64,000 bases of DNA from a virus, in the IMG/VR virus record IMGVR_UViG_3300030104_004476, positions 1 through 64,000 of that record. The stretch is one strand, 5' to 3'. The translations under genes and the position numbers were made by a program. The notes under the pieces are model-generated. The model saw only the letters and a list, made by a program, of their open reading frames with translations. It was not told where the DNA came from and searched no databases. Below are positions 1-64,000 of this stretch, piece after piece; the first letter of the stretch is position 1, and each line of letters starts with the position of its first letter.

Positions 1-150
1 GCTATTGAAACTATAGACGAAGGTTTATATGAATTAATAGGTAAAGATGAAGATGATCCAGATGGATTTTATGAAGACTACATGGAGTGTTTACCACATA
101 TAGTTAAGAATATAAGTAAATTTCAAAATATAGTAGATGAAGAAGATTAA
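1..150 (+). CDS. Small acidic phage protein, 5' truncated by window edge
   Basis: The reading frame is open from base 1 to a TAA at 148-150 and encodes the last 49 residues of a protein nearly identical to the 64-aa product at 61284-61478. The start lies outside the window. The product is acidic, with no signal peptide, membrane segment or recognised domain. It is the first member of the repeated early block, and the next frame starts inside its 3' end. Function is unknown; near-identity between copies argues that it is a real gene. Confidence 0.8.
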   Translation, partial: AIETIDEGLYELIGKDEDDPDGFYEDYMECLPHIVKNISKFQNIVDEED

Positions 151-283
151 AGAAATATTAAAAGATATGTTCACTTATGAACCTAATATAATTAAAAAAT
201 TAAAAGAATATGAGCAAAAAGAGAAAGCTGAACAGCAAAAATCCAAAGTACAAAACACAAGCAGAAATAAAAGCAACTACTAA
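137..283 (+). CDS. Small basic protein overlapping its downstream neighbour
   Basis: A 48-aa lysine/glutamate-rich frame begins inside the previous gene (14-nt overlap) and its last half overlaps the 210-368 frame in a different phase. The homologous frame at 61465-61599 is also open but shorter. In the shared 74 nt the copies differ at three bases, and all three change an amino acid here (V/I, S/G, Y/N) while being silent in the overlapping frame. The C-terminal half is therefore probably weakly constrained. Function is unknown and the case for translation is moderate. Confidence 0.5.
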   Translation: MKKIKEILKDMFTYEPNIIKKLKEYEQKEKAEQQKSKVQNTSRNKSNY

Positions 284-368
284 AGATGTTGACAAAAAGG
301 TGCTAATTAAAGAGCTAACAAGACAAGGTGTTAAAGGTGTTAAGGTATACGCTACATTTTACAAATAA
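210..368 (+). CDS. Conserved 52-aa basic protein
   Basis: This short basic protein (starts MSKKRKLNSKNPKYK) is identical at the protein level to the product of 61526-61684. Every nucleotide difference between the copies is silent in this frame, including those in the overlap with the 137-283 frame, which directly supports real coding and purifying selection. No known domain was recognised; the basic N-terminus followed by a probable alpha/beta segment could bind nucleic acid, but that is a guess. The promoter-like motif for the next gene begins three bases after its stop codon. Confidence 0.75.
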   Translation: MSKKRKLNSKNPKYKTQAEIKATTKDVDKKVLIKELTRQGVKGVKVYATFYK

Positions 369-370
369 AA

Positions 371-393
371 TACGAACACTAACGGATAATATA
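371..393 (+). promoter_or_regulatory. Early promoter-like motif (TACGA-N8-GGATAATATA)
   Basis: TACGA at 371-375, eight bases, then GGATAATATA at 384-393, preceded by an ACAAATAAAA stretch. Same spacing and flanks as seven other copies in the rightward region. It lies 15 bases upstream of the gene at 408. Confidence 0.7.
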
Positions 394-407
394 ATAAATT
401 AAATAAT

Positions 408-602
408 ATGAATATGAGTTACTGCAGGTTCGAGAACACAGAAAAGGACCTAACTGATTGCCTTTATGCAATAGAAGAAGGAGATTACACAGATTTATCT
501 TCTTATAGAGAAGAACAGGCTTTAAGAAGTTTGTTTGATACTTGTGAAGCAATACTTGATCACAAAGATGAAGTATTAGAAAAATTAAATGACAATAGCT
601 AA
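408..602 (+). CDS. Conserved small phage protein (MSYCRFENT family)
   Basis: A 64-aa acidic protein beginning MNMSYCRFENT, a start typical of a small protein family common in many unrelated phages and of unknown function. Translation could start at the first or third codon. The copy at 61921-62121 differs at only three positions over the first 61 residues, then diverges at the C-terminus. It is the first gene after an early promoter-like motif. No catalytic motif or membrane segment is visible. Confidence 0.8.
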   Translation: MNMSYCRFENTEKDLTDCLYAIEEGDYTDLSSYREEQALRSLFDTCEAILDHKDEVLEKLNDNS

Positions 603-613
603 TTAAATAAATT

Positions 614-850
614 ATGAGAAAAAACTTATGGCAAAAGCTTTCGCCTGATATGCGAGACAAAATTGAAAGCGTACAAAGCAAATATCCTACTATGTATATA
701 GATATTAAAGCTAACTTAGAAACTGAATCTTTTTGGGATGAGCTAAGTATCAACACTGTAAGTAATATATTAACTTTCACGGATACACCTTTATATACGG
801 TCAATAGTAATACGTGGAAATATGGAGATGGTATATTATGCGAAGATTAA
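614..850 (+). CDS. Unrecognised 78-aa early protein
   Basis: An ORF of 78 codons 11 bases after the preceding gene; its end overlaps the next start by 13 nt, so it sits in a tight operon. The sequence is mixed alpha/beta with several tryptophans and no recognised motif. At the same place in the right-hand block an unrelated 63-aa gene occurs (62123-62314), so this is a swappable cargo position inside an otherwise conserved early block. Function is unknown. Confidence 0.6.
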   Translation: MRKNLWQKLSPDMRDKIESVQSKYPTMYIDIKANLETESFWDELSINTVSNILTFTDTPLYTVNSNTWKYGDGILCED

Positions 851-945
851 TATATGACATGTACTATAAAGAAGAAATATCAATGGAAATTGCTATGAGA
901 TTATTAGATAAATTAACAGAATTAAGTAATAAAAGAAGGCGATGA
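838..945 (+). CDS. Conserved 35-aa helical peptide
   Basis: A 35-codon gene (starts MRRLIYDMYYKEEIS), largely helical and basic at both ends. It overlaps the previous gene by 13 nt, and its TGA stop overlaps the next start (ATGA). The copy at 62314-62421 has only conservative differences although the genes on its left side differ between blocks, so it is conserved independently. It resembles a tiny DNA-binding or adaptor peptide, but no family could be assigned. Confidence 0.6.
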   Translation: MRRLIYDMYYKEEISMEIAMRLLDKLTELSNKRRR

Positions 946-1334
946 GTACAAGAGCGCAAGTTAGATTCGCTACACGAGAAGAAGGAGTATCGTTTAGCGA
1001 ACACCCAAAAGTTATACACGCACAGTTTTATGTGCATCACGATGGTTATCCAGAAGGACTAGGTTTAGAGATAGCCGAGTCGTTAACTAAATATCAAAAG
1101 ATAATGCACTGGGAAATAGAAGAGTTGTTTACTAGACACAGCGATCTTGAATATGTATATTATGTATGGCAACACCCAATGAAAACTACGTGGATTAGTA
1201 TATTTGAAGAAAGATATAATAAAGACTTAACCAAGTCTGATAAGTGTATATTCGTAGGTGAACCAAGTAATCTTATAGATAAGTACAAAGAAAAACCTGA
1301 AAAGGTTGATCGAGACTACTTAGATTATGTATAA
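942..1334 (+). CDS. Conserved phage protein of unknown function (MSTRAQVRF)
   Basis: A 130-aa protein beginning MSTRAQVRFATREEG. It resembles a widespread phage family of unknown function with a conserved 'FYVHHDGYPEGLG' segment near residue 30 and a 'WISIFE' strand near residue 88. The start is fixed by an ATGA overlap with the upstream 35-aa gene. The right-hand copy (62674-63045) is almost identical until a different C-terminal tail. No membrane or signal segment; cytosolic. Family membership rests on the N-terminal pattern only. Confidence 0.75.
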   Translation: MSTRAQVRFATREEGVSFSEHPKVIHAQFYVHHDGYPEGLGLEIAESLTKYQKIMHWEIEELFTRHSDLEYVYYVWQHPMKTTWISIFEERYNKDLTKSDKCIFVGEPSNLIDKYKEKPEKVDRDYLDYV

Positions 1335-1346
1335 TTACAAACTAAA

Positions 1347-1369
1347 TACGGATGAAAAAGGATAATATA
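1347..1369 (+). promoter_or_regulatory. Early promoter-like motif overlapping a gene start
   Basis: TACGG, eight bases, GGATAATATA, with the usual ACAAACTAAA upstream flank. The motif ends three bases before an in-frame ATG at 1373. The same arrangement is kept at 63027-63049. If transcription starts just downstream, the message would be leaderless or nearly so. Confidence 0.6.
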
Positions 1370-1372
1370 ATT

Positions 1373-1627
1373 ATGACAGACGAACAATTAAGAAAACTAA
1401 TAGATGGTCTTGCTAATCAAATGGTAAAACGTATTTATGGCGTAACTGAAGAGCAAAGCCAAACTACGTTCTATGCAGACAGAGATGAAGATCACGCTAT
1501 GGGTGAGTTAGCTAGGCTAATGACACTATCAGCTATATACGAAGACAGAGAAGAATATGAAAAATGTGCTGCGATTAAAAAACATATAGATAAAATAAAT
1601 AAAATTATAGATAGATATGATGCGTAA
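1373..1627 (+). CDS. Small UVR-motif protein
   Basis: An 84-aa protein from the ATG at 1373 (an in-frame ATG at 1352 would add seven residues that lie within the promoter-like motif, so the inner start is preferred). Residues about 55-78 match the UVR motif of UvrB/UvrC and ClpC-type proteins (EDREEYEKCAAIKKHIDKIN), which mediates protein-protein contacts. The copy at 63053-63307 differs at three residues. It overlaps the ligase start by 11 nt, suggesting coupling with DNA ligation or repair. Its exact role is unknown. Confidence 0.7.
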   Translation: MTDEQLRKLIDGLANQMVKRIYGVTEEQSQTTFYADRDEDHAMGELARLMTLSAIYEDREEYEKCAAIKKHIDKINKIIDRYDA

Positions 1628-2468
1628 AAAACCAATGCTAGCATATCCAGTTAGCTCAAAACCAATTGATTACACCAAACCTGTATTTATGCAACCAAAG
1701 CTTGATGGTGTACGTTGTCTTATACAATATGACGGCACTGAAAGCCTTGTTGCTTATTCACGTACAGGTAAAGTATGGAAAAATATAAACCATATATTAT
1801 ATGACTTAATACCTTTTTTCAAAAAGTATCCTGATGTTATACTTGATGGCGAGCTATATAATCACGATCTAAAAGATGATTTTGAAACTATTATATCTAT
1901 TGTCAGAAGACAAAAACCAGATGACATAGACATGCTTAATTCGCGCGATCTTGTACAGTTTCATTGTTATGATTATATTCCTGGTCCAGCATTGCTTAAT
2001 GCTAAGTTTGATAGTCGTAATGTGTGGCTGAAAGCTGAGTTGCCACAAAGTTATTGTGTTAAACATGTATATACTACTAAAATAGAAGAAAGCCAAGCTA
2101 ATATTCAACATCAATGTAATTTAGATGAAGGCTACGAAGGTTCTATACTACGTATTAATACTGAATACCAATGCAAACGATCTCACAGTTTACGTAAGTT
2201 CAAAGACTTTTCTGACACTGAAGCTGTAATTACAGGCTGGGTTGAAGGTAAGGGTAAACGTGTAGGTACTATCGGTAAGTTTATGGCTATCGATGCTGAT
2301 GGTAATGAGTTCGGCATGCCAGTCATGGATAAATTCAAAAAGTTACAAACAATGTTTAAAGAAATGCAAGGTTGGGTTGGTCAAACAGCTACGTTTACAT
2401 ATTTTGAACGTACTAAAGCTGGCTCATACCGTCACCCATTATTTAAATGTATACGAAACTACGAGTAA
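1617..2468 (+). CDS. ATP-dependent DNA ligase, T7-like
   Basis: A 283-aa nucleotidyltransferase joining nicks in duplex DNA using ATP. Motif I KLDGVR (adenylated lysine) lies near residue 28, motif III LDGELY near 81, motif IV EGSILR near 176, and motif V-like LRKFKDF near 192. A C-terminal OB-fold-like region includes GKGKRVGTIGKF. It is shorter than T7 ligase (359 aa) but contains the full core. It starts inside the UVR-motif gene. A second, clearly diverged copy begins at 63297; the motifs and termini are conserved and the middle differs. It probably seals fragments during phage replication and recombination. Confidence 0.9.
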   Translation: MMRKKPMLAYPVSSKPIDYTKPVFMQPKLDGVRCLIQYDGTESLVAYSRTGKVWKNINHILYDLIPFFKKYPDVILDGELYNHDLKDDFETIISIVRRQKPDDIDMLNSRDLVQFHCYDYIPGPALLNAKFDSRNVWLKAELPQSYCVKHVYTTKIEESQANIQHQCNLDEGYEGSILRINTEYQCKRSHSLRKFKDFSDTEAVITGWVEGKGKRVGTIGKFMAIDADGNEFGMPVMDKFKKLQTMFKEMQGWVGQTATFTYFERTKAGSYRHPLFKCIRNYE

Positions 2469-2469
2469 T

Positions 2470-2952
2470 ATGAATATATTTTATTTAGACAAAGATCCAG
2501 TTAAAGCTGCTAAAGTACAGTATAACAAGCACGTAGTCAAAATGATACTTGAGTCGGCTCAGATGTTATGTACGGCTCATCATGAATTACTAGATGATCC
2601 TGATGTACCATACAAACCAGCTCATGTAAATCACCCATCAACAATATGGACTAGAAGTGATAATCATCATTACCATTGGTTATATGATCACATGCTGGCC
2701 TTAGGTGATGAGTATACTAAAAGATATGGTAAAACACATTTATCAATAATTAAATGTAAAGAAGCATTACGATTAGCACCTGTTAATATACCACATGTAG
2801 AGTTTAAACAACCTCCGCAGTGTATGCCAGATGAATATAAAGATAAATGTAGTATACAAGCTTATTGGAATTATTATATAGGTGAAAAACACATAGTAGT
2901 AAATAAAAACAAAGAAAAATTATATGAACAAAGACCTAAAGAAACGTATTAA
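2470..2952 (+). CDS. Conserved phage protein, possible DNA-repair-like family
   Basis: A 160-aa protein starting MNIFYLDKDPVKAA one base after the ligase stop; an upstream in-frame extension into the ligase gene is rejected. The 'KHVVKMILESAQML' helix, 'HVNHPSTIWTR' and 'PPQCMPDEYK' segments are hallmarks of a family common in marine phages. It may be related to pyrimidine-dimer glycosylase-like proteins, but I recall this only weakly and no catalytic residue can be assigned. Clustering with ligase fits nucleic-acid processing. Several histidines could bind metal. Confidence 0.7.
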   Translation: MNIFYLDKDPVKAAKVQYNKHVVKMILESAQMLCTAHHELLDDPDVPYKPAHVNHPSTIWTRSDNHHYHWLYDHMLALGDEYTKRYGKTHLSIIKCKEALRLAPVNIPHVEFKQPPQCMPDEYKDKCSIQAYWNYYIGEKHIVVNKNKEKLYEQRPKETY

Positions 2953-3067
2953 AAAGTTTAATAATATAAAATATGTTAAAGATAATTCTAAAAGAATTAT
3001 TATTGCAACATTAAGTGTTAATTCAGGTAGAGTATGGAGCGTGACAACAGCCCCTAAGAATAAATAG
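2924..3067 (+). CDS. Small basic 47-aa protein
   Basis: The frame opens 29 nt before the previous stop and ends at a TAG 10 bases before the next gene. The product is lysine-rich at its N-terminus (MNKDLKKRIKKFNNIK), followed by a short beta-like segment. No family was recognised. Part of the left arm of the dyad at 3041-3084 lies inside its 3' end, so regulation and coding overlap here. Confidence 0.5.
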   Translation: MNKDLKKRIKKFNNIKYVKDNSKRIIIATLSVNSGRVWSVTTAPKNK

Positions 3068-3084
3068 TAACAGGCTTATGTCAT
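3041..3084. promoter_or_regulatory. Long dyad spanning the start codon of the HTH gene
   Basis: Left arm TGACA-AC-AGCC (3042-3052) is mirrored by right arm GGCT-TA-TGTCA (3073-3083). The ATG of the 3078 gene lies within the right arm. Two further dyads with the same arms lie at 58821-58866 and 59349-59396. It could be a DNA operator or an RNA hairpin hiding the start codon. Confidence 0.65.
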
Positions 3085-3698
3085 ACGAAAGAAACCTAAA
3101 ATACCTAAATAATAATAGGATTACTTATAGGCGTTTACCTATAACTGATAAACCTACAATAGATACCAAAGAATACATGTTTTACGAAAACGGTACGCAT
3201 GAGTGCTATGAGTTATTCCGTTCGTCAGCAAAAATAACTACATATAAGTCTCTAAAATGGCACTTACTTGTTCTTTGGTATCTTAACCCTCAACTTGATC
3301 CTGATGACTTTAATAAGTTAGCAGAGGTTATATCTCATAAACCAAATGGTTTTGTAAGTTTTGAGTTGTCAGATAGAATATTAGATAAGATTATATATGG
3401 AGTTAGCATGGCTGATTTAGAGCGTCCACCAAAAAATAAATTACGTAAAGTTATATTTAAACCTTTTACTGGATTAACTAAAGAACAAAAATTATCTATC
3501 GTAGGATCATTAATAGGTGTAACAAATAAGATACATTCAGACGACATATATCAATGTATGATAGATACACATGACATAAATAAAAAGATTACAATAAAAC
3601 GGCTCTCTGAGCTTCTTAACGTATCACAACGAACTATACATAGACACATGTGTGAAGATTTAAAAAGAGAAAAAGAATTATTAAACCAACAATTATGA
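3078..3698 (+). CDS. HTH DNA-binding protein, candidate early regulator
   Basis: A 206-aa protein whose C-terminal part (about residues 168-200) forms a clear helix-turn-helix: ITIKRLSELLNVSQRTIHRHM, followed by a charged helix. The N-terminal 160 residues are not recognised and may be a dimerisation or replication-initiator-like domain. It overlaps the sigma-factor gene by 4 nt (ATGA), so the two are probably translationally coupled. A long dyad covers its start codon and recurs in the early/late control region, which suggests autoregulation and control of the switch (inference). Confidence 0.7.
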   Translation: MSYERNLKYLNNNRITYRRLPITDKPTIDTKEYMFYENGTHECYELFRSSAKITTYKSLKWHLLVLWYLNPQLDPDDFNKLAEVISHKPNGFVSFELSDRILDKIIYGVSMADLERPPKNKLRKVIFKPFTGLTKEQKLSIVGSLIGVTNKIHSDDIYQCMIDTHDINKKITIKRLSELLNVSQRTIHRHMCEDLKREKELLNQQL

Positions 3699-4447
3699 AA
3701 AAATATAACTCAAACAATTTCAGTAGATATAAAGTAGATGTTAAATCTTCTCAACCAACTAGTAAACATTATAGTGAATATACTAGAGATGAAATGGTTG
3801 CAAGGTTTTTACCATTAGTTGAAAATATTGCGCGTAAATTTAATAAAAGTGAATCATCAAGTGGTATATTATCTTTATCAGATATGATACAGTTTGGAAA
3901 TATAGGTTTAGTAAAAGCTGTTGATAAAATAGATTGGTTGAAATTAGGTCAATCAAACGATATCGAAAAAACACTAAAGTCATTTTTATCTAAACGTATT
4001 CGTGGAGCTATTCGTCGTGCTACAGATGCTAATCGTTCTGGTATGAGATTACCTGAGCATAAGCTTAACGAAATACGTAATGACTTTGAAAATCCTAATA
4101 ATTCAGAAATGTTTTTTAACTCAATGTTTCAAAGTATTGATTCAGGAGTAAACAACGATGAAAATCACGTGTATCAAATAGAAGATACATCAGGAGATCC
4201 AATGAAAAAAGAACACTTAGCTTATAAACTTCGTGACGTTATGTTACAATACTTAAATGATAAAGAATATAATGTTCTTTGCTTAAGCTTTGGTTTAAAC
4301 TGTGATAAGCTTTCTGCTAAACAGATCGCAGAAAAATTAGATATGAAAGGTAGTAGTTCTTATGTTCGTGTTTCACAGTTAAAAAAGCAGGCAATTGACA
4401 AATTAAAAAAGGTAATGGACTACTCGCAAGTAGTTGATTACCTGTAA
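3695..4447 (+). CDS. Sigma-70 family RNA polymerase sigma factor
   Basis: A 250-aa sigma factor. Region 2 lies at about residues 30-110, with the core-binding DMIQFGNIGLVKAVDKID segment and the 'RIRGAIRRATDANRSGMRLP' melting/recognition segment. Region 4 is C-terminal: 'YNVLCLSFGLNCDKLSAKQIAEKLDM' then an HTH. Sigma regions 1.1 and 3 look reduced. It should redirect host RNA polymerase to phage promoters. Given eight copies of one non-host promoter-like motif in the window and no phage RNA polymerase, it is the natural candidate for recognising that motif or the late variant. Confidence 0.85.
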   Translation: MKKYNSNNFSRYKVDVKSSQPTSKHYSEYTRDEMVARFLPLVENIARKFNKSESSSGILSLSDMIQFGNIGLVKAVDKIDWLKLGQSNDIEKTLKSFLSKRIRGAIRRATDANRSGMRLPEHKLNEIRNDFENPNNSEMFFNSMFQSIDSGVNNDENHVYQIEDTSGDPMKKEHLAYKLRDVMLQYLNDKEYNVLCLSFGLNCDKLSAKQIAEKLDMKGSSSYVRVSQLKKQAIDKLKKVMDYSQVVDYL

Positions 4448-4518
4448 GTTATACAAGTAAAATAAATTAAATTATTAATTTCTTATGTAATTATATATAA
4501 GAACAAACCATATACCAA

Positions 4519-5061
4519 ATGAAAGATTTAACCAAAAAATTAGCTGACATTCAAACTAAGCTAAAAGCAAAAAAATCTTCGTATAATTCTTTTGGAAAGT
4601 ACTACTTCCGTAAAGCCGAAGATATTCTTGAAGGTGTAAAACCTTTTTTATTACAACACAATGTTTATGTAACAACAACTGAAGAAATTGTTGGTATTGA
4701 ACCTGTACCAATGATGAAGACTACTGCTACTATTAGTGACGGCGAAAATGCTATACACGCCACAGCTATAGTGGGAGTTGACCTTGGTCAAAAAGGCATG
4801 CAGACGTCTCAACAGTTTGGGGCAGCATCTACCTATGGTAAAAAATATGCTCTTGGTAATTTATTTCTTATCGATGATACTGAAGATGCTGACGCTACCA
4901 ACAACCACGGTAAAGCTCAACAAGTTACAGTTAAGAAAAAAGCTAAGATAACTAAAGAGCAAATGGATAAAGCTGTTGAGTTCGTAAAAGGTGGAGGATC
5001 AGTTGAAGCTATTAAAAAGAAATACGAATTAACATCAGCGCAAATTAAACAACTAGCGTAA
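4519..5061 (+). CDS. ERF-family single-strand annealing recombinase
   Basis: A 180-aa protein. Residues 1-125 match the ERF superfamily (as in phage P22 Erf): 'KKSSYNSFGKYYFRKAEDILEGVKPFL' and 'QQFGAASTYGKKYALGNLFLIDDTEDAD'. The C-terminus is lysine-rich with a small helical domain resembling a SAP/HTH-like tail. ERF proteins anneal complementary single strands. It is followed with a TAATG overlap by a RecE-like exonuclease, forming a standard two-component recombination module. Preceded by about 70 bases of A/T-rich leader without a recognisable early motif. Confidence 0.85.
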   Translation: MKDLTKKLADIQTKLKAKKSSYNSFGKYYFRKAEDILEGVKPFLLQHNVYVTTTEEIVGIEPVPMMKTTATISDGENAIHATAIVGVDLGQKGMQTSQQFGAASTYGKKYALGNLFLIDDTEDADATNNHGKAQQVTVKKKAKITKEQMDKAVEFVKGGGSVEAIKKKYELTSAQIKQLA

Positions 5062-5795
5062 TGACGAAAGAAATTTATCATAGATTAAAAAACGACAAAG
5101 ACTACTACGGTGAGTTTGGTCAACAGTTTTTAAGCAATTCGGATATATCGACACTATTGAAAAATCCTAAAGACTTGCACAAACCAAGACCTAATAGTCC
5201 AGCGTTTTTAATTGGCGGTTATTTTCATACCGCAATACTTGAACCTCAAAAACTTAAAAGTTTTAAGATCGTTGAAGCTACAACTCGTAATACTAAGGCG
5301 TACAAAGAAATATCTGAAGGCGAAATGTGTTTACTTAAACACGAAGTTGACAAGGTAGAATTAATGACGCAGGTTATTATGGACAATGATGTTTGTAAAG
5401 ATCTTATTCAACCGGTACTAGGTCAAGTAGAATATGAAGAGCCACGTGTTGGTAAAATCCACGGTCAAATGTGGAAAGGTAAAGCAGATATAATTAACCA
5501 TGAAGAAAAACTTGTTATTGATCTAAAAACCACTGGTGATATAGATAGATTTCAATGGTCAGCTTCAAAGTATAATTATGATAGTCAAGCTTTCATATAC
5601 TCAACCTTATTTGGATACGAAATGCTATTCGTTGTAATCGACAAGGAGACGCATCAAATAGGTTTATTCGATTGTTCACCAGAGTTTTATAAACGTGGTG
5701 AAGAAAAAGTACGTAAAGCTTGTGATGCGTACGAGTTATTCTATCAAACAGAAGACTTTGACTACAAGCAACATTTATTAACTAAAACCCTTTAA
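5061..5795 (+). CDS. PD-(D/E)XK exonuclease, RecE-like
   Basis: A 244-aa nuclease of the RecE/exonuclease VIII C-terminal type. Residues about 135-155 contain the catalytic strand set 'GKADIINHEEKLVIDLKTTGD' (Asp ... Asp-x-Lys), and the QxxxY motif is seen in 'YDSQAFIYSTLFG' near residue 175. It would resect double-stranded ends to give 3' single strands for the ERF protein encoded immediately upstream (TAATG overlap). The length is typical of phage members of this family. Confidence 0.85.
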   Translation: MTKEIYHRLKNDKDYYGEFGQQFLSNSDISTLLKNPKDLHKPRPNSPAFLIGGYFHTAILEPQKLKSFKIVEATTRNTKAYKEISEGEMCLLKHEVDKVELMTQVIMDNDVCKDLIQPVLGQVEYEEPRVGKIHGQMWKGKADIINHEEKLVIDLKTTGDIDRFQWSASKYNYDSQAFIYSTLFGYEMLFVVIDKETHQIGLFDCSPEFYKRGEEKVRKACDAYELFYQTEDFDYKQHLLTKTL

Positions 5796-5806
5796 ACCAA
5801 AAAATT

Positions 5807-5998
5807 ATGGGAAGATCAAAAATGAAGACCTGTGGAATATCAGGCAAAAAATTCAAAGCTAACAGTGATAACTTTTATGCATCAAGTACTTCTACTGATG
5901 GTTTTCATAATTATCACAAAAGCTTTGACAACTTCAGACGCACTACAGGTGCTACTGTAAATCAATGTAGAAACTTAGTTAACCTAATTAATTCCTAA
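5807..5998 (+). CDS. Small protein with degenerate zinc-ribbon-like pattern
   Basis: A 63-aa protein. The spacing 'CGISGKKFKANSDNFYASSTSTDGFHNYHKSFDNFRR' recalls short zinc-ribbon nuclease-associated proteins (CxxC ... FY..S.S.DG ... C..C), but most of the metal-binding cysteines are missing. It lies between exonuclease and SSB genes in a tight operon. Function is unknown; a DNA-binding accessory protein is possible. Confidence 0.6.
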   Translation: MGRSKMKTCGISGKKFKANSDNFYASSTSTDGFHNYHKSFDNFRRTTGATVNQCRNLVNLINS

Positions 5999-6001
5999 TT
6001 T

Positions 6002-6313
6002 ATGGCGAGTATTATTAAAACAAGTATTAACCTTAATGAAATACCAAAAGATAAAATCTTTGTTGGTAAAAAAGGTAAATACTTACCGATTACAATTACA
6101 CTAAATGATGAACCGGATCAGTTCGGTAATCAAGGTCCTGTAGTTGTAGAGCAGACGAAAGAAGAGAGAGAAGCTAAGACTCCTAAAACATATCTTGGCA
6201 ATGTAAAAGTTGTATGGACTAACGGTACAAACGTTGACACAGCTCCTAGAGACGGTCAACCAGCTGCTCCAGCTCCAGCATCTCAACAAGTAGAAGAAGA
6301 CTTACCATTCTAG
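6002..6313 (+). CDS. Single-stranded DNA-binding-like protein with acidic tip
   Basis: A 103-aa protein with a beta-rich core (residues 1-80), a proline/alanine-rich linker and a C-terminal EEDLPF tip. An acidic tip ending in Pro-Phe is the partner-docking signature of bacterial and phage SSBs. It is placed between the recombination genes and the primase-helicase gene (one base before it), where SSB genes are expected. The OB fold itself cannot be confirmed by eye, so the call rests on tip and position. Confidence 0.7.
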   Translation: MASIIKTSINLNEIPKDKIFVGKKGKYLPITITLNDEPDQFGNQGPVVVEQTKEEREAKTPKTYLGNVKVVWTNGTNVDTAPRDGQPAAPAPASQQVEEDLPF

Positions 6314-6314
6314 T

Positions 6315-8027
6315 ATGAACGTACAAGACAGAGAGATCAATGGATTTGCGATTGACCAATTCAATCAGCATGACCTAGAAGTTGGGAAGACGCAGGGGAC
6401 TTGTCCTCTGTGTTCCCACACTAGGAAGCCCGAAAATAAGAAAGCTAAATGTGCTTCTTATGACTGGGAACGTGGTCTAGGCACCTGTCATAATTGTGAT
6501 ACTAGCTTTCAACTTCATACGTACCAACGTAAAGGCGCTAGTGAAAAGATTTACGCTCGACCACAAGTTGAGTTTAATCCTACTAGCACAAAAGTTGAAG
6601 AGTGGTTTGAACAACGCGGCATAACAAAACAAACTCTGACCGACCTACGTGTAGGTGAAGGTCAGGAGTTTATGCCTCAAACAGGTAAGTCAGAGAATAC
6701 CATTCAGTTTAATTACTACATGGGTGATCAATTGATCAACATTAAATACCGTGATGGTCGTAAACATTTTAAGCTTTATAAAGGGGCTGAAAAAGTATTT
6801 TACAATATCAATAGTATTGTTGGTTATGATGCTTGTGTCATAGTTGAAGGTGAGATGGACGTGCTTGCAATGCACGAAGCGGGAATTAAAAACGTAATAT
6901 CAGTACCTAATGGTGCTACGTTAAATTCAAACAACCTCGATTATTTAGATAATTGCATAGACTATTTTGATGACAAAGAAAAGATTATATTAGCAGTTGA
7001 TGCTGATGAAGCTGGACAAGCACTACGACAAGAGTTTATTCGCCGTCTTGGTGCTGAGGTTTGTTATCTAGTCGATTTCGATGATTGTAAAGACGCAAAC
7101 GATTATTTAGTTAAGTATGGAGCTGAAAAGCTTAGATATGTTATTGATAACGTCAGACCTGTACCTCTTGAAGGCGTGTCTACATTAAGAGATATTGAAG
7201 ATGAACTTAAAGACTTTGTTAAAAATGGTTTCAAGCCAGGATTTCAGATTGGCCTTAAAAACTTTGATAAAATATTTAGTACATACACTGGTCAGTTTAT
7301 TACTGTTACTGGTGTGCCTAGTAGTGGTAAGTCTGACTTTGTTGATCAAATGGTTGTGGGCTACAATCAATTATATGGCTGGAAAACTGCATACGCAAGT
7401 CCAGAAAATCAACCAGTATATCTCCACGCACACAAGTTAATGCGTAAGCATTGGCAAGATATGCCTGTAGTAGGAGATATTGGTGGTAATAAATGGGAAC
7501 AAGTTACCGAACACGTTAATGACAACTATTTCTTTATTGATATGGATAAATACAATTTAGAAGCAGTACTACGTAAAGGAGCTGAGCTTGTTAAGCGTAA
7601 AGGTATTAAATGTTTAGTTCTTGATCCATTTAATAAGATTAGAGACGTTAACGCAGCGTCAGACGATGTTAACCGTTATACGATGGATTATTTAGCTAAG
7701 ATTGAAGCTTTTTGTAAAAAGTATGATGTATTAACTTTCATTGTGGCACACCCAACCAAAATGTACAAAGGCCAAGACGGTAAAATGGAAGAGCCAACGA
7801 TGTACAATATCAAAGGTGGTGGTGAATGGTATGACGCTAGTTATCACGGTTTGTTAGTTCACAGAGACTATGAAGCTAAAACAACTAAGGTTAAAGTACT
7901 TAAAGTTAAGTTTCAAAATCTCGGTGAAAACGGCGCTGAGTCACACTTTACTTGGGAACCTCGTTCAGGAAGCTTTATACCCCTAGCCAGTGTTGAAGCT
8001 GAAGCTGAACCAATGCCTTGGGAATAA
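6315..8027 (+). CDS. Bifunctional DNA primase-helicase, T7 gp4-like
   Basis: A 570-aa replisome protein. N-terminal zinc-binding domain: CPLC ... CHNCD at about residues 30-60. TOPRIM primase domain: 'VIVEGEMDVLAMHEAG' near 180 and 'ILAVDADEAG' near 222. RecA/DnaB-type helicase: Walker A GVPSSGKS near 335, Walker B 'CLVLDPFNKI' near 435, and 'TFIVAHPTK' near 475. It should unwind DNA at the fork and lay primers. No DNA polymerase gene was found in the window, so it must work with a host polymerase or one encoded elsewhere. Confidence 0.93.
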   Translation: MNVQDREINGFAIDQFNQHDLEVGKTQGTCPLCSHTRKPENKKAKCASYDWERGLGTCHNCDTSFQLHTYQRKGASEKIYARPQVEFNPTSTKVEEWFEQRGITKQTLTDLRVGEGQEFMPQTGKSENTIQFNYYMGDQLINIKYRDGRKHFKLYKGAEKVFYNINSIVGYDACVIVEGEMDVLAMHEAGIKNVISVPNGATLNSNNLDYLDNCIDYFDDKEKIILAVDADEAGQALRQEFIRRLGAEVCYLVDFDDCKDANDYLVKYGAEKLRYVIDNVRPVPLEGVSTLRDIEDELKDFVKNGFKPGFQIGLKNFDKIFSTYTGQFITVTGVPSSGKSDFVDQMVVGYNQLYGWKTAYASPENQPVYLHAHKLMRKHWQDMPVVGDIGGNKWEQVTEHVNDNYFFIDMDKYNLEAVLRKGAELVKRKGIKCLVLDPFNKIRDVNAASDDVNRYTMDYLAKIEAFCKKYDVLTFIVAHPTKMYKGQDGKMEEPTMYNIKGGGEWYDASYHGLLVHRDYEAKTTKVKVLKVKFQNLGENGAESHFTWEPRSGSFIPLASVEAEAEPMPWE

Positions 8028-8299
8028 TGGCTTATGCTAAGCGTAAACCTTTCAAACCTGGTTATTACGACTGGACAAAAAAAGATTACAAGATAATTTC
8101 ATGGTGTATAAACAACAGTATAGCTTGTTGTGTTGTGCCAGCTCAAACCTTTAAAAAAGGTAAGGGTGATTTTCAAGTAGAAATAATTATTAATGGTAAA
8201 TCTAATTTAAGTCCATGTTTTATAAAAGACGAGGTATTAGTAAAACAAATGGAATATTATAAATATTATTATGACAAATACAATAAAAATACTAAATAA
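8027..8299 (+). CDS. Small basic protein of unknown function
   Basis: An ORF of 90 codons starting MAYAKRKPFKPGYYDW; its ATG overlaps the primase stop (TAATG), which is preferred over an in-frame ATG nine bases earlier inside the primase gene. Rich in Tyr and Lys, with a Cys pair (IACCVV) in the middle. No family was recognised. The next small frame begins within its last 29 nt. Confidence 0.6.
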   Translation: MAYAKRKPFKPGYYDWTKKDYKIISWCINNSIACCVVPAQTFKKGKGDFQVEIIINGKSNLSPCFIKDEVLVKQMEYYKYYYDKYNKNTK

Positions 8300-8408
8300 C
8301 AAAAGTATTATGCTTACTAGAAATGGTAAAACGTATATACTTGGTGAGATTAAAAATCCTAATACGGTAAAAGTATGGTATACGATAAATGGAAAACATT
8401 ATGCGTAA
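8271..8408 (+). CDS. Small 45-aa protein
   Basis: An ORF of 45 codons (starts MTNTIKILNNKSIML) filling the gap between the preceding small gene and the thymidylate-synthase-like gene and overlapping both. Predicted beta-rich with a 'NGKTYILGEI' hairpin. No family was recognised. The tight overlaps fit the operon style here, but evidence for translation is only contextual. Confidence 0.45.
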   Translation: MTNTIKILNNKSIMLTRNGKTYILGEIKNPNTVKVWYTINGKHYA

Positions 8409-9078
8409 TTCGTTTGAAAATGCTAATGCTGCCTTTCATGATTTATATTGGCGCATTGTTCGCGACGGTATTGATTTTGCTGGAACTAAAGCTTTATTTA
8501 ACGTAGGTTTTGAAATACAAAACCCTAGTTATTCTAAAATAGAAGATAGCAAAGTTAAACGTAAATGGTCACAAGAATACGCTGAAGCTGAATGGCAATG
8601 GTATTTATCTGGAGATCGTAATATAGCTAAACTTGGTGAGTTATATGGTAAAGTTCCTGAAATATGGAAGCGTATGGCTGACTGTAATGGTGATGTTAAT
8701 TCTAACTACGGTTGGCAATGGCAAAGACAAAACCAAATAGGTTATGTTATAAGTATGTTAGAGAAAAATCCAGATACTAGACAAGCTGCTATTAGTATAT
8801 ATGATTGCAAAGAGTGGAGTAAATATACAAACGATACCCCATGTACATACGCTGTACAGTTTACGGTTGTAGATAACAAGCTTAATATGTGTGTTGTAAT
8901 GCGTTCTAATGATCTCTGGTATGGTTTCTGTAACGATCAATATCAGTTTTCAAATCTGCAAATGTTAGTTGCAGAGGGAGCCGGATATGAACTTGGTACT
9001 TACTACCATTTTGCTCACAATTTACATTTATATAATGATAAATTACCAGAGCAAAAAGAAATGATGTATCACTTATGA
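8389..9078 (+). CDS. Thymidylate-synthase-fold enzyme, likely dCMP hydroxymethylase
   Basis: A 229-aa protein; an inner ATG at 8401 is also possible. The ThyA core is clear: catalytic Cys in 'DTPCTYAVQF', phosphate-binding Arg in 'RSNDLWYGF' exactly 20 residues later, and the C-terminal 'GTYYHFAHNLHLY'. Eleven residues after that Arg, where thymidylate synthases have the Asn (E. coli N177) that selects dUMP, this protein has Asp, as in T4 dCMP hydroxymethylase. The predicted product is therefore a modified dCMP, possibly for DNA modification. It overlaps the MazG-fusion gene by 4 nt. Substrate choice is inference. Confidence 0.75.
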   Translation: MENIMRNSFENANAAFHDLYWRIVRDGIDFAGTKALFNVGFEIQNPSYSKIEDSKVKRKWSQEYAEAEWQWYLSGDRNIAKLGELYGKVPEIWKRMADCNGDVNSNYGWQWQRQNQIGYVISMLEKNPDTRQAAISIYDCKEWSKYTNDTPCTYAVQFTVVDNKLNMCVVMRSNDLWYGFCNDQYQFSNLQMLVAEGAGYELGTYYHFAHNLHLYNDKLPEQKEMMYHL

Positions 9079-9878
9079 CATACTGTATATACCACATACC
9101 CGGTGTTAAAATCGGAGTAACAAATAATGTTAAAAGTAGAGTTGAAGAGCAGCAGGGTTATAGTGAAGGCGAATACGAGATACTAGAAATGTCTGACGAT
9201 ATAGAATATATATCTAAGCAAGAGTTATTTCTTCAAGCACACTATGGTTACAAGGTTGATCGACAACTATACAAAGATTTATTTAATAACAATTTTATAG
9301 AATTAAAAAATATGGATATAAACGTAACTGAAATGACCTCGACATTCCCATGTCCGGTCAACAAACTAAAGGGCAGGCTTATGGATAACGTAGGTATGTC
9401 ATGGAAGACGGGCGCTGGTCACGTAACGATCACAAAAGAATCTATCAAATGGATTATGAGTAATGCTAAGCCATCACAATACACACAAGACAGGTGTTAT
9501 GTGTATAACAAAGCTTTTGCTAGATGGTTTGATAATAATAAAGTTGATACATCTTGCGATACGCAGTGTGATGATTGTGGTGACGATATATTTAACTGTA
9601 TTAGAGAGTGGGCTAAAGAAAGAGGTTTGTATGAAAAAGGTGATACAAAAACTCAGTACATTAAGTTAATGGAAGAGACTGGCGAGATCGGTAGAGCTAT
9701 ACTTAAAAATGATACAGAACAAATCATTGATGGTATTGGCGATGCTGTAGTTGTATTAACTAACTTAGCAGAACTTGTAGGTGTACCTATCGAAGAGTGT
9801 ATACAAGAAGCTTACAACGTTATTAGTAAGCGTAAAGGTAAAATGATTAATGGAACATTTGTAAAAGATAACCAATGA
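9075..9878 (+). CDS. GIY-YIG nuclease-like domain fused to MazG-like pyrophosphohydrolase
   Basis: A 267-aa two-domain protein. Residues 1-75 resemble a GIY-YIG/T5orf172-type nuclease: YCIYHIPGVKIGVT with a following Arg (NNVKSRV) and a downstream Glu (SKQELFLQAHYG). The middle is unrecognised and contains a cysteine cluster (CDTQCDDC). Residues about 175-262 match MazG-like NTP pyrophosphohydrolases: 'KLMEETGEIGRAI', 'DGIGDAVVVLTNLAEL' and 'AYNVISKRKGKM'. MazG enzymes clean non-canonical dNTPs or lower ppGpp. The fusion is unusual. Start and stop overlap both neighbours by 4 nt. Confidence 0.7.
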   Translation: MTYCIYHIPGVKIGVTNNVKSRVEEQQGYSEGEYEILEMSDDIEYISKQELFLQAHYGYKVDRQLYKDLFNNNFIELKNMDINVTEMTSTFPCPVNKLKGRLMDNVGMSWKTGAGHVTITKESIKWIMSNAKPSQYTQDRCYVYNKAFARWFDNNKVDTSCDTQCDDCGDDIFNCIREWAKERGLYEKGDTKTQYIKLMEETGEIGRAILKNDTEQIIDGIGDAVVVLTNLAELVGVPIEECIQEAYNVISKRKGKMINGTFVKDNQ

Positions 9879-10186
9879 GTAGTAGAGAAATTAGCGCAGC
9901 AAAATCAGGGATTGCAGTATCAAAAAGATTTGACTTTCGCGACCCTGTAGTTTACCACGTTTGTGAAGAGTTTGTTAAACGATCAGATTTAGGTTTTGAA
10001 AAGTATGGCCAAACGCTACATCACGAACGTACAACTGGTATTAAAGACTTACATGGATATTTAAAAGATATTCAAGAAGAGCTTATGGATGCGATATTGT
10101 ATATACAAACTGCACGTGAAGAGCTACGTGATTTATCTGAAGAAGCTTTAATACAAAAGTTTAACGACGATGAAGAAGCGTTTTAA
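9875..10186 (+). CDS. MazG-like all-alpha NTP pyrophosphohydrolase-like protein
   Basis: A 103-aa helical protein. 'GFEKYGQTLHHE...DLHGYLKDIQEELMDAILYIQTAREEL' follows the short phage MazG-like/dUTPase-like pattern, in which helices carry E-x-x-E and D residues that bind Mg-NTP. The usual EExxE is only partly evident, so activity is uncertain. It overlaps the fused MazG protein gene by 4 nt and the resolvase gene by 17 nt. Together with RNR and the ThyA-fold enzyme it forms a nucleotide-metabolism cluster. Confidence 0.65.
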   Translation: MSSREISAAKSGIAVSKRFDFRDPVVYHVCEEFVKRSDLGFEKYGQTLHHERTTGIKDLHGYLKDIQEELMDAILYIQTAREELRDLSEEALIQKFNDDEEAF

Positions 10187-10628
10187 ACGTAAACGAGGTC
10201 CAGTCAGAGCTAAAAAGGTTACGTACGATGGTATAACCTTTGCTTCTGGCCTTGAGAAATATATGTACATTGCTCTTCAAAAAGCTAAAATAAAAACAGC
10301 TTACGAAGGTATGACATACGAGATATTTCCAGGGTTTATGTTTGATAACGAAAGTTACGAACGTCAAGCAAATGGCAAAGGCGATCTTGTTAACAGAGGA
10401 GGTAAAAAAATCCTTGGTATTAAGTATACTCCTGATTTTATTGGGCTTACAGATAATGTTATTATTGAGTGTAAAGGTCGTGCAAATGATACGTTTCCGA
10501 TGCGTTGGAAATTGTTTAAAAAATACGTTAAAGACAATATTCCCCATGTAACTTTATATAAACCTCAAAATCAAAAGGAGTGCGACAAAGTAGTAGAATT
10601 AATCTTAAAAAAACGAAATGAAAGATAA
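10170..10628 (+). CDS. T7 endonuclease I-like / DUF1064 nuclease
   Basis: A 152-aa PD-(D/E)XK nuclease. The acidic active-site residues can be aligned with T7 endonuclease I: Glu in 'ASGLEKYMY' (about residue 29), Asp in 'YTPDFIG' (about 91), and Glu-x-Lys in 'IIECKGRA' (about 101-103). The N-terminus is strongly basic (KKRFKRKRG). Such enzymes resolve branched DNA before packaging and degrade host DNA. DUF1064 is the usual label for phage homologues. It is followed by a small overlapping gene. Confidence 0.8.
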   Translation: MKKRFKRKRGPVRAKKVTYDGITFASGLEKYMYIALQKAKIKTAYEGMTYEIFPGFMFDNESYERQANGKGDLVNRGGKKILGIKYTPDFIGLTDNVIIECKGRANDTFPMRWKLFKKYVKDNIPHVTLYKPQNQKECDKVVELILKKRNER

Positions 10629-10758
10629 TTGGAATTTAAGCTTTGGAACATTTCCAGGGTTATTGTTTGGCATGAGAACATACAAAGAAGAATCTAAGGA
10701 CAATCATGTAATATATTTAGGTTTCTTAGATATTTGTTTAACTATTTATAAATACTAA
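10618..10758 (+). CDS. Conserved 46-aa hydrophobic phage protein
   Basis: A 46-aa ORF overlapping the resolvase stop by 11 nt and ending two bases before the RNR gene. The 'FGTFPGLLFGMRTY' and 'HVIYLGFLDICLTIYKY' segments recall a short protein found in many phages beside nuclease genes. It has moderately hydrophobic stretches but no clear transmembrane helix. Function is unknown. Confidence 0.6.
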   Translation: MKDNWNLSFGTFPGLLFGMRTYKEESKDNHVIYLGFLDICLTIYKY

Positions 10759-10760
10759 TA

Positions 10761-12620
10761 ATGAAAGATATATTGTCGGATATTACCGTACATATGAAGT
10801 ACGCTAAATATATTCCTGAATTAAATAGGAGAGAGACTTGGGAAGAACTTGTAACTCGAAATAAAGAGATGCATCAAAAAAAATACCCGAAGTTAGCTGA
10901 CGATATTGAGAACGTATATAAGTTAGTTTATGCTAAGAAGGTTTTACCTTCTATGCGTAGTCTACAGTTCTCAGGTAAGCCAATTGAATTATCACCAAAT
11001 AGATTGTACAATTGTTCATATTTACCTGTAGACTCTATAGACTCTTTTAATGAGTGTATGTTCTTATTGTTGTCTGGATGTGGCGTTGGTTATTCAGTAC
11101 AACATCATCATGTAAAGCAACTACCATCAATTATTAAACCATTTGATAAGCGTGAAAGACGCTTTGTTATTGGTGATAGTATTGAAGGTTGGTCTGATGC
11201 TATTAAAGTTTTAATCAAGTCTTATTTAGGCTCTAAGAGATCATCTAAAATAAAGTTTGATTATTCTGATATTAGACCAAAAGGTGCAAGGCTTGTGACT
11301 TCTGGTGGTAAAGCTCCAGGACCTCAACCATTAAAAGAATGTTTATTGAAAATTCAAGGTATATTAGATGCAAAAGAAGATGGATCAAAACTCACAACTT
11401 TGGAAGCTCATGATATTATTTGCCATGTTGCTGATGCTGTACTTGCAGGCGGCATTAGACGGGCAGCTTTAATATCGTTGTTTTCAGCTTATGATGAAGA
11501 AATGATTTCTTGTAAATCAAGTAATTGGTGGGAAACAAACCCGCAACGTGGTAGAGCTAACAACTCAGCTGTACTTATCAGACACAAAATCACAAAAAAG
11601 TTTTTTATGAACTTATGGAAACGTATTGAGTTGTCTGGTTCAGGTGAACCTGGTATCTACCTTAATAATGATAAAGACTGGGGAACTAATCCTTGTTGTG
11701 AAATAGCTTTACGTCCTTATCAATTTTGTAACTTATGTGAAGTAAACGTTTCAGATATAATAGATCAAGACGATCTTAACACTAGAGTTAAAGCTGCTGC
11801 GTTTATAGGTACACTACAAGCTGGTTACACAGACTTTCATTATTTAAGAGAAATATGGAGAGAGACAACAGAAAAAGACGCTCTTATAGGTGTGTCAATG
11901 ACAGGGATAGGGAGTGCCGTTGTGCTCCAAATGGATATGAAGGCAGCTGCAAGTATCGTAAAAAGAGAAAACACAAGAGTAGCAAAGCTAATAGGGATAA
12001 ATAAAGCTGCACGCACAACATGTGTTAAACCTGCAGGGACAACTTCTCTGGTACTTGGAACTTCATCTGGTATTCATGCGTGGCATAATGATTATTATAT
12101 CCGTAGACTACGTGTAGGGAAGAATGAAGCAATATATTCGTATTTATCAATGCATCTTCCTGAATTAGTTAAGGACGAGTATTTCAGACCACACGATACT
12201 GCTGTGATCGAAATACCACAACAATCGCCAAAAGGTTCTATTGTCCGAACTGAGTCCGCGTTTGATTTACTCGAGAGAGTTAAACAAGTTTCTGAAGAAT
12301 GGGTTACACCAGGACACAGAACAGGAAGCAACACTCACAATGTATCTGCTACAATATCTTTAAAAGAAGATGAGTGGGACAAAGCTGGTGAGTGGATGTG
12401 GAACAACCGTGATTGCTACAACGGTTTATCAGTATTACCTTATGATGGTGGTACATATACTCAAGCTCCTTTTGAAGATATATCTAAAAAGGAATATGAT
12501 GAGCGTATGAAACACTTATCCATAGTTAATCTTGAGAATGTGGTAGAACTAAATGATAATACAGATCTATCAGGTGAGTTAGCTTGTGCCGGTGGATCTT
12601 GCGAAGTAACAAGCTTATAA
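10761..12620 (+). CDS. nrdJ: Class II (adenosylcobalamin-dependent) ribonucleotide reductase
   Basis: A 619-aa monomeric reductase converting ribonucleotides to deoxyribonucleotides. Redox-active Cys is in 'YNCSYLPVDSIDSFNE' (about residue 90). The thiyl-radical Cys and catalytic Asn/Glu are in 'TNPCCEIAL' (about 310). The phosphate-binding 'VKPAGTTSLVLGTSSGIH' is near 420. A C-terminal relay pair CAGGSC lies near residue 612, with the four-residue spacing of Lactobacillus RTPR. No NrdB-like subunit gene adjoins it, consistent with class II. B12 dependence requires host cobalamin. It supplies dNTPs for phage replication. Confidence 0.9.
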   Translation: MKDILSDITVHMKYAKYIPELNRRETWEELVTRNKEMHQKKYPKLADDIENVYKLVYAKKVLPSMRSLQFSGKPIELSPNRLYNCSYLPVDSIDSFNECMFLLLSGCGVGYSVQHHHVKQLPSIIKPFDKRERRFVIGDSIEGWSDAIKVLIKSYLGSKRSSKIKFDYSDIRPKGARLVTSGGKAPGPQPLKECLLKIQGILDAKEDGSKLTTLEAHDIICHVADAVLAGGIRRAALISLFSAYDEEMISCKSSNWWETNPQRGRANNSAVLIRHKITKKFFMNLWKRIELSGSGEPGIYLNNDKDWGTNPCCEIALRPYQFCNLCEVNVSDIIDQDDLNTRVKAAAFIGTLQAGYTDFHYLREIWRETTEKDALIGVSMTGIGSAVVLQMDMKAAASIVKRENTRVAKLIGINKAARTTCVKPAGTTSLVLGTSSGIHAWHNDYYIRRLRVGKNEAIYSYLSMHLPELVKDEYFRPHDTAVIEIPQQSPKGSIVRTESAFDLLERVKQVSEEWVTPGHRTGSNTHNVSATISLKEDEWDKAGEWMWNNRDCYNGLSVLPYDGGTYTQAPFEDISKKEYDERMKHLSIVNLENVVELNDNTDLSGELACAGGSCEVTSL

Positions 12621-12635
12621 CTAAAAATAATTATT

Positions 12636-13046
12636 ATGAAGAAAATTGTAATGAGTTTTGCTTTAGCTGTACTTTGTACGCTTGGAGTTAATGCTCAAGC
12701 TCAAGGTGACTGGTACGTAGGTACTGGTGACATCGCTAATACCGCTTGGACAGAGTGGTCAATAGCACCAACAGTAGGTTATGGATTAACTGATAACTTA
12801 ATGGTTGGATTAAATGTTTCACAAGCAGATTCAACTGCTGATATGCAAGTTGACTTACACGCTAGGTACTTTATGAATACTTGGTTTTTGTATGCAGAAA
12901 CAACTGGAATAGACACTGACAACTTAAAAGTTGGTGCTGGTAAAATGTTTAGCTTTCACAAAGCAGTTTACGTTGATCCAAAAGTTGTTTATGACTTAAC
13001 TGAAGAAACAGTAAATTTAACCTTAGGCGTTGGACTTAAGTTTTAA
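12636..13046 (+). CDS. Outer-membrane beta-barrel protein with Sec signal
   Basis: A 136-aa protein with a Bacteroidota-type signal peptide (MKKIVMSFALAVLCTLGVNA, cleavage near residue 20-23). The mature part is an alternating-hydrophobicity beta barrel with short turns ending in a C-terminal aromatic (GVGLKF), as expected for BAM-inserted outer-membrane proteins. At about 115 mature residues it could form a small 8-strand barrel. It is encoded in the early/middle strand, away from virion genes, so it may alter the host surface (for example superinfection exclusion); this role is inferred. Probably host-derived. Confidence 0.75.
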   Translation: MKKIVMSFALAVLCTLGVNAQAQGDWYVGTGDIANTAWTEWSIAPTVGYGLTDNLMVGLNVSQADSTADMQVDLHARYFMNTWFLYAETTGIDTDNLKVGAGKMFSFHKAVYVDPKVVYDLTEETVNLTLGVGLKF

Positions 13047-13074
13047 TACAATTTAATTTTAAAAATATAATTTT

Positions 13075-13266
13075 ATGGATACATTAAACAACAAAATGGA
13101 CGGAATGATGAAAACATTAATTTCAACTGCTATTGATGTAGAAAAGTTTGCGCAAGGCAATAAGTCTGCAGGAACTAGAATACGTCAAGCTATGCAAGAG
13201 ATTAAATCTTTAGCTCAAGATGTTCGAGTAGATGTACAAGCAATCAAAAACAAAGAGCTTGTTTAG
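13075..13266 (+). CDS. Bacteroidota-type histone H1 / Hc1-like protein
   Basis: A 63-aa protein. The central 'GNKSAGTRIRQAMQEIKSLAQDVR' helix-turn-helix pattern is the signature of the short Hc1-like (histone H1-like) proteins of Flavobacteriia and relatives (typically GNKxAGTRxRxxxxELKxLAQ). The long lysine/alanine-rich tail of chlamydial Hc1 is absent, as in many Bacteroidota members. It is the last gene before the convergent terminator. It probably compacts DNA or modulates the host nucleoid or phage transcription. Confidence 0.75.
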   Translation: MDTLNNKMDGMMKTLISTAIDVEKFAQGNKSAGTRIRQAMQEIKSLAQDVRVDVQAIKNKELV

Positions 13267-13282
13267 ATAGCTATATAATAAA

Positions 13283-13297
13283 CGATAATCATTATCG
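13283..13297. promoter_or_regulatory. Perfect 15-bp palindrome
   Basis: CGATAAT-C-ATTATCG: 7-bp arms around one base, in the convergent intergenic region. This could be a protein-binding site. It is too A/T-rich and lacks a T tract to be a terminator on its own. Confidence 0.4.
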
Positions 13298-13328
13298 CTA
13301 CGTATAAAGCTTTAGTGATGTCAATTTT

Positions 13329-13368
13329 ACGGTCCATAGGGTATTAATTACCTTATGGGCCGTTTTTT
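13329..13368 (+). terminator. Intrinsic terminator at the early/late convergence
   Basis: A ~15-bp stem (ACGGTCCATAGGGTA paired with TTACCTTATGGGCCGT, two G-U wobbles, short loop) followed by six Ts at 13363-13368. It ends rightward transcription after the histone-like gene. No T tract is present on the opposite strand, so leftward messages may stop less efficiently. Confidence 0.85.
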
Positions 13369-13393
13369 ATATCAACAAATTGTTAAGAAATTG

Positions 13394-13795
13394 TTACTTT
13401 ATCTTCCTACTTAAGGTAGCTCTATCGGCTCTTCGCATAGTAACATCTGCCGTGTGACCACTACCAACTCTAATTAAGAACGTATAATCGCTAACTGTTT
13501 TAAAAATACCTCTAGTACTTTCGTATGTTGTTATAGTAGATCCCGGATTAAAAGCGTTAGTCAAAACATCTTCGTCATCCCACACAAATGTAGATCCAAC
13601 TGGAATTGGTATTTCTTTTAAAATAAAAACTGCTCCTGTTGTTGCGGTTCCGTTGTGTAGTGACTTTGGGCCCACTACTAAATCAAAAGTTATATCTTCA
13701 TTATCGGTATTAGATACTATCATACCTAAAATACCTTCTTTAGCAACGTCTACAAAACTGTCCCCGCTTAGTGATATTGTATCTATCTTTGCCAT
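13394..13795 (-). CDS. Putative small virion protein, beta-rich
   Basis: A 133-aa protein, last gene of the leftward late unit. No signal peptide. It is beta-rich and Ser/Thr-rich; 'GMIVSNTDNEDITFDLVV' and 'KEIPIPVGSTFVWDDEDVL' resemble the small jelly-roll/Ig-like proteins encoded with tail or head-fibre genes in marine phages. It lies one base from the next gene upstream. The assignment as a structural protein is contextual. Confidence 0.5.
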   Translation of the reverse strand: MAKIDTISLSGDSFVDVAKEGILGMIVSNTDNEDITFDLVVGPKSLHNGTATTGAVFILKEIPIPVGSTFVWDDEDVLTNAFNPGSTITTYESTRGIFKTVSDYTFLIRVGSGHTADVTMRRADRATLSRKIK

Positions 13796-13796
13796 A

Positions 13797-14300
13797 TTAT
13801 GCTATTCTATATATAGTTATTTGGTCAATCCCTGCATGACTTACTACAAATCTGAAAAGACCAGTTGAATTAGCTACAACAACCATGTTCCCAACTAACG
13901 TTACGTTAGCCCCAGCTGATAATGTTAAAGAGTAGGTTGCAGATGCTAAGTTGATTATAGGTACATCTGCGTTTTGGTAAAATTCTGTAAATCCAAATTG
14001 AGTTATTATTTGAGCAGCTGTAGGTGTTGGTTTGATTCTACTCGCGGTTGGAGTTATTGTTAATATACCAGGCTCTAAATCTCTTGCGTCAATAGCCGCA
14101 GTATCATCATCAATAGCTATACCAGCTATAGCTTTTGGGCTAATTATCATTTTACCCGATTGATCAATATTAAGACCATTAACCTTACCTTGAGAAGATG
14201 CTTTACTTCTATTTATAAAAAATTCTTTATCGACACGAAAATTATGGGTTTGAACCTCTTTTCCTATGTAGTTAAATCCTTTTGCTTTTTTTCTTGCCAT
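13797..14300 (-). CDS. Putative virion protein
   Basis: A 167-aa protein. The basic N-terminus (MARKKAKGFNYIG) is followed by 'KVNGLNIDQSGKMIISPKAIAGIAIDD' and a C-terminal beta-sandwich ending 'LFRFVVSHAGIDQITIYRIA'. No recognised domain. It is embedded in a run of small Ser/Thr-rich late genes with nearly no intergenic space. Probably a virion surface or fibre accessory protein. Confidence 0.5.
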   Translation of the reverse strand: MARKKAKGFNYIGKEVQTHNFRVDKEFFINRSKASSQGKVNGLNIDQSGKMIISPKAIAGIAIDDDTAAIDARDLEPGILTITPTASRIKPTPTAAQIITQFGFTEFYQNADVPIINLASATYSLTLSAGANVTLVGNMVVVANSTGLFRFVVSHAGIDQITIYRIA

Positions 14301-14303
14301 ATG

Positions 14304-14804
14304 CTATAAATCATATGCTATGAGTATATCTACAGCACAAGCTGAACTATTTGCTTTTAGCTGTACTTCGTCCGCTGTTGCTGTTAAACCAGCTACATTT
14401 GAAGTTCCTTGAACAACGTCGGTTGCTGCGACGGTTGTTGACGCGTTGTTATCAAACACTAAGCTAGTGAAATACGCAGCCTCACCAGGTAGTATTTTAT
14501 AGTTAACTTGCTTGTTAGTTGCAGCATCACTTAGCTGTAACGTTACAAAGTTACTACCATCAGTATTTCTAAATCGCATATATTTAAACTTAGCAGAGTC
14601 ATATAGACCCATCCCAACTGTTGCACCAGAAGAAAACTTCGCAACTTGGGTAAACGCTGTGCCTATGCTTAGCGTAGTGTCTGTAAAAGCATCAACATCC
14701 TCAATGTTTAAATCGTCAGAAGTACCAGACGTAGTGTAGTTGTATTCAAAACCACCTGAACTTACGTTTATATTTTCTGTTATACTTAATGTTAATGTTC
14801 CCAT
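14304..14804 (-). CDS. Putative virion surface protein of the MATLT paralogue group
   Basis: A 166-aa beta-rich protein. Its start (MGTLTLSITENINV) and the 'YKILPGEAAYFTSLVF' motif resemble the two tandem genes at 15285 and 15670 (IRVGEFAFFP, LGAGEFAFFP), so it is probably a longer paralogue. The repeated plan is a Thr/Ser-rich N-terminal strand, an 'IxLxN..D' core strand, then a GExAxF turn. No signal peptide. A role in decorating the virion is inferred from late-strand placement. Confidence 0.5.
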   Translation of the reverse strand: MGTLTLSITENINVSSGGFEYNYTTSGTSDDLNIEDVDAFTDTTLSIGTAFTQVAKFSSGATVGMGLYDSAKFKYMRFRNTDGSNFVTLQLSDAATNKQVNYKILPGEAAYFTSLVFDNNASTTVAATDVVQGTSNVAGLTATADEVQLKANSSACAVDILIAYDL

Positions 14805-14815
14805 GTCTTTTTTAT

Positions 14816-15283
14816 TTAATCGTGATCAATATATGTTATTGTCACCTCTTCGTTTAGTTCTATAGCTTTTGCAATTGCTGGATAAATCCTTTTATAAGCA
14901 TTACCACTTTTGCCAATAAACCCATCTTTAATGATGACATTGTTTTCCTGCGAGTCTCCAACCAAAAGACACCCAGCAGTATGCTCGTCAGTGTTTCCAG
15001 TGTGTATAAGAATATACTCAAAGTTAGGAACATCAGTGATATGAAGCATACCACGGTGAAAACCACCATATTTTTTAGTATACCTAGCGTTAAACCCACC
15101 TTCTTTTCTTAGTTCAATATTGTATGTGCCTGCCGGTACACGCGTTTCACCCTTAACTTTAAGAGCTCTACGCTCGTCCTCAAGTGTATAACAAAGAAAC
15201 TTTCTTCCAAGATCGCTTATTTTAAAAAGTAATCCAGAAGTAGAATCTTGTTGAGAACTAAATCTTAATACTTCTAGTTTCAT
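14816..15283 (-). CDS. DUF5675 protein, candidate peptidoglycan-active enzyme
   Basis: A 155-aa protein matching the DUF5675 pattern: 'LEDERRALKVKGETRVPAGTYNIELR', 'GGFHRGMLHITDVPNFEYILIHTGNTDEHTAGCLLVG', then 'SGNAYKRIYPAIAKAI'. The conserved His-x-Gly-Asn plus Ala-Gly-Cys arrangement resembles the His/Cys active site of L,D-transpeptidase (YkuD)-like enzymes, although the fold relationship is not proven. No other endolysin is recognisable in the window, so it is the leading candidate for cell-wall cleavage or modification. It lacks a signal peptide and would need the holin. Confidence 0.6.
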   Translation of the reverse strand: MKLEVLRFSSQQDSTSGLLFKISDLGRKFLCYTLEDERRALKVKGETRVPAGTYNIELRKEGGFNARYTKKYGGFHRGMLHITDVPNFEYILIHTGNTDEHTAGCLLVGDSQENNVIIKDGFIGKSGNAYKRIYPAIAKAIELNEEVTITYIDHD

Positions 15284-15284
15284 A

Positions 15285-15650
15285 TTATACGTTAGCTACG
15301 TATTGTGCATATTCAACTACACAAGCCGCAGTCTGTGCTTCAGCAGTAATTGCTTGAGAACTATAAAGAGGAAAGAAAGCAAATTCTCCTACTCTTATTT
15401 TAAGCTTAGCATCTCCTCCAAGAAGAACTTGAACCCAAGAAGCTGAGTTGCTTGATGAAATAACCTTCATGTATACATAAGAAAAAGAACTATTAGAAGC
15501 TAAAACTGCTTGAGCAGATCCAGTAGCAATAGATTTTCTTGATATATTTGTAGAAGCTGTTACGCTCAACGAATCAGTTGAAGATATAGAAAGCGCGTCA
15601 CTAGCTACGTCAGAGCTTGTTAGCGTAAGTGTTGGTGTTAGTGTTGCCAT
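15285..15650 (-). CDS. Small Ser/Thr-rich structural paralogue A
   Basis: A 121-aa protein starting MATLTPTLTLTSSD, nearly the same N-terminus as its neighbour at 15670-16038 (MATLTPTLTLTSTD). Both carry a central 'VYMKVISS/ILLKNLSS' strand and a 'GEFAFFP' motif near residue 90. Tandem duplication followed by divergence is evident. No signal peptide and no catalytic motif. Probably a small virion decoration or fibre protein, by analogy with similar tandem genes in marine phages. Confidence 0.55.
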   Translation of the reverse strand: MATLTPTLTLTSSDVASDALSISSTDSLSVTASTNISRKSIATGSAQAVLASNSSFSYVYMKVISSSNSASWVQVLLGGDAKLKIRVGEFAFFPLYSSQAITAEAQTAACVVEYAQYVANV

Positions 15651-15669
15651 AATTTTTAATTGTTATTTA

Positions 15670-16038
15670 TTAAGCTACTTCAAATAATAATACTTCCATT
15701 GCTGGCGTGCCAGAGTCAGCATCGTAAACTAGATCTTCATCTGATGCCCAAGGGAAAAACGCAAATTCTCCTGCTCCTAGTTCTAAAACATTAGCTGAAC
15801 CAGTTGCTCCAAGTCTAATATAAATTTTTTCAGCAGTAGTAGAGCTTAAATTTTTAAGTAATATGTATGATTTACCGTAATCTGCCGCGGCTAAAAAAAC
15901 AGCAGCAGTCGTTGATGTTTCCACCGTAGCAGACAATACATCGCCAGCTGTAGTAAGCGAATCAGTCAAAGAAAGACTCAACGAGTCAGACGTAGCGTCC
16001 GTACTAGTAAGTGTTAGTGTTGGTGTTAATGTCGCCAT
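15670..16038 (-). CDS. Small Ser/Thr-rich structural paralogue B
   Basis: A 122-aa tandem paralogue of 15285-15650; the identical 10-residue start and the 'LGAGEFAFFPWAS' motif are shared while the middle has diverged. It lies directly downstream (on the minus strand) of the T9SS-type protein gene. Beta-rich and acidic. Probably a virion surface protein; the function is not known. Confidence 0.55.
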   Translation of the reverse strand: MATLTPTLTLTSTDATSDSLSLSLTDSLTTAGDVLSATVETSTTAAVFLAAADYGKSYILLKNLSSTTAEKIYIRLGATGSANVLELGAGEFAFFPWASDEDLVYDADSGTPAMEVLLFEVA

Positions 16039-16039
16039 G

Positions 16040-18802
16040 TTATTTAGTTTTAATAATTTTTCTGTTAATTTTTATTTTGTTATATTCAATAGTTATATTG
16101 TATACACCAGGAGCTAATATAGATACATCTAAGGTATTTGTATTAGTTTTGTTTATAACTATGTCCCCTAATAAATTATAAACTCTTAGATCAACTTTTT
16201 TATTTACGTATATATAATCACTTGTAGGATTAGGATATGTAATTATTTCATTTCTAAATTCTAATATGTTAGTAGGGCCACTCCAACCATCTTCACAATA
16301 CTGATAAAGCTCTACACAAGTGTTATCCCAAGATATATCACAACAATATTGATCTATTTCTATTACCCAAGCAAAACACTCATTAGGAAGAGTATATATG
16401 TCACCAATAGCACAACCAGCAGAATAATAACACGAACTGTCCGCCACGTTAGCATTGATATTGTAATTAAGAGCGGTCGGATCAGTGCAGCCAAACAAAG
16501 GGTAAATACAGCTACCATTATCAGTATTTGCATTATCGTCGTAATTAAGTGCTGTGCTGTCTGTACATCCATAATAAAAAGGTATACAACTTCCGTTGTC
16601 TGTGTTTGCTAGTGGGTTATAATTAAACATGGTATTATCTGTGCAACCAAAGACAACTTCTATACATGAGCCATCGTCTGTGTTTGCCAGAGCGTTGTAA
16701 TTGAAAGCTGTAACATCCATACAACCTAAAACAACATCATAACAACTACCGTCGTCAGTGTTAGCTAACGAGTCGTAGTTAAAAGCTACAGGATCTGTAC
16801 ACCCGTAGTAGTATGCTATACACGTATCCGAAGCGGTAGCCAGCGAATCGTAGTTAAACGCGGTGGGGTCCATACATCCGTATACGAAAGATATACAGCC
16901 CCCATTGTCTATATTTGCTACAGGGTCAAAGTTATACATAGTGCTGTCAGTACACCCCCAAATAGCTAAAGTCTGACAAGAGTTGTCGTCATAATCTGCT
17001 ACAAAGCCTTGAGTGTAAAATTCAAGATATGCAGACGATGTACAACCAGGATTATAATAACAACTGCCATCTTCTGTGTTAACAGTGCTATCGTAGTTTA
17101 CAGCTAGAAAATCTGTACAACCATAAGTAAATGGTTCACAATAATCTCCACAATAAGGTAAAGCTGTATATGTATTCCAAAATGGAGCATCAAATGATTG
17201 TAAAGCTCCTTGCCCATTGTTTTCAAAAGGATTAGTTCCTTCTGCTAATAAAGTATCTCCTAATGAGTTTATTAAATAAAATGAGTTATGCCATGTTTGA
17301 AACTGTACTTCTTCAGGTGGTGTTTGTGGTCCACCGATTTCAAAGTAATAAACTTCAACAGGTTTATCTGAGTCTAGTATTAAAGGAAAATCATTTAATA
17401 AATTACCTGGACCCATTGTAAACGTACCAAGAGCTATACCACTTTGATAAACTCCTAAATATGAATTACCCCAACCATCTCCAGCGGCGTCACCTATATA
17501 TAAAGTATAATCACAGTCTGGAATTATATCATTAATAGTAGCGTTAGCATTATAGTTGTAAAACTCAGGATCAGTACATCCGTAAATATGTAGAGTAGTG
17601 CAACTTCCATCATCTTCAGTTGCTTCTATATTATATTCAACATAATCATCATCAGTACAACCTAATACTGTAGGCTCTACAAAACAATCAGCACCTTGCT
17701 GTAAACCTGAATAAGTTACATTACCAAAAGCTGGATTACTTAACTCCCATATAGTGTCTCCATTACAATCAAATATAACAACATAACCATTTAAAACTCC
17801 TCCTGCCATACCATCACCATAACCATCTGTTAGTATAAGTTCAAAGCCAGATTGTTGAACACAAAAGTCGTAAGTATATGTTTTACCTATATCGTTAAAG
17901 TTATACTCGCCAGATGAAGCTTGTCCTATTATACCAGCGCTATTCATTGTCCAACCAGTTTCACCAGGCCAATTATCAAGAGTAATCTGCATTGTTATTT
18001 GGTGTTGAGTAGCGGTATCACACACTGTACCGGTACAGCTACCATTGTCTACTGTAGCCCATGGATTATAAGTAGGTTGCGTTGGATCTGTACAACCTGG
18101 TATACAAGGATCTGGTGTAAAGTATATAGTATCTGAAAAAGAGCTATCAGCAAACTCTAAAACCATATAGTGTTCTTCCTCCCAGTTCGGAGGCATTTGC
18201 CCTGGTCCTACTGGAGCAGCAAAGTTATTATAACCGTTAGAAGCTGCCCATAATCCTGACCAAGTAAAGTTATATCCGTTTTCTGTACTAAGATGTAGTT
18301 TTGTAACATCACAACCTGTGTTTTCCAAAGCTGTCCACCACTCAAAAACTATAGCAGACTGACTACCCCAACAAAGTTGATAAGCATTAGTACTATCAAC
18401 TCCTTGACAAGGTTCAGACACTGGTGGAGCACAAGGCGCGATAAATAAGTTTTCTACAAGTTCAGAACCAAAGTTACCGTAAGCTTGCATTAGAGTTCCT
18501 TGACAAGTGTTTTTAACTACAAACGAACCATCAACTCCTCCCCATTGACTTGCTCCAAGACCATCTCCATAAGAGTCTTTTAAGTGTATTTCGTAATTAC
18601 CAGAAGGTAGATTAACAGTATCATCATAAATAGTGTTTTCAATCATACCTTCTTGACTCTGCGCTATAGTATCGTTGTTAGAGTCAATTATATACCAAGA
18701 TGTTTCTACTGGATAATTATCAGTTAGTAAAACAATATTTACCCAAGAGCTTTGCGCGAAAGCAATGTTAATTAAAAATAAAAATGTAATTAATTTTTTC
18801 AT
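16040..18802 (-). CDS. Secreted cysteine-repeat protein with T9SS type A sorting domain
   Basis: A 920-aa exported protein. A signal peptide occupies residues 1-17 (MKKLITFLFLINIAFAQ). About twelve repeats of the form GCTDPTAFNYDSLANTDDGSC follow, seven of them consecutive near the C-terminus, mixed with larger Asp/Gly-rich beta domains containing 'DSYGDGLG/DGYGDGMAGG' loops that may bind calcium. The last ~75 residues form a Por-secretion tail (YPNPTSDYIYV ... VYNLLGDIV ... LAPGVYNITIE ... IIKTK). That tail directs proteins through the Bacteroidota type IX secretion system, so the phage product should be released or anchored on the host surface. Confidence 0.88.
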   Translation of the reverse strand: MKKLITFLFLINIAFAQSSWVNIVLLTDNYPVETSWYIIDSNNDTIAQSQEGMIENTIYDDTVNLPSGNYEIHLKDSYGDGLGASQWGGVDGSFVVKNTCQGTLMQAYGNFGSELVENLFIAPCAPPVSEPCQGVDSTNAYQLCWGSQSAIVFEWWTALENTGCDVTKLHLSTENGYNFTWSGLWAASNGYNNFAAPVGPGQMPPNWEEEHYMVLEFADSSFSDTIYFTPDPCIPGCTDPTQPTYNPWATVDNGSCTGTVCDTATQHQITMQITLDNWPGETGWTMNSAGIIGQASSGEYNFNDIGKTYTYDFCVQQSGFELILTDGYGDGMAGGVLNGYVVIFDCNGDTIWELSNPAFGNVTYSGLQQGADCFVEPTVLGCTDDDYVEYNIEATEDDGSCTTLHIYGCTDPEFYNYNANATINDIIPDCDYTLYIGDAAGDGWGNSYLGVYQSGIALGTFTMGPGNLLNDFPLILDSDKPVEVYYFEIGGPQTPPEEVQFQTWHNSFYLINSLGDTLLAEGTNPFENNGQGALQSFDAPFWNTYTALPYCGDYCEPFTYGCTDFLAVNYDSTVNTEDGSCYYNPGCTSSAYLEFYTQGFVADYDDNSCQTLAIWGCTDSTMYNFDPVANIDNGGCISFVYGCMDPTAFNYDSLATASDTCIAYYYGCTDPVAFNYDSLANTDDGSCYDVVLGCMDVTAFNYNALANTDDGSCIEVVFGCTDNTMFNYNPLANTDNGSCIPFYYGCTDSTALNYDDNANTDNGSCIYPLFGCTDPTALNYNINANVADSSCYYSAGCAIGDIYTLPNECFAWVIEIDQYCCDISWDNTCVELYQYCEDGWSGPTNILEFRNEIITYPNPTSDYIYVNKKVDLRVYNLLGDIVINKTNTNTLDVSILAPGVYNITIEYNKIKINRKIIKTK
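16425..16960 (-). repeat. Tandem ~66-bp coding repeats (GCxDxxxxNY..A..D.GSC)
   Basis: Seven consecutive degenerate repeats encode cysteine-paired units in the T9SS-type protein. Repeat unit and period are clear in translation; at the DNA level they are diverged, which argues against very recent expansion. Confidence 0.8.
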
Positions 18803-19128
18803 TAAAACTTGTTCATTATTAGTTCGTCAATATAATCTTGTATTTCTTCTCTAGTAGCAGCCATTTTAAAGCTAAGATCTGCTTGAAAACGTTTTACCTC
18901 TTCACCATCGTCAAATATAATAATGGTAGGTACAATCGCTATCTCGTATTCACTCTGTACTTTAGCATCGTCAATACTCATTGATTTCTTTTTAGCATCA
19001 GATATTTTGCTAAACCACTCAACACCGTTAGCTTTGTTCCAACTAGCGTTAAAATGATAAGCTTCAACCTGAGAAAATGCCGATGTACATAACAACGACA
19101 TTAGTATTAAATTATAGTATTTTTTCAT
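18802..19128 (-). CDS. Exported thioredoxin-fold protein lacking the CxxC
   Basis: A 108-aa protein with a signal peptide (MKKYYNLILMSLLCTSAFSQ). The mature part follows the thioredoxin plan: beta strand 'VEAYHFNASWNKANGVEWF', where the redox CxxC (AEWCGPC in thioredoxin) is replaced by Asn-Lys-Ala-Asn; then 'YEIAIVPTIIIFDDGEEVKRF', with the cis-Pro loop intact; and a C-terminal helix. It should be redox-inactive and may bind another exported protein. Its start overlaps the neighbouring gene's stop, and its own stop overlaps the T9SS-type protein start, so the two are coupled. Confidence 0.65.
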   Translation of the reverse strand: MKKYYNLILMSLLCTSAFSQVEAYHFNASWNKANGVEWFSKISDAKKKSMSIDDAKVQSEYEIAIVPTIIIFDDGEEVKRFQADLSFKMAATREEIQDYIDELIMNKF

Positions 19129-19403
19129 TATTTTAATTGATCAATTTTATCTTCCATTCTAATCATACGCTCTTCTATTTTTTCCACATTTTTTTCTGTG
19201 TTTAATATGGACTGGCGTACATTTTGATCTTTCATATCGAACTCCATGCGAGTAATATCTGGAGCTGGTAACTCCTTAGCTTCTGATATATCAGCCTGCA
19301 ATGTAAACCACATACCAATAAGTGTAGCCATTGCAAAGCCTATACCTATCAATGTTTTAATGCTTATGTTAAAGCCAGTGTCTTCGTTTAATTCTTTTGT
19401 CAT
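19128..19403 (-). CDS. Single-pass membrane coiled-coil protein
   Basis: A 91-aa protein with one transmembrane helix at about residues 17-38 (TLIGIGFAMATLIGMWFTL), a short linker, and a C-terminal coiled coil (VRQSILNTEKNVEKIEERMIRMEDKIDQL). This topology is seen in phage holin-like or spanin-like proteins and in small membrane anchors. It lies in the exported-protein cassette between the outer-membrane protein and the thioredoxin-like protein. A role in lysis or envelope contact is plausible, not proven. Confidence 0.6.
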   Translation of the reverse strand: MTKELNEDTGFNISIKTLIGIGFAMATLIGMWFTLQADISEAKELPAPDITRMEFDMKDQNVRQSILNTEKNVEKIEERMIRMEDKIDQLK

Positions 19404-19406
19404 TTG

Positions 19407-20438
19407 TTAAAATATTATGTAGTTTATTCCAAACTTAAAATCATACCACTCTCTGTTCCAGTATTTATTGTATTTACCCTCAGCAAATAAACCAAGGCTT
19501 TTGTTTAGTTTATAACCAAGTATTAGTCCTCCTGAGTAATCGTACCATTGTTCTCCGTTATTAAAGTTGTGGTAAGAATATTGACCACCGTCATCATAAT
19601 GATAAGGCATTAAATTACCCCAAGAGTGTAACCAAAAGTTTTTTTTATAGTGGTAAAAATCAAAACCTAAAACAATAGAGTATTGCCATTGGTTAGGTAA
19701 TTCGTTTCTTTTTTTATCTACATAATCTTTTAAAACAGTAGGAATAATGACCTTTTCCCACACCTCTGCGCTAGTTGCAACAATATTTCCATTTGGATCT
19801 TTGTATTCTGATTCAAATACATCAATATCATATCCTTCTTCAATAGCTAGTTGTGTATAATGAACATGACCGGTTTCTAAACGCCAATCAGCTAATGGAT
19901 CATAGCCGTATGGTTCTGCTAATCTTGTAACGCCACCAAAGTTAAATGATAGTTTTTTCTTACCATTTAGTCTAAACCTTTGAGTGGCTTCATAATATTC
20001 TATATCTGCAAAACCATCTTTAACATATTCTACTTTAGATAACCATTTATCTCTTACGTATCTTACGAAATGTTGTTGATCAAGATACTCAACACCTTCT
20101 TGTCTTTTGTAATCTATTTCAAAAAGGTATTCAAAAGGTGACAACCCGACTGTAGCGGCGTCTCCATATGCAGACTCTGTGCCATCTTTAAATTTGCTAA
20201 CATCTTCATATTGAAAACGTTTTATCTTGCGGATACCCATTGTTAACGAGTAATCGTAAGGTGTGAACACAGTATCGTAGTTTAATATACCATCTTGAGT
20301 ATTATAAACATCATCGTTAGCTAACGAAGTTCCACCATTTGCAGCAACGTAAAATGTTGAAAATTTAAACGCTTTTTTAAATTGAGCGCTAGCTGTAAAA
20401 CAACAAATAGTTAGTATTAGTATTAGTATTTTTTTCAT
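19407..20438 (-). CDS. Outer-membrane beta-barrel protein with signal peptide
   Basis: 343 aa from the preferred start MKKILILILTICCFTASAQ; an ATG six codons upstream would spoil the signal peptide. The mature part contains many amphipathic strands rich in Tyr/Phe/Trp, with long acidic loops, and ends in strands 'SLGLFAEGKYNKYWN' and 'YDFKFGINYIIF', with the terminal Phe typical of outer-membrane barrels. It is encoded in the late strand next to other exported proteins. A porin-like or surface-altering role is likely. Closest relatives are probably host-type proteins. Confidence 0.65.
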   Translation of the reverse strand: MKKILILILTICCFTASAQFKKAFKFSTFYVAANGGTSLANDDVYNTQDGILNYDTVFTPYDYSLTMGIRKIKRFQYEDVSKFKDGTESAYGDAATVGLSPFEYLFEIDYKRQEGVEYLDQQHFVRYVRDKWLSKVEYVKDGFADIEYYEATQRFRLNGKKKLSFNFGGVTRLAEPYGYDPLADWRLETGHVHYTQLAIEEGYDIDVFESEYKDPNGNIVATSAEVWEKVIIPTVLKDYVDKKRNELPNQWQYSIVLGFDFYHYKKNFWLHSWGNLMPYHYDDGGQYSYHNFNNGEQWYDYSGGLILGYKLNKSLGLFAEGKYNKYWNREWYDFKFGINYIIF

Positions 20439-20471
20439 ACTTATTAAATTACACATTTAATCGAGTGTTTA

Positions 20472-23400
20472 CTAGTCATGATAGTGGCATCTTTTCTTTG
20501 GTTTTTTAACCATTACTTTACATCTAAAACCATCAGACTTTATCTTAGTACAACGTTGTTGTGATTTTTTCTTTTCTTCTTTTTTCTTTTCTTTTATTAA
20601 CTTTTTAGCTTCGTCAACTTCTTTTCTAGTGTCAATACCTAAGCTCCACTGATCCCAACCAAGTCCAACAGCTACTCTTTGCCAAGTTTCGTTATCTTGA
20701 TTAAGCGCTTCTTTCATGTTGTCGATCTTCCTAAAACCTCTGTCAAGTGGTAAGTTAGTAGTAGCAGACACAACATTTCCAACAGCATCCCATACCGGAT
20801 TTTCTAAGTCAAAAGTACTCATCTCACCCATAACTTCTCTGTTGTACTTATATGTCTTAGTAGCACTGTAAAGTTTACGAGACTTAGAACCTATTGGTGG
20901 TGAAACATTTAAAGCGTCTACTAATACATTACCATAATCAGCTCTACTTTTCTTTTCGCTTTCTTGTATAAATCTATTTATAACATTTTTAAGTGTAGAT
21001 ACTACTGCTCCAGCCAAACCAGAACCACGTAGTAGTGAATCAATCATACCATTTAAAGTACGTTGTACTTTTTTATCTATTTCATCTTGCTCTGGTTTCT
21101 CATCATCAAATGCTAAAGCAAATATAGCAGACTGCAAACTTGAGAATATTATGTTTTGTATAGCTCCATAATATATTATTCTTGAAACATTACTTCTCCA
21201 GTCACCTCTACCAGCTGTTAAATCTCCAGCTGCTTTTTTAATCAAACGAGCGTACTGCATAGGTGTATTAGCAAACGCTAGTATTATACGACCAAGTGAC
21301 GATGCTTGTTGTTGTGATATACGATCAGGTCTAGCAGACTGCTGAGTTTCTTCAGCGATTTCCATAAAGTCTTCCATCGCTTGAGCTTCAGCTTCAGTTT
21401 GATCTAAACCTTGTTTAACGTATTTTTTAACTCTGTTTCTATAGTACGTAGAACCACCTGATGCAATAGCAAAGCTATCTGCAATTTGCGTAGGTAAGAA
21501 ACCTACTTTAAGTAAGTATTGTAAAGCAGCTTTCGCTTTGTTAGTAGCTCCAGCTACAGCACTAGCTATTTCAGCTTCGTTTATATTTGTTTGAAGTCCA
21601 GCACGTCTTTGTTTTAAAAAGTCTGAGTTAAATAAAAACGTAAAGTCTTTCCAATATTGTTTTTGATTAGCAAAAGCTTTAGCAGCTGCAAATATATTAT
21701 TATCTTCAAAGTTAATAAAGTTAACTGTAGATAAAGTCTGTAGTACAGCAGATCTAGCATTAAAGAACATGATAGCACCAACAGAGTTGTTAACCCAGTT
21801 GTTCCAAGCACCTTCAATACGACCCATACCTTTAGCTCTGTTAGTACCGTTTTCCATACGCCAAAGCATATTTTCTAACGCCTCTCTAAAGTTTGATCCA
21901 TACGTAGCTTCTATTTTGTTTAAGTTTTCAGGTGAAAATATTATTTCAACATTTTCTTTCCACTCAGCTAGGTATTTTTTACGACCCTGCTTATTAACTA
22001 CGTTTTGAAGATCAGAAGCTATACTCTCTACACTCCAGTATTCACCAGGTTCTATATATCCTTCTTTTTGCTTAGATATTTTCCCTATAGTATCAGCATA
22101 AGTTCTAAGATCTTGATCTGCTTTAACCGTGTTTGATAAAAAAGTAATATCACGCTTAGACAAACCTGGTATATCAAAACCTGCTTTATCCCAAAGATAA
22201 ACTCTAACAGCATTATCAAACGTAAAACCACTATCATCAATCATCTTACCTAGCTTCTTAGCTACTTTTGGTAACTCTTTACGTAAAGCTTTATGATCGT
22301 CAAGTATTGACTGACGAGCCTCTTTCATATCTCTATCAGCTCTAGCAAAAGGTTTAATTAAGGCTTTATTAAAAAACTCTAAGTCTTTATTACCTTGCTC
22401 ACCTTTACCAACAAAGTATCTTAATAAACCTGAAAAGTCATCAGCAGACGGCGGTACAAAGAACGTAAATCTACCTATGTTTTTACCACGCTTTTGAGCA
22501 CCTATTCTTGAGAATATTTTTTCAGCACCAACACCTTTAGTACGTTGAAGCATTTTATTAAAATCAGAGTTTAAATCTTTACTGAATTTAATTTTAGCTT
22601 GAACAGATTTACCTTTAATGTCTAGTTGATCAAACACGTGTTTAACAGCTTCAACATTAGGTAGGGCATCGTCTACAAAGTACATATCATTATAGCCTTC
22701 AGCATACTTATCTAGCATCCAAGCAGCTTTAGCATCACCAGAGCTATTACCCAAACCTGTTATATTTTCAAAAGGTATATCTATATCTTTAGTTTTTAAC
22801 CACTCGTGTATTGCTGGAGCAGCTTCAGCAGGTCTAGCTGTTAGTATAAATACATTTTTATTACCATACTTCTTAATTTGATTTTTTATCTTTTGAAGTA
22901 ATGGTCCATCAACGCCACCTCTAACGTTTACAAAGTCTGTAAAATCAAACTCGTAACCATCAGCAGCAAACTTAGGACCTTGTAAAGGCCAATCACCAGA
23001 CGATATTCTTTGCACATTATCACCTTTTTTAGCTATAATAAAGTTTTCACCATCTATAATCAACGTTTCATCAAAGTCAAACGTAGACATACCTCTAGCC
23101 GCTTTACTGTACATATTAACAGATCTAGCGTTAGATATAACCTCGCTAAGCTTTGAGTTTGTAGAACTTAATTCTTTTGAAAATTTTATATCAGCTATGC
23201 TTTCTATTAATGTTTCATTAGCTTTAGCTATATCTTTTATATTATTTACATTAAAAACTTCAGCTCCTGTTTTATTTAGTGTTGGAAAAAATATTGTATT
23301 TAAATCTATAGGTTTTCCAGTATTTATTGGCGCATATTTAGTGCCTACAGCTGCTAATCTAACTATAGCAATTAAACCCATAGGTATATTGTCTAATTCA

Positions 23401-26400
23401 CCTTTTAATATTCTAGGTACTATTGAATCATAAAAAACGTTAGGCATAACATTTTTCATACCTGAAGCGTTTATATTATCATCGGCTTCAAGCGTAATAG
23501 AAAGCTGCATGTAAGAAGCTTTTAAAATTTTTGCAAAATCATCAACTTTACCCTCTACAGCTGCATCTAAACCTTTTTTAACAACGTTGTTCTGTGGTTT
23601 TGTATGCTCTTCTCTAGACTCAACATTATATAAAGGATTTTTTTTGTTACCATCTTTTATAGTATAACCCATATATGGTGCTAATATTCTAGCAAACGTG
23701 CCCATATTATTGCTAGTGTCTAAAGTAAACTCTGCAAAAAACCATTTATCATTTTTATTTTCTTTTAAGTAAACTTCTAAATCTTTAAAAAAGTCTATAA
23801 TTATATCAAGTCTTTTTTCTTGTTGTTTTACAAAATCTTTATTGTTAAATATATCAACACCGTTAATTTTGTCTAACAACTGTCCTGTTTTGTGGTATTT
23901 AACCCTAGATTTTGTTAAGTTATCTTTTAAATAGCCATTTTTACCTTCTTTTACTAACTCTGCAAACTGCGCGTCTGTTTGAAAAAACCCTGCTCTTACG
24001 ACACCACCAGCCATTGTTACTTTTATTATATCTCTATGTTTAGGATATTTAGCTAAAAATTTATTAGCTATTTCAGATCCTGCTTCTAAAAAAGTTTTAC
24101 CATTTTTGTAGATAGCGTCTAAATCTCTTTCACCAAGATATACTTTATCTTTTTCAGCTTTTTGAACGTTTATTTTTGGTATGTTAGTACCATGTTTTTT
24201 TATAGGATTATATGTAAAACTACTAGCGTTTTCCGTTAAATCTTTGCTAAACATAACTTCAGACATACCACTACGTATTCTAGCTAGTGATGGATCTGTT
24301 TTACGAAGTTCTTGATTAGTAATTGTTTTACCAAGTAAGTCTGCGAGCGCTATAATTCTAGCCGATGTGTTTCTATTGCGCGTAGGTTTACCGTCAATAA
24401 TATCTACTAATGCCAAAAACTCAGCGTCTTTAATATTAGTACGCTTAACTTGGCCTTTTAAACCAGCGGCTGTTTTAGCTCTAGTTTCTTTTTGTGTATA
24501 TAAAGCTTGTAGTACAGTTCTAGGTACACCAGTAGCTTGACCTTCAACATCAAAACCTTGTGGTAAAGCATCAATAACTAACTGAGCATTTTTGTTAAAC
24601 CAGCGCTGTGCATTAGCAACTTCAGCTGTTGTTAAATTAGCTTTACTTTTAATCTTAGCTGGTGATATACCTAACAACTCTCCTACGGCGTTTGTAGCGG
24701 CATTAGGGACACTTTTAAAGCTCGTTAATGTATTAGGATCTATATTAGCATCAGACACCTCAGACGCAACCTTATCAGCTATATTTAACTCACTAGCTAA
24801 TACTTTAGCTTTAGTTTTTCTTTCAGGCTGTTGCTCAACTGTTTGTTCAGCTGCAACACCTCTAGCTTCTGTTACGTCTTCTTCAAACTCTGTCTTGAGT
24901 ATTCTGTTACCGGCTTCAATAGAACGTGCTGGTAAGAATTTATTTATATAAGCAGCTAAAGGTACACCAGACTCAGGCTTGTACTCTCTAATAAGATCAA
25001 ATATACCTCTTTTACCAGTTTCTATTTCATCAATAACTAGCTGTTCATCATAACCAGGTACATCTCTAAATCTTCTAGCTATACGAGTGGTAATAGGTTT
25101 AAACGCTTCTAATATATCAAATAGACCAGCTTCACCTTGTTGTTCATATACTTGTTGTACTCTATCAGAAGCTTCTTTAGAGAACTGAACTCTAGTGTCT
25201 AGTGGACCAGGTTGTTTACTTCTTATCTCTTGAATTATTTGGTTTTTCTTTATATCGCTTATGTCAGCTAAAGTTAGTTGATCATTTTTAACTTTGTTAG
25301 CTATACCTACTAAAAACTTAATAGCGTCTTTTTCACTAGCTAAGTCAATATCAATATCAGTAGCTTCTTCAGTACCCTTATGTATTAAGTGCGCTAATAC
25401 ACCTCCAAATTGAGTATTTTTCTTAGCGTTTAAGTTTATATTACCAGCCCCAACCTCTTCAAAGAAAACAGCAACAACCTCAGATTCTTTTAGCGATCCA
25501 TCTGCATTTCTCTCAGCAAGTTTTATCACTCTATTGTAAGCGTCTCTGTTGTTTTCTTTTGTCCAAGCTAATACAGCATCTGACAACGGCTTGTAAAGCT
25601 CAGGTTTAAGCCCTATAGCATCAGCAAAAACAACATGTTGAAGTTCGTGTGTCTTGGTTTCTAACCTATCAGCTTCAGCCATATTCTGAACGTTAATTAC
25701 AGAAACAGGTTTTCCATCAGGCCCAGGCGCCATAAAGCCATGAGCTCCATTTTCAATTTCTTCTAAAGCTTCTGCAAGCGCCTCTCCTTCTAAATTTTTA
25801 TTTACAAAGTCTATACTTTGCTGTTTCGTGTTGTGAACAACTAAAGTATTTCTAACGCCTCCTTTTTCAACTTTATTTTTCTTTTTAATATCCTTGTTTA
25901 TCTGTTCGGTATTAAAAAGTACTCTAGTTTTATTTTCAATTTGCTCTACGCTAGGGTCAGATATACCATCTACCTCTAACAAATCTTTTAAAGCTTGATC
26001 TTCTAATCTTTTTACTTCAGCTTTATTTTCGTTTCTAAATTTATAAATTTGCCAAGGACTATTCCAAGTTTTTTCTTTTTTAAACTCGTTTAAACCGTTT
26101 TCTATAGCGTCAAACTCAGTTTTTAACTCTAGTAATTTCTTATCTTTAAGAGCGTCAGGCATAACTTGATCTTCTAGTATCTTGTTAGCCTCTATTCTTA
26201 TATCCTCTTGTCTAACTATAGCGCTGGTAAATTCTCTTTTAGCTCTAGCAGATACTGTTTGAGCTTTACCTTCTAAAGTTTCCACTTCTAGATTTATAAG
26301 CTCTTGCAACTCTTCTATTCTACCTTCGTTTTCTTGTACTATCTCTTTTCTTCTAGTATCGTTTAGTGGAGAGTATAATCCGTTTTGAAGTTTTTTATTA

Positions 26401-28643
26401 AACGAAGCTAAGTCGGTTTGCTCTTCTCTTAAGTTTCTTAACGTTTCCTTTTGCTTAGCATCTGAAAACTGAGATAGATAAATACCTTTCGCGACTGGAA
26501 CAGATCCCATTGTGGTACCAAACATATAGCCAGTAAATCGAGAGTGATTCATGTCCTGACTCCAAGGTCTACCGTTTAAAAGGTTTTGAAAGCCTGTTGT
26601 TAAAGCCTCACCTTCTCCTTCAGCAATTACACCTAAAACACCCTTGGTGGTGATCATGTTGTTTTTAACATAACTATCAACACCTTTACCAAACAAGTCG
26701 TTTTTGGCAACGTTATTGGCTAGCGCTCTTTTTGCGTTTCTCAGCAACATATAAGTAGGAGCAGCACCAAAGACAACCTCAGCGCCTGCTGCGCCTAGTG
26801 ATGTAAAGTATTTTTTAGCTTTACTAGTCTGAATTGCTCCTGGCAGCTTTTCTTCTTGAACCATATCTTGGTATTGACTACCAAAACTTGAAGTACCAAT
26901 AATTCCCCAGCCAGCAGGTGTTGATAATGCTGCAAATATAGAAATTTGATTAGCAAGTTCTTGTGTCGCAAATGATCCAAAGTTTTCTAAAGATGAAAAA
27001 GCATCATCAAAAGATACGTCTTTTCTGTAAGACTCTCTTATGTTTTGTATTTTGTCTTTAAAATCTTGTGTACCCTGTTCGTCAACACTAGGGTCTCCAA
27101 ATAGTTTAGAAGTACCATAACCAGCATCCACAGCTAATTCTACAAATCCTAAACCAGCATCAACAAAAAATTCTTCTACACCGTTATAATTTCTTTTTAC
27201 TAAATCTAATTGATCTGGTAGAGCTTCTATAAACCCTTTATCCACATTGGAGATAACATCGTTGCTAACAGCCATGTAGTTGTTGTACATCTCATTGTAC
27301 TCTTTGTAATCTTTTTGATATTGATTATAAACGCTTTCAGGTATCATCCTACCGTTTTCAAGAGTTACAAGCTCTTCGCCCGGCTGCATTTCAGTACCAG
27401 TGTAGTCGTAATCTTCACTCTCAAATCTTTGTAAAGCTATATCTAATTTTTTTCTTAATGCACCTGTTTCTAATTTGTTAGCTAAAGATTCTGCATATAC
27501 AGTTTTTGAAGCATACTCTCTTTGGTATTCGCTAAGACCTAGTTCTATGTTATTTTTTAATTGTTTTTTTAAATCAGAGGATATAAACTCAAAGTCATCA
27601 AGCTCTTCTAGCTTTTGGTCAGTATTTTTAATCCAAGTTTCTTTTTTAGCTTCAGCAACTAGTACTTCTTTAGCTTTTATTTCAATCTCCTCTTTTGAAG
27701 GGTTCGCTTGTACTCCTCCTAAGGCGTCAAAAGCTTGCTTTAGTTCTTTTTCGTAAGGTTGTGTAGTTTTAATTATCTCTCTAGTTGGAGTTGAAAACTT
27801 AACATCCATACCTCCTCCTTGAAAAACTTTTCTTGTCTCTGTTTTAGGAGCAAATATATCTATATCGTTACCAAATTCATCTTTAGGAAAAAACTTATCG
27901 TTAATTTCTTTTAGTTGCGTAGAATCTGGAGCGTTATCAGCAAGGAACTTTTTACTACTTATACTTCTTTCTGCTCTACTTTTAGAATATAAAGCATCTG
28001 TTTCAGTTGTAGTGTTTTTATCAATAAAAGATATTAAGCTATTATAAGCGTTTTCTTTTCTTGAATTTATATTATCGTGCTTAGCTACTAAACTTTTTTC
28101 TGTAGAGTTTAAAGATGCCAAACCAGCGCTCTCTCTTTTTTCAAGAGCCATTTTTGTTCTTGTGTCAGGAGCTGTATACTCAGCACCTATATTAAACTCA
28201 ATATCTATTTCTTTTTCATTAGGAGCTAGAATCTTAACAGCATTAAAAGATTTTATATCATCTTTAAATATATTAGTTGTTTCAAACTTGAAACCTGGAT
28301 ACTTAATACTTAAATCGTCAATAGCATCGCTATCACTTTTGTCAAAAAAGCTATAATCTTTTTGTTGAGTTATTTTTCCAGTTAAAGGATCTGTAACGTT
28401 ATAAGTAAGCCAATTATGCTTATCTTTTACGTCATCGAACGGTACATCCAAAGAAGTATCTTCCAAGTTGGATGCCGAAACGTCGAGTGCTGTAGCCTCT
28501 GACGCCACAGCCACACCCGGCTCCGCAACGTCGTTTGTCTTTCCCTCGTTGTTAGCATTATATTGCTCAATAACTAACTTTATGTTTCCTTCTGGCTCGC
28601 CAGCGTCTAACATACGCTGAACAATAGCTTGTAATTCTTCCAT
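20472..28643 (-). CDS. Giant multidomain internal virion protein (2723 aa)
   Basis: The largest gene in the window. Visible parts: long coiled-coil/helical N-terminal third with a hydrophobic stretch near residues 580-720; a zincin-like HELQH at residues 999-1003; a HAD-type phosphatase-like domain with DFDETL at about 1856 and 'VFILTARPAEAA' after it; alpha-rich C-terminal region with hydrophobic helices; and a terminal Cys/His cluster (RCTKIKSDGFRCK ... RCHYHD) likely to bind zinc. FSK(E/D)(L/A) recurs at residues 1154, 1465, 1821 and 2020, between modules. It resembles large polyvalent/ejected proteins of podoviruses. No polymerase motif was seen. Confidence 0.75.
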   Translation of the reverse strand: MEELQAIVQRMLDAGEPEGNIKLVIEQYNANNEGKTNDVAEPGVAVASEATALDVSASNLEDTSLDVPFDDVKDKHNWLTYNVTDPLTGKITQQKDYSFFDKSDSDAIDDLSIKYPGFKFETTNIFKDDIKSFNAVKILAPNEKEIDIEFNIGAEYTAPDTRTKMALEKRESAGLASLNSTEKSLVAKHDNINSRKENAYNSLISFIDKNTTTETDALYSKSRAERSISSKKFLADNAPDSTQLKEINDKFFPKDEFGNDIDIFAPKTETRKVFQGGGMDVKFSTPTREIIKTTQPYEKELKQAFDALGGVQANPSKEEIEIKAKEVLVAEAKKETWIKNTDQKLEELDDFEFISSDLKKQLKNNIELGLSEYQREYASKTVYAESLANKLETGALRKKLDIALQRFESEDYDYTGTEMQPGEELVTLENGRMIPESVYNQYQKDYKEYNEMYNNYMAVSNDVISNVDKGFIEALPDQLDLVKRNYNGVEEFFVDAGLGFVELAVDAGYGTSKLFGDPSVDEQGTQDFKDKIQNIRESYRKDVSFDDAFSSLENFGSFATQELANQISIFAALSTPAGWGIIGTSSFGSQYQDMVQEEKLPGAIQTSKAKKYFTSLGAAGAEVVFGAAPTYMLLRNAKRALANNVAKNDLFGKGVDSYVKNNMITTKGVLGVIAEGEGEALTTGFQNLLNGRPWSQDMNHSRFTGYMFGTTMGSVPVAKGIYLSQFSDAKQKETLRNLREEQTDLASFNKKLQNGLYSPLNDTRRKEIVQENEGRIEELQELINLEVETLEGKAQTVSARAKREFTSAIVRQEDIRIEANKILEDQVMPDALKDKKLLELKTEFDAIENGLNEFKKEKTWNSPWQIYKFRNENKAEVKRLEDQALKDLLEVDGISDPSVEQIENKTRVLFNTEQINKDIKKKNKVEKGGVRNTLVVHNTKQQSIDFVNKNLEGEALAEALEEIENGAHGFMAPGPDGKPVSVINVQNMAEADRLETKTHELQHVVFADAIGLKPELYKPLSDAVLAWTKENNRDAYNRVIKLAERNADGSLKESEVVAVFFEEVGAGNINLNAKKNTQFGGVLAHLIHKGTEEATDIDIDLASEKDAIKFLVGIANKVKNDQLTLADISDIKKNQIIQEIRSKQPGPLDTRVQFSKEASDRVQQVYEQQGEAGLFDILEAFKPITTRIARRFRDVPGYDEQLVIDEIETGKRGIFDLIREYKPESGVPLAAYINKFLPARSIEAGNRILKTEFEEDVTEARGVAAEQTVEQQPERKTKAKVLASELNIADKVASEVSDANIDPNTLTSFKSVPNAATNAVGELLGISPAKIKSKANLTTAEVANAQRWFNKNAQLVIDALPQGFDVEGQATGVPRTVLQALYTQKETRAKTAAGLKGQVKRTNIKDAEFLALVDIIDGKPTRNRNTSARIIALADLLGKTITNQELRKTDPSLARIRSGMSEVMFSKDLTENASSFTYNPIKKHGTNIPKINVQKAEKDKVYLGERDLDAIYKNGKTFLEAGSEIANKFLAKYPKHRDIIKVTMAGGVVRAGFFQTDAQFAELVKEGKNGYLKDNLTKSRVKYHKTGQLLDKINGVDIFNNKDFVKQQEKRLDIIIDFFKDLEVYLKENKNDKWFFAEFTLDTSNNMGTFARILAPYMGYTIKDGNKKNPLYNVESREEHTKPQNNVVKKGLDAAVEGKVDDFAKILKASYMQLSITLEADDNINASGMKNVMPNVFYDSIVPRILKGELDNIPMGLIAIVRLAAVGTKYAPINTGKPIDLNTIFFPTLNKTGAEVFNVNNIKDIAKANETLIESIADIKFSKELSSTNSKLSEVISNARSVNMYSKAARGMSTFDFDETLIIDGENFIIAKKGDNVQRISSGDWPLQGPKFAADGYEFDFTDFVNVRGGVDGPLLQKIKNQIKKYGNKNVFILTARPAEAAPAIHEWLKTKDIDIPFENITGLGNSSGDAKAAWMLDKYAEGYNDMYFVDDALPNVEAVKHVFDQLDIKGKSVQAKIKFSKDLNSDFNKMLQRTKGVGAEKIFSRIGAQKRGKNIGRFTFFVPPSADDFSGLLRYFVGKGEQGNKDLEFFNKALIKPFARADRDMKEARQSILDDHKALRKELPKVAKKLGKMIDDSGFTFDNAVRVYLWDKAGFDIPGLSKRDITFLSNTVKADQDLRTYADTIGKISKQKEGYIEPGEYWSVESIASDLQNVVNKQGRKKYLAEWKENVEIIFSPENLNKIEATYGSNFREALENMLWRMENGTNRAKGMGRIEGAWNNWVNNSVGAIMFFNARSAVLQTLSTVNFINFEDNNIFAAAKAFANQKQYWKDFTFLFNSDFLKQRRAGLQTNINEAEIASAVAGATNKAKAALQYLLKVGFLPTQIADSFAIASGGSTYYRNRVKKYVKQGLDQTEAEAQAMEDFMEIAEETQQSARPDRISQQQASSLGRIILAFANTPMQYARLIKKAAGDLTAGRGDWRSNVSRIIYYGAIQNIIFSSLQSAIFALAFDDEKPEQDEIDKKVQRTLNGMIDSLLRGSGLAGAVVSTLKNVINRFIQESEKKSRADYGNVLVDALNVSPPIGSKSRKLYSATKTYKYNREVMGEMSTFDLENPVWDAVGNVVSATTNLPLDRGFRKIDNMKEALNQDNETWQRVAVGLGWDQWSLGIDTRKEVDEAKKLIKEKKKEEKKKSQQRCTKIKSDGFRCKVMVKKPKKRCHYHD

Positions 28644-28652
28644 ATTTGATTA

Positions 28653-29984
28653 TTATTGTAGGTATTTGTTGATTAACGCTTGTGCTTCGGCATTTTGTGT
28701 TCTTGTTGGGAAACTTATACCAGCGCCACCATAGTTCACTGTAGTAAATCCGGCTGGCCTATCAGAATCTGTATCTATATCTTTTAAATCATAATCTTTT
28801 GGAAGACCAGTAAATATTTTAAACTCTTCTTCAGTCATTTCTTTAGCAGCGTCACCTGGTGTACCAAATTTATCAGTGATAAAATACTTGTTATCTTTTT
28901 TAGTTACATATCTATATTTGTCACCATCTTTATCTGAAACTATAGAAAGAAGTGTTGGTTGACCCGTAGTTACTTTTGCTGCAAAATCTGCAAAATCTGG
29001 TTTGAAACTTCTTGGTCGCCCCGTACCGTCCGCTGCTTTCTTAGGTAGATTTTCGTCAAAACGCTCTTTACCTTCGTCCATCATTAATCTTTTCCACTCT
29101 TCTTTTAAAGCTGTAGGATCTTTTCTGTACTCTTCTTTTAACTCTTCTAAACGTAGTTTTCTATCTCCTTCGTTTTCAAAAGTTTCACCTTTGCTAGCTA
29201 AGTAAGCATCAGCAAAATTAAAGTCTGCTATATCATCAAATAACAAAGACATAAAGTCTGGATGATTACTAAGTTTATTAACAGCTGTTTGAAGCTCTTG
29301 TTTTAACTTACCATCCCAATTATCACCTATTTTAGCTCTATTAGCAATATGTGTTAAAACACCACTTGACTGCTCAACACCTTGCTCCCATACTTGTAAA
29401 GGAGCTTTATAATCACTTAAACGAACTAAATCACCAGTAATAGCGTCTCTTGTATATATACCAGGATCTTTACCTTCAGGATTATATTCAAAGTTTTGAG
29501 CAACCTTAGCATCATTTAGTATAACATCGTTAACACCTTCTGCAACAGAATTAGCTTTAGAAAAAGTTTTACCGCTTGAGTTTAAAATAACATCGTAGTA
29601 AGCAGCGTCAGATGCCCAAGCGTCTAAATCTGACATAGCCTCGTTCATTAGTTCAGCAGCTTCTTGTTTAGCTTTTTTACCTTTAAATATTCCATAAGAA
29701 CCTTGGTTGCCTTTAGCAAATTCTTCTTTACCTTTATCTAATACTGCTTGAAGCTTTCTTCTAGCTTCAGGATCTTTTGTCATTTTTAAAATTGCTGAAG
29801 CTTTAGCTTCAAAGTTTTCTTCGTTAGCTTTCTTTTTTTCTTTTATTTTTTTGCCAACTTTTACTAACCCTACGCCTATGTTTGCACCAGCTTGAACTAT
29901 AGCGTTTGCAACTTCGCTTTTATCTACAGTCGCGTACTGAGACTGATACATTCTTCTTGCTGATCCTATTAAATCTACTGCCAT
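28653..29984 (-). CDS. Putative internal virion protein
   Basis: A 443-aa largely helical protein starting MAVDLIGSARRMYQSQYATV. Lys/Glu-rich helices lie at about residues 45-130 and 260-315, with a C-terminal region ending 'NYGGAGISFPTRTQNAEAQALINKYLQ'. No recognised catalytic motif. Its position between the gp14-like protein and the giant protein matches the internal-core or ejection-protein cluster of T7-like phages (order gp14-gp15-gp16), so a gp15-like role is inferred. Confidence 0.6.
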   Translation of the reverse strand: MAVDLIGSARRMYQSQYATVDKSEVANAIVQAGANIGVGLVKVGKKIKEKKKANEENFEAKASAILKMTKDPEARRKLQAVLDKGKEEFAKGNQGSYGIFKGKKAKQEAAELMNEAMSDLDAWASDAAYYDVILNSSGKTFSKANSVAEGVNDVILNDAKVAQNFEYNPEGKDPGIYTRDAITGDLVRLSDYKAPLQVWEQGVEQSSGVLTHIANRAKIGDNWDGKLKQELQTAVNKLSNHPDFMSLLFDDIADFNFADAYLASKGETFENEGDRKLRLEELKEEYRKDPTALKEEWKRLMMDEGKERFDENLPKKAADGTGRPRSFKPDFADFAAKVTTGQPTLLSIVSDKDGDKYRYVTKKDNKYFITDKFGTPGDAAKEMTEEEFKIFTGLPKDYDLKDIDTDSDRPAGFTTVNYGGAGISFPTRTQNAEAQALINKYLQ

Positions 29985-30002
29985 GTTGTTTGTTTTAAAA
30001 TT

Positions 30003-30671
30003 TTAATCCGAACCTGTTGAGGTACTTGGACCAAAGTCCATGTTTGATATAGCCGCAGAACCAATTTGTCCAACAGCACCAATTATTCCAGCGGTAGCAC
30101 TTTGTCTATTTTGAGCTTGTTGTGCCCCTTGCGCTTGTATTGCTGCAACTTCTTCCATGCTCATACCAAGCATTGTTTGCATCCTGTTTAATTCAAACTG
30201 TTGCTTTGCTCTTTGACCTTCTGCTTCAGCTTGAGCTTGTGCCATTTGTATATTTTGTTCTTGCCTCCCTATGTCAGCAGAAATTTGTCTTTGTGCTTTT
30301 GCCGCTTGTCTAGCTAAACCAGTTGCTAAAGCAGCTGCACCAGCTCCGCTAGTACCACCTCTTAAACTTTCTAATATATTCGCTTGGTTTTGAGCAAGTT
30401 CTTGCTGTTGTATTTGAGCAGCTTGTAAGTTTACTGTAGCATCTTCGTATGGATTTGTATATTGAAAATCATAATCTTGATACTGCTGCATTAATTCGTC
30501 TCTTCTTTCTAAAGCTGGAGCTAGTTGCGCGTCTAGTCTTTCCTGAGCTTTTCTAGCTGCCCTTCTATTAAGCGCGCCACCAGCTAAACTTCCAACAGCT
30601 CCGATTATTGCAGCGCCAACTATTGGAGCAATTTTATAAGGTGAGTTTTTTGTTAATGTTCCTTTTGCCAT
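30003..30671 (-). CDS. Internal core protein, T7 gp14-like
   Basis: A 222-aa protein. A glycine-rich membrane-active N-terminal segment (about residues 13-32: IVGAAIIGAVGSLAGGAL) is followed by an Arg/Gln/Ala-rich helical region with many 'AQ' pairs, and a second glycine/alanine stretch near residue 195. This composition is typical of T7 gp14-like ejection proteins that form a channel across the envelope. It is followed by two more candidate ejected proteins. Confidence 0.65.
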   Translation of the reverse strand: MAKGTLTKNSPYKIAPIVGAAIIGAVGSLAGGALNRRAARKAQERLDAQLAPALERRDELMQQYQDYDFQYTNPYEDATVNLQAAQIQQQELAQNQANILESLRGGTSGAGAAALATGLARQAAKAQRQISADIGRQEQNIQMAQAQAEAEGQRAKQQFELNRMQTMLGMSMEEVAAIQAQGAQQAQNRQSATAGIIGAVGQIGSAAISNMDFGPSTSTGSD

Positions 30672-30711
30672 ATTATTGAATTATATCATTAATAATTACA
30701 CTTATAACTGT

Positions 30712-31113
30712 TTATTTACTACTTTCTGCAACTTCCATACCTACACTATACAACTCAGCAGCGTCCGTAGAATCATTAACAAATTTTACTTGCGCATAAT
30801 AACCTAAAACTGCAGACATGTTATGTTCATTGTTTTTAGTAAAGAACACGTAATCATTTTGTGTAGGCATTGCAAAGTTATATGTTGTATCACCTATTAC
30901 ATTATTAACAACTATAGCGTACGTTGTTGCTGAGATGTTTACAAAAGATTCTATAAGACCCATGAATATAACATTGTCTAAACTAGAGTTTGTACCACCA
31001 CTTTCTCCAGAAGCGCCAGATAAGTCACCACTATCTATATAGTATATACTATCACCAACTGATGCTCCAGTTAGTTGTGGATCTGTATTAAAAGGTATAG
31101 TTATTAAAGCCAT
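30712..31113 (-). CDS. Putative small structural protein
   Basis: A 133-aa beta-rich protein (MALITIPFNTDPQLTGASVGDSIYYID), Ser/Asp-rich, with 'NSLDNVIFMGLIESFVNISATTYAIVV'. No motif was recognised. It lies between the gp14-like gene and the BACON-like fibre gene, preceded by a short A/T-rich gap, and is presumably a minor tail component. Confidence 0.5.
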   Translation of the reverse strand: MALITIPFNTDPQLTGASVGDSIYYIDSGDLSGASGESGGTNSSLDNVIFMGLIESFVNISATTYAIVVNNVIGDTTYNFAMPTQNDYVFFTKNNEHNMSAVLGYYAQVKFVNDSTDAAELYSVGMEVAESSK

Positions 31114-31133
31114 ATTTTATTTATTAATTAAAT

Positions 31134-34100
31134 TTAAACATCAAATCTTAGATTAAAACTAACAAATGTTGTTCCATTTTGATGAGTAACATCAAATGAA
31201 ATTATTCTACTACCAGGGTCTTGTGAAAGATGATTAAAACTTAAGCTAACAGTAGCTGTTCCACCGCTAACTGATATACTATTAGAAGCTAACCAGTCTG
31301 GATTTCCTAGAGACCAATTGAAACCTCCATCCGCAGTATCTACGTTCGCAACGTCAACAAGGGTTGGAGCGGTGTTACCATTGTAAGTAAAGTTTAAGTC
31401 TATAGCCATAAATTGATCATTGAGCTCTTGTGCTGAACTTTCTGATGCTTGAAGACTATAAAATGCCATACCACTAGTACTAGAAATACCTTGATTTATA
31501 ATAGCCATGTTTGTATTTCCATCCCAGATTAAAGTAGGTACTGTTGCTTCTTGTATAATAGTAATTAAATCATTTTGATTAGTCGCACTGTTTGGTAATC
31601 CTAATTCATTCAAAGTATCACCACTTACTCCACCGTTCCATATAGCTAATTTTGCTTCTCTATTACTACCGGTAAAGTTAGGTTCTAATACAAGTTTTAT
31701 ATGATGCTGTTTACCAACAGTGTTGCCATCAAAAACTATCTCCGATCCCGCAGCTACACTATCAACGGTTAAGAAATTATTAGAATCACTAATAGTGGGT
31801 TCAAACAATGTATACACTCCATCTATTACTTGAGCAAGACCTTCTTTGTATATTTTTACAGTAGGTGTTGCTGTACCATTAGCTCTACAACCTACTTGAA
31901 CATTACTTAAATCATCAGATTCATCAACAGTTTTAGAAACTTGACCTGGACTAAAACCAGCAAACACTTTAGCTTTTTGTTTTATCGTAATTATATCATC
32001 AGCGGTGCTAGTTGACGAATCATTATTTAATGGATGAAAACCTTTTATTTTAAAATATCTATCAATAGGAAATTCTTTTTGCCAAGACTCATCTTGACCT
32101 AAAACAGCAAAGTTTTCACTTATATTAAAGCGTATTTCATGATTTACGTCTTGGACTAAAGATTCAACACCGGCAGCGTTGGTTTGAGTAAGGCTAGATA
32201 AATAAACAGCATTTAGATTTGAAATCCAAGACGAGTCTACTTCTCCCAATTGTTCACTACTACCACCTATCAATTGAACAGTAAAGTCTAACTCTGGGTT
32301 ATTAAACCATGTTATTGGATAATCATAATCATAAACACTAGCTGTTAAACCTGCACTAGAATTACTTTCCCAATAAGTACCAGTTGTTCCAACAGAATTA
32401 CCATATAACTCTACTAGCTGAGAAGTATCACTAACCTCTAGTTCTCCAATAGTGTTATTAACAGTACTATTAGTAAAAGTTGCTGTACCGTTAGCTAAAT
32501 CACCTGAGATAAGTCTAAAGTCAAACGTGTGAACTGTAACGTCATATCCAGCAACTTGAACTACTTTAAAAGTATCACTTACCGCATTGTTTGTGGGATG
32601 TATAACTGTAATTGTTGCTGATCTTTCAGAACCAGTGTTATTTTGAGTCACGGTAAAGTTATTTAAGGCTTCATATTGACTTGAAAAAGTAGCATCATAG
32701 TCAACTGAAGTTGCAGAAAAATTAATCCAATCTGGAGTAGCTGCTGTTGCATCGTCAACAAGTACTAAAGAGTATCCATCACTGCTATCAAAATCTTCAG
32801 GACTAGCATACGTTAATATTGTTTGTATAGAAAACGTATTACTAAAATCATATGCTAACTTATAAGTTGTGCCATTGTTTGTCGTAGTTCCTAAAAAACC
32901 TACATCAGTCCAAGGTTGCAAGTTACCAGCAGTGGTAAGAAAACCAACGTCAAAAAATTGTTCAGCCCAACCGTTATCAGTAACTTCTTGATCATAATTA
33001 ATATTGGTAACTGTAAAAGATCCATATAAATTAACACTATCACCAAGTTCTTGATAAATAGTAATAGAATCATTAGGTACACCACTTGTATTGGTGTCTG
33101 AAGTTATACTTAACGTTGCTTCAAGCTGTATGCCAAATATGTTAGCATCAGCAGAAATAGCCACAGCGCTACCATTAAGCCAAGTTACGTCATTTATAGT
33201 AAGCCATTGTGGAGAGTTTGCAGGGAATGTTACAGCTGCTGTAAAAGGACCTAGATTATTTGTAACAGGCAAACTTACACCACCACCATTAGGTTCCATG
33301 TGGTAATAACCAGTGTAAAACTCACATACACCTATTTGAGAGTCTGTAAATATATCTATGTAGTTGTTGTCATCAATAAAACCGTCGATATTAGGAATAT
33401 AATCTATAACAACTCTTCTACCAATTGTACCATCATCACCTTCATATGAAATACTATATTGCGACAACTCTGATGCTGGAACATCGAGGTTTATTGATGG
33501 ATTAGTTCCAATTGGAAAGAAAACATCTCCATTAGCAGTAAACGTAAAATCTACAAGAGAAGTAGATATACTAGGAACAATAACAGCTGAAACATTTAAA
33601 ATTAAATGGTTTATAGTAGCAGCATCACTCATTGTTGCGTTACCTAGTCCAATATAAGAACCAGGGTTATCAGCAAACTGTAAAAAACCATCTCCACTAA
33701 ATGGATTAAAGTTGCCTATAATCCCAACGCTTCCACTCCAAAGTACACCTGACTGAACAGCTACAGGATCTAAGCTTAAAGCAAATGTTGTAGTAACTCC
33801 AGATGATATTGTTAAAGCAGAAGAATCAAAATTAATAGTTCCTGTAACTGTATTAGAACTACCGTAAGCTGTACCAGTATCTGCAAAAGTAATACTAGTT
33901 ATGTAGTCGGTTAAAACTAAAGCTAACGCAGAAAACTGTTCTGCTGCTATAGTATTACCACTTGCTGGCGTTATAGTAAATGTACCAGTGCTAGGTAGTG
34001 CAGAAATATTGTAAGAAGAAAATCCAGTTGAAGACCAATTTGTACCACCAGTTACTGTTATAATAATGTTACCACCTAAAACAGGTGTTGTACCAGAAAC

Positions 34101-34316
34101 AGAAGGTGTTCCAGAAATAGTACCTATACCTTGAACAGAAAACTCTTCAAAATCTACATTACCACTAGCAGAGCCAGCATCAGCTGCGTTTGTAAAAGTC
34201 GTAGCTTCTCCTTTTAAGTAATTAAACCACTTACCTTCTTTTTTAACAAACTCATCAACCTTGCCTGACTGTAAGTCGGTAATAATCTTTTCTACATACC
34301 ATCCGTTAGTTGCCAT
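31134..34316 (-). CDS. Tail fibre/adhesin with BACON-like repeats
   Basis: A 1060-aa, strongly beta, Asn/Thr/Ser-rich protein with few Cys and no signal peptide. Several ~90-residue units end in the BACON-like pattern of a 'WL/WI' strand, then '(S/E)R.A.I.V.H.(T/N)..' and '...ITI.Q': for example PDWINFSATSVDYD ... GSERSATITVIHP, and the C-terminal PDWLASNSISVSGGTATVSL ... RIISFDVTHQNG. BACON domains bind carbohydrate or mucin-like ligands and occur in tail proteins of Bacteroidota phages, including crAss-like phages. A host-surface-binding fibre is the best reading. Confidence 0.65.
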   Translation of the reverse strand: MATNGWYVEKIITDLQSGKVDEFVKKEGKWFNYLKGEATTFTNAADAGSASGNVDFEEFSVQGIGTISGTPSVSGTTPVLGGNIIITVTGGTNWSSTGFSSYNISALPSTGTFTITPASGNTIAAEQFSALALVLTDYITSITFADTGTAYGSSNTVTGTINFDSSALTISSGVTTTFALSLDPVAVQSGVLWSGSVGIIGNFNPFSGDGFLQFADNPGSYIGLGNATMSDAATINHLILNVSAVIVPSISTSLVDFTFTANGDVFFPIGTNPSINLDVPASELSQYSISYEGDDGTIGRRVVIDYIPNIDGFIDDNNYIDIFTDSQIGVCEFYTGYYHMEPNGGGVSLPVTNNLGPFTAAVTFPANSPQWLTINDVTWLNGSAVAISADANIFGIQLEATLSITSDTNTSGVPNDSITIYQELGDSVNLYGSFTVTNINYDQEVTDNGWAEQFFDVGFLTTAGNLQPWTDVGFLGTTTNNGTTYKLAYDFSNTFSIQTILTYASPEDFDSSDGYSLVLVDDATAATPDWINFSATSVDYDATFSSQYEALNNFTVTQNNTGSERSATITVIHPTNNAVSDTFKVVQVAGYDVTVHTFDFRLISGDLANGTATFTNSTVNNTIGELEVSDTSQLVELYGNSVGTTGTYWESNSSAGLTASVYDYDYPITWFNNPELDFTVQLIGGSSEQLGEVDSSWISNLNAVYLSSLTQTNAAGVESLVQDVNHEIRFNISENFAVLGQDESWQKEFPIDRYFKIKGFHPLNNDSSTSTADDIITIKQKAKVFAGFSPGQVSKTVDESDDLSNVQVGCRANGTATPTVKIYKEGLAQVIDGVYTLFEPTISDSNNFLTVDSVAAGSEIVFDGNTVGKQHHIKLVLEPNFTGSNREAKLAIWNGGVSGDTLNELGLPNSATNQNDLITIIQEATVPTLIWDGNTNMAIINQGISSTSGMAFYSLQASESSAQELNDQFMAIDLNFTYNGNTAPTLVDVANVDTADGGFNWSLGNPDWLASNSISVSGGTATVSLSFNHLSQDPGSRIISFDVTHQNGTTFVSFNLRFDV

Positions 34317-34317
34317 A

Positions 34318-37300
34318 TTATAATTCTTTTGATTGAGTTCCTTCGTAATTAACCGTCTTAAATAGTTTTACAGATCCAGACGCTTCATTAAACAATGCTG
34401 TTAGTGTAGAAGTGTTTTGTGTACCGTAAAAGTTACACCTATCTTCACTTAAAGAGTTTGGATGATGTAACCACATTTTCCCAGATTTAAAAGTATAATA
34501 AGAATTACTTAAAGATTCACCACTTTCAGGTGTAAATGATTTAAAACTTGTCCAACCTTTAGAATCTTCACTAAAGCTCAATGTGTATACATTTTTAGTA
34601 TTACCAGAAGACACTACTGAGTGTATAGTTATGTTATATTCGTTTTTCTTTCCATCATAACTACCTATTAATGCTTGGCCGTTTATTAAATTATCATTAA
34701 ACCAATCTGTCATACCAGCGTTTGATATAGCTGTTATTCCATCTCTTGACAATCTACATACTGCACCTCTATCTCTATCTGTAAAATATATTCTATATTC
34801 TTCTACAGCAAAAGATTCTGGATTTTTAGATATACCATAATCACCGACAAATGGTATAGCTTGACCAAGTACAGCTGTAGATGATAATAATTGCTGATTA
34901 CCATCAGCGTTAAATAAAGCATCTTTGTTAGCTAATATTTTTATTACTTTACTTTCACAAAAAGCAATAACATCTCCTTGTCTAGTATATAGTTTTTGTA
35001 TACTACCGTATTCAGAGTTTAATTTTTTAGTTATATCTTCAGCTAATAAAAACTCATTATATCTTGATACATTAGATTCTTCATTATATATTTGAGAGAA
35101 TATTATATCGTTTTGTTTGGTAACTTCAGCATAATCAGCATCAGCTAAAGAAGCTTTAAAACCACTTTGTTTACCAACTGATGAGTATGGATATAAAACA
35201 CCAGCATTAAAATCATCTCTAATTCTATCAGATTCTACACCATTACCAAAAGCATAACAATTAAACCAAGGTAAACGTATATCTAAATCTGCAAGTGAAA
35301 GAGGTGAATATGTAACTGGATGAGTAAATGGATATATTTCTAACGTTGAAGTTCCAGCAACATGAGTTGATGTTACATAAGCACTTACATAAGAACTTCT
35401 AGTAGTAAAAATACCATCTCCAGTATAAAAATAAACTTTAAGTGGGTTATTGTTGCTAGCGGTAATATAACTTGGAAGAGGTTCGCTTAATGAGATTTTA
35501 CAATAACCATCTTTAGATTCTGCTCCAAATACGTTTAAAACACTTGGCTTGTAATTTTGCCAATCTTCTTGAGCAGCATTAGAAATATTAGGAAATCCGT
35601 TTAACGTAAGATCAGCTATTTCTTGCCCAGGACCTTTTAAATTAAGTTTATTACCTTTTTTGATATACATCTTAGCATCCTTCTCGTTTAAGTATATAGG
35701 ATAAGCTTGACTTATTTCGTAAAATAAATCTAAATCAATTCTTCTAGGTGTTTCTACTTCAAACACTGCACCATTACCAACCTTTTCTGTTGAGTTTAAA
35801 CCTTGATCAGCATCTCCTGTTTCTTCCAAATACTGTGCTACCTCTGTGTCTGCCATTATTTTTACGAAGAACTTTCCATCAATTTCTTCTGCTGTTGCAG
35901 GTATTGTTAAAGCACCAAGAGAGAAAGCGGTTTCATCAATGTCTTCAGTTTCAGGATCGTCCTGTGTTTTTCTTGGAGTATCCACTATGTCTAAAATCCT
36001 CCAACTAGCGTTAGCATCGGTTACAGCATTGTTTGTGCCATGTTCCTTTTTAAGTACTAACGCATCTTCTAGTTTTACTTTATTTCTTTCATTTGAACTA
36101 AAAGCTAACCAAACAAACTGAGATAATGATTCGTTATCTTGATCTACTGGATATGCTTTATATAAAGGTATATTATAGTATTCTTTCGCAATTTCTTTTA
36201 TAAATACCTTATAATACTTAGCCCAATAAGGAGCATTGTTTTTTATGCTTAATCTAACTCTATTAACTCTATCGCATTTATCTTTAGGTAAACCTTGTAT
36301 TTGAGATTCATCTATTAAAACTGTAGATTCTCTACCATAATCATCTAAGTATACAATACCTGTTTGATAAGTTCTGCTAGACTTTACAGACTCGTAAGCT
36401 TGTTGGGCAACAACTTCTATTTCGGTAGATGGAGCAGATGTTATTTGAAGAGATGCATTTCTGGACTGAAAACCAAAGTTAGCATCACTTGGACACGATC
36501 CGTTAAAAAGATCATCAGTAATGTCTACACCACCTGACTGCTGAATGTTGTTCACTGGATCGAAAGAGTCTTGTGTGCTTACATATGAATAAGGATAAGG
36601 TATACAAAAACAAATTATTTCTCCAGCTGCAAGTTGTACCGTTGTTTCTGGTAAGTTTAAAGTAACTCCACCTACAAAACTAGCTCCACCAGTGTCTGAT
36701 AACGTTAGAAGTTGTGGATCATTTTCATCAGCTATACTCGTTGTTGTATGAGAAAAAGCTCTACCACCATAATTAAGAGCTTTTGGTCTAGTTAACGTAC
36801 CTCTAGCTAAAATAACATTTGAGTTAAGCTGATTTTTTACTTGATACCTAGGTCTGTATGTTGGACTAAGAATATCACTACCTCCCGTGACATCGTTTCC
36901 AGCCTGCTCAAAATCATTAGCAGTTAAGTTTGGTACTCCATTCGTGTCACACTTTGCGATACATAAAGCGATATTAAACAATTCACTTGTATAACTATAA
37001 TCGCCTAACGTGCCTGATGACACAGTGCTTTCTGAATACATTATATCGTTATACCCTACTTCAATAGTACCTTTAAAAGTGTAACTACCAGCGTGTGGCG
37101 CTGTGTAAAAAGGTCCTTTTGGTTGATTTATATCATTATCTATAAAATGGCCTTGCGTATTATCATAGTTTGAACCTGGATCTCCAGAAGGTCCTTCAAT
37201 ATATGCGTTTATACCACAATTTACTATTGGCACTGATTTATCTGTTATAGATCCTCCATGAACGACATCTATATTATCATCTGTTGAAGCGAATGAGGAG

Positions 37301-39636
37301 TCAATTTTAGTTATTCTACCATGTTGTACTTGGTTACTAGGAGAAGGAAAAGTCCACTTGTAATCTGAGTTCCACTGTTCACCAAGTAAGAAACCAGGTG
37401 GAATTGGATAAGTTGTGTAAGGATATGTAAATTCAATGTTTGGAGCCCAACCAACATCTATTATATTAGCTGAAAAAATTGTAGTTTTAAAATCATCAGG
37501 ATAAACTGTTGTATCAAAAAATTGTTTAATAGAAGGTGTTATCTCTTGTAAATTACCGTCTAATAAATTATACCCTTCTGTATAGTTGCCAAATAGTAAT
37601 CTAGAAGAAGAAAACTCTTGAGATACAGCTTTTTTAGGTACTCCATCAAAAATCCTTGTTAATTGAGATGATGGTAGTGTTGATCCAAATATTTCAGAAT
37701 CTATAACTATAAAGCCATCATATGTTGTTCCGTTAGCTTGGTAAAACGAAGATCCTCTTTTTATATTTTTAACAATGTAAACATTATCTGAATTACTTTC
37801 TTTAAATAATATTTCAACCTCTTTTACATCTCTTGGTATGTTTGTTGGAACAAAGTCAGATATTTCTACGCTTTTTAACTTGTTAACCATACCGTTGTTA
37901 AAACCAGAGACACTATTATAAGCATATATACCAGGTTGAAATACAGCTCTTGAATATGGTGATATACAAGAGTGTTCATTGTTAGCGTATTTGTATCTAT
38001 ACGCAAAGTATAAAAATCTTTCTGGATATATTGCGTCTTTTTCTCTCAAAGACGCTATCCAAGTTTCATCACCAAATGGAACTATCTGGTTAAAACTTCC
38101 AGTTCCAACTCCATCATCATCAAGCACTTCTTCGTCAACAAAATACGTTGAGGGCACGTCAAGTAGTTCTATTTTAAATACGCTAAAATCATCACTATTA
38201 GCACTTAATATTGTATTAAATGTTTCTATAATTTGGCAAGTTACTACAGCACCACTTTCAGCACCTGTAAGCTCTAACACATCACCTTCACGCCAATTAA
38301 CCCTATGTACGCTAGATTCTATAAAAAAAGAAGTACCTGGCGACATTAATTGATTTAAAACACCTTCACTTTCATCAACAAAAGAAAAAGGAAGTCCCAT
38401 CTCATCACCTACCGCTGCACTTGATCCTTCAAGATCATTTATTTTTAAAACAGGGGAGATTACACTATCAACATAAGTTATATACGATGGTATTTCAGCA
38501 CCAAACATTGCTCCAAAACCTTGAGATATTGGTACTGGTTTACGTTTTGTAAAAATTGGATTTATTACTGGTGGCTCAAGAGGATTAGGTCTTATAACCG
38601 TTATATGTTTTTCTTCTAATAGACCAGCAACTTCAGTTCCGTCTTTTAACGTATATCTAATAAACGAGTGTCTATGTATAGAAGTTGTAGAAGGCAATTG
38701 AGATTGCTTATCTTTAAAGTGTTCAATTACTATTCTCTTTGGTTCTGTTCTACCGTCTGTAAAAAATAAAATATCATCTTCAAAGTTTATACCAGTAATA
38801 GTTGTATGAGAAGGTGTATTACTAGAAGGAGTTCCAGTTACGTTAGATTCTGATTCAGTGCTACCAAGTTTAAAATTTAATATTCTATCACTTGTAAATT
38901 TAAAAACAAAACCTGAGTCTTTTAATTCTTGATTGTAAAAAATATCCCCTGTTGGGATAGTGGTTGTAACTACCACATCAGCATTTGAATCAAGTGTAGA
39001 ACTAACACCGTTTACTCTAATGTCTTGGCCTGCGTATATATCAAAACCATCTGGTCCAACTAATTGAACACGCATTCCTTTTCTAATGCCTTTTGGTACG
39101 TATAAATTAACACTATCATTATTAAACGCTGTTGCAGCTATTGTATCTTTATCTACGTTTGTAATAATGCCATCTTGACTATCTTGTATGTCCGCTTCAC
39201 TACGAACTTCAAAAACATCAACAACTAGTGGATATGTATCTCCAGTTTCTGATACTTGAGAAGGTTTCCACTCTGATATAACATCTGATATTACACCGGT
39301 ATATCTAACACCTGTAGCGTAGCTACCATCTACAGCTAAGTCACTAGCTTTATGTATAAAGTTGAAAATAGTTTTAGAAGCTTCATCTGCATGAGATCCT
39401 ACTGTAATAGCATTATTGCTAATACTAGTACCCATGAAAGTAACTCCGGCTTGACCTGCATGAGCTTGGGTTACTTGAGCGTTACCCTTTATATTTTGAA
39501 CAGTTCCAACCTCTTCGTTTTCAGACGTAGATACTTCAATGTTTAAAGCGTCTCGATACTCACCATTAGGTACCAGACGCTCATCGAAGTCCTTGTTCAT
39601 TCGACCTCGTATAAAATTGTGCTTTAATTCTGGCAT
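34318..39636 (-). CDS. Tail tube/stabilisation-like protein (1772 aa)
   Basis: A large beta-rich virion protein. The N-terminus 'KHNFIRGRMNKDFDERLVPNGEYRDALNIEVS...GTVQNIKGN' matches the beginning of the 'stabilisation'/T7 gp12-like tail proteins seen in crAss-like and other Bacteroidota podoviruses. The rest is composed of beta domains with several aromatic repeats and a propeller-like C-terminal part (for example 'DRDRGAVCRLSRDGITAISNAGMTDW'). It would form the tail hub or nozzle below the portal. Adjacent genes upstream are candidate connectors. Confidence 0.7.
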   Translation of the reverse strand: MPELKHNFIRGRMNKDFDERLVPNGEYRDALNIEVSTSENEEVGTVQNIKGNAQVTQAHAGQAGVTFMGTSISNNAITVGSHADEASKTIFNFIHKASDLAVDGSYATGVRYTGVISDVISEWKPSQVSETGDTYPLVVDVFEVRSEADIQDSQDGIITNVDKDTIAATAFNNDSVNLYVPKGIRKGMRVQLVGPDGFDIYAGQDIRVNGVSSTLDSNADVVVTTTIPTGDIFYNQELKDSGFVFKFTSDRILNFKLGSTESESNVTGTPSSNTPSHTTITGINFEDDILFFTDGRTEPKRIVIEHFKDKQSQLPSTTSIHRHSFIRYTLKDGTEVAGLLEEKHITVIRPNPLEPPVINPIFTKRKPVPISQGFGAMFGAEIPSYITYVDSVISPVLKINDLEGSSAAVGDEMGLPFSFVDESEGVLNQLMSPGTSFFIESSVHRVNWREGDVLELTGAESGAVVTCQIIETFNTILSANSDDFSVFKIELLDVPSTYFVDEEVLDDDGVGTGSFNQIVPFGDETWIASLREKDAIYPERFLYFAYRYKYANNEHSCISPYSRAVFQPGIYAYNSVSGFNNGMVNKLKSVEISDFVPTNIPRDVKEVEILFKESNSDNVYIVKNIKRGSSFYQANGTTYDGFIVIDSEIFGSTLPSSQLTRIFDGVPKKAVSQEFSSSRLLFGNYTEGYNLLDGNLQEITPSIKQFFDTTVYPDDFKTTIFSANIIDVGWAPNIEFTYPYTTYPIPPGFLLGEQWNSDYKWTFPSPSNQVQHGRITKIDSSFASTDDNIDVVHGGSITDKSVPIVNCGINAYIEGPSGDPGSNYDNTQGHFIDNDINQPKGPFYTAPHAGSYTFKGTIEVGYNDIMYSESTVSSGTLGDYSYTSELFNIALCIAKCDTNGVPNLTANDFEQAGNDVTGGSDILSPTYRPRYQVKNQLNSNVILARGTLTRPKALNYGGRAFSHTTTSIADENDPQLLTLSDTGGASFVGGVTLNLPETTVQLAAGEIICFCIPYPYSYVSTQDSFDPVNNIQQSGGVDITDDLFNGSCPSDANFGFQSRNASLQITSAPSTEIEVVAQQAYESVKSSRTYQTGIVYLDDYGRESTVLIDESQIQGLPKDKCDRVNRVRLSIKNNAPYWAKYYKVFIKEIAKEYYNIPLYKAYPVDQDNESLSQFVWLAFSSNERNKVKLEDALVLKKEHGTNNAVTDANASWRILDIVDTPRKTQDDPETEDIDETAFSLGALTIPATAEEIDGKFFVKIMADTEVAQYLEETGDADQGLNSTEKVGNGAVFEVETPRRIDLDLFYEISQAYPIYLNEKDAKMYIKKGNKLNLKGPGQEIADLTLNGFPNISNAAQEDWQNYKPSVLNVFGAESKDGYCKISLSEPLPSYITASNNNPLKVYFYTGDGIFTTRSSYVSAYVTSTHVAGTSTLEIYPFTHPVTYSPLSLADLDIRLPWFNCYAFGNGVESDRIRDDFNAGVLYPYSSVGKQSGFKASLADADYAEVTKQNDIIFSQIYNEESNVSRYNEFLLAEDITKKLNSEYGSIQKLYTRQGDVIAFCESKVIKILANKDALFNADGNQQLLSSTAVLGQAIPFVGDYGISKNPESFAVEEYRIYFTDRDRGAVCRLSRDGITAISNAGMTDWFNDNLINGQALIGSYDGKKNEYNITIHSVVSSGNTKNVYTLSFSEDSKGWTSFKSFTPESGESLSNSYYTFKSGKMWLHHPNSLSEDRCNFYGTQNTSTLTALFNEASGSVKLFKTVNYEGTQSKEL

Positions 39637-39638
39637 AT

Positions 39639-40517
39639 TTAGTGCTTAATATGTTTAGACTTACCTCTTAAAATTTGAGTAATTTCTTCTAATTTAATAT
39701 TTGATAACCTTAATTTAGCTTGTCGTTTAGCAGCAAAAGCCTCTCTACGTAATCGTAAAACTATACTCTGAGGCATATTAGCTCTAGTAGAAACAATCGC
39801 ATAAGCAATATGTTTGTACATAGCTTCTTCAGCGAACTTATGAACTTGCATTTCTGCATCTGTTCCAAGGCTATCACTTATGTATTTAAGTATTACAGTT
39901 TTTCCAGAAATATTAGAACTAAAGTGAATGAATCCTCTTAGTTCATCAATATAAAAAGATCCGTTAACTTGAGCGTGTTGTGGATCTAATCCATATCTCT
40001 CTCCAACTAATAAATCATAATCATCATCATCATAACTGTCTTGATTTTCAGAAGGAGTAGCGCTTTCGTAGTTTGTTGATGTATCAGACTCTGTTGTTAA
40101 CACTAACTCATTGTTAGTAAATGTATAATAAGGAGAAGCACCATCCGTTGTTTGTGCTAAATTAGATGGATTGCTAGTTTTAGATGTAGGATAAATAATG
40201 TGCTCAATACCAGAACTATCTGACCACGTTAATTTAACATAGTTAACATAATCTTGTGGTAAAGGCATAGCTAACGTGCTAGGAACTTCTATCTCATAAG
40301 CTTTAGTAGACTTAAATGTGTCAAAGCTTAATTCTTGCAAAGCTCTTTGCGCATGAAACGCTACGTCTGCTCTTTTTATTTTAGATATAATCTTATCTTC
40401 TCCTACGTAGGCTAGTACAAATTGATTTATAACGTGTTCTAAAGAAGTAAATTGATAACCTCCTAAATTGCTACCAGCGTAATACGCCGCCCCTGTTACG
40501 TTGTCTAATAATCCCAT
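39639..40517 (-). CDS. Putative head-tail connector / tail tubular protein
   Basis: A 292-aa mixed alpha/beta protein. 'LEHVINQFVLAYVGEDKIISKIKRADVAFHAQRALQELSFDT' near residues 28-70 is the helical start of gp4/gp11-like connector proteins ('RALQELS.D'). The C-terminus has basic helices (LRLRREAFAAKRQAKLRLSNIKLEEITQILRGK). It lies between the capsid cluster and the tail hub gene, the classic place for a tail tubular protein A-like adaptor. Confidence 0.6.
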   Translation of the reverse strand: MGLLDNVTGAAYYAGSNLGGYQFTSLEHVINQFVLAYVGEDKIISKIKRADVAFHAQRALQELSFDTFKSTKAYEIEVPSTLAMPLPQDYVNYVKLTWSDSSGIEHIIYPTSKTSNPSNLAQTTDGASPYYTFTNNELVLTTESDTSTNYESATPSENQDSYDDDDYDLLVGERYGLDPQHAQVNGSFYIDELRGFIHFSSNISGKTVILKYISDSLGTDAEMQVHKFAEEAMYKHIAYAIVSTRANMPQSIVLRLRREAFAAKRQAKLRLSNIKLEEITQILRGKSKHIKH

Positions 40518-40521
40518 TTAG

Positions 40522-41241
40522 TTATATTTTTTCTTGTTGAATGTCATTCGCTTCTTCTCGTTGAATTGCTTGAGCTAAGGTAAAATCTTTCATCATGATT
40601 CCAGCTAATACCAATATTCTATTAACCAAGTTAACCTCTTCTGATTCGTGTAACTCAAAGTTTGTAGATGTTCCTGAGTTGTATATAGATACACCACTAG
40701 TTATAATATATCCCCAAGCCGCAAGTGCAGGTTTAGCTATATAGTGACAGTTTATTGTTGAGGTGGAATATGCTGGAGAACCAGAACTCGGATATAGTTG
40801 TATTTTAGAATCTTCTCTATTTACGTAAACCGGTCTAGAAGCGCTAGGAGCATAAAGCGCTGATTGAACCATAAGTTCAACCTCTTTGTTAGTTACTTTT
40901 TCTACTCTAATACTATTAGTTCCATTGTTATAAAAAACAGTACCCAATCTATATACATCTGTAGGTAGGGTAGCTGTCGCTCCTGATACCGCACTCATAT
41001 CAGTATGGTCTTTTTCAAAGAATGAAATTTTTTCTTCTAATATATTTAGCATATCAGAATACTCAGTATCATTACCGTGTGATCTGCCAAATTGATTTAT
41101 ATCGTAGAAGTATTGCTCAAATATATCCATCTGAGCTTGATTGGCAAGTATATTAAACTCTTGCGGAGTAATATAACCTCTTTGTTCTTTATTAGCTATT
41201 GTTAATACTCTTTGGTAAACTGTGTTTATATTTACTGCCAT
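40522..41241 (-). CDS. Putative head-completion/connector protein
   Basis: A 239-aa protein starting MAVNINTVYQRVLTIANKEQRGYITPQEFNILANQAQMDIFEQYFYD. This EF-hand-like 'GYITPQEFNILANQAQ' N-terminal pattern is common in connector-region proteins of marine podoviruses. A beta-rich middle follows, then a C-terminal helix (ILVLAGIMMKDFTLAQAIQREEAND). It is preceded by a strong hairpin. Role inferred from the neighbourhood. Confidence 0.55.
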   Translation of the reverse strand: MAVNINTVYQRVLTIANKEQRGYITPQEFNILANQAQMDIFEQYFYDINQFGRSHGNDTEYSDMLNILEEKISFFEKDHTDMSAVSGATATLPTDVYRLGTVFYNNGTNSIRVEKVTNKEVELMVQSALYAPSASRPVYVNREDSKIQLYPSSGSPAYSTSTINCHYIAKPALAAWGYIITSGVSIYNSGTSTNFELHESEEVNLVNRILVLAGIMMKDFTLAQAIQREEANDIQQEKI

Positions 41242-41257
41242 TTATTTTATTTTTTAT

Positions 41258-41293
41258 AGTTAAGCAACCACCCCAAAGAGTGGCTGCTCTACT
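41258..41293 (-). terminator. Strong hairpin between capsid-cluster genes
   Basis: Nine-base arms AGCAGCCAC and GTGGTTGCT (one A/C mismatch), 8-base loop, with outer AGT/ACT pairs, just below the stop at 41302 on the minus strand. The downstream tract is A-rich rather than T-rich, so it may be an RNA processing or attenuator hairpin rather than a full terminator. Confidence 0.6.
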
Positions 41294-41301
41294 ATAGGTG
41301 A

Positions 41302-42156
41302 TTAATTATTTAATCTTTTTTCAATATTGGAGTATATCTCCATCCCTTCATCAGTCTTAAACCAAGCGGCTAAAGCAGTATAAGGGTGCTCGTCAAACGG
41401 AACATTCATTAACTTTCTGTTGTTAGAACCCCAAGAAAAAGTTCTTTGATCAGAAGATAATTTAATGATACCAAGTTCGGTAGCTTTAATACCAAAGTTT
41501 CTAAGTTGAACATTGTCATCAGAAGCTAACTCTAAAAACAAAGCAGGATTATTTCTAGCAAACACTAGTAAATCTCTTTTAAGTTCTTTAGAGCTCATCT
41601 TAGATACCTCAGAACCTTTTTCTACACGTATAATAGCTTCAGCCATATCAATATCCATTTCTCTAGCAGCTAAAATAGCGTCAGCTTCCATTTCCAACGT
41701 TTCTATTTGTGTTTCAGCTACAGCTTCAGGTTTGTGTTCATAAAAAATATTTCCACTGTGAGGGTGATACAAAGATAAAAGTTTTTGTAAAACTGTTTTT
41801 TGTTTTTCTACAAACAACACTCCGTTTCTAAAAACAACATGCTCTAATCTTTGGTCTCCTTGCATTTCATCAACAAAAGGAGTTCTTTGATTTTGACAAT
41901 ACTTAAGTTCTCTTTCGTAACCTTTTTCTTCGTCAAAATAATATATGCCATTTGTTCTTAGCATATACGATAACGGTTTCTTATTTCCTTTCAAATAATA
42001 AACTCTATCTTTTATTTCCCAACTAGGTTTTTTAGGTTCAACTTTTTTAGATTCAACTTTTTTAGGTTCAACTTTTTTAGGTTTTGCTGTTTCAACAACT
42101 GGTGTTTCAACAACAGGTACATCTACCTCTTTTTTTGTTTCTTGTTTTTTAGCCAT
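41302..42156 (-). CDS. Putative head-associated protein with Lys/Pro/Glu repeat linker
   Basis: A 284-aa protein. Residues 1-45 hold a low-complexity linker with VEPKK/VESKK repeats. Residues 46-110 are beta-rich (SWEIKDRVYYLKGNKKPLSYML ... YYFDEEKGYEREL). The C-terminal half is helical and acidic (ETLEMEADAILAAREMDIDMAEAIIRVEKGSE). It is the first gene after the major-capsid terminator. Similar genes next to capsid genes occur in marine phages with unknown role; a head-decoration or connector function is possible. Confidence 0.5.
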   Translation of the reverse strand: MAKKQETKKEVDVPVVETPVVETAKPKKVEPKKVESKKVEPKKPSWEIKDRVYYLKGNKKPLSYMLRTNGIYYFDEEKGYERELKYCQNQRTPFVDEMQGDQRLEHVVFRNGVLFVEKQKTVLQKLLSLYHPHSGNIFYEHKPEAVAETQIETLEMEADAILAAREMDIDMAEAIIRVEKGSEVSKMSSKELKRDLLVFARNNPALFLELASDDNVQLRNFGIKATELGIIKLSSDQRTFSWGSNNRKLMNVPFDEHPYTALAAWFKTDEGMEIYSNIEKRLNN

Positions 42157-42185
42157 AATATAATATATAATAAAATTAATAAAAT

Positions 42186-42215
42186 AAAAGGCCGAGGCCG
42201 AAGCCCCGGTCTTTT
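42186..42215 (-). terminator. Intrinsic terminator after the major capsid gene
   Basis: On the minus strand: AAAAG-A-CCG-G-GGC, TTCG tetraloop, GCC-T-CGG-C-CTTTT, followed by a T/A-rich run. A UUCG-capped GC-rich hairpin with flanking A and T tracts, in a strongly AT-rich genome, is a clear terminator. It probably limits read-through from the highly expressed capsid gene. Confidence 0.85.
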
Positions 42216-42224
42216 AAAAATAGT

Positions 42225-43715
42225 TTACTTCATCAACATAAAGTTGTTAGCACCTTGAGTGATCAAACATCTTTCAGTTAAGAAATGTAATTGCATCGCA
42301 TCTAAAGCAGATGTAGAAGCACCAACAGAACCAGTAACCCAAGTTTTCATTCTTCGGTCATCAGTTTGTGAAGCGCGGTAACGAACGTGTAAGAACGGAC
42401 GTTTTATGCTACTACCTACAGTTTGATCATAAACTGAAGAAGTACCAGCAGGAATCATAACTCCTCTGATAGCATTAGCGCTAGCAGCGTCATTAATACC
42501 ACCTCTTGTTGCTTTGTCATTTAAGTATCTGAAGTCAGACTTGTAGAAGTCATAAGATCCACGACGGAATCCAGTAAAACCTAAATTTAAAGCCATATCT
42601 TCAGAGTTGTCAAATACACCGTAAGATGTACCACCAGCTCCGTAAGAATTCATAGAAGCTAACATGTCATCAATAGCCAAGCTTGTAGCACGGTTAACGA
42701 ACATCATGTATTCTTCAATAGCACCTTGCTTGTCAAATTCAGCAAGTATTGCATCAAACTCAGCTAAGTCAGTAGCAGCATTAACACCAGTTACACCAGA
42801 AGTAACATTACCTCTTGAAGTAATAGCAGCAAATAAACCTTGAGTACCAGTTGAATCACCAGCAGTTCCCAAGAAATTATCAACAGCGTCAGTACCATGA
42901 ACACCAAGCTCACCTTCTAACATTGCCATTTCAATATAATCAGTGAAACGAGCACGAGTATCAGCTTCAGCTTTCAAGTACCATAAGTAACCTGATTGTC
43001 CAGCTTCAGTAGATACTTCAACCCAACCAATTCTAGATGCATCAGAACCTGATACTTCGTAGTAATCTTTCATTATAATTGGCTTGTTAGTATAAGATTT
43101 AAAGCTTGGCTCGTTAGCGCCTCTAGTGTCAGCTTCAGCTGCAGCAGCACTAAGGTATTTTTTACCTTTTGCATATTCTGAACCATAAACCATAATAACA
43201 CAATCAGTTTTTGCATCAGTAATTGCAGAACAATCAGCTACACCATAAGGCGCTAGTTCTACAACGTTACCATCAACCTCAGTAACTAAAGCTTTAATAA
43301 CAGATTCTGGGTTAGCAACGATAACAGTATCGTTAACTCTAATACCATGTGAACCTGAAGTATAATCAGCGTTAGTGTCAATATGATCAGTAATAGTAAC
43401 TTTACCACCATTAAGTGATCCGTTAATATTACCATTGTTGTCAGTCATTGTACATGTATATGAAAGATGTAATCTTCCTTGTTCAGACCATACTACTTGA
43501 TCAGCAGTCATAGCCTCTTCAGCACCTACTTGAGATAAGAAACCTGAAATAGTTCTCGGTCCGAAAACTTCAGCTTCTTTTTCCATTAGGTCTGGTACGT
43601 ATTGTTGACCCCAACCTGCGTTTGAAGCAGATGAAAGGTCTAAATAGTTTGTAGATAGTGTTTGCTGTATTGAAGCAGGTGTACTATTCAACAAACCTCC
43701 TGCAGTAATTGCCAT
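42225..43715 (-). CDS. Major capsid protein (HK97-fold type)
   Basis: A 496-aa protein. The N-terminal 'TPASIQQTLSTNYLDLSSASNAGWGQQYVPDLMEKEAEVFGPRTISGFLSQVGAEE...DQVVWSEQGRLHLSY' pattern is characteristic of major capsid proteins in a large group of uncultured marine phages; the later spine-helix-like region 'TDLAEFDAILAEFDKQGAIEEYMMFVNR' and the P-domain-like C-terminus fit an HK97 fold. Length and the order scaffold-capsid-terminator support the call. It has its own terminator downstream, consistent with very high expression. Confidence 0.85.
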   Translation of the reverse strand: MAITAGGLLNSTPASIQQTLSTNYLDLSSASNAGWGQQYVPDLMEKEAEVFGPRTISGFLSQVGAEEAMTADQVVWSEQGRLHLSYTCTMTDNNGNINGSLNGGKVTITDHIDTNADYTSGSHGIRVNDTVIVANPESVIKALVTEVDGNVVELAPYGVADCSAITDAKTDCVIMVYGSEYAKGKKYLSAAAAEADTRGANEPSFKSYTNKPIIMKDYYEVSGSDASRIGWVEVSTEAGQSGYLWYLKAEADTRARFTDYIEMAMLEGELGVHGTDAVDNFLGTAGDSTGTQGLFAAITSRGNVTSGVTGVNAATDLAEFDAILAEFDKQGAIEEYMMFVNRATSLAIDDMLASMNSYGAGGTSYGVFDNSEDMALNLGFTGFRRGSYDFYKSDFRYLNDKATRGGINDAASANAIRGVMIPAGTSSVYDQTVGSSIKRPFLHVRYRASQTDDRRMKTWVTGSVGASTSALDAMQLHFLTERCLITQGANNFMLMK

Positions 43716-43743
43716 AATTTTGTAATTTTAAATGTTAAATTAA

Positions 43744-44946
43744 TTATTTGTTTTTTCTAATTTTAAACTTGTAATCAGAAGAATCATTACCTACAACTCT
43801 AACTTTAACGCCGCTTGCCTCAAACGTTTTATGGTTTTGACGTGGTGACATATCTACGTTTTTAGATTTAGCAACACTTTGTTTTAAAGCATCAGCTTTA
43901 CCTTGTTCGTAGAAGTGTTGAGCTATAATATCAGCATTCATAGCTGCGTGAAGTGCTTTATGATAACCTTTAGCATCTGACATTGTACCATCTTCATTCA
44001 AAAACTTTTTGACAAAGTTGTTAATGTCGCTTTGAGTATTTTTCACTTCTACAGCATTTTTAACATTAAATCTATACTTTTTTTCTCCGACTTTATATTC
44101 AAAACCTTTGAATTTGTCGTTAAAGACATTAGCTGTCTTTTTATCAAAAACAGATTTAGCTGTTTTTTGCTGAGCTTGAGTTTCCTCCGACTCCTTGTTG
44201 TAACGATTGAAAAAATCTACAGCTTTTTGTTGCTCAGTCGTGAGCTTCGATCCAGCTTTGATTTCTTCGTAATATTTAGACTTTTGCCCGTCTAAGTAGG
44301 CTTTAGCCTCGGCAACTTGCTCTTTTAAGGCTATTTTCTTTTTTCTAATATCTTTCTCATCATCTTCTTCTTCATTATATGAGAAGTTTTCTTCCATTAA
44401 GAAAGCTCTTTCTTCTGCATCTAGATGAGGTTTTGTTATTTTGTAATATTCTTGCAACGCTGTAAGATTATCCATTTTATTATAATCTTGGTTTAATCTT
44501 ACGTAATCATTAATATCACCACCTGTTTCCTCCATAAAGTCTATTAACTTTTGGATATTTTCGGGTAGTGGTTCACCAGTCTCTTCAGCTTCTGCTATTG
44601 CTTTTTCTACAGTTTCAACTGCTTCTTCAACTTCTACTTTTTCTTCTTCGGTTATTTCTTCTACTACTGGTACCTCTTCTTGTACTTCTCCTTCCGATTG
44701 TATTTCTTCTTGTTTTTCTGCGGTGTCGGTACTTTCATCGACTCTAACCACTCCCGTGTCGTTAGCTGTATCGTCTGTAGTTTCTTTTGGTTCTTCTGGT
44801 TTTTCATCTTCTTCCGTTGCCGGTGGTTTACTTAGATCTACCTTGTATACGCTATCGTCTCCAGCAGATTCAAATTTACTTTCATCAACACTCTGTGTTG
44901 TTTCTTCTTGTTGAACTTCTTCAACGTTTTCCATTTCTTGTTCCAT
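43744..44946 (-). CDS. Scaffolding protein, acidic
   Basis: A 400-aa highly acidic, coiled-coil-rich protein. Residues 1-150 are Glu/Thr/Val-rich and probably disordered; residues 165-300 form charged helices (LKEQVAEAKAYLDGQKSKYYEEIKAG); the C-terminus is basic (VRVVGNDSSDYKFKIRKNK), as expected for capsid-binding scaffold tails. It lies directly upstream of the major capsid gene and downstream of the portal gene in transcription order. No protease domain is visible. Confidence 0.75.
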   Translation of the reverse strand: MEQEMENVEEVQQEETTQSVDESKFESAGDDSVYKVDLSKPPATEEDEKPEEPKETTDDTANDTGVVRVDESTDTAEKQEEIQSEGEVQEEVPVVEEITEEEKVEVEEAVETVEKAIAEAEETGEPLPENIQKLIDFMEETGGDINDYVRLNQDYNKMDNLTALQEYYKITKPHLDAEERAFLMEENFSYNEEEDDEKDIRKKKIALKEQVAEAKAYLDGQKSKYYEEIKAGSKLTTEQQKAVDFFNRYNKESEETQAQQKTAKSVFDKKTANVFNDKFKGFEYKVGEKKYRFNVKNAVEVKNTQSDINNFVKKFLNEDGTMSDAKGYHKALHAAMNADIIAQHFYEQGKADALKQSVAKSKNVDMSPRQNHKTFEASGVKVRVVGNDSSDYKFKIRKNK

Positions 44947-44976
44947 AATATAAAATATAAAAAATTAAGTGTTTGT

Positions 44977-47397
44977 TTACTTAGGTTCAAATGCACCTAA
45001 ATTAAATCCGCCACCAAGTATATCATTACCTGCTGACTCGAACTTTTTAGGTGAACCACCTGTTTTTCTTTGTTCTATAAGCTCACTTTGTTGTGAAGCT
45101 TGTATTTTAGTTCTTTCATCTTTACGATCTTCTTTAGATTTATCTCTATCAGACAAACCTTTTGACTCCATATTTTTAATCTGCATGTTATAGTTAAACT
45201 CTAACTCCATTAGTTGTTTTTTCAACTCTGCTTCTTGATTTAACTTACCAGCATCCAACTGCGCTTTAAATTGTTCTAACTGCATTTTACTTTGAACTAA
45301 AGCTTGTTCTTTTTGCGCTTCAATCTGTGCAGCAGCTTGTGCAGCTTGAGTATTAGACTGAGTTTGCATTTGAATATTTTGCTGTTGAATAGCTCTATCG
45401 TTTTCTGCTTTTTGTTTTCTTCTAAGTTTTAAAAGTTGATTAGCTAGCTTTACGCTTCTTATCTCTCTAATATCAATAGCATCTTCTAAATTTATATTTT
45501 CTTTAGATAACGCCATTTGAATATTATTTTCAAGCATAGCTTTTTCTTCTTCGTCAGGTGTTAATTCTAAGAATATACCAAAGTCGTAAAGATATAATTC
45601 TGACATTTCATCTAAAGTAGCAGCGTTGTGAACACCGATAGCTTGAATAAAAGCATCTTTTGTTGGAGAATACTCTAGTATATCGGATATTCTAAGTGAT
45701 AAACATTCTGCAACTTCAGTTGTTAAATATAATCCAGATTGTAAAATGTGTCTTGTAGCAGTATTTGAATTAGCCGCAGCTATTTTCTGAATTCCAACTA
45801 AAGCGTTTTTATCAGGAGTGCTACCGTCTCTAGCTTCATTTAACCCGGTCACATCTCTAATCATTTGCAAGTAATAATTGTATGTGCTAATTAAGCTTTG
45901 CATTTTATTACCGCCACTACCACTGGTAATTTCTTGAATAGGTACTCGACCAGGATTACCTTCACCAAGTTCGTTCATTGATCTACCGATAACTGAACCA
46001 GTTTGGAAGAACATATTTAAAGCTTCTTGCGGGTTATAGTTTGTTCCGTTACCAAGATCAACTTCTGCTAAACCATCAGCATCAAGATAAACTCCATCTG
46101 GAACCATTCTTGACATTACTTGTTGTAGTTTTAAATGAGTTAGTTGAATCATATCAGCAAAGCCAGTTATGCGTCCAACTAAAGATTCAATTTTACCATT
46201 ATAAATTCTAGGAGCTACAATTTGATAATTCATTTTAACTTTAGTAAAATCACTTTTTGGTCTCATCATATTTGATACCATTTCCCATTTAAGCAATTTA
46301 TCAGTACCAAGAATTAAAGCTCCATCATAAAGACACTCTACTTGTCTTTGTAGTTTTGTAAAATCACCTTCTAAGTTTTCAGGTGGATTAAATGTATCAT
46401 TTTTTTCAATAGCCTTACTAGCACCAGTTCCAGTTTCTTTTACTTTATAAACCTCGTTCATATAGGTTTTATAATTAAAATAAAGAACCGCTACTTTATT
46501 AACATCAGTTTCATTACGATTTCTTTTATAATCACTTCTATAAGGACTATTATATTTTATAATATCTTCTAACTCTTCTTCTCCTAAGTGTGGAAATTGT
46601 TTGACAAGTTCGTTAATTGGTATTTCTTTAACTTCTCCTACGTAGTATATATCGTCAAAATATGGAGAGTCTGTATGTGAATAAACAAGCTGAGCTGGAT
46701 CAACATACTCTACAACCGCACCTTGAGAAGTATTAAATGATGTTTTAGTAGCACCAATACCTAATACTGTTAGGTCGTAGAAAAATCTTTTTTTAATTTG
46801 TTCGTATCTACTACCTTCTAATAAAACGTTTATAGCTTGCTCTTCTGCTAGCTCTACAGCCTGTTTATAGTTCAACTGCATATGTAGTTGTAACTCTTCT
46901 TCTGTTTCTGGAAGTGTAGCCGGATCATTTTCATACATGTTGATACCAAAAGTAGCAGCAACTTTATCATTGTATTCTCTAGTTCTCATGTCTAATAATA
47001 TAGACTCCATGTATTCAGTGCGTTTTGCTACGCCATATGGATCTTGAGAATAAGCTTTAATATCGTAAGTTCTTTCAGCTATACCGTTTACTACTATGTC
47101 TACAAATTTAGGAATAATTGGAACAGGTTTCCAATCTAAATTAAGATACGATAAATCACCATTAATAGATAACTCATCTTTATATTTTTGAATTGATTGT
47201 TCTCCACGAGCGTAGAGTCTTAATCTGTGGAAGTCGTTTTTAATACTTCTATACCTACTGTTAGCAAAGTTTCTTTCGTTATTAAACCATTCTTGCTCTA
47301 TACCTTTAGCAACTTTTAAACCGTATTCGTAACTTATTTTCTCTAAGTCACTAACTACTTGACTTGGGAAATAATTTTTTACAACTGACTCAGCCAT
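44977..47397 (-). CDS. Portal protein
   Basis: An 806-aa protein with a typical podovirus-type portal N-terminus: 'DFHRLRLYARGEQSIQKYKDEL...DLSYLNLDWKPVPIIPKFVDIVVNGIAERTYDIKAYSQD' (residues ~55-120), close to that seen in portals of Bacteroidota phages. The long Gln-rich C-terminal barrel-like helix (QQQNIQMQTQSNTQAAQAAAQIEAQKEQALVQSK, about 680-760) fits the portal barrel. It ends with a disordered tail. It is encoded between terminase and scaffold. The dodecameric portal forms the DNA entry channel. Confidence 0.85.
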   Translation of the reverse strand: MAESVVKNYFPSQVVSDLEKISYEYGLKVAKGIEQEWFNNERNFANSRYRSIKNDFHRLRLYARGEQSIQKYKDELSINGDLSYLNLDWKPVPIIPKFVDIVVNGIAERTYDIKAYSQDPYGVAKRTEYMESILLDMRTREYNDKVAATFGINMYENDPATLPETEEELQLHMQLNYKQAVELAEEQAINVLLEGSRYEQIKKRFFYDLTVLGIGATKTSFNTSQGAVVEYVDPAQLVYSHTDSPYFDDIYYVGEVKEIPINELVKQFPHLGEEELEDIIKYNSPYRSDYKRNRNETDVNKVAVLYFNYKTYMNEVYKVKETGTGASKAIEKNDTFNPPENLEGDFTKLQRQVECLYDGALILGTDKLLKWEMVSNMMRPKSDFTKVKMNYQIVAPRIYNGKIESLVGRITGFADMIQLTHLKLQQVMSRMVPDGVYLDADGLAEVDLGNGTNYNPQEALNMFFQTGSVIGRSMNELGEGNPGRVPIQEITSGSGGNKMQSLISTYNYYLQMIRDVTGLNEARDGSTPDKNALVGIQKIAAANSNTATRHILQSGLYLTTEVAECLSLRISDILEYSPTKDAFIQAIGVHNAATLDEMSELYLYDFGIFLELTPDEEEKAMLENNIQMALSKENINLEDAIDIREIRSVKLANQLLKLRRKQKAENDRAIQQQNIQMQTQSNTQAAQAAAQIEAQKEQALVQSKMQLEQFKAQLDAGKLNQEAELKKQLMELEFNYNMQIKNMESKGLSDRDKSKEDRKDERTKIQASQQSELIEQRKTGGSPKKFESAGNDILGGGFNLGAFEPK

Positions 47398-47399
47398 AT

Positions 47400-49619
47400 T
47401 TATTGTTTAATTATTTGTGAAGTAGTACCAGTGTTTTTGTATCTAGCAATACTTATATTTAATTTTGGTTTTTCAACTTTATTATTTGGTACATACAAGT
47501 GTCTATTGCAAGCCATTATAGCTAAACCAGAACTTATAGAGGCATCAAACTTTGTTCTCTTATTTATGTCAAATTTACTCCAATCATTTAACAACTCGTT
47601 AAAGTAAAGTGTTCCATATGTACCATCTTGCAATAATCCAACATGGTCATTAATGTACATTTCAATAGCAGCTGCGTGAGCTTGCTTAATGTCTTCACTT
47701 GAGTTTGGTATACCTCCAACTTCTTTTTCTGCTGTAGATAATTTATTCCAAACTTTATCTGGTCTATTCATACTAAAACCTCTATACCCTCTTCTTCTTA
47801 AGTAGTATAGTAATCTTGGTTTATTGTTCTCTGCAAGTATTGGCATGCCATAAAATACTAGAGCCATTAATACATCTTCAAAAAATATTTCTGCGGTTTG
47901 TGGTCTAGCTAGGTATTCTAAAAAAAATGTGTTAGCAGGAGCATTTTCCATACTAAACTTCGTTAATCCATGTAACGCTCCTTTAGAGCCTTTACCATCC
48001 ACAGTACCGCTAATATCGTAACTATCACAACCGAACGCACCAACGTGTTCGTTTCCTGGGTACTTAATTCCATTTTTTAATATCACTCTATTTTGTAGGC
48101 TAGCAGGCGGTGCCCAACTTATTTTAAATCTTCCGTTAGGATCTGGATTAAAAATAACTTGTGTATCTTTTACTCCATTTGCCCATTGGAAGTTTCCTAC
48201 ATTTAATACTGAAGAGTTTTTATTCCCTTCGTTATAGTCTATTTGCTCGTATATTTTAACAAGATTAAATAAGCTATTTTTTGTTTCATCTCTAAACGCG
48301 TGCTCTTCAGTTCTTGGAAACTGTCGGTAAAACTCGTTCAAAGCATCTTGATCATCTTTTAATCCATCAACTTCATTCTGCCAGTTTTCTATAACACCAA
48401 CTTCTATTAGTTCACTATCTGGTCCGAACACATCATCACTTGGACTATCAAAGACTGGATTTCCGTATCTATCAATAAATCCTTCATAGTTCCACTCCAT
48501 TGGGATAAACAAAGAATATAAACCAGACTTTGTCTGTCCATTTCTATTTCGCTTTGTAACATTTGAATCATTGTAAAGCTTTTTAAAATTATCTCCTCCT
48601 TTGTCTAAAGCGTTTGATGTTGATCCCATCATACACTTGCCAATAATTCTACTACCTAATCTTAAGCACGTTTTTGTAACACGCCAGTTATTTAATATAT
48701 TATCAGGTCTCTCCCACTTGCCAGATTCATCGTGTACTAATAGTGCTAATTTTTCACCATCATAACTGTTGTCACCAGTGTTCTTCCAATCTATTGTTGT
48801 ATCCAATCCTTTAAGCTCTTCCAGCTTTTCTTTGGATGCTATTTTCTTACGAGTAAATTTACTCGCTGGAACTCTATACGCTAGTTCAGTTTTAGGTCGA
48901 TCCATACCATCTTGGATCGGTTTAAAAAAGAAAGGATAGTTTATAGATATAGGCACAACTTTGTCTGTAAACATCTTTTTAGCATCGCTACCTGTTTTAG
49001 ATAGCATTCCATATCTACTATCACTCGAAATAGTAGCTAAGTTAACCGCTTCTGCAGAACTCATAAAAGAAAACCCTGAACGCCTATTTTTAAGATAACA
49101 CATTCCGTAGCATCTTTTGTCAGCTTTACACGCTTCCCAAAATATAAAGAACAATCTGTTAGCCTCTCTAAAATCTGGAGCGCCAACATCAATTTTACTC
49201 CATTGTAAATACATATAATGTGTTCCAACTATATAAGTATCTACTCCATTGTTTTTAAACCAAAATCCTTCTTCTCTCCGTTTGAACTCTTCATCAATAT
49301 AATCATACCATCTTTCCTTCTGCTCTTCTGGATAATCTCTCCAGTCAAATATATTTTTTAATTTAGATAATTCTTTAGGATATTTTATTTTTTCCCACTT
49401 GTTTAACTCTGTCTTATACACTTGCCCTGGCACTCTTGGCAACGCAATTCGCAAATTTTGGATTTCATATATTTCACCAATTTGTCCAGTTTTTGATATA
49501 ACGATAATATCATGTTCTTTATTGTATCCATATTCCCATTTACGTTTTTTGTTAAGTCGACTTATTGTAGTCTTCTTAACTGGTTCAATTATTTTATATA
49601 AACTTTGCTCGTAACTCAT
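47400..49619 (-). CDS. Terminase large subunit
   Basis: A 739-aa packaging ATPase-nuclease. Adenine-binding/N-terminal region: 'EGFWFKNNGVDTYIVGTHYMYLQWSKID'. Deviant Walker A 'YLKNRRSGFSFMSSAEA' near residue 180. Walker B 'LALLVHDESGKWE' near 290. C-motif 'CMMGSTSNA' near 330. RNase H-like nuclease domain with Asp in 'VGAFGCDSYDISG' near 530. It overlaps the putative small-subunit gene by 4 nt (ATGA) and is followed by the portal gene after two bases. Confidence 0.9.
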   Translation of the reverse strand: MSYEQSLYKIIEPVKKTTISRLNKKRKWEYGYNKEHDIIVISKTGQIGEIYEIQNLRIALPRVPGQVYKTELNKWEKIKYPKELSKLKNIFDWRDYPEEQKERWYDYIDEEFKRREEGFWFKNNGVDTYIVGTHYMYLQWSKIDVGAPDFREANRLFFIFWEACKADKRCYGMCYLKNRRSGFSFMSSAEAVNLATISSDSRYGMLSKTGSDAKKMFTDKVVPISINYPFFFKPIQDGMDRPKTELAYRVPASKFTRKKIASKEKLEELKGLDTTIDWKNTGDNSYDGEKLALLVHDESGKWERPDNILNNWRVTKTCLRLGSRIIGKCMMGSTSNALDKGGDNFKKLYNDSNVTKRNRNGQTKSGLYSLFIPMEWNYEGFIDRYGNPVFDSPSDDVFGPDSELIEVGVIENWQNEVDGLKDDQDALNEFYRQFPRTEEHAFRDETKNSLFNLVKIYEQIDYNEGNKNSSVLNVGNFQWANGVKDTQVIFNPDPNGRFKISWAPPASLQNRVILKNGIKYPGNEHVGAFGCDSYDISGTVDGKGSKGALHGLTKFSMENAPANTFFLEYLARPQTAEIFFEDVLMALVFYGMPILAENNKPRLLYYLRRRGYRGFSMNRPDKVWNKLSTAEKEVGGIPNSSEDIKQAHAAAIEMYINDHVGLLQDGTYGTLYFNELLNDWSKFDINKRTKFDASISSGLAIMACNRHLYVPNNKVEKPKLNISIARYKNTGTTSQIIKQ

Positions 49620-49891
49620 TTCGATCTGCCTTCCGCGAAACCTTTAAATACTCTGTCTTCTTTCTTTTCAGATGTCTTTCTTTCCAAAAGACTTTCTTCT
49701 TCTTGTATACGGTTGAGTATTTCAAATGCATCAAATATAGCTAGTTTTTTAGTAGCTGCAGCATTCTTTAGTCTATCTGCTGATATATCATCATCAGAAT
49801 CTACAATAGCTTCTTTAGCTACCTTAATCAGTTCTTCAACCGCTTTGTGCCCAGCTTGGATTATACTCTTCTTCGTCTCCTTGATATTCAT
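49616..49891 (-). CDS. Candidate terminase small subunit
   Basis: A 91-aa helical protein directly upstream of, and overlapping by 4 nt, the terminase large subunit gene. An 'ISADRLKNAAATKKLAIFDAFEILNRIQEEESLLE' helical core and a basic C-terminus are consistent with small DNA-binding/oligomerising terminase subunits. No clear HTH is visible, so the call rests mainly on gene order, size and helix content. Confidence 0.55.
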   Translation of the reverse strand: MNIKETKKSIIQAGHKAVEELIKVAKEAIVDSDDDISADRLKNAAATKKLAIFDAFEILNRIQEEESLLERKTSEKKEDRVFKGFAEGRSK

Positions 49892-50426
49892 ATTTAATTG
49901 TAATAAATTTAGATAGTGCTCTATACATCCTCACTCCATCCACAATAAACTCATAAGTTGATACAGGGTCAAAACCTACTAGATCACCAACTTCAGCTAT
50001 TCCATCAGAATACTTTACAATTCCAAGTAAAGGTCTTTCTGATTCAACATTAAATTGATCAACTGCTTTTAACGGTTGAACAAAGCAGTATCCAGATATA
50101 GTTTTCCAATTATCATTTCTTTTATATAAAAATATTTGATCTTGTTGGATTATATACTTATTATCTTTAAAGTAACTTTTACTGTTTCTTTCAACGCCTT
50201 TAACATCGTGCCATCTTCTAAAAACGTTATGATGAACTAAAATAGTATCACCTTCTTTAATATAAGTATTGTTTATTCTAGGGGTACTAAGTACTTTAGC
50301 TTCTCTATTAACGTACTGATGATTAAAAATCTCTGTATTAACTATTAACTTTACGTCTTTAATATCAACTGTATTATTGTATCTTTCGCCTTTAGGCTCA
50401 ATTACAAAACCATATATACTTTTCAT
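49836..50426 (-). CDS. Tandem GroES-fold-like protein
   Basis: A 196-aa protein that appears to hold two GroES-like beta-barrel halves. First half: 'KEGDTILVHHNVFRRW' followed by 'KYIIQQDQIFLYKR'. Second half: 'GYCFVQPLKAVDQF...GIVKYSDGIAEVGDLVGFDPVSTYEFIVDGVRMYRALSKFITIKYE'. Each repeats the co-chaperonin layout: strand, 'vGD.V.f' roof strand, then a 'dG..yr....I' terminal strand. The canonical mobile loop (GGIVL) is not visible. With a true GroES and GroEL nearby, it may assist capsid or terminase folding; this is inference. Confidence 0.45.
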   Translation of the reverse strand: MKSIYGFVIEPKGERYNNTVDIKDVKLIVNTEIFNHQYVNREAKVLSTPRINNTYIKEGDTILVHHNVFRRWHDVKGVERNSKSYFKDNKYIIQQDQIFLYKRNDNWKTISGYCFVQPLKAVDQFNVESERPLLGIVKYSDGIAEVGDLVGFDPVSTYEFIVDGVRMYRALSKFITIKYEYQGDEEEYNPSWAQSG

Positions 50427-50647
50427 TAGTATTCTAGGTTGTATTCTACAGAAACTGCCATATTTTTATTAAAGTCTTTCCAAGGTAAAACATTTTTATC
50501 TTTTCTAATATAAACAGAAAATTTAGTTTCCTCTTCTATAATATCACAAATAGTATGACCACCATACACTTCTTGCCCCACAGCATAGTGCATAGCGTCA
50601 TTTTTATAATCTTTACCGATACTAATCTTTCTTATCAGCTTTGCCAT
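50426..50647 (-). CDS. Small conserved phage protein
   Basis: A 73-aa beta-rich protein: 'YAVGQEVYGGHTICDIIEEETKFSVYIRKDKNVLPWKDFNKNMAVSVEYNLEY'. It overlaps its downstream neighbour by one base and the upstream gene by 26 nt. This pattern recurs beside terminase genes of marine Bacteroidota-type phages. A KOW/SH3-like small barrel is possible. Function is unknown. Confidence 0.55.
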   Translation of the reverse strand: MAKLIRKISIGKDYKNDAMHYAVGQEVYGGHTICDIIEEETKFSVYIRKDKNVLPWKDFNKNMAVSVEYNLEY

Positions 50648-50915
50648 CTTCTTCGTATTTTATAGAGCCATCTTGAATATTTACGTTTGTAGTACCGTAA
50701 TCTTTTTGAAACTCCTCTTGAAGTCCTTGTAGTAAGCTCTGTAGTTCATTAGCGGTGTGCAGAATATTGTGTTTCTGCATTTCAATAGATCCTAATTCTA
50801 TTTTAGTTCTATTAATTCCGCTAACAGCTTTCTGCATACGCTCTAGCTGCTGATCTGTAATTTTTTCCGCACGGGGTTTTAAGTCCACCGTTTTAGGGGT
50901 CTTTCTTTTTGCCAT
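50622..50915 (-). CDS. Coiled-coil protein
   Basis: A 97-aa protein. Residues 14-75 form a predicted coiled coil (DQQLERMQKAVSGINRTKIELGSIEMQKHNILHTANELQSLLQGLQEEFQKDYG), followed by 'NVNIQDGSIKYEEDG' and a charged tail. Its start is preceded by five AATTT repeats. Possibly a tail or assembly accessory; no enzyme motif. Confidence 0.55.
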   Translation of the reverse strand: MAKRKTPKTVDLKPRAEKITDQQLERMQKAVSGINRTKIELGSIEMQKHNILHTANELQSLLQGLQEEFQKDYGTTNVNIQDGSIKYEEDGKADKKD

Positions 50916-50940
50916 AATTTAATTTAATTTAATTTAATTT
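50916..50940. repeat. Five tandem AATTT pentanucleotides
   Basis: Five exact AATTT units form most of the 40-bp gap between two late genes, immediately upstream (minus strand) of the coiled-coil gene start. The number of units could vary by slippage and change spacing to the start codon. Confidence 0.8.
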
Positions 50941-50955
50941 GTTATATAGTTAGCT

Positions 50956-51747
50956 TTATTGCTCAAAGCCAAGTGTTACTGTAATAGGTGTTGCGTTTAT
51001 TAGCTCATCATTATTTGCTACAGGAACCGCGTTATTTGCAGTTAATGTAATTGAAGTTTCTGCTACTGATGAAACAGTACCAAGTGCAGTATCTTGATCA
51101 TGAATATAAACAATATCACCAGGTTGAAAAGCTTTTCTAGCATCTACTGTATCTACCGCTATAAGCGGTATAGTATCACCACCAGGAGCGCCAGAAGCGT
51201 AGTTTGCTAATACTCCTGTAGAGAAATCAAAAGCTCCACCAGCAAAAGCTGCTACATATAATTTGTCATATCCAACGTTTGCTCCTGAACCAGGTTGTCC
51301 TTCTATTACTATAGGAAACTGAACACCGTTAGCACCAGCAGCGTTAGCTATAAACATAGTTCCAAAAGCACCTCCTATTACATACCCTGCTCCAGTTGCA
51401 CTTGCTTCAAACTTAACAGCTCCAACATAAAGTGATGGTAACTCAAAGCATCCAGTCATAACGGAGTTTTCTTCACCTAGAGTTGTAGGCGCTGTACCGT
51501 CTGCTTGCCCTTTAGCAAAAACTAACCACCAATCTTTATTTGCTTGCGCTCCACCATCTTCACCGACCATATATGCGGTAGCGTTTACCAATTTTTTAGA
51601 TCCTCTTGGAACATCTACTGCGTGCCAATCAAATAGTATATCACCAGATGCAAACGGCGCATCTGTTTTGCTACTTCCGATTAATTTAGATATGTCTCCA
51701 TGTACTAAGTCGGGTTTAAATACTCTTTGAAAATATTTGCTTGCCAT
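50956..51747 (-). CDS. Putative virion structural protein
   Basis: A 263-aa Gly/Ala-rich, beta-rich protein (MASKYFQRVFKPDLVHGDISKLIGSS). The C-terminal part 'FQPGDIVYIHDQDTALGTVSSVAETSITLTANNAVPVANNDEL' resembles a small barrel domain with 'GD.V.i.d....GTV.sv....itL', as in phage head-decoration or tail proteins. It is the first gene after the lysis-like pair. No signal peptide. Probably a capsid accessory protein. Confidence 0.5.
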   Translation of the reverse strand: MASKYFQRVFKPDLVHGDISKLIGSSKTDAPFASGDILFDWHAVDVPRGSKKLVNATAYMVGEDGGAQANKDWWLVFAKGQADGTAPTTLGEENSVMTGCFELPSLYVGAVKFEASATGAGYVIGGAFGTMFIANAAGANGVQFPIVIEGQPGSGANVGYDKLYVAAFAGGAFDFSTGVLANYASGAPGGDTIPLIAVDTVDARKAFQPGDIVYIHDQDTALGTVSSVAETSITLTANNAVPVANNDELINATPITVTLGFEQ

Positions 51748-51751
51748 AATT

Positions 51752-52144
51752 TTATTTTTTTACTTTTTCAAGGCTACGTCCTCCGAAGTAAGCCCCAATT
51801 ACTGTTATTAATACTAGTTGAAGAAGGTCTACGTACGAGTCCTTCACGTTAAAGTTAATTGCACCAGCATCAATAAATATTAATAGCATCGTGCATACTA
51901 TTAAGAATACTAACGTCATTGGACGTACGTTCTTACTAAGCCATGAATCTGACTTTAAATCTGCTTCCCAACGAGCTGTGATATTCTTTTCCATCTCAAC
52001 TTCGTAGTTAGCAATTAATTCTTTTATTTTTCTTTCAGCTTCGAGCTTCTCTTCTTTAGATGTAGTTAAGTTATCTAAGACTCCACCAACGTTCTTTACA
52101 AGATCAGCAGCGCCACCCGAAAACATTTTAGTTAATATACTCAT
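51752..52144 (-). CDS. Holin-like membrane protein (3TM holin family)
   Basis: A 130-aa protein. The N-terminal amphipathic/helical cytoplasmic region (LEAERKIKELIANYEVEMEKNITARWEADL) is followed by 'SWLSKNVRPMTLVFLIVCTMLLIFIDAGAI' and 'YVDLLQLVLITVIGAYFGGRSLEKVKK'. This matches the 3TM-type phage holin pattern (W..SKN.RP..L.F ... GA.FGGRS.EK). It should permeabilise the inner membrane at lysis. It overlaps by 4 nt a second small membrane protein gene, suggesting a holin/antiholin-like pair. Confidence 0.75.
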   Translation of the reverse strand: MSILTKMFSGGAADLVKNVGGVLDNLTTSKEEKLEAERKIKELIANYEVEMEKNITARWEADLKSDSWLSKNVRPMTLVFLIVCTMLLIFIDAGAINFNVKDSYVDLLQLVLITVIGAYFGGRSLEKVKK

Positions 52145-52359
52145 TTAGTTTTTACTTTTTCAAACGAACTAATACCAAAGCAACCTAACGTAACCCATAC
52201 AAATGAATTATAAACAACTTCATTTATAATTAAATCTTTATCAGCTAAAACGCTAGTACCAAGATCAGCTACGGCAAACAATACCATAACTACAAACGAA
52301 GCAAATCCTACTACGTTCTTTTCGTTAATTTCGTTTTTATCTTTAAATAAACTCCACAT
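52141..52359 (-). CDS. Small membrane protein paired with the holin
   Basis: A 72-aa protein with two predicted transmembrane helices (about 15-35 and 48-65) separated by a short charged loop; the end 'GCFGISSFEKVKTK' is similar in layout to the holin C-terminus. Encoded immediately upstream of, and overlapping, the holin gene (ATGA). Likely an antiholin or auxiliary holin. No catalytic motif. Confidence 0.6.
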   Translation of the reverse strand: MWSLFKDKNEINEKNVVGFASFVVMVLFAVADLGTSVLADKDLIINEVVYNSFVWVTLGCFGISSFEKVKTK

Positions 52360-52360
52360 A

Positions 52361-52756
52361 TTATATTTTGTTTGCTTCCCAAGGAAGTTCTTTGCTACCT
52401 TCTTGATGTTTCTTACCGGTATGTGGATCTATAATAAATCCATTAATTCTTTTCCAGCTTTCACCTTTATAGTAGACGTTGTTATCATCATAAGTTTCAA
52501 CACCTAGCTTCATAGCTGTTATATGCTGCATCTCATGCCTCATAGCTTGATGTAGCATAGGATCTTCTGGATGCATTTTTTTGCTTATGTAAATAGATCC
52601 ATCCATATTGGCTTCGGCTAATATACCTTCACCTAAATCTTTTTTAAACACAGGTGTTCCAGGAATAACTTCGTTTTTAGTTCTAAACTTGAACTTACTT
52701 TCAACGTTACCACTTTTTGCTTTTAATCCTTTTGATGAACCTAGTTTAAATGCCAT
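52361..52756 (-). CDS. Zincin-like HExxH protein
   Basis: A 131-aa protein with 'LHQAMRHEMQHITAMKLG' around residue 75: a HEMQH zinc-protease motif preceded by a long helix, and strand 'EANMDGSIYISKKM' before it, as in small metallopeptidases. A downstream acidic residue could complete the zinc site. It sits one base from each neighbour in the lysis/regulator region. It may process virion proteins or act in lysis; the function is not established. Confidence 0.55.
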   Translation of the reverse strand: MAFKLGSSKGLKAKSGNVESKFKFRTKNEVIPGTPVFKKDLGEGILAEANMDGSIYISKKMHPEDPMLHQAMRHEMQHITAMKLGVETYDDNNVYYKGESWKRINGFIIDPHTGKKHQEGSKELPWEANKI

Positions 52757-52757
52757 A

Positions 52758-53198
52758 TTATCTTTCTGGATCTTTAATCATATCATCAATAGCTTTATTG
52801 TAAACTTTATCAGTATATGATTTGTTATTGTAGAATATGCTTCGGTCTGATGTCGGTAGGTCTTCCTCCCCGAGAAGAATACGATATATTCTACTTATTA
52901 ACTGGCTGCACTTAAATGAAGTCTTATAAACGCTATACTTTATCGTAGTACGATTTCTATGTCGCCAAACTTCTATCCAGCCTTCTTTTCTAAGACGTTC
53001 CCACCTTTCTTTATCCCAAGAATAAGTGTATGTACCGTCTATAAATTCTTGTCTTGTAAAACGCTTCTTACAGTCTAAATAAACTAATAATTCTAAGTCA
53101 GCGTCTTTTAACCCGTAAGTCTTACAGGCCCACTTTCGTGTGAGCCTGTAGTACTTAAGGATCTGTAATTCACGAATATCGTGACTAGTTAATCTCAT
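52758..53198 (-). CDS. MarR-like winged-helix protein
   Basis: A 146-aa protein with a predicted winged helix: 'LTRKWACKTYGLKDADLELLVYLDCKKRFTRQEFIDGTYTYSWDKERWERLRKEGWIEVWRH', i.e. helices, recognition helix and beta wing as in MarR-type regulators. The C-terminus is helical and basic. It may regulate late transcription; it lies inside the late operon. No ligand site can be inferred. Confidence 0.6.
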   Translation of the reverse strand: MRLTSHDIRELQILKYYRLTRKWACKTYGLKDADLELLVYLDCKKRFTRQEFIDGTYTYSWDKERWERLRKEGWIEVWRHRNRTTIKYSVYKTSFKCSQLISRIYRILLGEEDLPTSDRSIFYNNKSYTDKVYNKAIDDMIKDPER

Positions 53199-53204
53199 TT
53201 AAGA

Positions 53205-53621
53205 TTAGTCAGCAGTTTCAGAGTGCTCAATCACGTGTATACCAGATACACCAGTGATACCAACTCCAGTAACAGCATCAAAAACATCAATCATACCAGA
53301 GATATGAGGTTGTCCATAGATTTTGTTAACTAAATCTGTTAAAGCTGCTTTTTGAGTGTTAACAGTAGTAAGATCTAAAACAACAATGTCATTGTAATCT
53401 GCAGAAGCATCATCAGCATCTCCAGCACCTCCTGCTTGTTTTGCTTTTGGTTTGAAGAACAGAGACAATCTATCATCGTCATCAGATACAGCCCCACCTA
53501 AAGCAGAATCACCAGCACAAGCGCCCATGAAAGAAGAAGCAGGATATATTGTTGATCCTGAAACCTCATCGTGATCGTCTGTTAACGTAGCACTTTGTCT
53601 AAAGTATAAATACCTTTCCAT
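53205..53621 (-). CDS. Putative small structural protein
   Basis: A 138-aa acidic protein (MERYLYFRQSATLTDDHDEVSGSTIYPASSFMGAC) with an Asp-rich middle (SDDDDRLSLFF, GDADDASADYND) and a beta-rich C-terminus. A similar small gene near capsid genes occurs in marine phages. No recognised domain. Followed on the minus strand by the HExxH/regulator/lysis genes and preceded by a 122-bp A/T-rich gap. Confidence 0.5.
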   Translation of the reverse strand: MERYLYFRQSATLTDDHDEVSGSTIYPASSFMGACAGDSALGGAVSDDDDRLSLFFKPKAKQAGGAGDADDASADYNDIVVLDLTTVNTQKAALTDLVNKIYGQPHISGMIDVFDAVTGVGITGVSGIHVIEHSETAD

Positions 53622-53743
53622 TTTTAAATAGTTTTTAATAATTAATAAATAATTTGTTTAAGATTTTATGTTTAAGGATTTTGGGTTAAGGTTTATGTTT
53701 AATCTACATAAGTAGTTATTACATACTTTACTTGATAATAAAC
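53622..53743. other. A/T-rich gap with degenerate GTTTAAG/ATTTT direct repeats
   Basis: 122 bp between groES and the next late gene. It holds three imperfect repeats built from GTTTAAG, ATTTT and TATGTTTAA. No terminator hairpin or early-promoter motif is seen. It may contain a late promoter or be a scar of gene loss. Confidence 0.4.
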
Positions 53744-54001
53744 CTATTCTACTAAAACTACATCGCGGCCTCTTATTACTTGGTACATTGTATCTTTCCA
53801 CGTAATTCCATGTCCAGCGTGTTTATCATAGTGTACTACATCTCCATCTTTTAATCCTTGTACTAAATTACCTGTAGAAATGATAGTAGCCTTTATATAC
53901 CTATTATCTTCGTCTAGGTTTTCTGTTAAGATTAAACCACCAATTTTCTTTGGTCCTATCTTTTCTTTTTCTACTACTATATAATCGTTAACTGCCTTCA
54001 T
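53744..54001 (-). CDS. groES: Co-chaperonin GroES
   Basis: An 85-aa co-chaperonin lid protein, slightly shorter than bacterial GroES (~97 aa). It has an N-terminal strand 'DYIVVEKEKIG', the mobile loop with 'GGLILTEN' (consensus GGIVL), a roof region, and a C-terminal 'GITWKDTMYQVIRGRDVVLVE', matching the conserved 'Y.i....DilaVv' end. It is encoded after groEL on the minus strand, overlapping it by 14 nt, which is opposite to the usual groES-groEL order. It should cap the phage GroEL or a host one. Confidence 0.85.
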   Translation of the reverse strand: MKAVNDYIVVEKEKIGPKKIGGLILTENLDEDNRYIKATIISTGNLVQGLKDGDVVHYDKHAGHGITWKDTMYQVIRGRDVVLVE

Positions 54002-55553
54002 TTATTCTAATGTTTGAAATTACACAATCTGCAGAGATAATAGTTGAAACAACACTAACTGCATTTTTCAGGGCTGATTTAGTAACAAGTACAGGATCTA
54101 CGATGCCTGATTGTATCATATCTACAAACTCTCCAGTGATAACATTCATTCCTTCACCTTCTTTCATATCTAAATTACACATTAATCCTGCATTGTCTAA
54201 TATAGTGTTGTATGGAGCTTTTATAGCTTCAAGAAGTAATTCTTCACCGACGGAGTCGGAGGAAATTTTTTGAGAAGCATTAAGTAATACTACACCACCG
54301 CCAGGAACAATACCTTCTTTTAATGCAGCTTTGGTAGCGTAAATAGCATCTTCTACTCTATCTCTTTTCTCTTTCAACTCTACCTTAGAGTCAGCACCTA
54401 CGTTGATTATACCCACAGAGCCTGATAACATAGCTAATCTCTGCTCAAGTTTCTTTTTCATGAAACCGTTTTTTTCATCAGCAATTTTTTTAGCAACTTC
54501 ATCAATCCTTTCTCCTATCTTCTCATTTATTTCGTCAAGAGTTATCACTGTACTCTTGTCATCTGTAGTAGCAAACTCAGCTTCTCCTAAATAGTCAACA
54601 CTAATAAGATCTAAATCATCACCTAGCTCTTCATTTATAACGGTAGCGCCAGTTAATATAGCTAAGTCCTCAGTAGCATCTTTCTTAGTAGGACCGAAAC
54701 CTGGTAAATCAATAATATTAACTTTAATATTACCTTTAACTTTGTTCATCAGTAAAGCAGATTTAACTTGTTGCGCGACAGGTGCTACAATAAGTAAAGC
54801 TCTACCTTGTTTAATAACATATTCTAATATTGATTGTATTTTACGGATGTTAGGGATTTCAGAAGATACTATAAGAATTAAAGGATTTTCTAGCTCACAT
54901 TTATGTTTCTCTGTGTTTGTAACGAAATGTGGAGAAGTTAATCCACAATCTACTTGAACACCATCTACTAGTTCAACATAAGTTTCTTCAGTTTCTGATG
55001 TTTCCATCAATACTACACCATCTTTACCTACTTTAGTATAGGCTTCTGCAATAATTTGTCCCAAAGTTTCATCATTATTACATGAAATCGATGAGACACT
55101 TTGAAGCATATCTCCTTCTACGCTAACAGCTACTTTGTCTAAGTATTCATTAATTTTTTTAAGCCCAGAATTTATACCTGATTTTATTTCTCTGATAGAT
55201 TCTCCACTATATTTGGGATCATTAACTGTTTTTAACAAAGATTCAGCTAGCACAGTCGCTGTAGTAGTTCCATCACCTGCTTCTTTTACTGTATTTTGAG
55301 CAGCTTCTTTAATAAGTGTTGCTCCTAAGTTTTCAACAGGATCAAATAACACAACAGATTGTGCTACTGTAACTCCATCTTTTGTAATTACTGGATTTCC
55401 ACGTGCGTCTTCGTAGATTACGCATTTCCCCGAGGCTCCGAGGGTTGATTTTACTGCTTTTGCTAGTTTTTCTACACCAGCAATTACTTTTTGTTTTGCA
55501 GAATCGCCAAAGTTTAGATCTTTGACAATTTCGCTTGGTAAATTGTATTCCAT
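53988..55553 (-). CDS. groEL: Chaperonin GroEL (60 kDa)
   Basis: A 521-aa chaperonin. Equatorial-domain ATPase motifs are intact: 'STLGASGKCV' (STLGPKGR in E. coli), 'TKDGVTVA', 'EAGDGTTTATVLAESLL' with the hydrolytic Asp, 'VEDAIYATKAALKEGIVPGGGVVLL' (equivalent of D398 and the G-loop), so ATP cycling is likely preserved. The apical domain is present. The Gly-Gly-Met tail of bacterial GroEL is missing. Probably folds capsid or other phage proteins. It forms a translationally coupled pair with groES. Confidence 0.92.
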   Translation of the reverse strand: MEYNLPSEIVKDLNFGDSAKQKVIAGVEKLAKAVKSTLGASGKCVIYEDARGNPVITKDGVTVAQSVVLFDPVENLGATLIKEAAQNTVKEAGDGTTTATVLAESLLKTVNDPKYSGESIREIKSGINSGLKKINEYLDKVAVSVEGDMLQSVSSISCNNDETLGQIIAEAYTKVGKDGVVLMETSETEETYVELVDGVQVDCGLTSPHFVTNTEKHKCELENPLILIVSSEIPNIRKIQSILEYVIKQGRALLIVAPVAQQVKSALLMNKVKGNIKVNIIDLPGFGPTKKDATEDLAILTGATVINEELGDDLDLISVDYLGEAEFATTDDKSTVITLDEINEKIGERIDEVAKKIADEKNGFMKKKLEQRLAMLSGSVGIINVGADSKVELKEKRDRVEDAIYATKAALKEGIVPGGGVVLLNASQKISSDSVGEELLLEAIKAPYNTILDNAGLMCNLDMKEGEGMNVITGEFVDMIQSGIVDPVLVTKSALKNAVSVVSTIISADCVISNIRINEGS

Positions 55554-55576
55554 TTTTAATTAAATTTAATTAGATT

Positions 55577-55690
55577 TTATTTAAATACTTGTATTATTCC
55601 AGCTATAGCTATATAATATAGAAATGCCGTAAATAATAAACCGATCCAGCCAATAATGGCTGAACCGATTAATTTTAATTTATTCATCAT
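55577..55690 (-). CDS. 37-aa single-pass membrane peptide
   Basis: A short frame (MMNKLKLIGSAIIGWIGLLF...) with one 20+ residue hydrophobic helix and short basic ends. Its start overlaps the upstream stop (GATGATGAATAA). It lies between the 55680 gene and groEL. Small holin-like or membrane-anchoring peptides have this form. It is supported by position and composition only. Confidence 0.5.
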   Translation of the reverse strand: MMNKLKLIGSAIIGWIGLLFTAFLYYIAIAGIIQVFK

Positions 55691-55934
55691 CGAATGTTTT
55701 GACAACTTTTGGTCCTTTCGTAGCTTCTAACTTCTTTGTAAAGTGTTCTACAGACCCGTCAATTGCAGATTCTGCTCCTGAAAGCGTCTCTCTACGTGTA
55801 ACATCGTGCCAAGTATTAGTTTCTGGGTTTGAGGCCTCAGTTTGATAGTAACCATTTGGTAATTGAGTTATCCTCCAGTTTGACTTTTTGGATAAATGCT
55901 CCCATTGCTTTTTGGTTTTCTCATTCACTTTCAT
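55680..55934 (-). CDS. Small conserved protein of unknown function
   Basis: An 84-aa product from the ATG at 55934, preceded by a purine-rich GGTGGCG; an in-frame ATG 45 bases upstream would add a Thr-rich leader. 'KQWEHLSKKSNWRITQLPNGYYQTEASNP.TNTWHDVTRRETLSGAESAIDGSVEHF' is a mixed alpha/beta fold seen in marine phage proteins of unknown function. Encoded between the basic-protein cluster and the chaperonins. Confidence 0.55.
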   Translation of the reverse strand: MKVNEKTKKQWEHLSKKSNWRITQLPNGYYQTEASNPETNTWHDVTRRETLSGAESAIDGSVEHFTKKLEATKGPKVVKTFDDE

Positions 55935-56026
55935 TTCGCCACCAGTTGTTGTAGTGGTCTGGTAATATAGGTACGTCATAATAATTTGGTTTTAGGTTAA
56001 TAACGTGGGTATCGGTGTTTCCGATA

Positions 56027-56287
56027 TTATTTTTTCTTCTTCATCTTCATCTTCATAGCTGAAGCTTTTTTCATCTCCATAGCGGATTTTTTAAGCATCA
56101 TAGCAGATTCTTTTTTAAGCTTCATTGCAGATTTTTTCATCTTCATTGCTCCTGCTTCTTTTTTAGCTATTTCTTTAACTAAATTAGCTGGTAAGTTTGC
56201 TTTTTGTTTAGCTGTAACTTTCATAGCTGATTTTTTAGCAATTTTCATAGGGGCTTTTTTAGCCATTTTCATTGGTGCCTTTTTCAT
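56027..56287 (-). CDS. Lys/Met/Ala repeat protein
   Basis: An 86-aa low-complexity protein made of degenerate (K)KSAMKMK/KAPMK repeats; over 40% Lys and rich in Met and Ala, with an internal non-repetitive segment (KANLPANLVKEIAKKEAG). Extremely basic, possibly DNA-condensing or RNA-binding like a protamine or histone tail. Such 'KKSAMKMK' proteins recur in uncultured marine Bacteroidota phages. One base after the PAP2 gene. Function is unknown. Confidence 0.65.
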   Translation of the reverse strand: MKKAPMKMAKKAPMKIAKKSAMKVTAKQKANLPANLVKEIAKKEAGAMKMKKSAMKLKKESAMMLKKSAMEMKKASAMKMKMKKKK

Positions 56288-56288
56288 T

Positions 56289-56831
56289 TTAAATTTTGTT
56301 TTTTATATGTTTAAACATTTCTTTACCTAACTTCTCGCCTATTTTACCGTCTGACTTATAGTGGGCGCGAGCAACTCTTCTACTATAAGATATATTTTCT
56401 GCTGCCTTTTTAAAAGCTTTTGATGCTTTTGGATATTTGTCAGCTAAAACATTACCTATCAACACTGCCTGTGTTGAGTGACCTGAAGGATATGATGGTG
56501 TTTTCATAGATTCCATCTCGTAGTCCTTCATAGTTATCTTTAGCTTTTTAGCAGATACCTTAGGTCTAGGTCTATTAAAATGTTTTTTCAATTTTATTAT
56601 TACCGGTGCAGAGTCTTTTATTAAATCTTCTACTAGTTTTTTGTCGTAGTTTTTAATATTATTTTCTTTAGCAACTTTCTTAAACACAGCGCTAATATTG
56701 TCAAACTTTTTTACAAAGCTTTTGTTCAAAGGTATTTTATTAAGCTCTTTAACTTCTTGCATTGTTTCAAAAGAGTTATCGCCGGGCGGCTTCATCTTTT
56801 TAAACTTAGATATGTCAAAATCTTTAAACAT
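56289..56831 (-). CDS. PAP2-superfamily phosphatase
   Basis: A 180-aa protein with a complete PAP2/haloperoxidase-type active site: KLKKHFNRPRPK (K-x6-RP, about 95-105), 'SYPSGHSTQA' (about 125-135) and 'SRRVARAHYKSD' (SR-x5-H-x3-D, about 155-166). PAP2 enzymes dephosphorylate lipid phosphates, inositol phosphates or nucleotides. No transmembrane helices or signal peptide are seen, so it resembles soluble members. It overlaps the next gene by one base. The target is unknown; nucleotide or phospholipid phosphate are both possible. Confidence 0.85.
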   Translation of the reverse strand: MFKDFDISKFKKMKPPGDNSFETMQEVKELNKIPLNKSFVKKFDNISAVFKKVAKENNIKNYDKKLVEDLIKDSAPVIIKLKKHFNRPRPKVSAKKLKITMKDYEMESMKTPSYPSGHSTQAVLIGNVLADKYPKASKAFKKAAENISYSRRVARAHYKSDGKIGEKLGKEMFKHIKNKI

Positions 56832-57106
56832 TATGCTTCACCACATTTTTTACTAGGATTACTAACTTGCACCCAGTTTTCTTTTTGAAACCAATCGCGA
56901 AGTGTAGCGCCTTTTTTACGAACATTTTTAACAAATGATTTACTAGATCTTTTATATTTACCTTTACTAGCTGCAGATCTTTTAGCACGAATAACCTTTT
57001 CACGTTCTTCTTTTGACATGCTCAATACCTTGTCTTTAGGTAGGCATACTTTTTTAGTACCACCACCTTTTACTTTTTTAAACGGATTATCCTTTTGTTT
57101 GTACAT
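56831..57106 (-). CDS. Small basic protein with DWFxxENWV...KKCG C-terminus
   Basis: A 91-aa lysine-rich protein. The central region (KRSAASKGKYKRSSKSFVKNVRKKGATL) is basic; the C-terminus 'RDWFQKENWVQVSNPSKKCGEA' is a signature shared with small proteins of marine phages and large eukaryotic DNA viruses. Its TAA/ATG overlaps the PAP2 gene by one base and the previous gene by 20 nt. Possibly nucleic-acid binding. Confidence 0.6.
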   Translation of the reverse strand: MYKQKDNPFKKVKGGGTKKVCLPKDKVLSMSKEEREKVIRAKRSAASKGKYKRSSKSFVKNVRKKGATLRDWFQKENWVQVSNPSKKCGEA

Positions 57107-57554
57107 GTTGTGCTTTTAATTGTTTCTTTGCCAATCTAGCAAGTCTTGCTTGTTCCATTTTACCCATAACCTTAGCTCTCTGTTCTAATACTGTTAGTAT
57201 TTGTATTTTACGAGCGTAAGGTTTATTTATTCTTTTTACTTTAGCTATTGTTTTTCTAGCATCAGCTACTGTAGCAAACTTAATACTTACTGTATCTTTT
57301 GGATTTTCGTCAGTATATAGTCTTCTACCGCTACCTTTTGGCTTTTTACCAGTTCCAACTTTAGGATCTGATTTCTTTTTGTTAGGTGTAGGCCTGTTAG
57401 TTTGCATGTTTATAAACCAATTACATAGTTGTTTGTCTCTTGGCGTAGCATTAGGCCTATTTTTAAGCTTTTTGCACTTTTCTATAGTAACGTCACCGCC
57501 ATATATTTTAGCGATACGCGCTTTTAACACACCTCTATACGCTTTTTGTGCCAT
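57087..57554 (-). CDS. Basic 155-aa protein of the late basic cluster
   Basis: A protein with an N-terminal cysteine-containing region (EKCKKLKNRPNATPRDKQLCNWFINM), a Lys/Pro-rich linker (KKKSDPKVGTGKKPKGSG) and a conserved C-terminal block 'RRLYTDENPKDTVSIKFATVADARKTIAKVKRINKPYARKIQILTVLEQRAKVMGK'. The C-terminal block resembles a compact helical domain seen next to similar small basic genes in marine phages. Function is unknown; strong positive charge suggests nucleic-acid association. Confidence 0.55.
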   Translation of the reverse strand: MAQKAYRGVLKARIAKIYGGDVTIEKCKKLKNRPNATPRDKQLCNWFINMQTNRPTPNKKKSDPKVGTGKKPKGSGRRLYTDENPKDTVSIKFATVADARKTIAKVKRINKPYARKIQILTVLEQRAKVMGKMEQARLARLAKKQLKAQHVQTKG

Positions 57555-57910
57555 TATTTCTTTTTACCTAATCTTTTACGTACAATATCCATAGTTTTAC
57601 GCATTTTAGCTGCATACTTAGGATCTTTATTACGCCTAAACACAACTTGTTGGTTCAAACTACTTATAATTTTAGATAAATTACCTTTTCTTGACTTAAT
57701 TAGCCAAGAAGCTAGTCCCGATGCTGATAAATCTCTAAACTTACCTTTGGCATCAGGTGCGTCAGACTCTTTAAACTCACCCATACGCTTATTCATAGGT
57801 GAATTTATAGCACTTTGCAACTTGTCAGCTTGTTTAGCATGTGTTTTACTAGCTTTTTTAAGCTCTGTAATAACCTGCTTTATCTTATTGTTATTTAACT
57901 TAAATGCCAT
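57554..57910 (-). CDS. Basic protein sharing an N-terminal helix with its neighbour
   Basis: 118 aa. Residues 10-35 (ITELKKASKTHAKQADKLQSAINSPMNKR) match residues 8-35 of the upstream neighbour's product (SKELKKASNLHAGQADKIEAMLESTSSPLKK), showing a shared module. The C-terminal part 'LSASGLASWLIKSRKGNLSKIISSLNQQVVFRRNKDPKYAAKMRKTMDIVRKRL' is a distinct conserved domain. It overlaps the neighbouring gene by one base on each side. Confidence 0.6.
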   Translation of the reverse strand: MAFKLNNNKIKQVITELKKASKTHAKQADKLQSAINSPMNKRMGEFKESDAPDAKGKFRDLSASGLASWLIKSRKGNLSKIISSLNQQVVFRRNKDPKYAAKMRKTMDIVRKRLGKKK

Positions 57911-58161
57911 TACTTCTTTTTGCCTCCTCCAAACTTACTTGGACCACCTGCTCTAGTACATCTTACGCCCCAACCTGACGCATAAGCACTAGGCCAAACT
58001 TTAAATTTACGTTTTGCAGCAGCTTTACAAGCGGCAGATATTTTTTTAAGAGGACTAGAAGTAGACTCTAGCATTGCTTCTATTTTATCTGCTTGACCAG
58101 CATGTAAATTACTAGCTTTCTTAAGCTCTTTTGATATTTTTTTTAGTTTCTTTTTGCTCAT
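57910..58161 (-). CDS. Basic protein with shared ELKKAS helix and WPSAYASGW domain
   Basis: 83 aa. The N-terminal shared helix (ELKKASNLHAGQADKIE) is followed by 'ISAACKAAAKRKFKVWPSAYASGWGVRCTRAGGPSKFGGGKKK', a Cys-containing motif found in proteins of marine phages and giant viruses ('KRKF.VWPSAYAS'). It could bind zinc with its paired Cys. Function unknown. Encoded with a one-base overlap to the next gene. Confidence 0.6.
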   Translation of the reverse strand: MSKKKLKKISKELKKASNLHAGQADKIEAMLESTSSPLKKISAACKAAAKRKFKVWPSAYASGWGVRCTRAGGPSKFGGGKKK

Positions 58162-58166
58162 AACAC

Positions 58167-58541
58167 CTAATATTTACCTCTAACTCCTTTTGGGTTAGAT
58201 TTAGTTGAACCACCTTTTCCAGCCCATAAATTTTTACATGCCCAATAGCTAGCTGTTAGTTTACTTTTCTTTTGATCACATTTATGTCTAGCTCTAAAAC
58301 TTTTTCTAGCTGCAGCAGAATAATTATGACCATATCCTGTAGCTCCAAAGTGTATTATCTTTTCTTGGCCATCCTCACAAGCTTTAACAACCTTTTTCTT
58401 TTCAGGTTTTGGAGATCTACGAGGCTTATTACAAGCCATCTTACTCTTGTCAAGTTTTTTAAATCCACTACCTATACCACTAGCTCTACGTCTACCACAG
58501 CTGGTAACTGGAAATGGATGATTTTTTTGAGTATATGCCAT
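58167..58541 (-). CDS. Cys/Lys-rich protein resembling DUF5754
   Basis: 124 aa. 'EKIIHFGATGYGHNYSAAARKSFRARHKCDQKKSKLTASYWACKNLWAGKG' follows the pattern recalled for DUF5754 (IxFG..GY.....A..R..F.ARH......T..YW....LW), which occurs in cyanophages and giant eukaryotic viruses. Several cysteines are spaced for metal binding. The N-terminal third (CGRRRASGIGSGFKK) is basic. One-base overlap with the upstream gene. Domain assignment is from memory. Confidence 0.6.
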   Translation of the reverse strand: MAYTQKNHPFPVTSCGRRRASGIGSGFKKLDKSKMACNKPRRSPKPEKKKVVKACEDGQEKIIHFGATGYGHNYSAAARKSFRARHKCDQKKSKLTASYWACKNLWAGKGGSTKSNPKGVRGKY

Positions 58542-58783
58542 TATCCTTCTTTTTTAGTTCCTTTACCAAAATTGCCTCTATTGTTTTTTACAGAAACTAG
58601 AACTAGTTTTCCATTTTTATCATGATGTATATCTTTATTACGAAGATTAAACCCACTTTTCTTAAGTCTTCTACGTTCCACTTGATTCTCCGCTTTTTTT
58701 TGTTTACGAGCGGTAGTCATAGCGAAAACTGTATCTCTCTTCTTCTTAGCAGCTGCTGCTTTTGGTGATAGTTTCTGTGCCAT
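58541..58783 (-). CDS. First gene of the late unit: small basic protein
   Basis: An 80-aa Lys/Arg-rich protein. 'RRRLKKSGFNLRNKDIHHDKNGKLVLVSVKNNRGNFGKGTKKEG' resembles the DxxHxxG..V..S...N...G..... pattern of small HNH-like or 'NRGNxGKGTKxE' proteins common in phages. It starts the leftward unit, about 130 bases downstream of a candidate promoter. Role unknown; an HNH-like fold cannot be confirmed. Confidence 0.6.
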   Translation of the reverse strand: MAQKLSPKAAAAKKKRDTVFAMTTARKQKKAENQVERRRLKKSGFNLRNKDIHHDKNGKLVLVSVKNNRGNFGKGTKKEG

Positions 58784-58820
58784 ACTCTTATTATTACTTG
58801 TTAGGTGAATATCTTAAAAG

Positions 58821-58866
58821 TATGACAATAGCTTGTTACTAATACTTCTTAATAGGCTTATGTCAC
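58821..58866. promoter_or_regulatory. Long dyad, late side of the control region
   Basis: Left arm TGACA-AT-AGC (58823-58832), right arm GCT-TA-TGTCA (58856-58865), 43 bp end to end. Same arm pattern as at 3041-3084 and 59349-59396. It lies 40 bases from the first late gene start. Confidence 0.6.
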
Positions 58867-58914
58867 TAAAATTATATTGTAAATGTATATAGTTTGTATA
58901 GCCCCCACCTATCT

Positions 58915-58934
58915 GATACCCAACGTGTTACGTA
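58915..58934 (-). promoter_or_regulatory. Diverged leftward promoter-like motif (TACGT-N8-GGGTATC)
   Basis: On the minus strand TACGT, exactly eight bases, GGGTATC. It keeps the spacing and layout of the early motif (TACGA-N8-GGATAAT) but differs in sequence. Placed about 130 bases upstream of the late operon; a candidate late promoter. Confidence 0.45.
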
Positions 58935-59028
58935 AAATCGTTTTATATAACGCCACGGGCCCCCTTTTATATATATTTGTATAGAATTTTTTACCTTTTT
59001 GTTTTATATTATATATATACAAACTAAC

Positions 59029-59050
59029 TACGAAACGTTTTGGATAATAT
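59029..59050 (+). promoter_or_regulatory. Early promoter-like motif 1
   Basis: TACGA (59029-59033), eight bases, GGATAATAT (59042-59050), preceded by ACAAACTAAC. Leader of about 30 bases to the start of the gene at 59080. Confidence 0.7.
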
Positions 59051-59079
59051 CTATGTAAATAATCTAATAAATAAACATT

Positions 59080-59292
59080 ATGCAATTAACTAAAAAAAGA
59101 TTTGTAATTAGCAAATCACTAATCGGAAAAAATGTAGTAATTACTTTCACTACTAAAAAAGGTACATTCACTTATAATCATGACGATGTGTATTCTATTA
59201 ATCAAGAAAAACTAGAGTCGATGGAGTGCTTCCAGAAATATGGTAACTATACTAATAGTAATAACTTACCTACTTGGGCTCGACTTTCATAA
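59080..59292 (+). CDS. First rightward gene, 70-aa phage protein
   Basis: A 70-aa basic protein: 'KKRFVISKSLIGKNVVITFTTKKGTFTYNHDDVYSINQEKLESMECFQKYGNYTNSNNLPTWARLS'. The W/'YGNYTNSNNLPTWARL' tail recalls a family of small early phage proteins. Function is unknown. It follows an early promoter motif, and a hammerhead ribozyme begins at the base after its stop codon, so its mRNA 3' end is likely created by ribozyme cleavage. Confidence 0.7.
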   Translation: MQLTKKRFVISKSLIGKNVVITFTTKKGTFTYNHDDVYSINQEKLESMECFQKYGNYTNSNNLPTWARLS

Positions 59293-59342
59293 GTAATACT
59301 GATGAGACTTCAATAGTCGAAACTACCTCGGTAGTCTATTAC
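59293..59342 (+). ncRNA. Type I hammerhead ribozyme
   Basis: All conserved core elements are present in order. Stem I 5' strand GTAATA (59293-59298); CTGATGA (59299-59305); stem II GACT/AGTC with loop TCAAT; GAAA (59319-59322); stem III ACTAC/GTAGT with a CTCG loop; cleavage triplet GTC ending at 59336; stem I 3' strand TATTAC (59337-59342), a perfect complement. Predicted self-cleavage is after C59336. The ends lie in stem I, hence type I. It immediately follows the stop codon at 59292 and precedes a long dyad. Confidence 0.85.
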
Positions 59343-59348
59343 AAAACA

Positions 59349-59396
59349 GTGACAAGAGCCTATTACTATCTCTTTACTTAGTAGCCTTATGTCACA
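59349..59396. promoter_or_regulatory. Long dyad behind the hammerhead ribozyme
   Basis: Left arm TGACA (59350-59354) plus AGCC, right arm TGTCA (59390-59394), 45 bp end to end, with further A-T and G-C pairs between. It belongs to the same three-member family as 3041-3084 and 58821-58866. As RNA it would form an imperfect hairpin just after the ribozyme. Confidence 0.6.
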
Positions 59397-59415
59397 CTAT
59401 TAAAAGAATTAAATT

Positions 59416-59520
59416 ATGTTTGCACTAGAATTATTAACTCAACTTATTATTTTCACTACTATTTTTTATTTAATAGAAAAATATGTTATAAAGAAAGACA
59501 AGTCGCGCAGTAACTCCTAA
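59416..59520 (+). CDS. 34-aa membrane peptide
   Basis: A short frame (MFALELLTQLIIFTTIFYLIEKYVIKKDKS...) with one transmembrane helix and a basic C-terminus. It lies between the dyad and the next early promoter motif. Such membrane micro-proteins are frequent among phage early genes; the role is unknown. Confidence 0.5.
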   Translation: MFALELLTQLIIFTTIFYLIEKYVIKKDKSRSNS

Positions 59521-59569
59521 CAATTATTATTCACTAAACGATTTACCTACTTTTAACTTACAAACTAAA

Positions 59570-59592
59570 TACGACTTAAACTGGATAATATA
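59570..59592 (+). promoter_or_regulatory. Early promoter-like motif 2
   Basis: TACGA, eight bases, GGATAATATA, with ACAAACTAAA flank; 13 bases before the start at 59605. Confidence 0.7.
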
Positions 59593-59604
59593 ATAAACTT
59601 AAAT

Positions 59605-59832
59605 ATGAATAAATTAACTAAAAATCAACTTAACATTATTACCTTAAATAATAAAACTTACATACCTTTCAAACTACATCAATTACCTTCATACTTCAAT
59701 GAAATACCGATGTCTGAAACGTTCAACTTAAAAGGTTATACTTATGTTAACTTGACTGAATTAAAATCATTCAACAAAGATATTACTACACTTAATAGTA
59801 AACTCGATGGTCAATACTCATCATCAAAATAA
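59605..59832 (+). CDS. Unrecognised 75-aa early protein
   Basis: A 75-aa protein (MNKLTKNQLNIITLNNKTYIPF), Asn/Leu-rich, mixed alpha/beta, with 'KGYTYVNLTELKSF' in the middle. No domain recognised. It is monocistronic between two early promoter-like motifs. Confidence 0.6.
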   Translation: MNKLTKNQLNIITLNNKTYIPFKLHQLPSYFNEIPMSETFNLKGYTYVNLTELKSFNKDITTLNSKLDGQYSSSK

Positions 59833-59843
59833 TACAAAACAAA

Positions 59844-59866
59844 TACGATTACTATTGGATAATATA
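59844..59866 (+). promoter_or_regulatory. Early promoter-like motif 3
   Basis: TACGA, eight bases, GGATAATATA; an ~80-base leader follows to 59945, containing a candidate RNA pseudoknot. Confidence 0.7.
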
Positions 59867-59883
59867 ATTGTAATAAATAAAGC

Positions 59884-59925
59884 CCAGTTAGTTCAGTATT
59901 TCCTGGTAAATCAAAGATGAATACT
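59884..59925 (+). promoter_or_regulatory. Candidate H-type pseudoknot in a 5' leader
   Basis: CCAG (59884-59887) can pair with CTGG (59903-59906), and AGTATT (59895-59900) with AATACT (59920-59925), interleaved as in an H-type pseudoknot with an A-rich third loop. It lies directly after promoter motif 3. The 4-bp stem is weak. It does not match the preQ1-I or SAM-II consensus as I know them. Confidence 0.35.
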
Positions 59926-59944
59926 AAAAATTAAATAAATTATT

Positions 59945-60145
59945 ATGACTAAATTAAACAACTTAAAGTACCATCACAACTATGCAAAGCAGTACGGCGA
60001 CACAGATATTCAGGTGTCTTACTTAAATAAAATTACTGACTATTTTGCTCAAGAATTATACGGTGAGTTTGGCTACGATACTTGTAGTAATGATGAGAAG
60101 TTTATTGTAATGAGCGAAACTATTAAACTATTACAAAATGACTAA
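59945..60145 (+). CDS. Unrecognised 66-aa early protein
   Basis: A 66-aa acidic helical protein (MTKLNNLKYHHNYAKQYGDTDIQVSYLNKITDYFAQELYGEFGYD). No domain recognised. The only early gene here with a long structured leader. It overlaps the next gene by 8 nt. Confidence 0.6.
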   Translation: MTKLNNLKYHHNYAKQYGDTDIQVSYLNKITDYFAQELYGEFGYDTCSNDEKFIVMSETIKLLQND

Positions 60146-60296
60146 GCAAGAAATACAAGATAAGTTAAAAGACTTACGTCAACAACAGCAAGCTTCTGCT
60201 AACGAAAGAGTGTTTAAAATAGGTGCTTCAATAGTTAACGCTAAAGTTACTAAGTTAATTGAAAAATACGAAAATAAATTAAATAAATTAAAGTAA
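60138..60296 (+). CDS. 52-aa helical protein
   Basis: Short frame (MTKQEIQDKLKDLRQQQQASANERVFKIGASIVNAKV) with amphipathic helices that could form a coiled coil. It overlaps the preceding stop by 8 nt and precedes the next gene by one base. Function is unknown. Confidence 0.5.
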   Translation: MTKQEIQDKLKDLRQQQQASANERVFKIGASIVNAKVTKLIEKYENKLNKLK

Positions 60297-60297
60297 T

Positions 60298-60402
60298 ATG
60301 AAGTTTACTTGGCATCAATATGGAATAAGTGTTACTATTAACGAACAAGACGAAGTAACATTGAAAAAACTAGAAGAAGAAGAATTAGATAAATATCACT
60401 AA
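60298..60402 (+). CDS. 34-aa acidic peptide
   Basis: Short frame (MKFTWHQYGISVTINEQDEVTLKKLEEEE...). One base after the preceding stop and one base before the next start, so probably in one operon. Mixed strand/helix, acidic C-terminus. No family recognised. Confidence 0.45.
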   Translation: MKFTWHQYGISVTINEQDEVTLKKLEEEELDKYH

Positions 60403-60403
60403 T

Positions 60404-60481
60404 ATGACACCAGTAGATTTAACAGTATACCTTATATTTTGGTACTTTGGAGTTGCTCTTTATAGAAAATGCAAAAAGTAA
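60404..60481 (+). CDS. 25-aa membrane micropeptide
   Basis: A 25-codon frame (MTPVDLTVYLIFWYFGVALY...) consisting of a single hydrophobic helix with a short basic tail. Tightly spaced after the previous small gene. Phages often encode such membrane micropeptides; support here is only composition and spacing. Confidence 0.4.
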   Translation: MTPVDLTVYLIFWYFGVALYRKCKK

Positions 60482-60493
60482 ATACAAATTAAA

Positions 60494-60516
60494 TACGATT
60501 ACTTTTGGATAATATA
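60494..60516 (+). promoter_or_regulatory. Early promoter-like motif 4
   Basis: TACGA, eight bases, GGATAATATA with ACAAATTAAA flank; about 20 bases before the start at 60538. Confidence 0.7.
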
Positions 60517-60537
60517 TATGACAAAAGCTTATTAAAT

Positions 60538-60753
60538 ATGAATAATTATTGTAGATGTGGTGAGCCCGTACACCCAGTTAGAATTAAATACGGGTATAAA
60601 ACTTGCGTACAATGTAGTGGTATCGAGCGTGTTGCTTGTGCTCCACTAACTAATCACAAGACAGGCAATACAATACAAATAGTGTCGCAAGCACAATCAG
60701 CTGCGCTAATAAAAGCAGGTAGTCGTAAAGGTTACGGTACTTGTCTTAAATAA
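60538..60753 (+). CDS. Zinc-finger protein, DksA/TraR-like motif
   Basis: 71 aa from the ATG at 60538; an in-frame TTG upstream lies inside the promoter motif and is rejected. 'YCRCGEPVHPVRIKYGYKTCVQCSG' is a four-cysteine zinc finger like those of DksA/TraR (C..CG..I...R...G...C..C). The C-terminal 'NHKTGNTIQIVSQAQSAALIKAGSRKGYGTCL' is a conserved phage tail. DksA-like proteins bind RNA polymerase secondary channel, so it may tune host transcription early. That role is inference. Confidence 0.65.
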   Translation: MNNYCRCGEPVHPVRIKYGYKTCVQCSGIERVACAPLTNHKTGNTIQIVSQAQSAALIKAGSRKGYGTCLK

Positions 60754-60762
60754 TTAAATAAC

Positions 60763-61287
60763 ATGGAATATATGTCAACAGAAATTAGATCAGCGCGAGA
60801 AGCAATGACTATCTTCAAGATACTAGGTATCAAAGAGATTACAACAGATCGCCAACGTAAAAACGGTACTCAAGTATTTGAACTACCAATTAAGCAAATG
60901 TATCAAAACTTATTGCCAAAACCTTTGCGTTTTGCTACATATAAAGCAGGTTATGTTAGAAACGTAAGTCCTTATAACTCAAGTCCTTACCAAATTAACA
61001 AGACTAAAAAGCGACCAGCAGGTACAAATGGCTATCACTTTGAAACAATAGAGCGTATACTAATACCAAGCTGGGAAGAGCGATTAATATACTTAGCTAA
61101 GTTTATTATCAAAAACTACTACCAAAAACCTACATACTTGATGAACGACTATGTTATCGAGTGTTTAAAGCAAGAGCGCGAAGTAAATAATGATGCGCTG
61201 CAATGGGGTTACTTTGTTAATCCAGAATCTACACCAGTAGACGATATAAAAGTAATTATTAACGGACATAGATATAATTTATCATGA
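60763..61287 (+). CDS. Unrecognised 174-aa early protein
   Basis: 174 aa; a second ATG at 60772 (MSTEIRSAREAMT) is an equally good start. It has 'REAMTIFKILGIKEITTDRQRKNGTQVFELPIKQMYQNLLPKP' and a basic middle (NKTKKRPAGTNGYHFETIERILIPSWEERLIYLAKFI). No domain was recognised. Its last codons overlap the next gene (ATGA). Basic character suggests nucleic-acid binding. Confidence 0.65.
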   Translation: MEYMSTEIRSAREAMTIFKILGIKEITTDRQRKNGTQVFELPIKQMYQNLLPKPLRFATYKAGYVRNVSPYNSSPYQINKTKKRPAGTNGYHFETIERILIPSWEERLIYLAKFIIKNYYQKPTYLMNDYVIECLKQEREVNNDALQWGYFVNPESTPVDDIKVIINGHRYNLS

Positions 61288-61478
61288 GTAAAACATTAGA
61301 AGAAATAATAAAAATAGTATCAGAAAGAGCTATTGAAACTATAGACGAAGGTTTATATGAATTAATAGGTAAAGACGAGAGTGATCCAGATGGATTTTAT
61401 GAAGACTATATGGAGTGTTTACCACATATAGTTAAGAATATAAGTAAATTTCAAAATATAGTAGATGAAGAGAATTAG
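61284..61478 (+). CDS. Small acidic phage protein (full-length copy)
   Basis: A 64-aa acidic helical protein (MSKTLEEIIKIVSERAIETID...), the full-length homologue of the truncated gene at position 1. It overlaps the upstream gene by 4 nt and the next small frame by 14 nt. No domain recognised. It marks the start of the right-hand copy of the repeated block. Confidence 0.7.
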   Translation: MSKTLEEIIKIVSERAIETIDEGLYELIGKDESDPDGFYEDYMECLPHIVKNISKFQNIVDEEN

Positions 61479-61599
61479 AAAAATATTTAAGTACGAACCT
61501 AAAATTATTAAAACGCTAAAAGAATATGAGCAAAAAGAGAAAGCTGAACAGCAAAAATCCAAAATACAAAACACAGGCAGAAATAAAAGCAACAACTAA
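61465..61599 (+). CDS. 44-aa basic protein overlapping the next frame
   Basis: Homologue of 137-283 (MKRIRKIFKYEPKIIKTLKEYEQ). It is four residues shorter and more diverged than its overlapping neighbour. In the overlap, substitutions relative to the left copy all alter this product while remaining silent in the neighbour, so this C-terminus looks weakly constrained. Real translation remains uncertain. Confidence 0.45.
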   Translation: MKRIRKIFKYEPKIIKTLKEYEQKEKAEQQKSKIQNTGRNKSNN

Positions 61600-61684
61600 A
61601 GATGTTGACAAAAAGGTGCTAATTAAAGAGCTAACAAGACAAGGTGTTAAAGGTGTTAAGGTATACGCTACATTTTATAAATAA
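61526..61684 (+). CDS. Conserved 52-aa basic protein, second copy
   Basis: Protein identical to that of 210-368 despite nucleotide differences, hence under purifying selection. The stop codon TAA ends exactly where the structured-RNA candidate begins; its last base is shared with the RNA's first stem. Function unknown, basic N-terminus. Confidence 0.75.
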   Translation: MSKKRKLNSKNPKYKTQAEIKATTKDVDKKVLIKELTRQGVKGVKVYATFYK

Positions 61685-61858
61685 ACGAGGTGAGGGTGGT
61701 AGCGCGTGAGATGTGTATGTAGTGAATTGGCTCGACTAGTGATAGCAACGAAACTACAATCTTACTCACTTGGCAGAACGGCAGGATAAAGCAAAAGAGA
61801 TAACAGACCACAGGCATGTGCTTGAAACTCAATGAACCACACCTGCCCGACCTCGTTT
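61684..61858 (+). ncRNA. Structured RNA candidate, ~175 nt
   Basis: The ends close in a long interrupted helix: AACGAGGT with ACCTCGTT, AGG with CCT, GTGGT with ACCAC. Inside are GTGAG/CTCAC, GTAGT/ACTAC and CACA-GGCA-TGTG hairpins. GC content is higher than the surroundings, the 3' end is T-rich, and no reading frame fits. The whole element is absent from the homologous site at 368-370. It is not a tRNA, tmRNA or RNase P RNA by its motifs. Orientation as + RNA is inferred from context. Confidence 0.6.
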
Positions 61859-61873
61859 TATTTACAAATAAAA

Positions 61874-61896
61874 TACGAACACTAATGGATAATAAT
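61874..61896 (+). promoter_or_regulatory. Early promoter-like motif 5
   Basis: TACGA, eight bases, GGATAATAAT; counterpart of 371-393. It begins 15 bases after the structured-RNA candidate and precedes the gene at 61921. Confidence 0.7.
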
Positions 61897-61920
61897 ATAA
61901 ACCAAATAAAATAAACCAAT

Positions 61921-62121
61921 ATGAATATGAGTTACTGTAGGTTTGAGAATACAGAAAAAGACCTAAATGATTGCCTTTATGCAATAGAAGAAGGAGATTA
62001 TACAGATTTATCTTCTTATAGAGAAGAACAAGCTTTAAGAAGTTTGTTTGATACTTGCGAAGCAATACTTGATTACAGAGATGAAGTATTAGAAAAATTA
62101 AACTACCAAAAAAACCAATAA
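61921..62121 (+). CDS. Conserved small phage protein (MSYCRFENT family), second copy
   Basis: 66 aa; homologue of 408-602, identical at most of the first 61 positions, with a different C-terminal end (…LNYQKNQ). First gene after an early promoter-like motif. Function unknown. Confidence 0.8.
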   Translation: MNMSYCRFENTEKDLNDCLYAIEEGDYTDLSSYREEQALRSLFDTCEAILDYRDEVLEKLNYQKNQ

Positions 62122-62122
62122 T

Positions 62123-62314
62123 ATGAAAGACGGTATATATGAAAGCGATAACGCTAGATACTTTGTGCAAAACGGCAAAGTACTTATGAACTTAAAAGGT
62201 ATTGGCTGGTACAAAACAACTAAACATTTTAACTTCGGTAAATGGGTATCAGAGTTAAGCTCTGCAATGAGTGTTAATTTTGACAATGCTTATTTAACAG
62301 CAAAGCAGTGGTAA
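62123..62314 (+). CDS. 63-aa protein occupying a variable slot
   Basis: 63 aa (MKDGIYESDNARYFVQNGKVLMNLKGIGWYKTTKHFNFGKWVSELSS), mixed alpha/beta. It replaces the unrelated 614-850 gene of the left block at the same position, one base after its upstream neighbour, and its stop overlaps the next start. No domain recognised. Confidence 0.6.
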   Translation: MKDGIYESDNARYFVQNGKVLMNLKGIGWYKTTKHFNFGKWVSELSSAMSVNFDNAYLTAKQW

Positions 62315-62421
62315 TGAGAAGGTTAATATATGATATGTATTACAAAGAAGAAATATCTATGGACATAGCAATGAGACTATTAGATAAATTAACAGAACTT
62401 TCAAATAAAAAACGAAGATGA
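62314..62421 (+). CDS. 35-aa helical peptide, second copy
   Basis: Homologue of 838-945 with conservative differences (MRRLIYDMYYKEEIS...). Start overlaps the previous stop (TAATG) and its stop overlaps the next start (ATGA). Conserved in both blocks although flanking genes differ, supporting its reality. Confidence 0.6.
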   Translation: MRRLIYDMYYKEEISMDIAMRLLDKLTELSNKKRR

Positions 62422-62684
62422 CGGGAGAACAAATAGAAAATTATATTATCAACGAACTTGATAGTGAACCAAGACACAACTGCGAGGCTTTAGCAGAAGC
62501 CATAAACCATATAGCTAATGAAGTTGAATATGACTCATTTGCTCTTATGCAGTTGTTATTAGAAAATAAACCAATAAATGCCTTGCATACACATAGCTAC
62601 GGCTTTCACACGGCTAACGGTAGGTCGCTAATTGAAGGTATGCAAAATGCTTATTATACCGAAGTACAATTTTATGTCGACTAG
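62418..62684 (+). CDS. Block-specific 88-aa protein
   Basis: 88 aa acidic helical protein (MTGEQIENYIINELDSEPRHNCEALAEAINHIANEVEYDSFAL). Absent from the left block, where the 35-aa gene runs straight into the 130-aa gene. It overlaps both neighbours (4 and 11 nt), so its insertion preserved coupling. No family recognised. Confidence 0.6.
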   Translation: MTGEQIENYIINELDSEPRHNCEALAEAINHIANEVEYDSFALMQLLLENKPINALHTHSYGFHTANGRSLIEGMQNAYYTEVQFYVD

Positions 62685-63045
62685 AGCACAAGTTAGATTT
62701 GCTACACGAGAAGAAGGAGTATCGTTTAGTGAACACCCAAAAGTTATACACGCACAGTTTTATGTGCATCACGATGGTTATCCAGAAGGATTAGGTTTGG
62801 AAATAGCTGAGTCATTAACTAAATATAAAAAGATAATGCACTGGGAAATAGAAGAGCTGTTTACTAGACACGGCGATCTTGAGTATGTGTATTATGTGTG
62901 GCAACACCCAATGAAAACTACATGGATTAGTATATTTGAAGAAAAATATAACGAAGATTTGACCAAGTCTGATAAGTGTATATTCGTAGGTGAACCAAGT
63001 AATCTTATAGATAAATACAAACCTAATACGAATGAGCAAGGATAA
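62674..63045 (+). CDS. Conserved phage protein (MSTRAQVRF), second copy
   Basis: 123 aa starting MSTRAQVRF at 62674; an upstream in-frame extension within the preceding gene is not conserved in the left copy and is rejected. Very similar to 942-1334 until the C-terminus (YKPNTNEQG). Function unknown. Confidence 0.75.
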   Translation: MSTRAQVRFATREEGVSFSEHPKVIHAQFYVHHDGYPEGLGLEIAESLTKYKKIMHWEIEELFTRHGDLEYVYYVWQHPMKTTWISIFEEKYNEDLTKSDKCIFVGEPSNLIDKYKPNTNEQG

Positions 63046-63049
63046 TATA
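63027..63049 (+). promoter_or_regulatory. Early promoter-like motif 8 overlapping two genes
   Basis: TACGA, eight bases, GGATAATATA. It overlaps the end of the preceding gene and ends three bases before the ATG at 63053, as in the left copy. Confidence 0.6.
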
Positions 63050-63052
63050 ATT

Positions 63053-63307
63053 ATGACAGATGAACAACTAAGAAAATTAATAGATGGTCTTGCTGATCAA
63101 ATGGTAAAACGTATTTATGGTGTAGCTGAAGAGCAAAGCCAAACTACGTTCTATGCAGACAGAGATGAAGACCACGCTATGGGTGAGTTAGCTAGGCTAA
63201 TGACACTATCAGCTATATACGAAGACAGAGAAGAATATGAAAAATGTGCTGCGATTAAAAAGCATATAGATAAAATAAATAAAATTATAGATAAATATGA
63301 TGCGTAA
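63053..63307 (+). CDS. Small UVR-motif protein, second copy
   Basis: 84 aa from ATG at 63053; three substitutions relative to 1373-1627. UVR motif at residues ~55-78 (EDREEYEKCAAIKKHIDKIN). The start at 63032 is possible but lies within the promoter-like motif. It overlaps the ligase start by 11 nt. Confidence 0.7.
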   Translation: MTDEQLRKLIDGLADQMVKRIYGVAEEQSQTTFYADRDEDHAMGELARLMTLSAIYEDREEYEKCAAIKKHIDKINKIIDKYDA

Positions 63308-64000
63308 AAAACCAATGCTAGCTTATCCAGTTAGCGACAAACCGATAGATTATACCCAACCTGTATTTATGCAACCAAAGCTTGATGGTGTGCGTTGTCT
63401 TATACAAGCAGAAAAGCTACCATTTGATATGGGCTACGAACCAGTAGCTTATTCACGCACAGGTAAACAGTGGTTAAACATTGAGCATATACTACAAGGT
63501 CTTAAACCTTTCTTTCAAGCTAACCCTAATGTTATACTCGACGGTGAGTTATACAATCATGACTTAAAAGATGACTTCGAGCAGATTATTTCTTGTGTTC
63601 GTAAAACTAAGCCAACTGAAGAACATAGAGCTCAATCAAAAGAGCTTGTACAGTTTCACTGTTATGATATTGTAGATGAAGATGCTGTGTTTGACTGGCG
63701 TGCTGATTTTATCGGCGATGAACTAGAAGAATCTTACTGTGTAAAGCACGTAATGACTACTTACAATATTGATAGCGAAAAACAAGCTAAAGATATTCAT
63801 CAAGCTAATCTTAATAAAGGTTATGAAGGTTCTATTGTTCGTTTAAACGACACATATCAATGCAAGCGTTCACATAGCTTACGTAAGTTCAAAGACTTTC
63901 ACGATGCTGAAGCTACACTAACTAGCTGGGTCGAAGGTAAGGGCAAGCGTGTCGGTACTATTGGCAAGTTCATAGCTGTCGATACTGATGGTAATGAGTT
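63297..64000 (+). CDS. ATP-dependent DNA ligase, second copy, 3' truncated by window
   Basis: The first 234 codons of a ligase homologous to 1617-2468, with motif I KLDGVR, motif III LDGELY, motif IV EGSIVR and motif V-like LRKFKDF all kept. The region between motifs I and IV is clearly diverged and carries a short insertion (AEKLPFDMGYEP), while both termini and the motifs are conserved. Divergence is much greater than in the neighbouring small genes, pointing to recombination or a different strain. Runs off the right edge of the window. Confidence 0.85.
   Translation, partial: MMRKKPMLAYPVSDKPIDYTQPVFMQPKLDGVRCLIQAEKLPFDMGYEPVAYSRTGKQWLNIEHILQGLKPFFQANPNVILDGELYNHDLKDDFEQIISCVRKTKPTEEHRAQSKELVQFHCYDIVDEDAVFDWRADFIGDELEESYCVKHVMTTYNIDSEKQAKDIHQANLNKGYEGSIVRLNDTYQCKRSHSLRKFKDFHDAEATLTSWVEGKGKRVGTIGKFIAVDTDGNE

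What the first reader, a model, noticed from the sequence alone, without database searches (positions are those of the whole stretch)
61684..61858. 175-nt structured RNA present in one copy of the repeated block and absent from the other
Seen: a GC-enriched element whose ends form a long helix, flanked by AAATAAA on both sides, and missing at the matching site (368-370), where stop codon and promoter motif adjoin directly. It has several internal hairpins and no reading frame. Inference: a discrete, insertable RNA gene or small non-coding mobile element in phage genomes. It does not match tRNA, tmRNA, RNase P or hammerhead patterns.
Basis: partly seen in the sequence, partly recalled or inferred. 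Interest (0 to 1): 0.75.

Follow-up and report, generated by a model that had tools for sequence, protein, structure and literature searches.

The report
Modular phage RNA with swappable hairpins
A phage genome carries a small structured RNA built from a fixed frame into which related phages plug different, exchangeable hairpins, an unusual mix-and-match RNA gene that matches no family in the RNA library searched.

Summary
In detail: window 61685-61859 is a discrete structured element directly after a stop codon, and the matching site at 366-391 is empty. No Rfam 15 family matches it. Homologues exist in phage contigs: 45 records (15 long "type A" including the window, 30 short "type B"), 41 distinct sequences. 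A rigid scaffold (closing helix, GUGAG/CUCAC helix, conserved internal loop; in type A also a likely pseudoknot) holds variable hairpins. The closing stem of the first hairpin is supported by massive covariation (99 of 108 cells paired; shuffles mean 44, largest 66 in 10,000). The hairpins are cassettes: identical 33-62-nt pieces recur in different sockets, RNA types and phage clades. Both window cassettes occur elsewhere (33 nt in L105; a 74-nt stretch with the second in L218). The core occurs once per record in 44 of 46, at one of two alternative sites, so it is not a dispersed repeat; the AAATAAA flanks are a gene end and the next promoter-like motif, not a duplication. The two "copies" are probably alleles of two related phages. 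Most likely it is a phage RNA gene that displays exchangeable binding hairpins. Its biochemical function is inferred only.

The parts
61685..61859 (+). whole structured RNA element (type A), from the closing helix to its U-rich 3' tail
   Evidence: homologues
61685..61691 (+). P1 closing helix, 5' strand ACGAGGT (pairs with 61850-61856; extends two pairs outward to 61683 and 61858)
   Evidence: sequence forms differ between phages but stay paired
61850..61856 (+). P1 closing helix, 3' strand ACCTCGT
61696..61700 (+). proposed pseudoknot stem S1, 5' strand GTGGT (partner ACCAC 61836-61840)
   Evidence: complementarity, invariant
61780..61785 (+). proposed pseudoknot stem S2, 5' strand GGCAGG (partner CCTGCC 61842-61847)
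   Evidence: complementarity; nearly invariant, one G-U form in L197
61836..61840 (+). S1, 3' strand ACCAC
   Evidence: sequence
61842..61847 (+). S2, 3' strand CCTGCC
61702..61716 (+). B core, 5' half GCGCGTGAGATGTGT; P2 5' strand GTGAG 61706-61710
   Evidence: model R1 (built without the window) matches 61702-61774, 43.7 bits, E 6.8e-10; P2 covaries in L189/L213/L231/L202
61759..61774 (+). B core, 3' half ATCTTACTCACTTGGC; P2 3' strand CTCAC 61765-61769
61717..61758 (+). variable hairpin cassette V1 (closing stem TGTAGT/ACTACA 61718-61723 with 61753-61758)
   Evidence: 33 nt of the cassette identical in socket V2 of L105, variants in L120 and L123
61775..61791 (+). conserved box AGAACGGCAGGATAAAG of the outer domain M
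61797..61830 (+). variable cassette V2
   Evidence: lies in a 74-nt stretch (61777-61850) identical in L218, an element without the B core
61526..61684 (+). upstream gene 'atfyk' (52 aa) whose stop codon directly precedes the element
61871..61894 (+). promoter-like motif of the next operon, AAATACGA-N9-GATAATA
   Evidence: 8 matches in the window, all on + strand, 0.03 expected
60491..60514 (+). promoter-like motif upstream of the transcription unit that would end with the element
   Evidence: no match between this and 61871
60538..60753 (+). gene 'zf' (71 aa, Cys-rich); in 28 of 28 clade I type B loci that hold it the RNA or RNA array starts at its stop codon; here that site is empty
366..391 (+). 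empty site in the other allele: stop codon of atfyk adjoining the promoter-like motif

Best explanation
It is a phage structured-RNA gene with a fixed scaffold and plug-in hairpin cassettes, made as the 3' end of the operon that starts at the motif at 60491. Shown by comparison: a closing helix P1; an inner core with helix P2 and an invariant internal loop (AYGUGU / AYCUUA); a first socket (V1) whose closing stem covaries; an optional second hairpin; and, in the long form, an outer domain that holds the inner core and another socket (V2). Identical cassettes occur in different sockets, scaffolds and phages, and the core occurs once per phage record at one of two alternative sites. Inferred: the outer domain is an H-type pseudoknot; the RNA is transcribed and stable; each cassette binds a particular host or phage protein or RNA; the scaffold presents them together as a decoy or assembly platform during infection; cassettes are exchanged because the partner (host defence or host factor) differs between hosts. 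My split: RNA gene with exchangeable cassettes 0.9; binding platform or decoy rather than another role 0.25-0.3.
For: Homologues: (pattern scans), 11/14/17, 26/32; tabulated (45 records, 15 A + 30 B, 41 distinct). Covariation: first closing pair Watson-Crick in 41 of 41 with four pair types (GC 16, TA 11, CG 11, AT 3); 27 distinct stems, 99 of 108 cells paired against 44.3 +/- 5.2, maximum 66 in 10,000 shuffles; on alignment A1 covariation score 0.214 against 0.050 shuffled, 0 of 500. P2 exists as GUGAG/CUCAC, GCGAG/CUCGC (3 loci) and GUAAG/CUUAC (1 locus). Independent model hit in the window, E 6.8e-10. Cassette reuse: exact 62, 54, 52, 46, 39 and 33-nt identities between sockets and RNA types; 74 nt shared with L218; scans of two cassettes hit only loci of this phage group. 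Copy number: one core per record in 44 of 46; the outer box is in exactly the 15 type A records of the 46. Placement: zf site filled in 28 of 28 clade I type B loci holding zf; atfyk site unfilled in 13 of 13 clade I type B loci holding atfyk; the reverse in the window and L014. Stand-alone outer domain follows directly after a TATCTTTG promoter-like sequence in L188, L191 and L201 (promoter consensus recalled).
Against: No expression data. P1 and P2 are invariant within the 16 type B sequences of A1, so they rest on few variant loci. S1 and S2 of the proposed pseudoknot hardly vary and so have no covariation support. Folding energy of the window element is ordinary, and type A z-scores are weak (0.04 to -2.5). 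The P1 cross-control is weak because all forms are purine-rich (own 5-11 bp, cross mean 5.1; 49 of 90 crosses reach 5 bp). In closing stems G-U exceeds A-C only 4 to 1, and the forward strand folds better in only 25 of 41, so the RNA strand is favoured, not proven. No binding partner was identified. Two of 46 records (L017, L024) lack the core and have only a simple hairpin there. Loop contents of cassettes were not shown to be under selection apart from their identity between distant phages.
Confidence: 0.5

Rival explanations
1. An elaborate intrinsic terminator or 3'-UTR stabiliser: the closing helix plus U-run ends the operon transcript, and the large apical part is passive filler.
For: Sits between a stop codon and the next promoter-like motif. 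Type B ends ...CCACCTCGTTTT in all 30. L017 and L024 have only a simple hairpin at the same site.
Against: The core and outer box are far more conserved than a terminator needs, and conserved letters lie in loops. In arrays type B is followed by further RNAs before the next promoter-like motif. L075 lacks the U-run (CCTCGTAATA). The terminator scan finds none here, but its loop limit is 8. Passive filler would not be expected to keep 33-62-nt cassettes identical between distant phages.
Confidence: 0.25
2. A selfish mobile hairpin element, like the mosaic hairpin elements of fungal mitochondria: cassettes or whole elements spread as DNA.
For: Identical cassettes in different sockets and RNA types; element present or absent at two sites.
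Against: One core per record in 44 of 46, in the same region 1.5-3.5 kb upstream of ligase in the records where both were located; no target-site duplication. Closing stems change with the socket by paired substitutions, which implies selection on the folded form. No transposase was looked for.
Confidence: 0.15
3. A DNA-level site present once per genome (replication origin, packaging or recombination site) that folds as single-stranded DNA.
For: One per record, hairpin-rich, fixed region.
Against: On the strand of the operon directly after or near a stop codon; cassettes shared with other intergenic RNAs, including tRNA-like ones; stand-alone outer domain placed right after a promoter-like sequence; slight G-U over A-C excess.
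Confidence: 0.07
4. The presence/absence difference inside the window is an assembly join of two related phages, not two loci of one genome.
For: Colinear ends at 77-91% identity; two ligases 73% identical, while of the 16 other records with a ligase match 15 have one and the sixteenth (G017) has one split match.
Against: It does not touch the element itself: L014 has it at the same site, and 13 clade I type B loci show the empty site. A true duplication in one genome is not excluded.
Confidence: 0.75

Closest known systems
GOLLD and ROOL (large ornate RNAs; seen here: search listing and start of abstract of PMC12286853)
   Same: structured non-coding RNAs of undetermined role, often in phages and near tRNA genes (recalled)
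   Different: no Rfam hit to any family (that the library holds GOLLD and ROOL models is recalled); much smaller here; a conserved overall fold there versus swappable cassettes here
Stable RNAs of unknown role inside phage tRNA clusters (phage T4 species 1 and 2, recalled)
   Same: intergenic array with tRNA and tRNA-like genes (L007)
   Different: no Rfam match; cassette exchange is not known to me for those
Mosaic mobile hairpin elements of fungal mitochondria and yeast GC clusters (recalled)
   Same: hairpin pieces recombined into mosaics
   Different: those are dispersed multi-copy; here one core per record at a syntenic place
phi29 packaging RNA (recalled, about 174 nt)
   Same: similar length, phage origin
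   Different: no Rfam match; the phage here has a 739-aa terminase of phrog_6681

Membership tests
any Rfam 15 family | covariance-model score at or above gathering | tested here: not met
   window: 0 matches; element at E<=10 only chance-level hits; 12 homologue loci: only a tRNA in L007; arrays and bare M domain: nothing relevant
tRNA / tmRNA | ARAGORN-recognised fold | tested here: not met
   0 in the window; one tRNA-Arg in 38 loci, beside and not in the element of L007
hammerhead ribozyme | match to a hammerhead model | tested here: not met
   no match in the element; a hammerhead-like match lies elsewhere, 59263-59341
intrinsic terminator | short stem-loop followed by U-run | tested here: inconclusive
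   closing helix and U-run present, but loop of more than 140 nt; scan finds no canonical terminator
mobile element with target-site duplication | duplicated target flanking the insert | tested here: not met
   AAATAAA left is the gene end, right is the promoter-like start; left flanks of other homologues differ
mobile repeat | several dispersed copies per genome | tested here: not met
   one core in 44 of 46 records
structured non-coding RNA (new family) | homologues with compensatory changes | tested here: met
structured non-coding RNA (new family) | stable transcript | not testable with these tools
   no RNA data available

The most novel reading that the evidence does not exclude
An RNA counterpart of modular protein evolution: a phage lineage keeps one scaffold RNA per genome and swaps autonomous 30-60-nt RNA domains in and out of it, and among scaffold, tRNA-like and simple hairpin RNAs, to present host-specific decoys or ligands, possibly against host defence.
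Probability: 0.25. Interest if true: 0.95.

Novelty: categorically new. Interest (0 to 1): 0.8.

Why it matters
Structured phage RNAs are usually recognised as one conserved fold per family. Here the frame is conserved while the hairpins are traded between sockets, RNA types and distant phages. If the RNA is expressed, it offers a natural system for asking how RNA domains are shuffled and what such cassettes bind, and it adds a family and an array of companion RNAs that the RNA library searched does not contain.

Tried and rejected
Folding energy as evidence: rejected, the element is ordinary by that test. Homology in named phages: blastn of the element (two chance-level hits) and of two type B arrays (none) in the INPHARED collection; model R1 on five named relatives (none); the zf protein has no relative there. 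Model R1 also missed L123, a type B with a long V1, so a miss by it is weak evidence. Host genomes: one pattern scan of genome contigs found only a Sphingobacteriales MAG contig (L152), which carries zf and p174 relatives and may be a mis-binned phage; a gapped pattern of the outer domain was in 0 of 395 genomes of that class, which shows only that the exact pattern is absent. Target-site duplication, tRNA, tmRNA, hammerhead and Rfam membership: rejected as in the membership table. Pfam gave nothing usable for five small neighbouring proteins. Papers: five searches showed no description of such an RNA in the listings; no paper was opened, and only the open-licence part of PubMed Central was searched, so absence from print is not established.

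Rows dropped: of 78 stretches, 42 and 60, those without the second half of the motif were treated as chance (in one search, 22 sites). The five extra one-mismatch hits were not inspected one by one. Counts of covariation use 41 distinct elements (of 45) or 27 distinct closing stems. The P1 count used a regular expression that missed forms with TTGGGTGG; one search adds them for 18 chosen loci (19 elements), not all. Alignment A4 used cut coordinates that miss 3' ends of several of its six sequences and was not used further.

Full report
WHAT WAS CHECKED. The element lies at 61685-61859, directly after the stop codon (61682-61684) of a 52-aa gene, here called atfyk, and before a promoter-like motif at 61871. 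That motif, AAATACGA-N9-GATAATA, occurs 8 times in the window with at most one mismatch, always on the + strand, against 0.03 expected. None lies between 60491 and the element, so the element should be the 3' end of the transcript that starts at 60491 and carries zf, p174, a 64-aa ORF and atfyk (inference). Rfam, ARAGORN and energy tests give nothing or nothing unusual. The 'other copy' is the opposite end of the same 66,408-bp linear record: 1-5203 and 61329-66408 are colinear at 77-91% identity, and their ligases are 73% identical; of 17 records with a ligase match, the window's is the only one with two full copies (G017 has one split match). I read this as two related phages joined in assembly.

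HOMOLOGUES. Scans of IMG/VR with patterns from the element and with the neighbouring p174 protein and one scan of genome contigs gave 45 records holding a common core, GCGCGTGAGAYGTGT ... AYCTTACTCACTTGGC: 15 type A, the window included, and 30 type B; 41 sequences are distinct. Type B (69-193 nt as cut) is the core closed by ACGAG-N-GTGGC / GCCAC-CTCGT. Type A (126-277 nt) has the same core inside an outer domain, GGGTGGT ... ACGGCAGGATAAAG ... CCACRCCTGCCC. A covariance model built from 16 type B sequences only (R1) finds the window element at 61702-61774 with 43.7 bits, E 6.8e-10, and nothing else in the window at E<=1.

STRUCTURE. The first variable region V1 starts after GUGU and ends before UCUU. 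Its first closing pair is Watson-Crick in 41 of 41 elements, in all four orientations; the second and third are standard pairs in 39 of 41 each; the mean closing stem is 4.5 bp against 0.8 for mismatched halves. With one representative per closing stem (27), 99 of 108 cells pair; 10,000 shuffles gave 44.3 +/- 5.2, at most 66. On alignment A1 the whole structure scores 0.214 for covariation against 0.050, with 0 of 500 shuffles as high; helices 1 and 2 never vary there. Helix P2 varies in further loci: GUGAG/CUCAC, GCGAG/CUCGC in L189, L213, L231, and GUAAG/CUUAC in L202. P1 has different but always paired forms in the 19 elements examined, for example AAACGAGGT/ACCTCGTTT, GTAAAGGGT/GCCTTTTAC, GGAGAGT/ACTCTCT, AGGTT/AACCT, although purine-rich strands make the cross-control weak. 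The outer domain can form an H-type pseudoknot (GUGGU/ACCAC and GGCAGG/CCUGCC); this rests on complementarity, since both stems hardly vary.

CASSETTES. Variable regions are not random. Exact shared stretches of 62 nt (L086, L096), 54 nt (hairpin 2 of L046, V2 of L108), 52 nt (L008 of clade I; L086 and L096 of clade II), 46 nt (those and a separate simple hairpin in L006), 39 nt (V1 of L006, hairpin 2 of L133) and 33 nt (V1 of the window, V2 of L105) were found. Between the clades the neighbouring proteins p174 and zf are only 29-39% and 46-57% identical to the window's, while p130 and ligase are closer, mostly 53-79%. Scans with two cassettes hit only loci of this phage group: 3 and 4 stretches. 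The window's V2 lies in a 74-nt stretch identical in L218, whose element has no inner core. Some elements have no V2 hairpin (L071, L096). So a cassette is a unit that can be present, absent or moved between sockets, with the closing stem adjusted by paired changes.

ONE PER RECORD, TWO SITES. In 46 records the core was found once in 44; L017 and L024 have none (completeness of the records is not known). The outer box is in exactly the 15 type A records of the same 46, twice in L086's. In clade I (p174 at least 59% identical), 28 of 28 type B loci that contain zf have the RNA or an RNA array at the zf stop codon, and 13 of 13 that contain atfyk have no element after it. The window and L014, also clade I, are the reverse: zf site empty, type A right after atfyk. 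L123, clade II, has type B after atfyk. This looks like replacement and transfer between clades of one RNA gene. It also explains the flanks: the left AAATAAA is Tyr-Lys-stop of atfyk, the right one the start of the next motif.

WIDER FAMILY. The outer box was found in 60 stretches. Many hold the outer domain alone or with a plain hairpin in place of the inner core. In L188, L191 and L201 it stands right after TATCTTTG, which resembles the -7 box of Bacteroidetes promoters (recalled), between a gene whose product ends in DLPF, as single-strand-binding proteins do (recalled), and a downstream gene. The exact outer pattern is in 0 of 395 genomes of one bacterial class. No named phage examined has any of it; the nearest named relatives by terminase are an uncultured spring phage (65%) and Flavobacterium phage elemo (46%).

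HOW IT PROBABLY WORKS. Shown by comparison: the scaffold, the covarying stem, cassette reuse, copy number and sites. Inferred: the transcript, its stability and the binding role. A frame kept nearly letter-perfect while hairpins are exchanged intact suggests that the frame is handled by something constant, for example processing, protection or a phage protein, and that cassettes meet something that differs between hosts. Decoys for host factors or defences would fit; no partner has been found. A terminator or 3'-end stabiliser with passive filler is the main rival and cannot be excluded without RNA data.

NOVELTY. No Rfam family matches and no paper in five searches (listings only) describes it. 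As a structured RNA alone it would be a new family of a known kind. I rate it as categorically new because of the exchange of intact RNA cassettes among sockets and RNA classes, of which I know no described case; that judgement rests on these limited searches and on recall.

Noticed in passing
window 59263-59341: Hammerhead-like ribozyme (CTGATGAG...CGAAAC...GTC with closing stem GTAATA/TATTAC); best Rfam match RAGATH-1-hammerhead 24.5 bits, E 0.13, below its gathering score of 56.3.
   Followed up: partly
window 1-5203 and 61329-66408 of the record: Ends colinear at 77-91% identity with ligases 73% identical: probably two related phages joined in assembly.
   Followed up: partly
L004, L006, L008, L013, L015, L023, L025, L081, L086, L131, L143, L152 near the element: tRNA-like RNAs: 3' end like GGTTCGATTCCTCACTAGCT or GGTTCGACTCCACCCTTGGGC with a matching acceptor strand but a replaced or very long middle; ARAGORN calls none of those it was given (L131, L143 and L152 were not given to it).
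   Followed up: partly
L013 5221-5420, L015 5070-5195, L025 5409-5615: Further recurring intergenic RNAs in the array (CTAGTCAGGTTTAACAATAAGC...CACCTGACGCCGGT; AAGTAGG...CCTACTTTATAAT; AAAGAGAGG...CTCTCTTTAT), some sharing modules with the element.
   Followed up: partly
L086 8399-8630: A second outer-domain element next to the first, with a different inner domain that recurs in L194.
   Followed up: no
L188 about 4420-4670 of its reverse strand; L191 4880-5000: Minimal stand-alone outer domain right after a promoter-like TATCTTTG and upstream of a gene: could be a cis-acting leader in those phages.
   Followed up: no
L046, L075, L108, L189: Another recurring intergenic motif, roughly GTACTAGTAAGNNTCTYCTAGNCNCGCTC...GGCA.
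   Followed up: no
window 53988-55553: Phage-encoded GroEL-like chaperonin (phrog_5725, E 5.4e-132).
   Followed up: no
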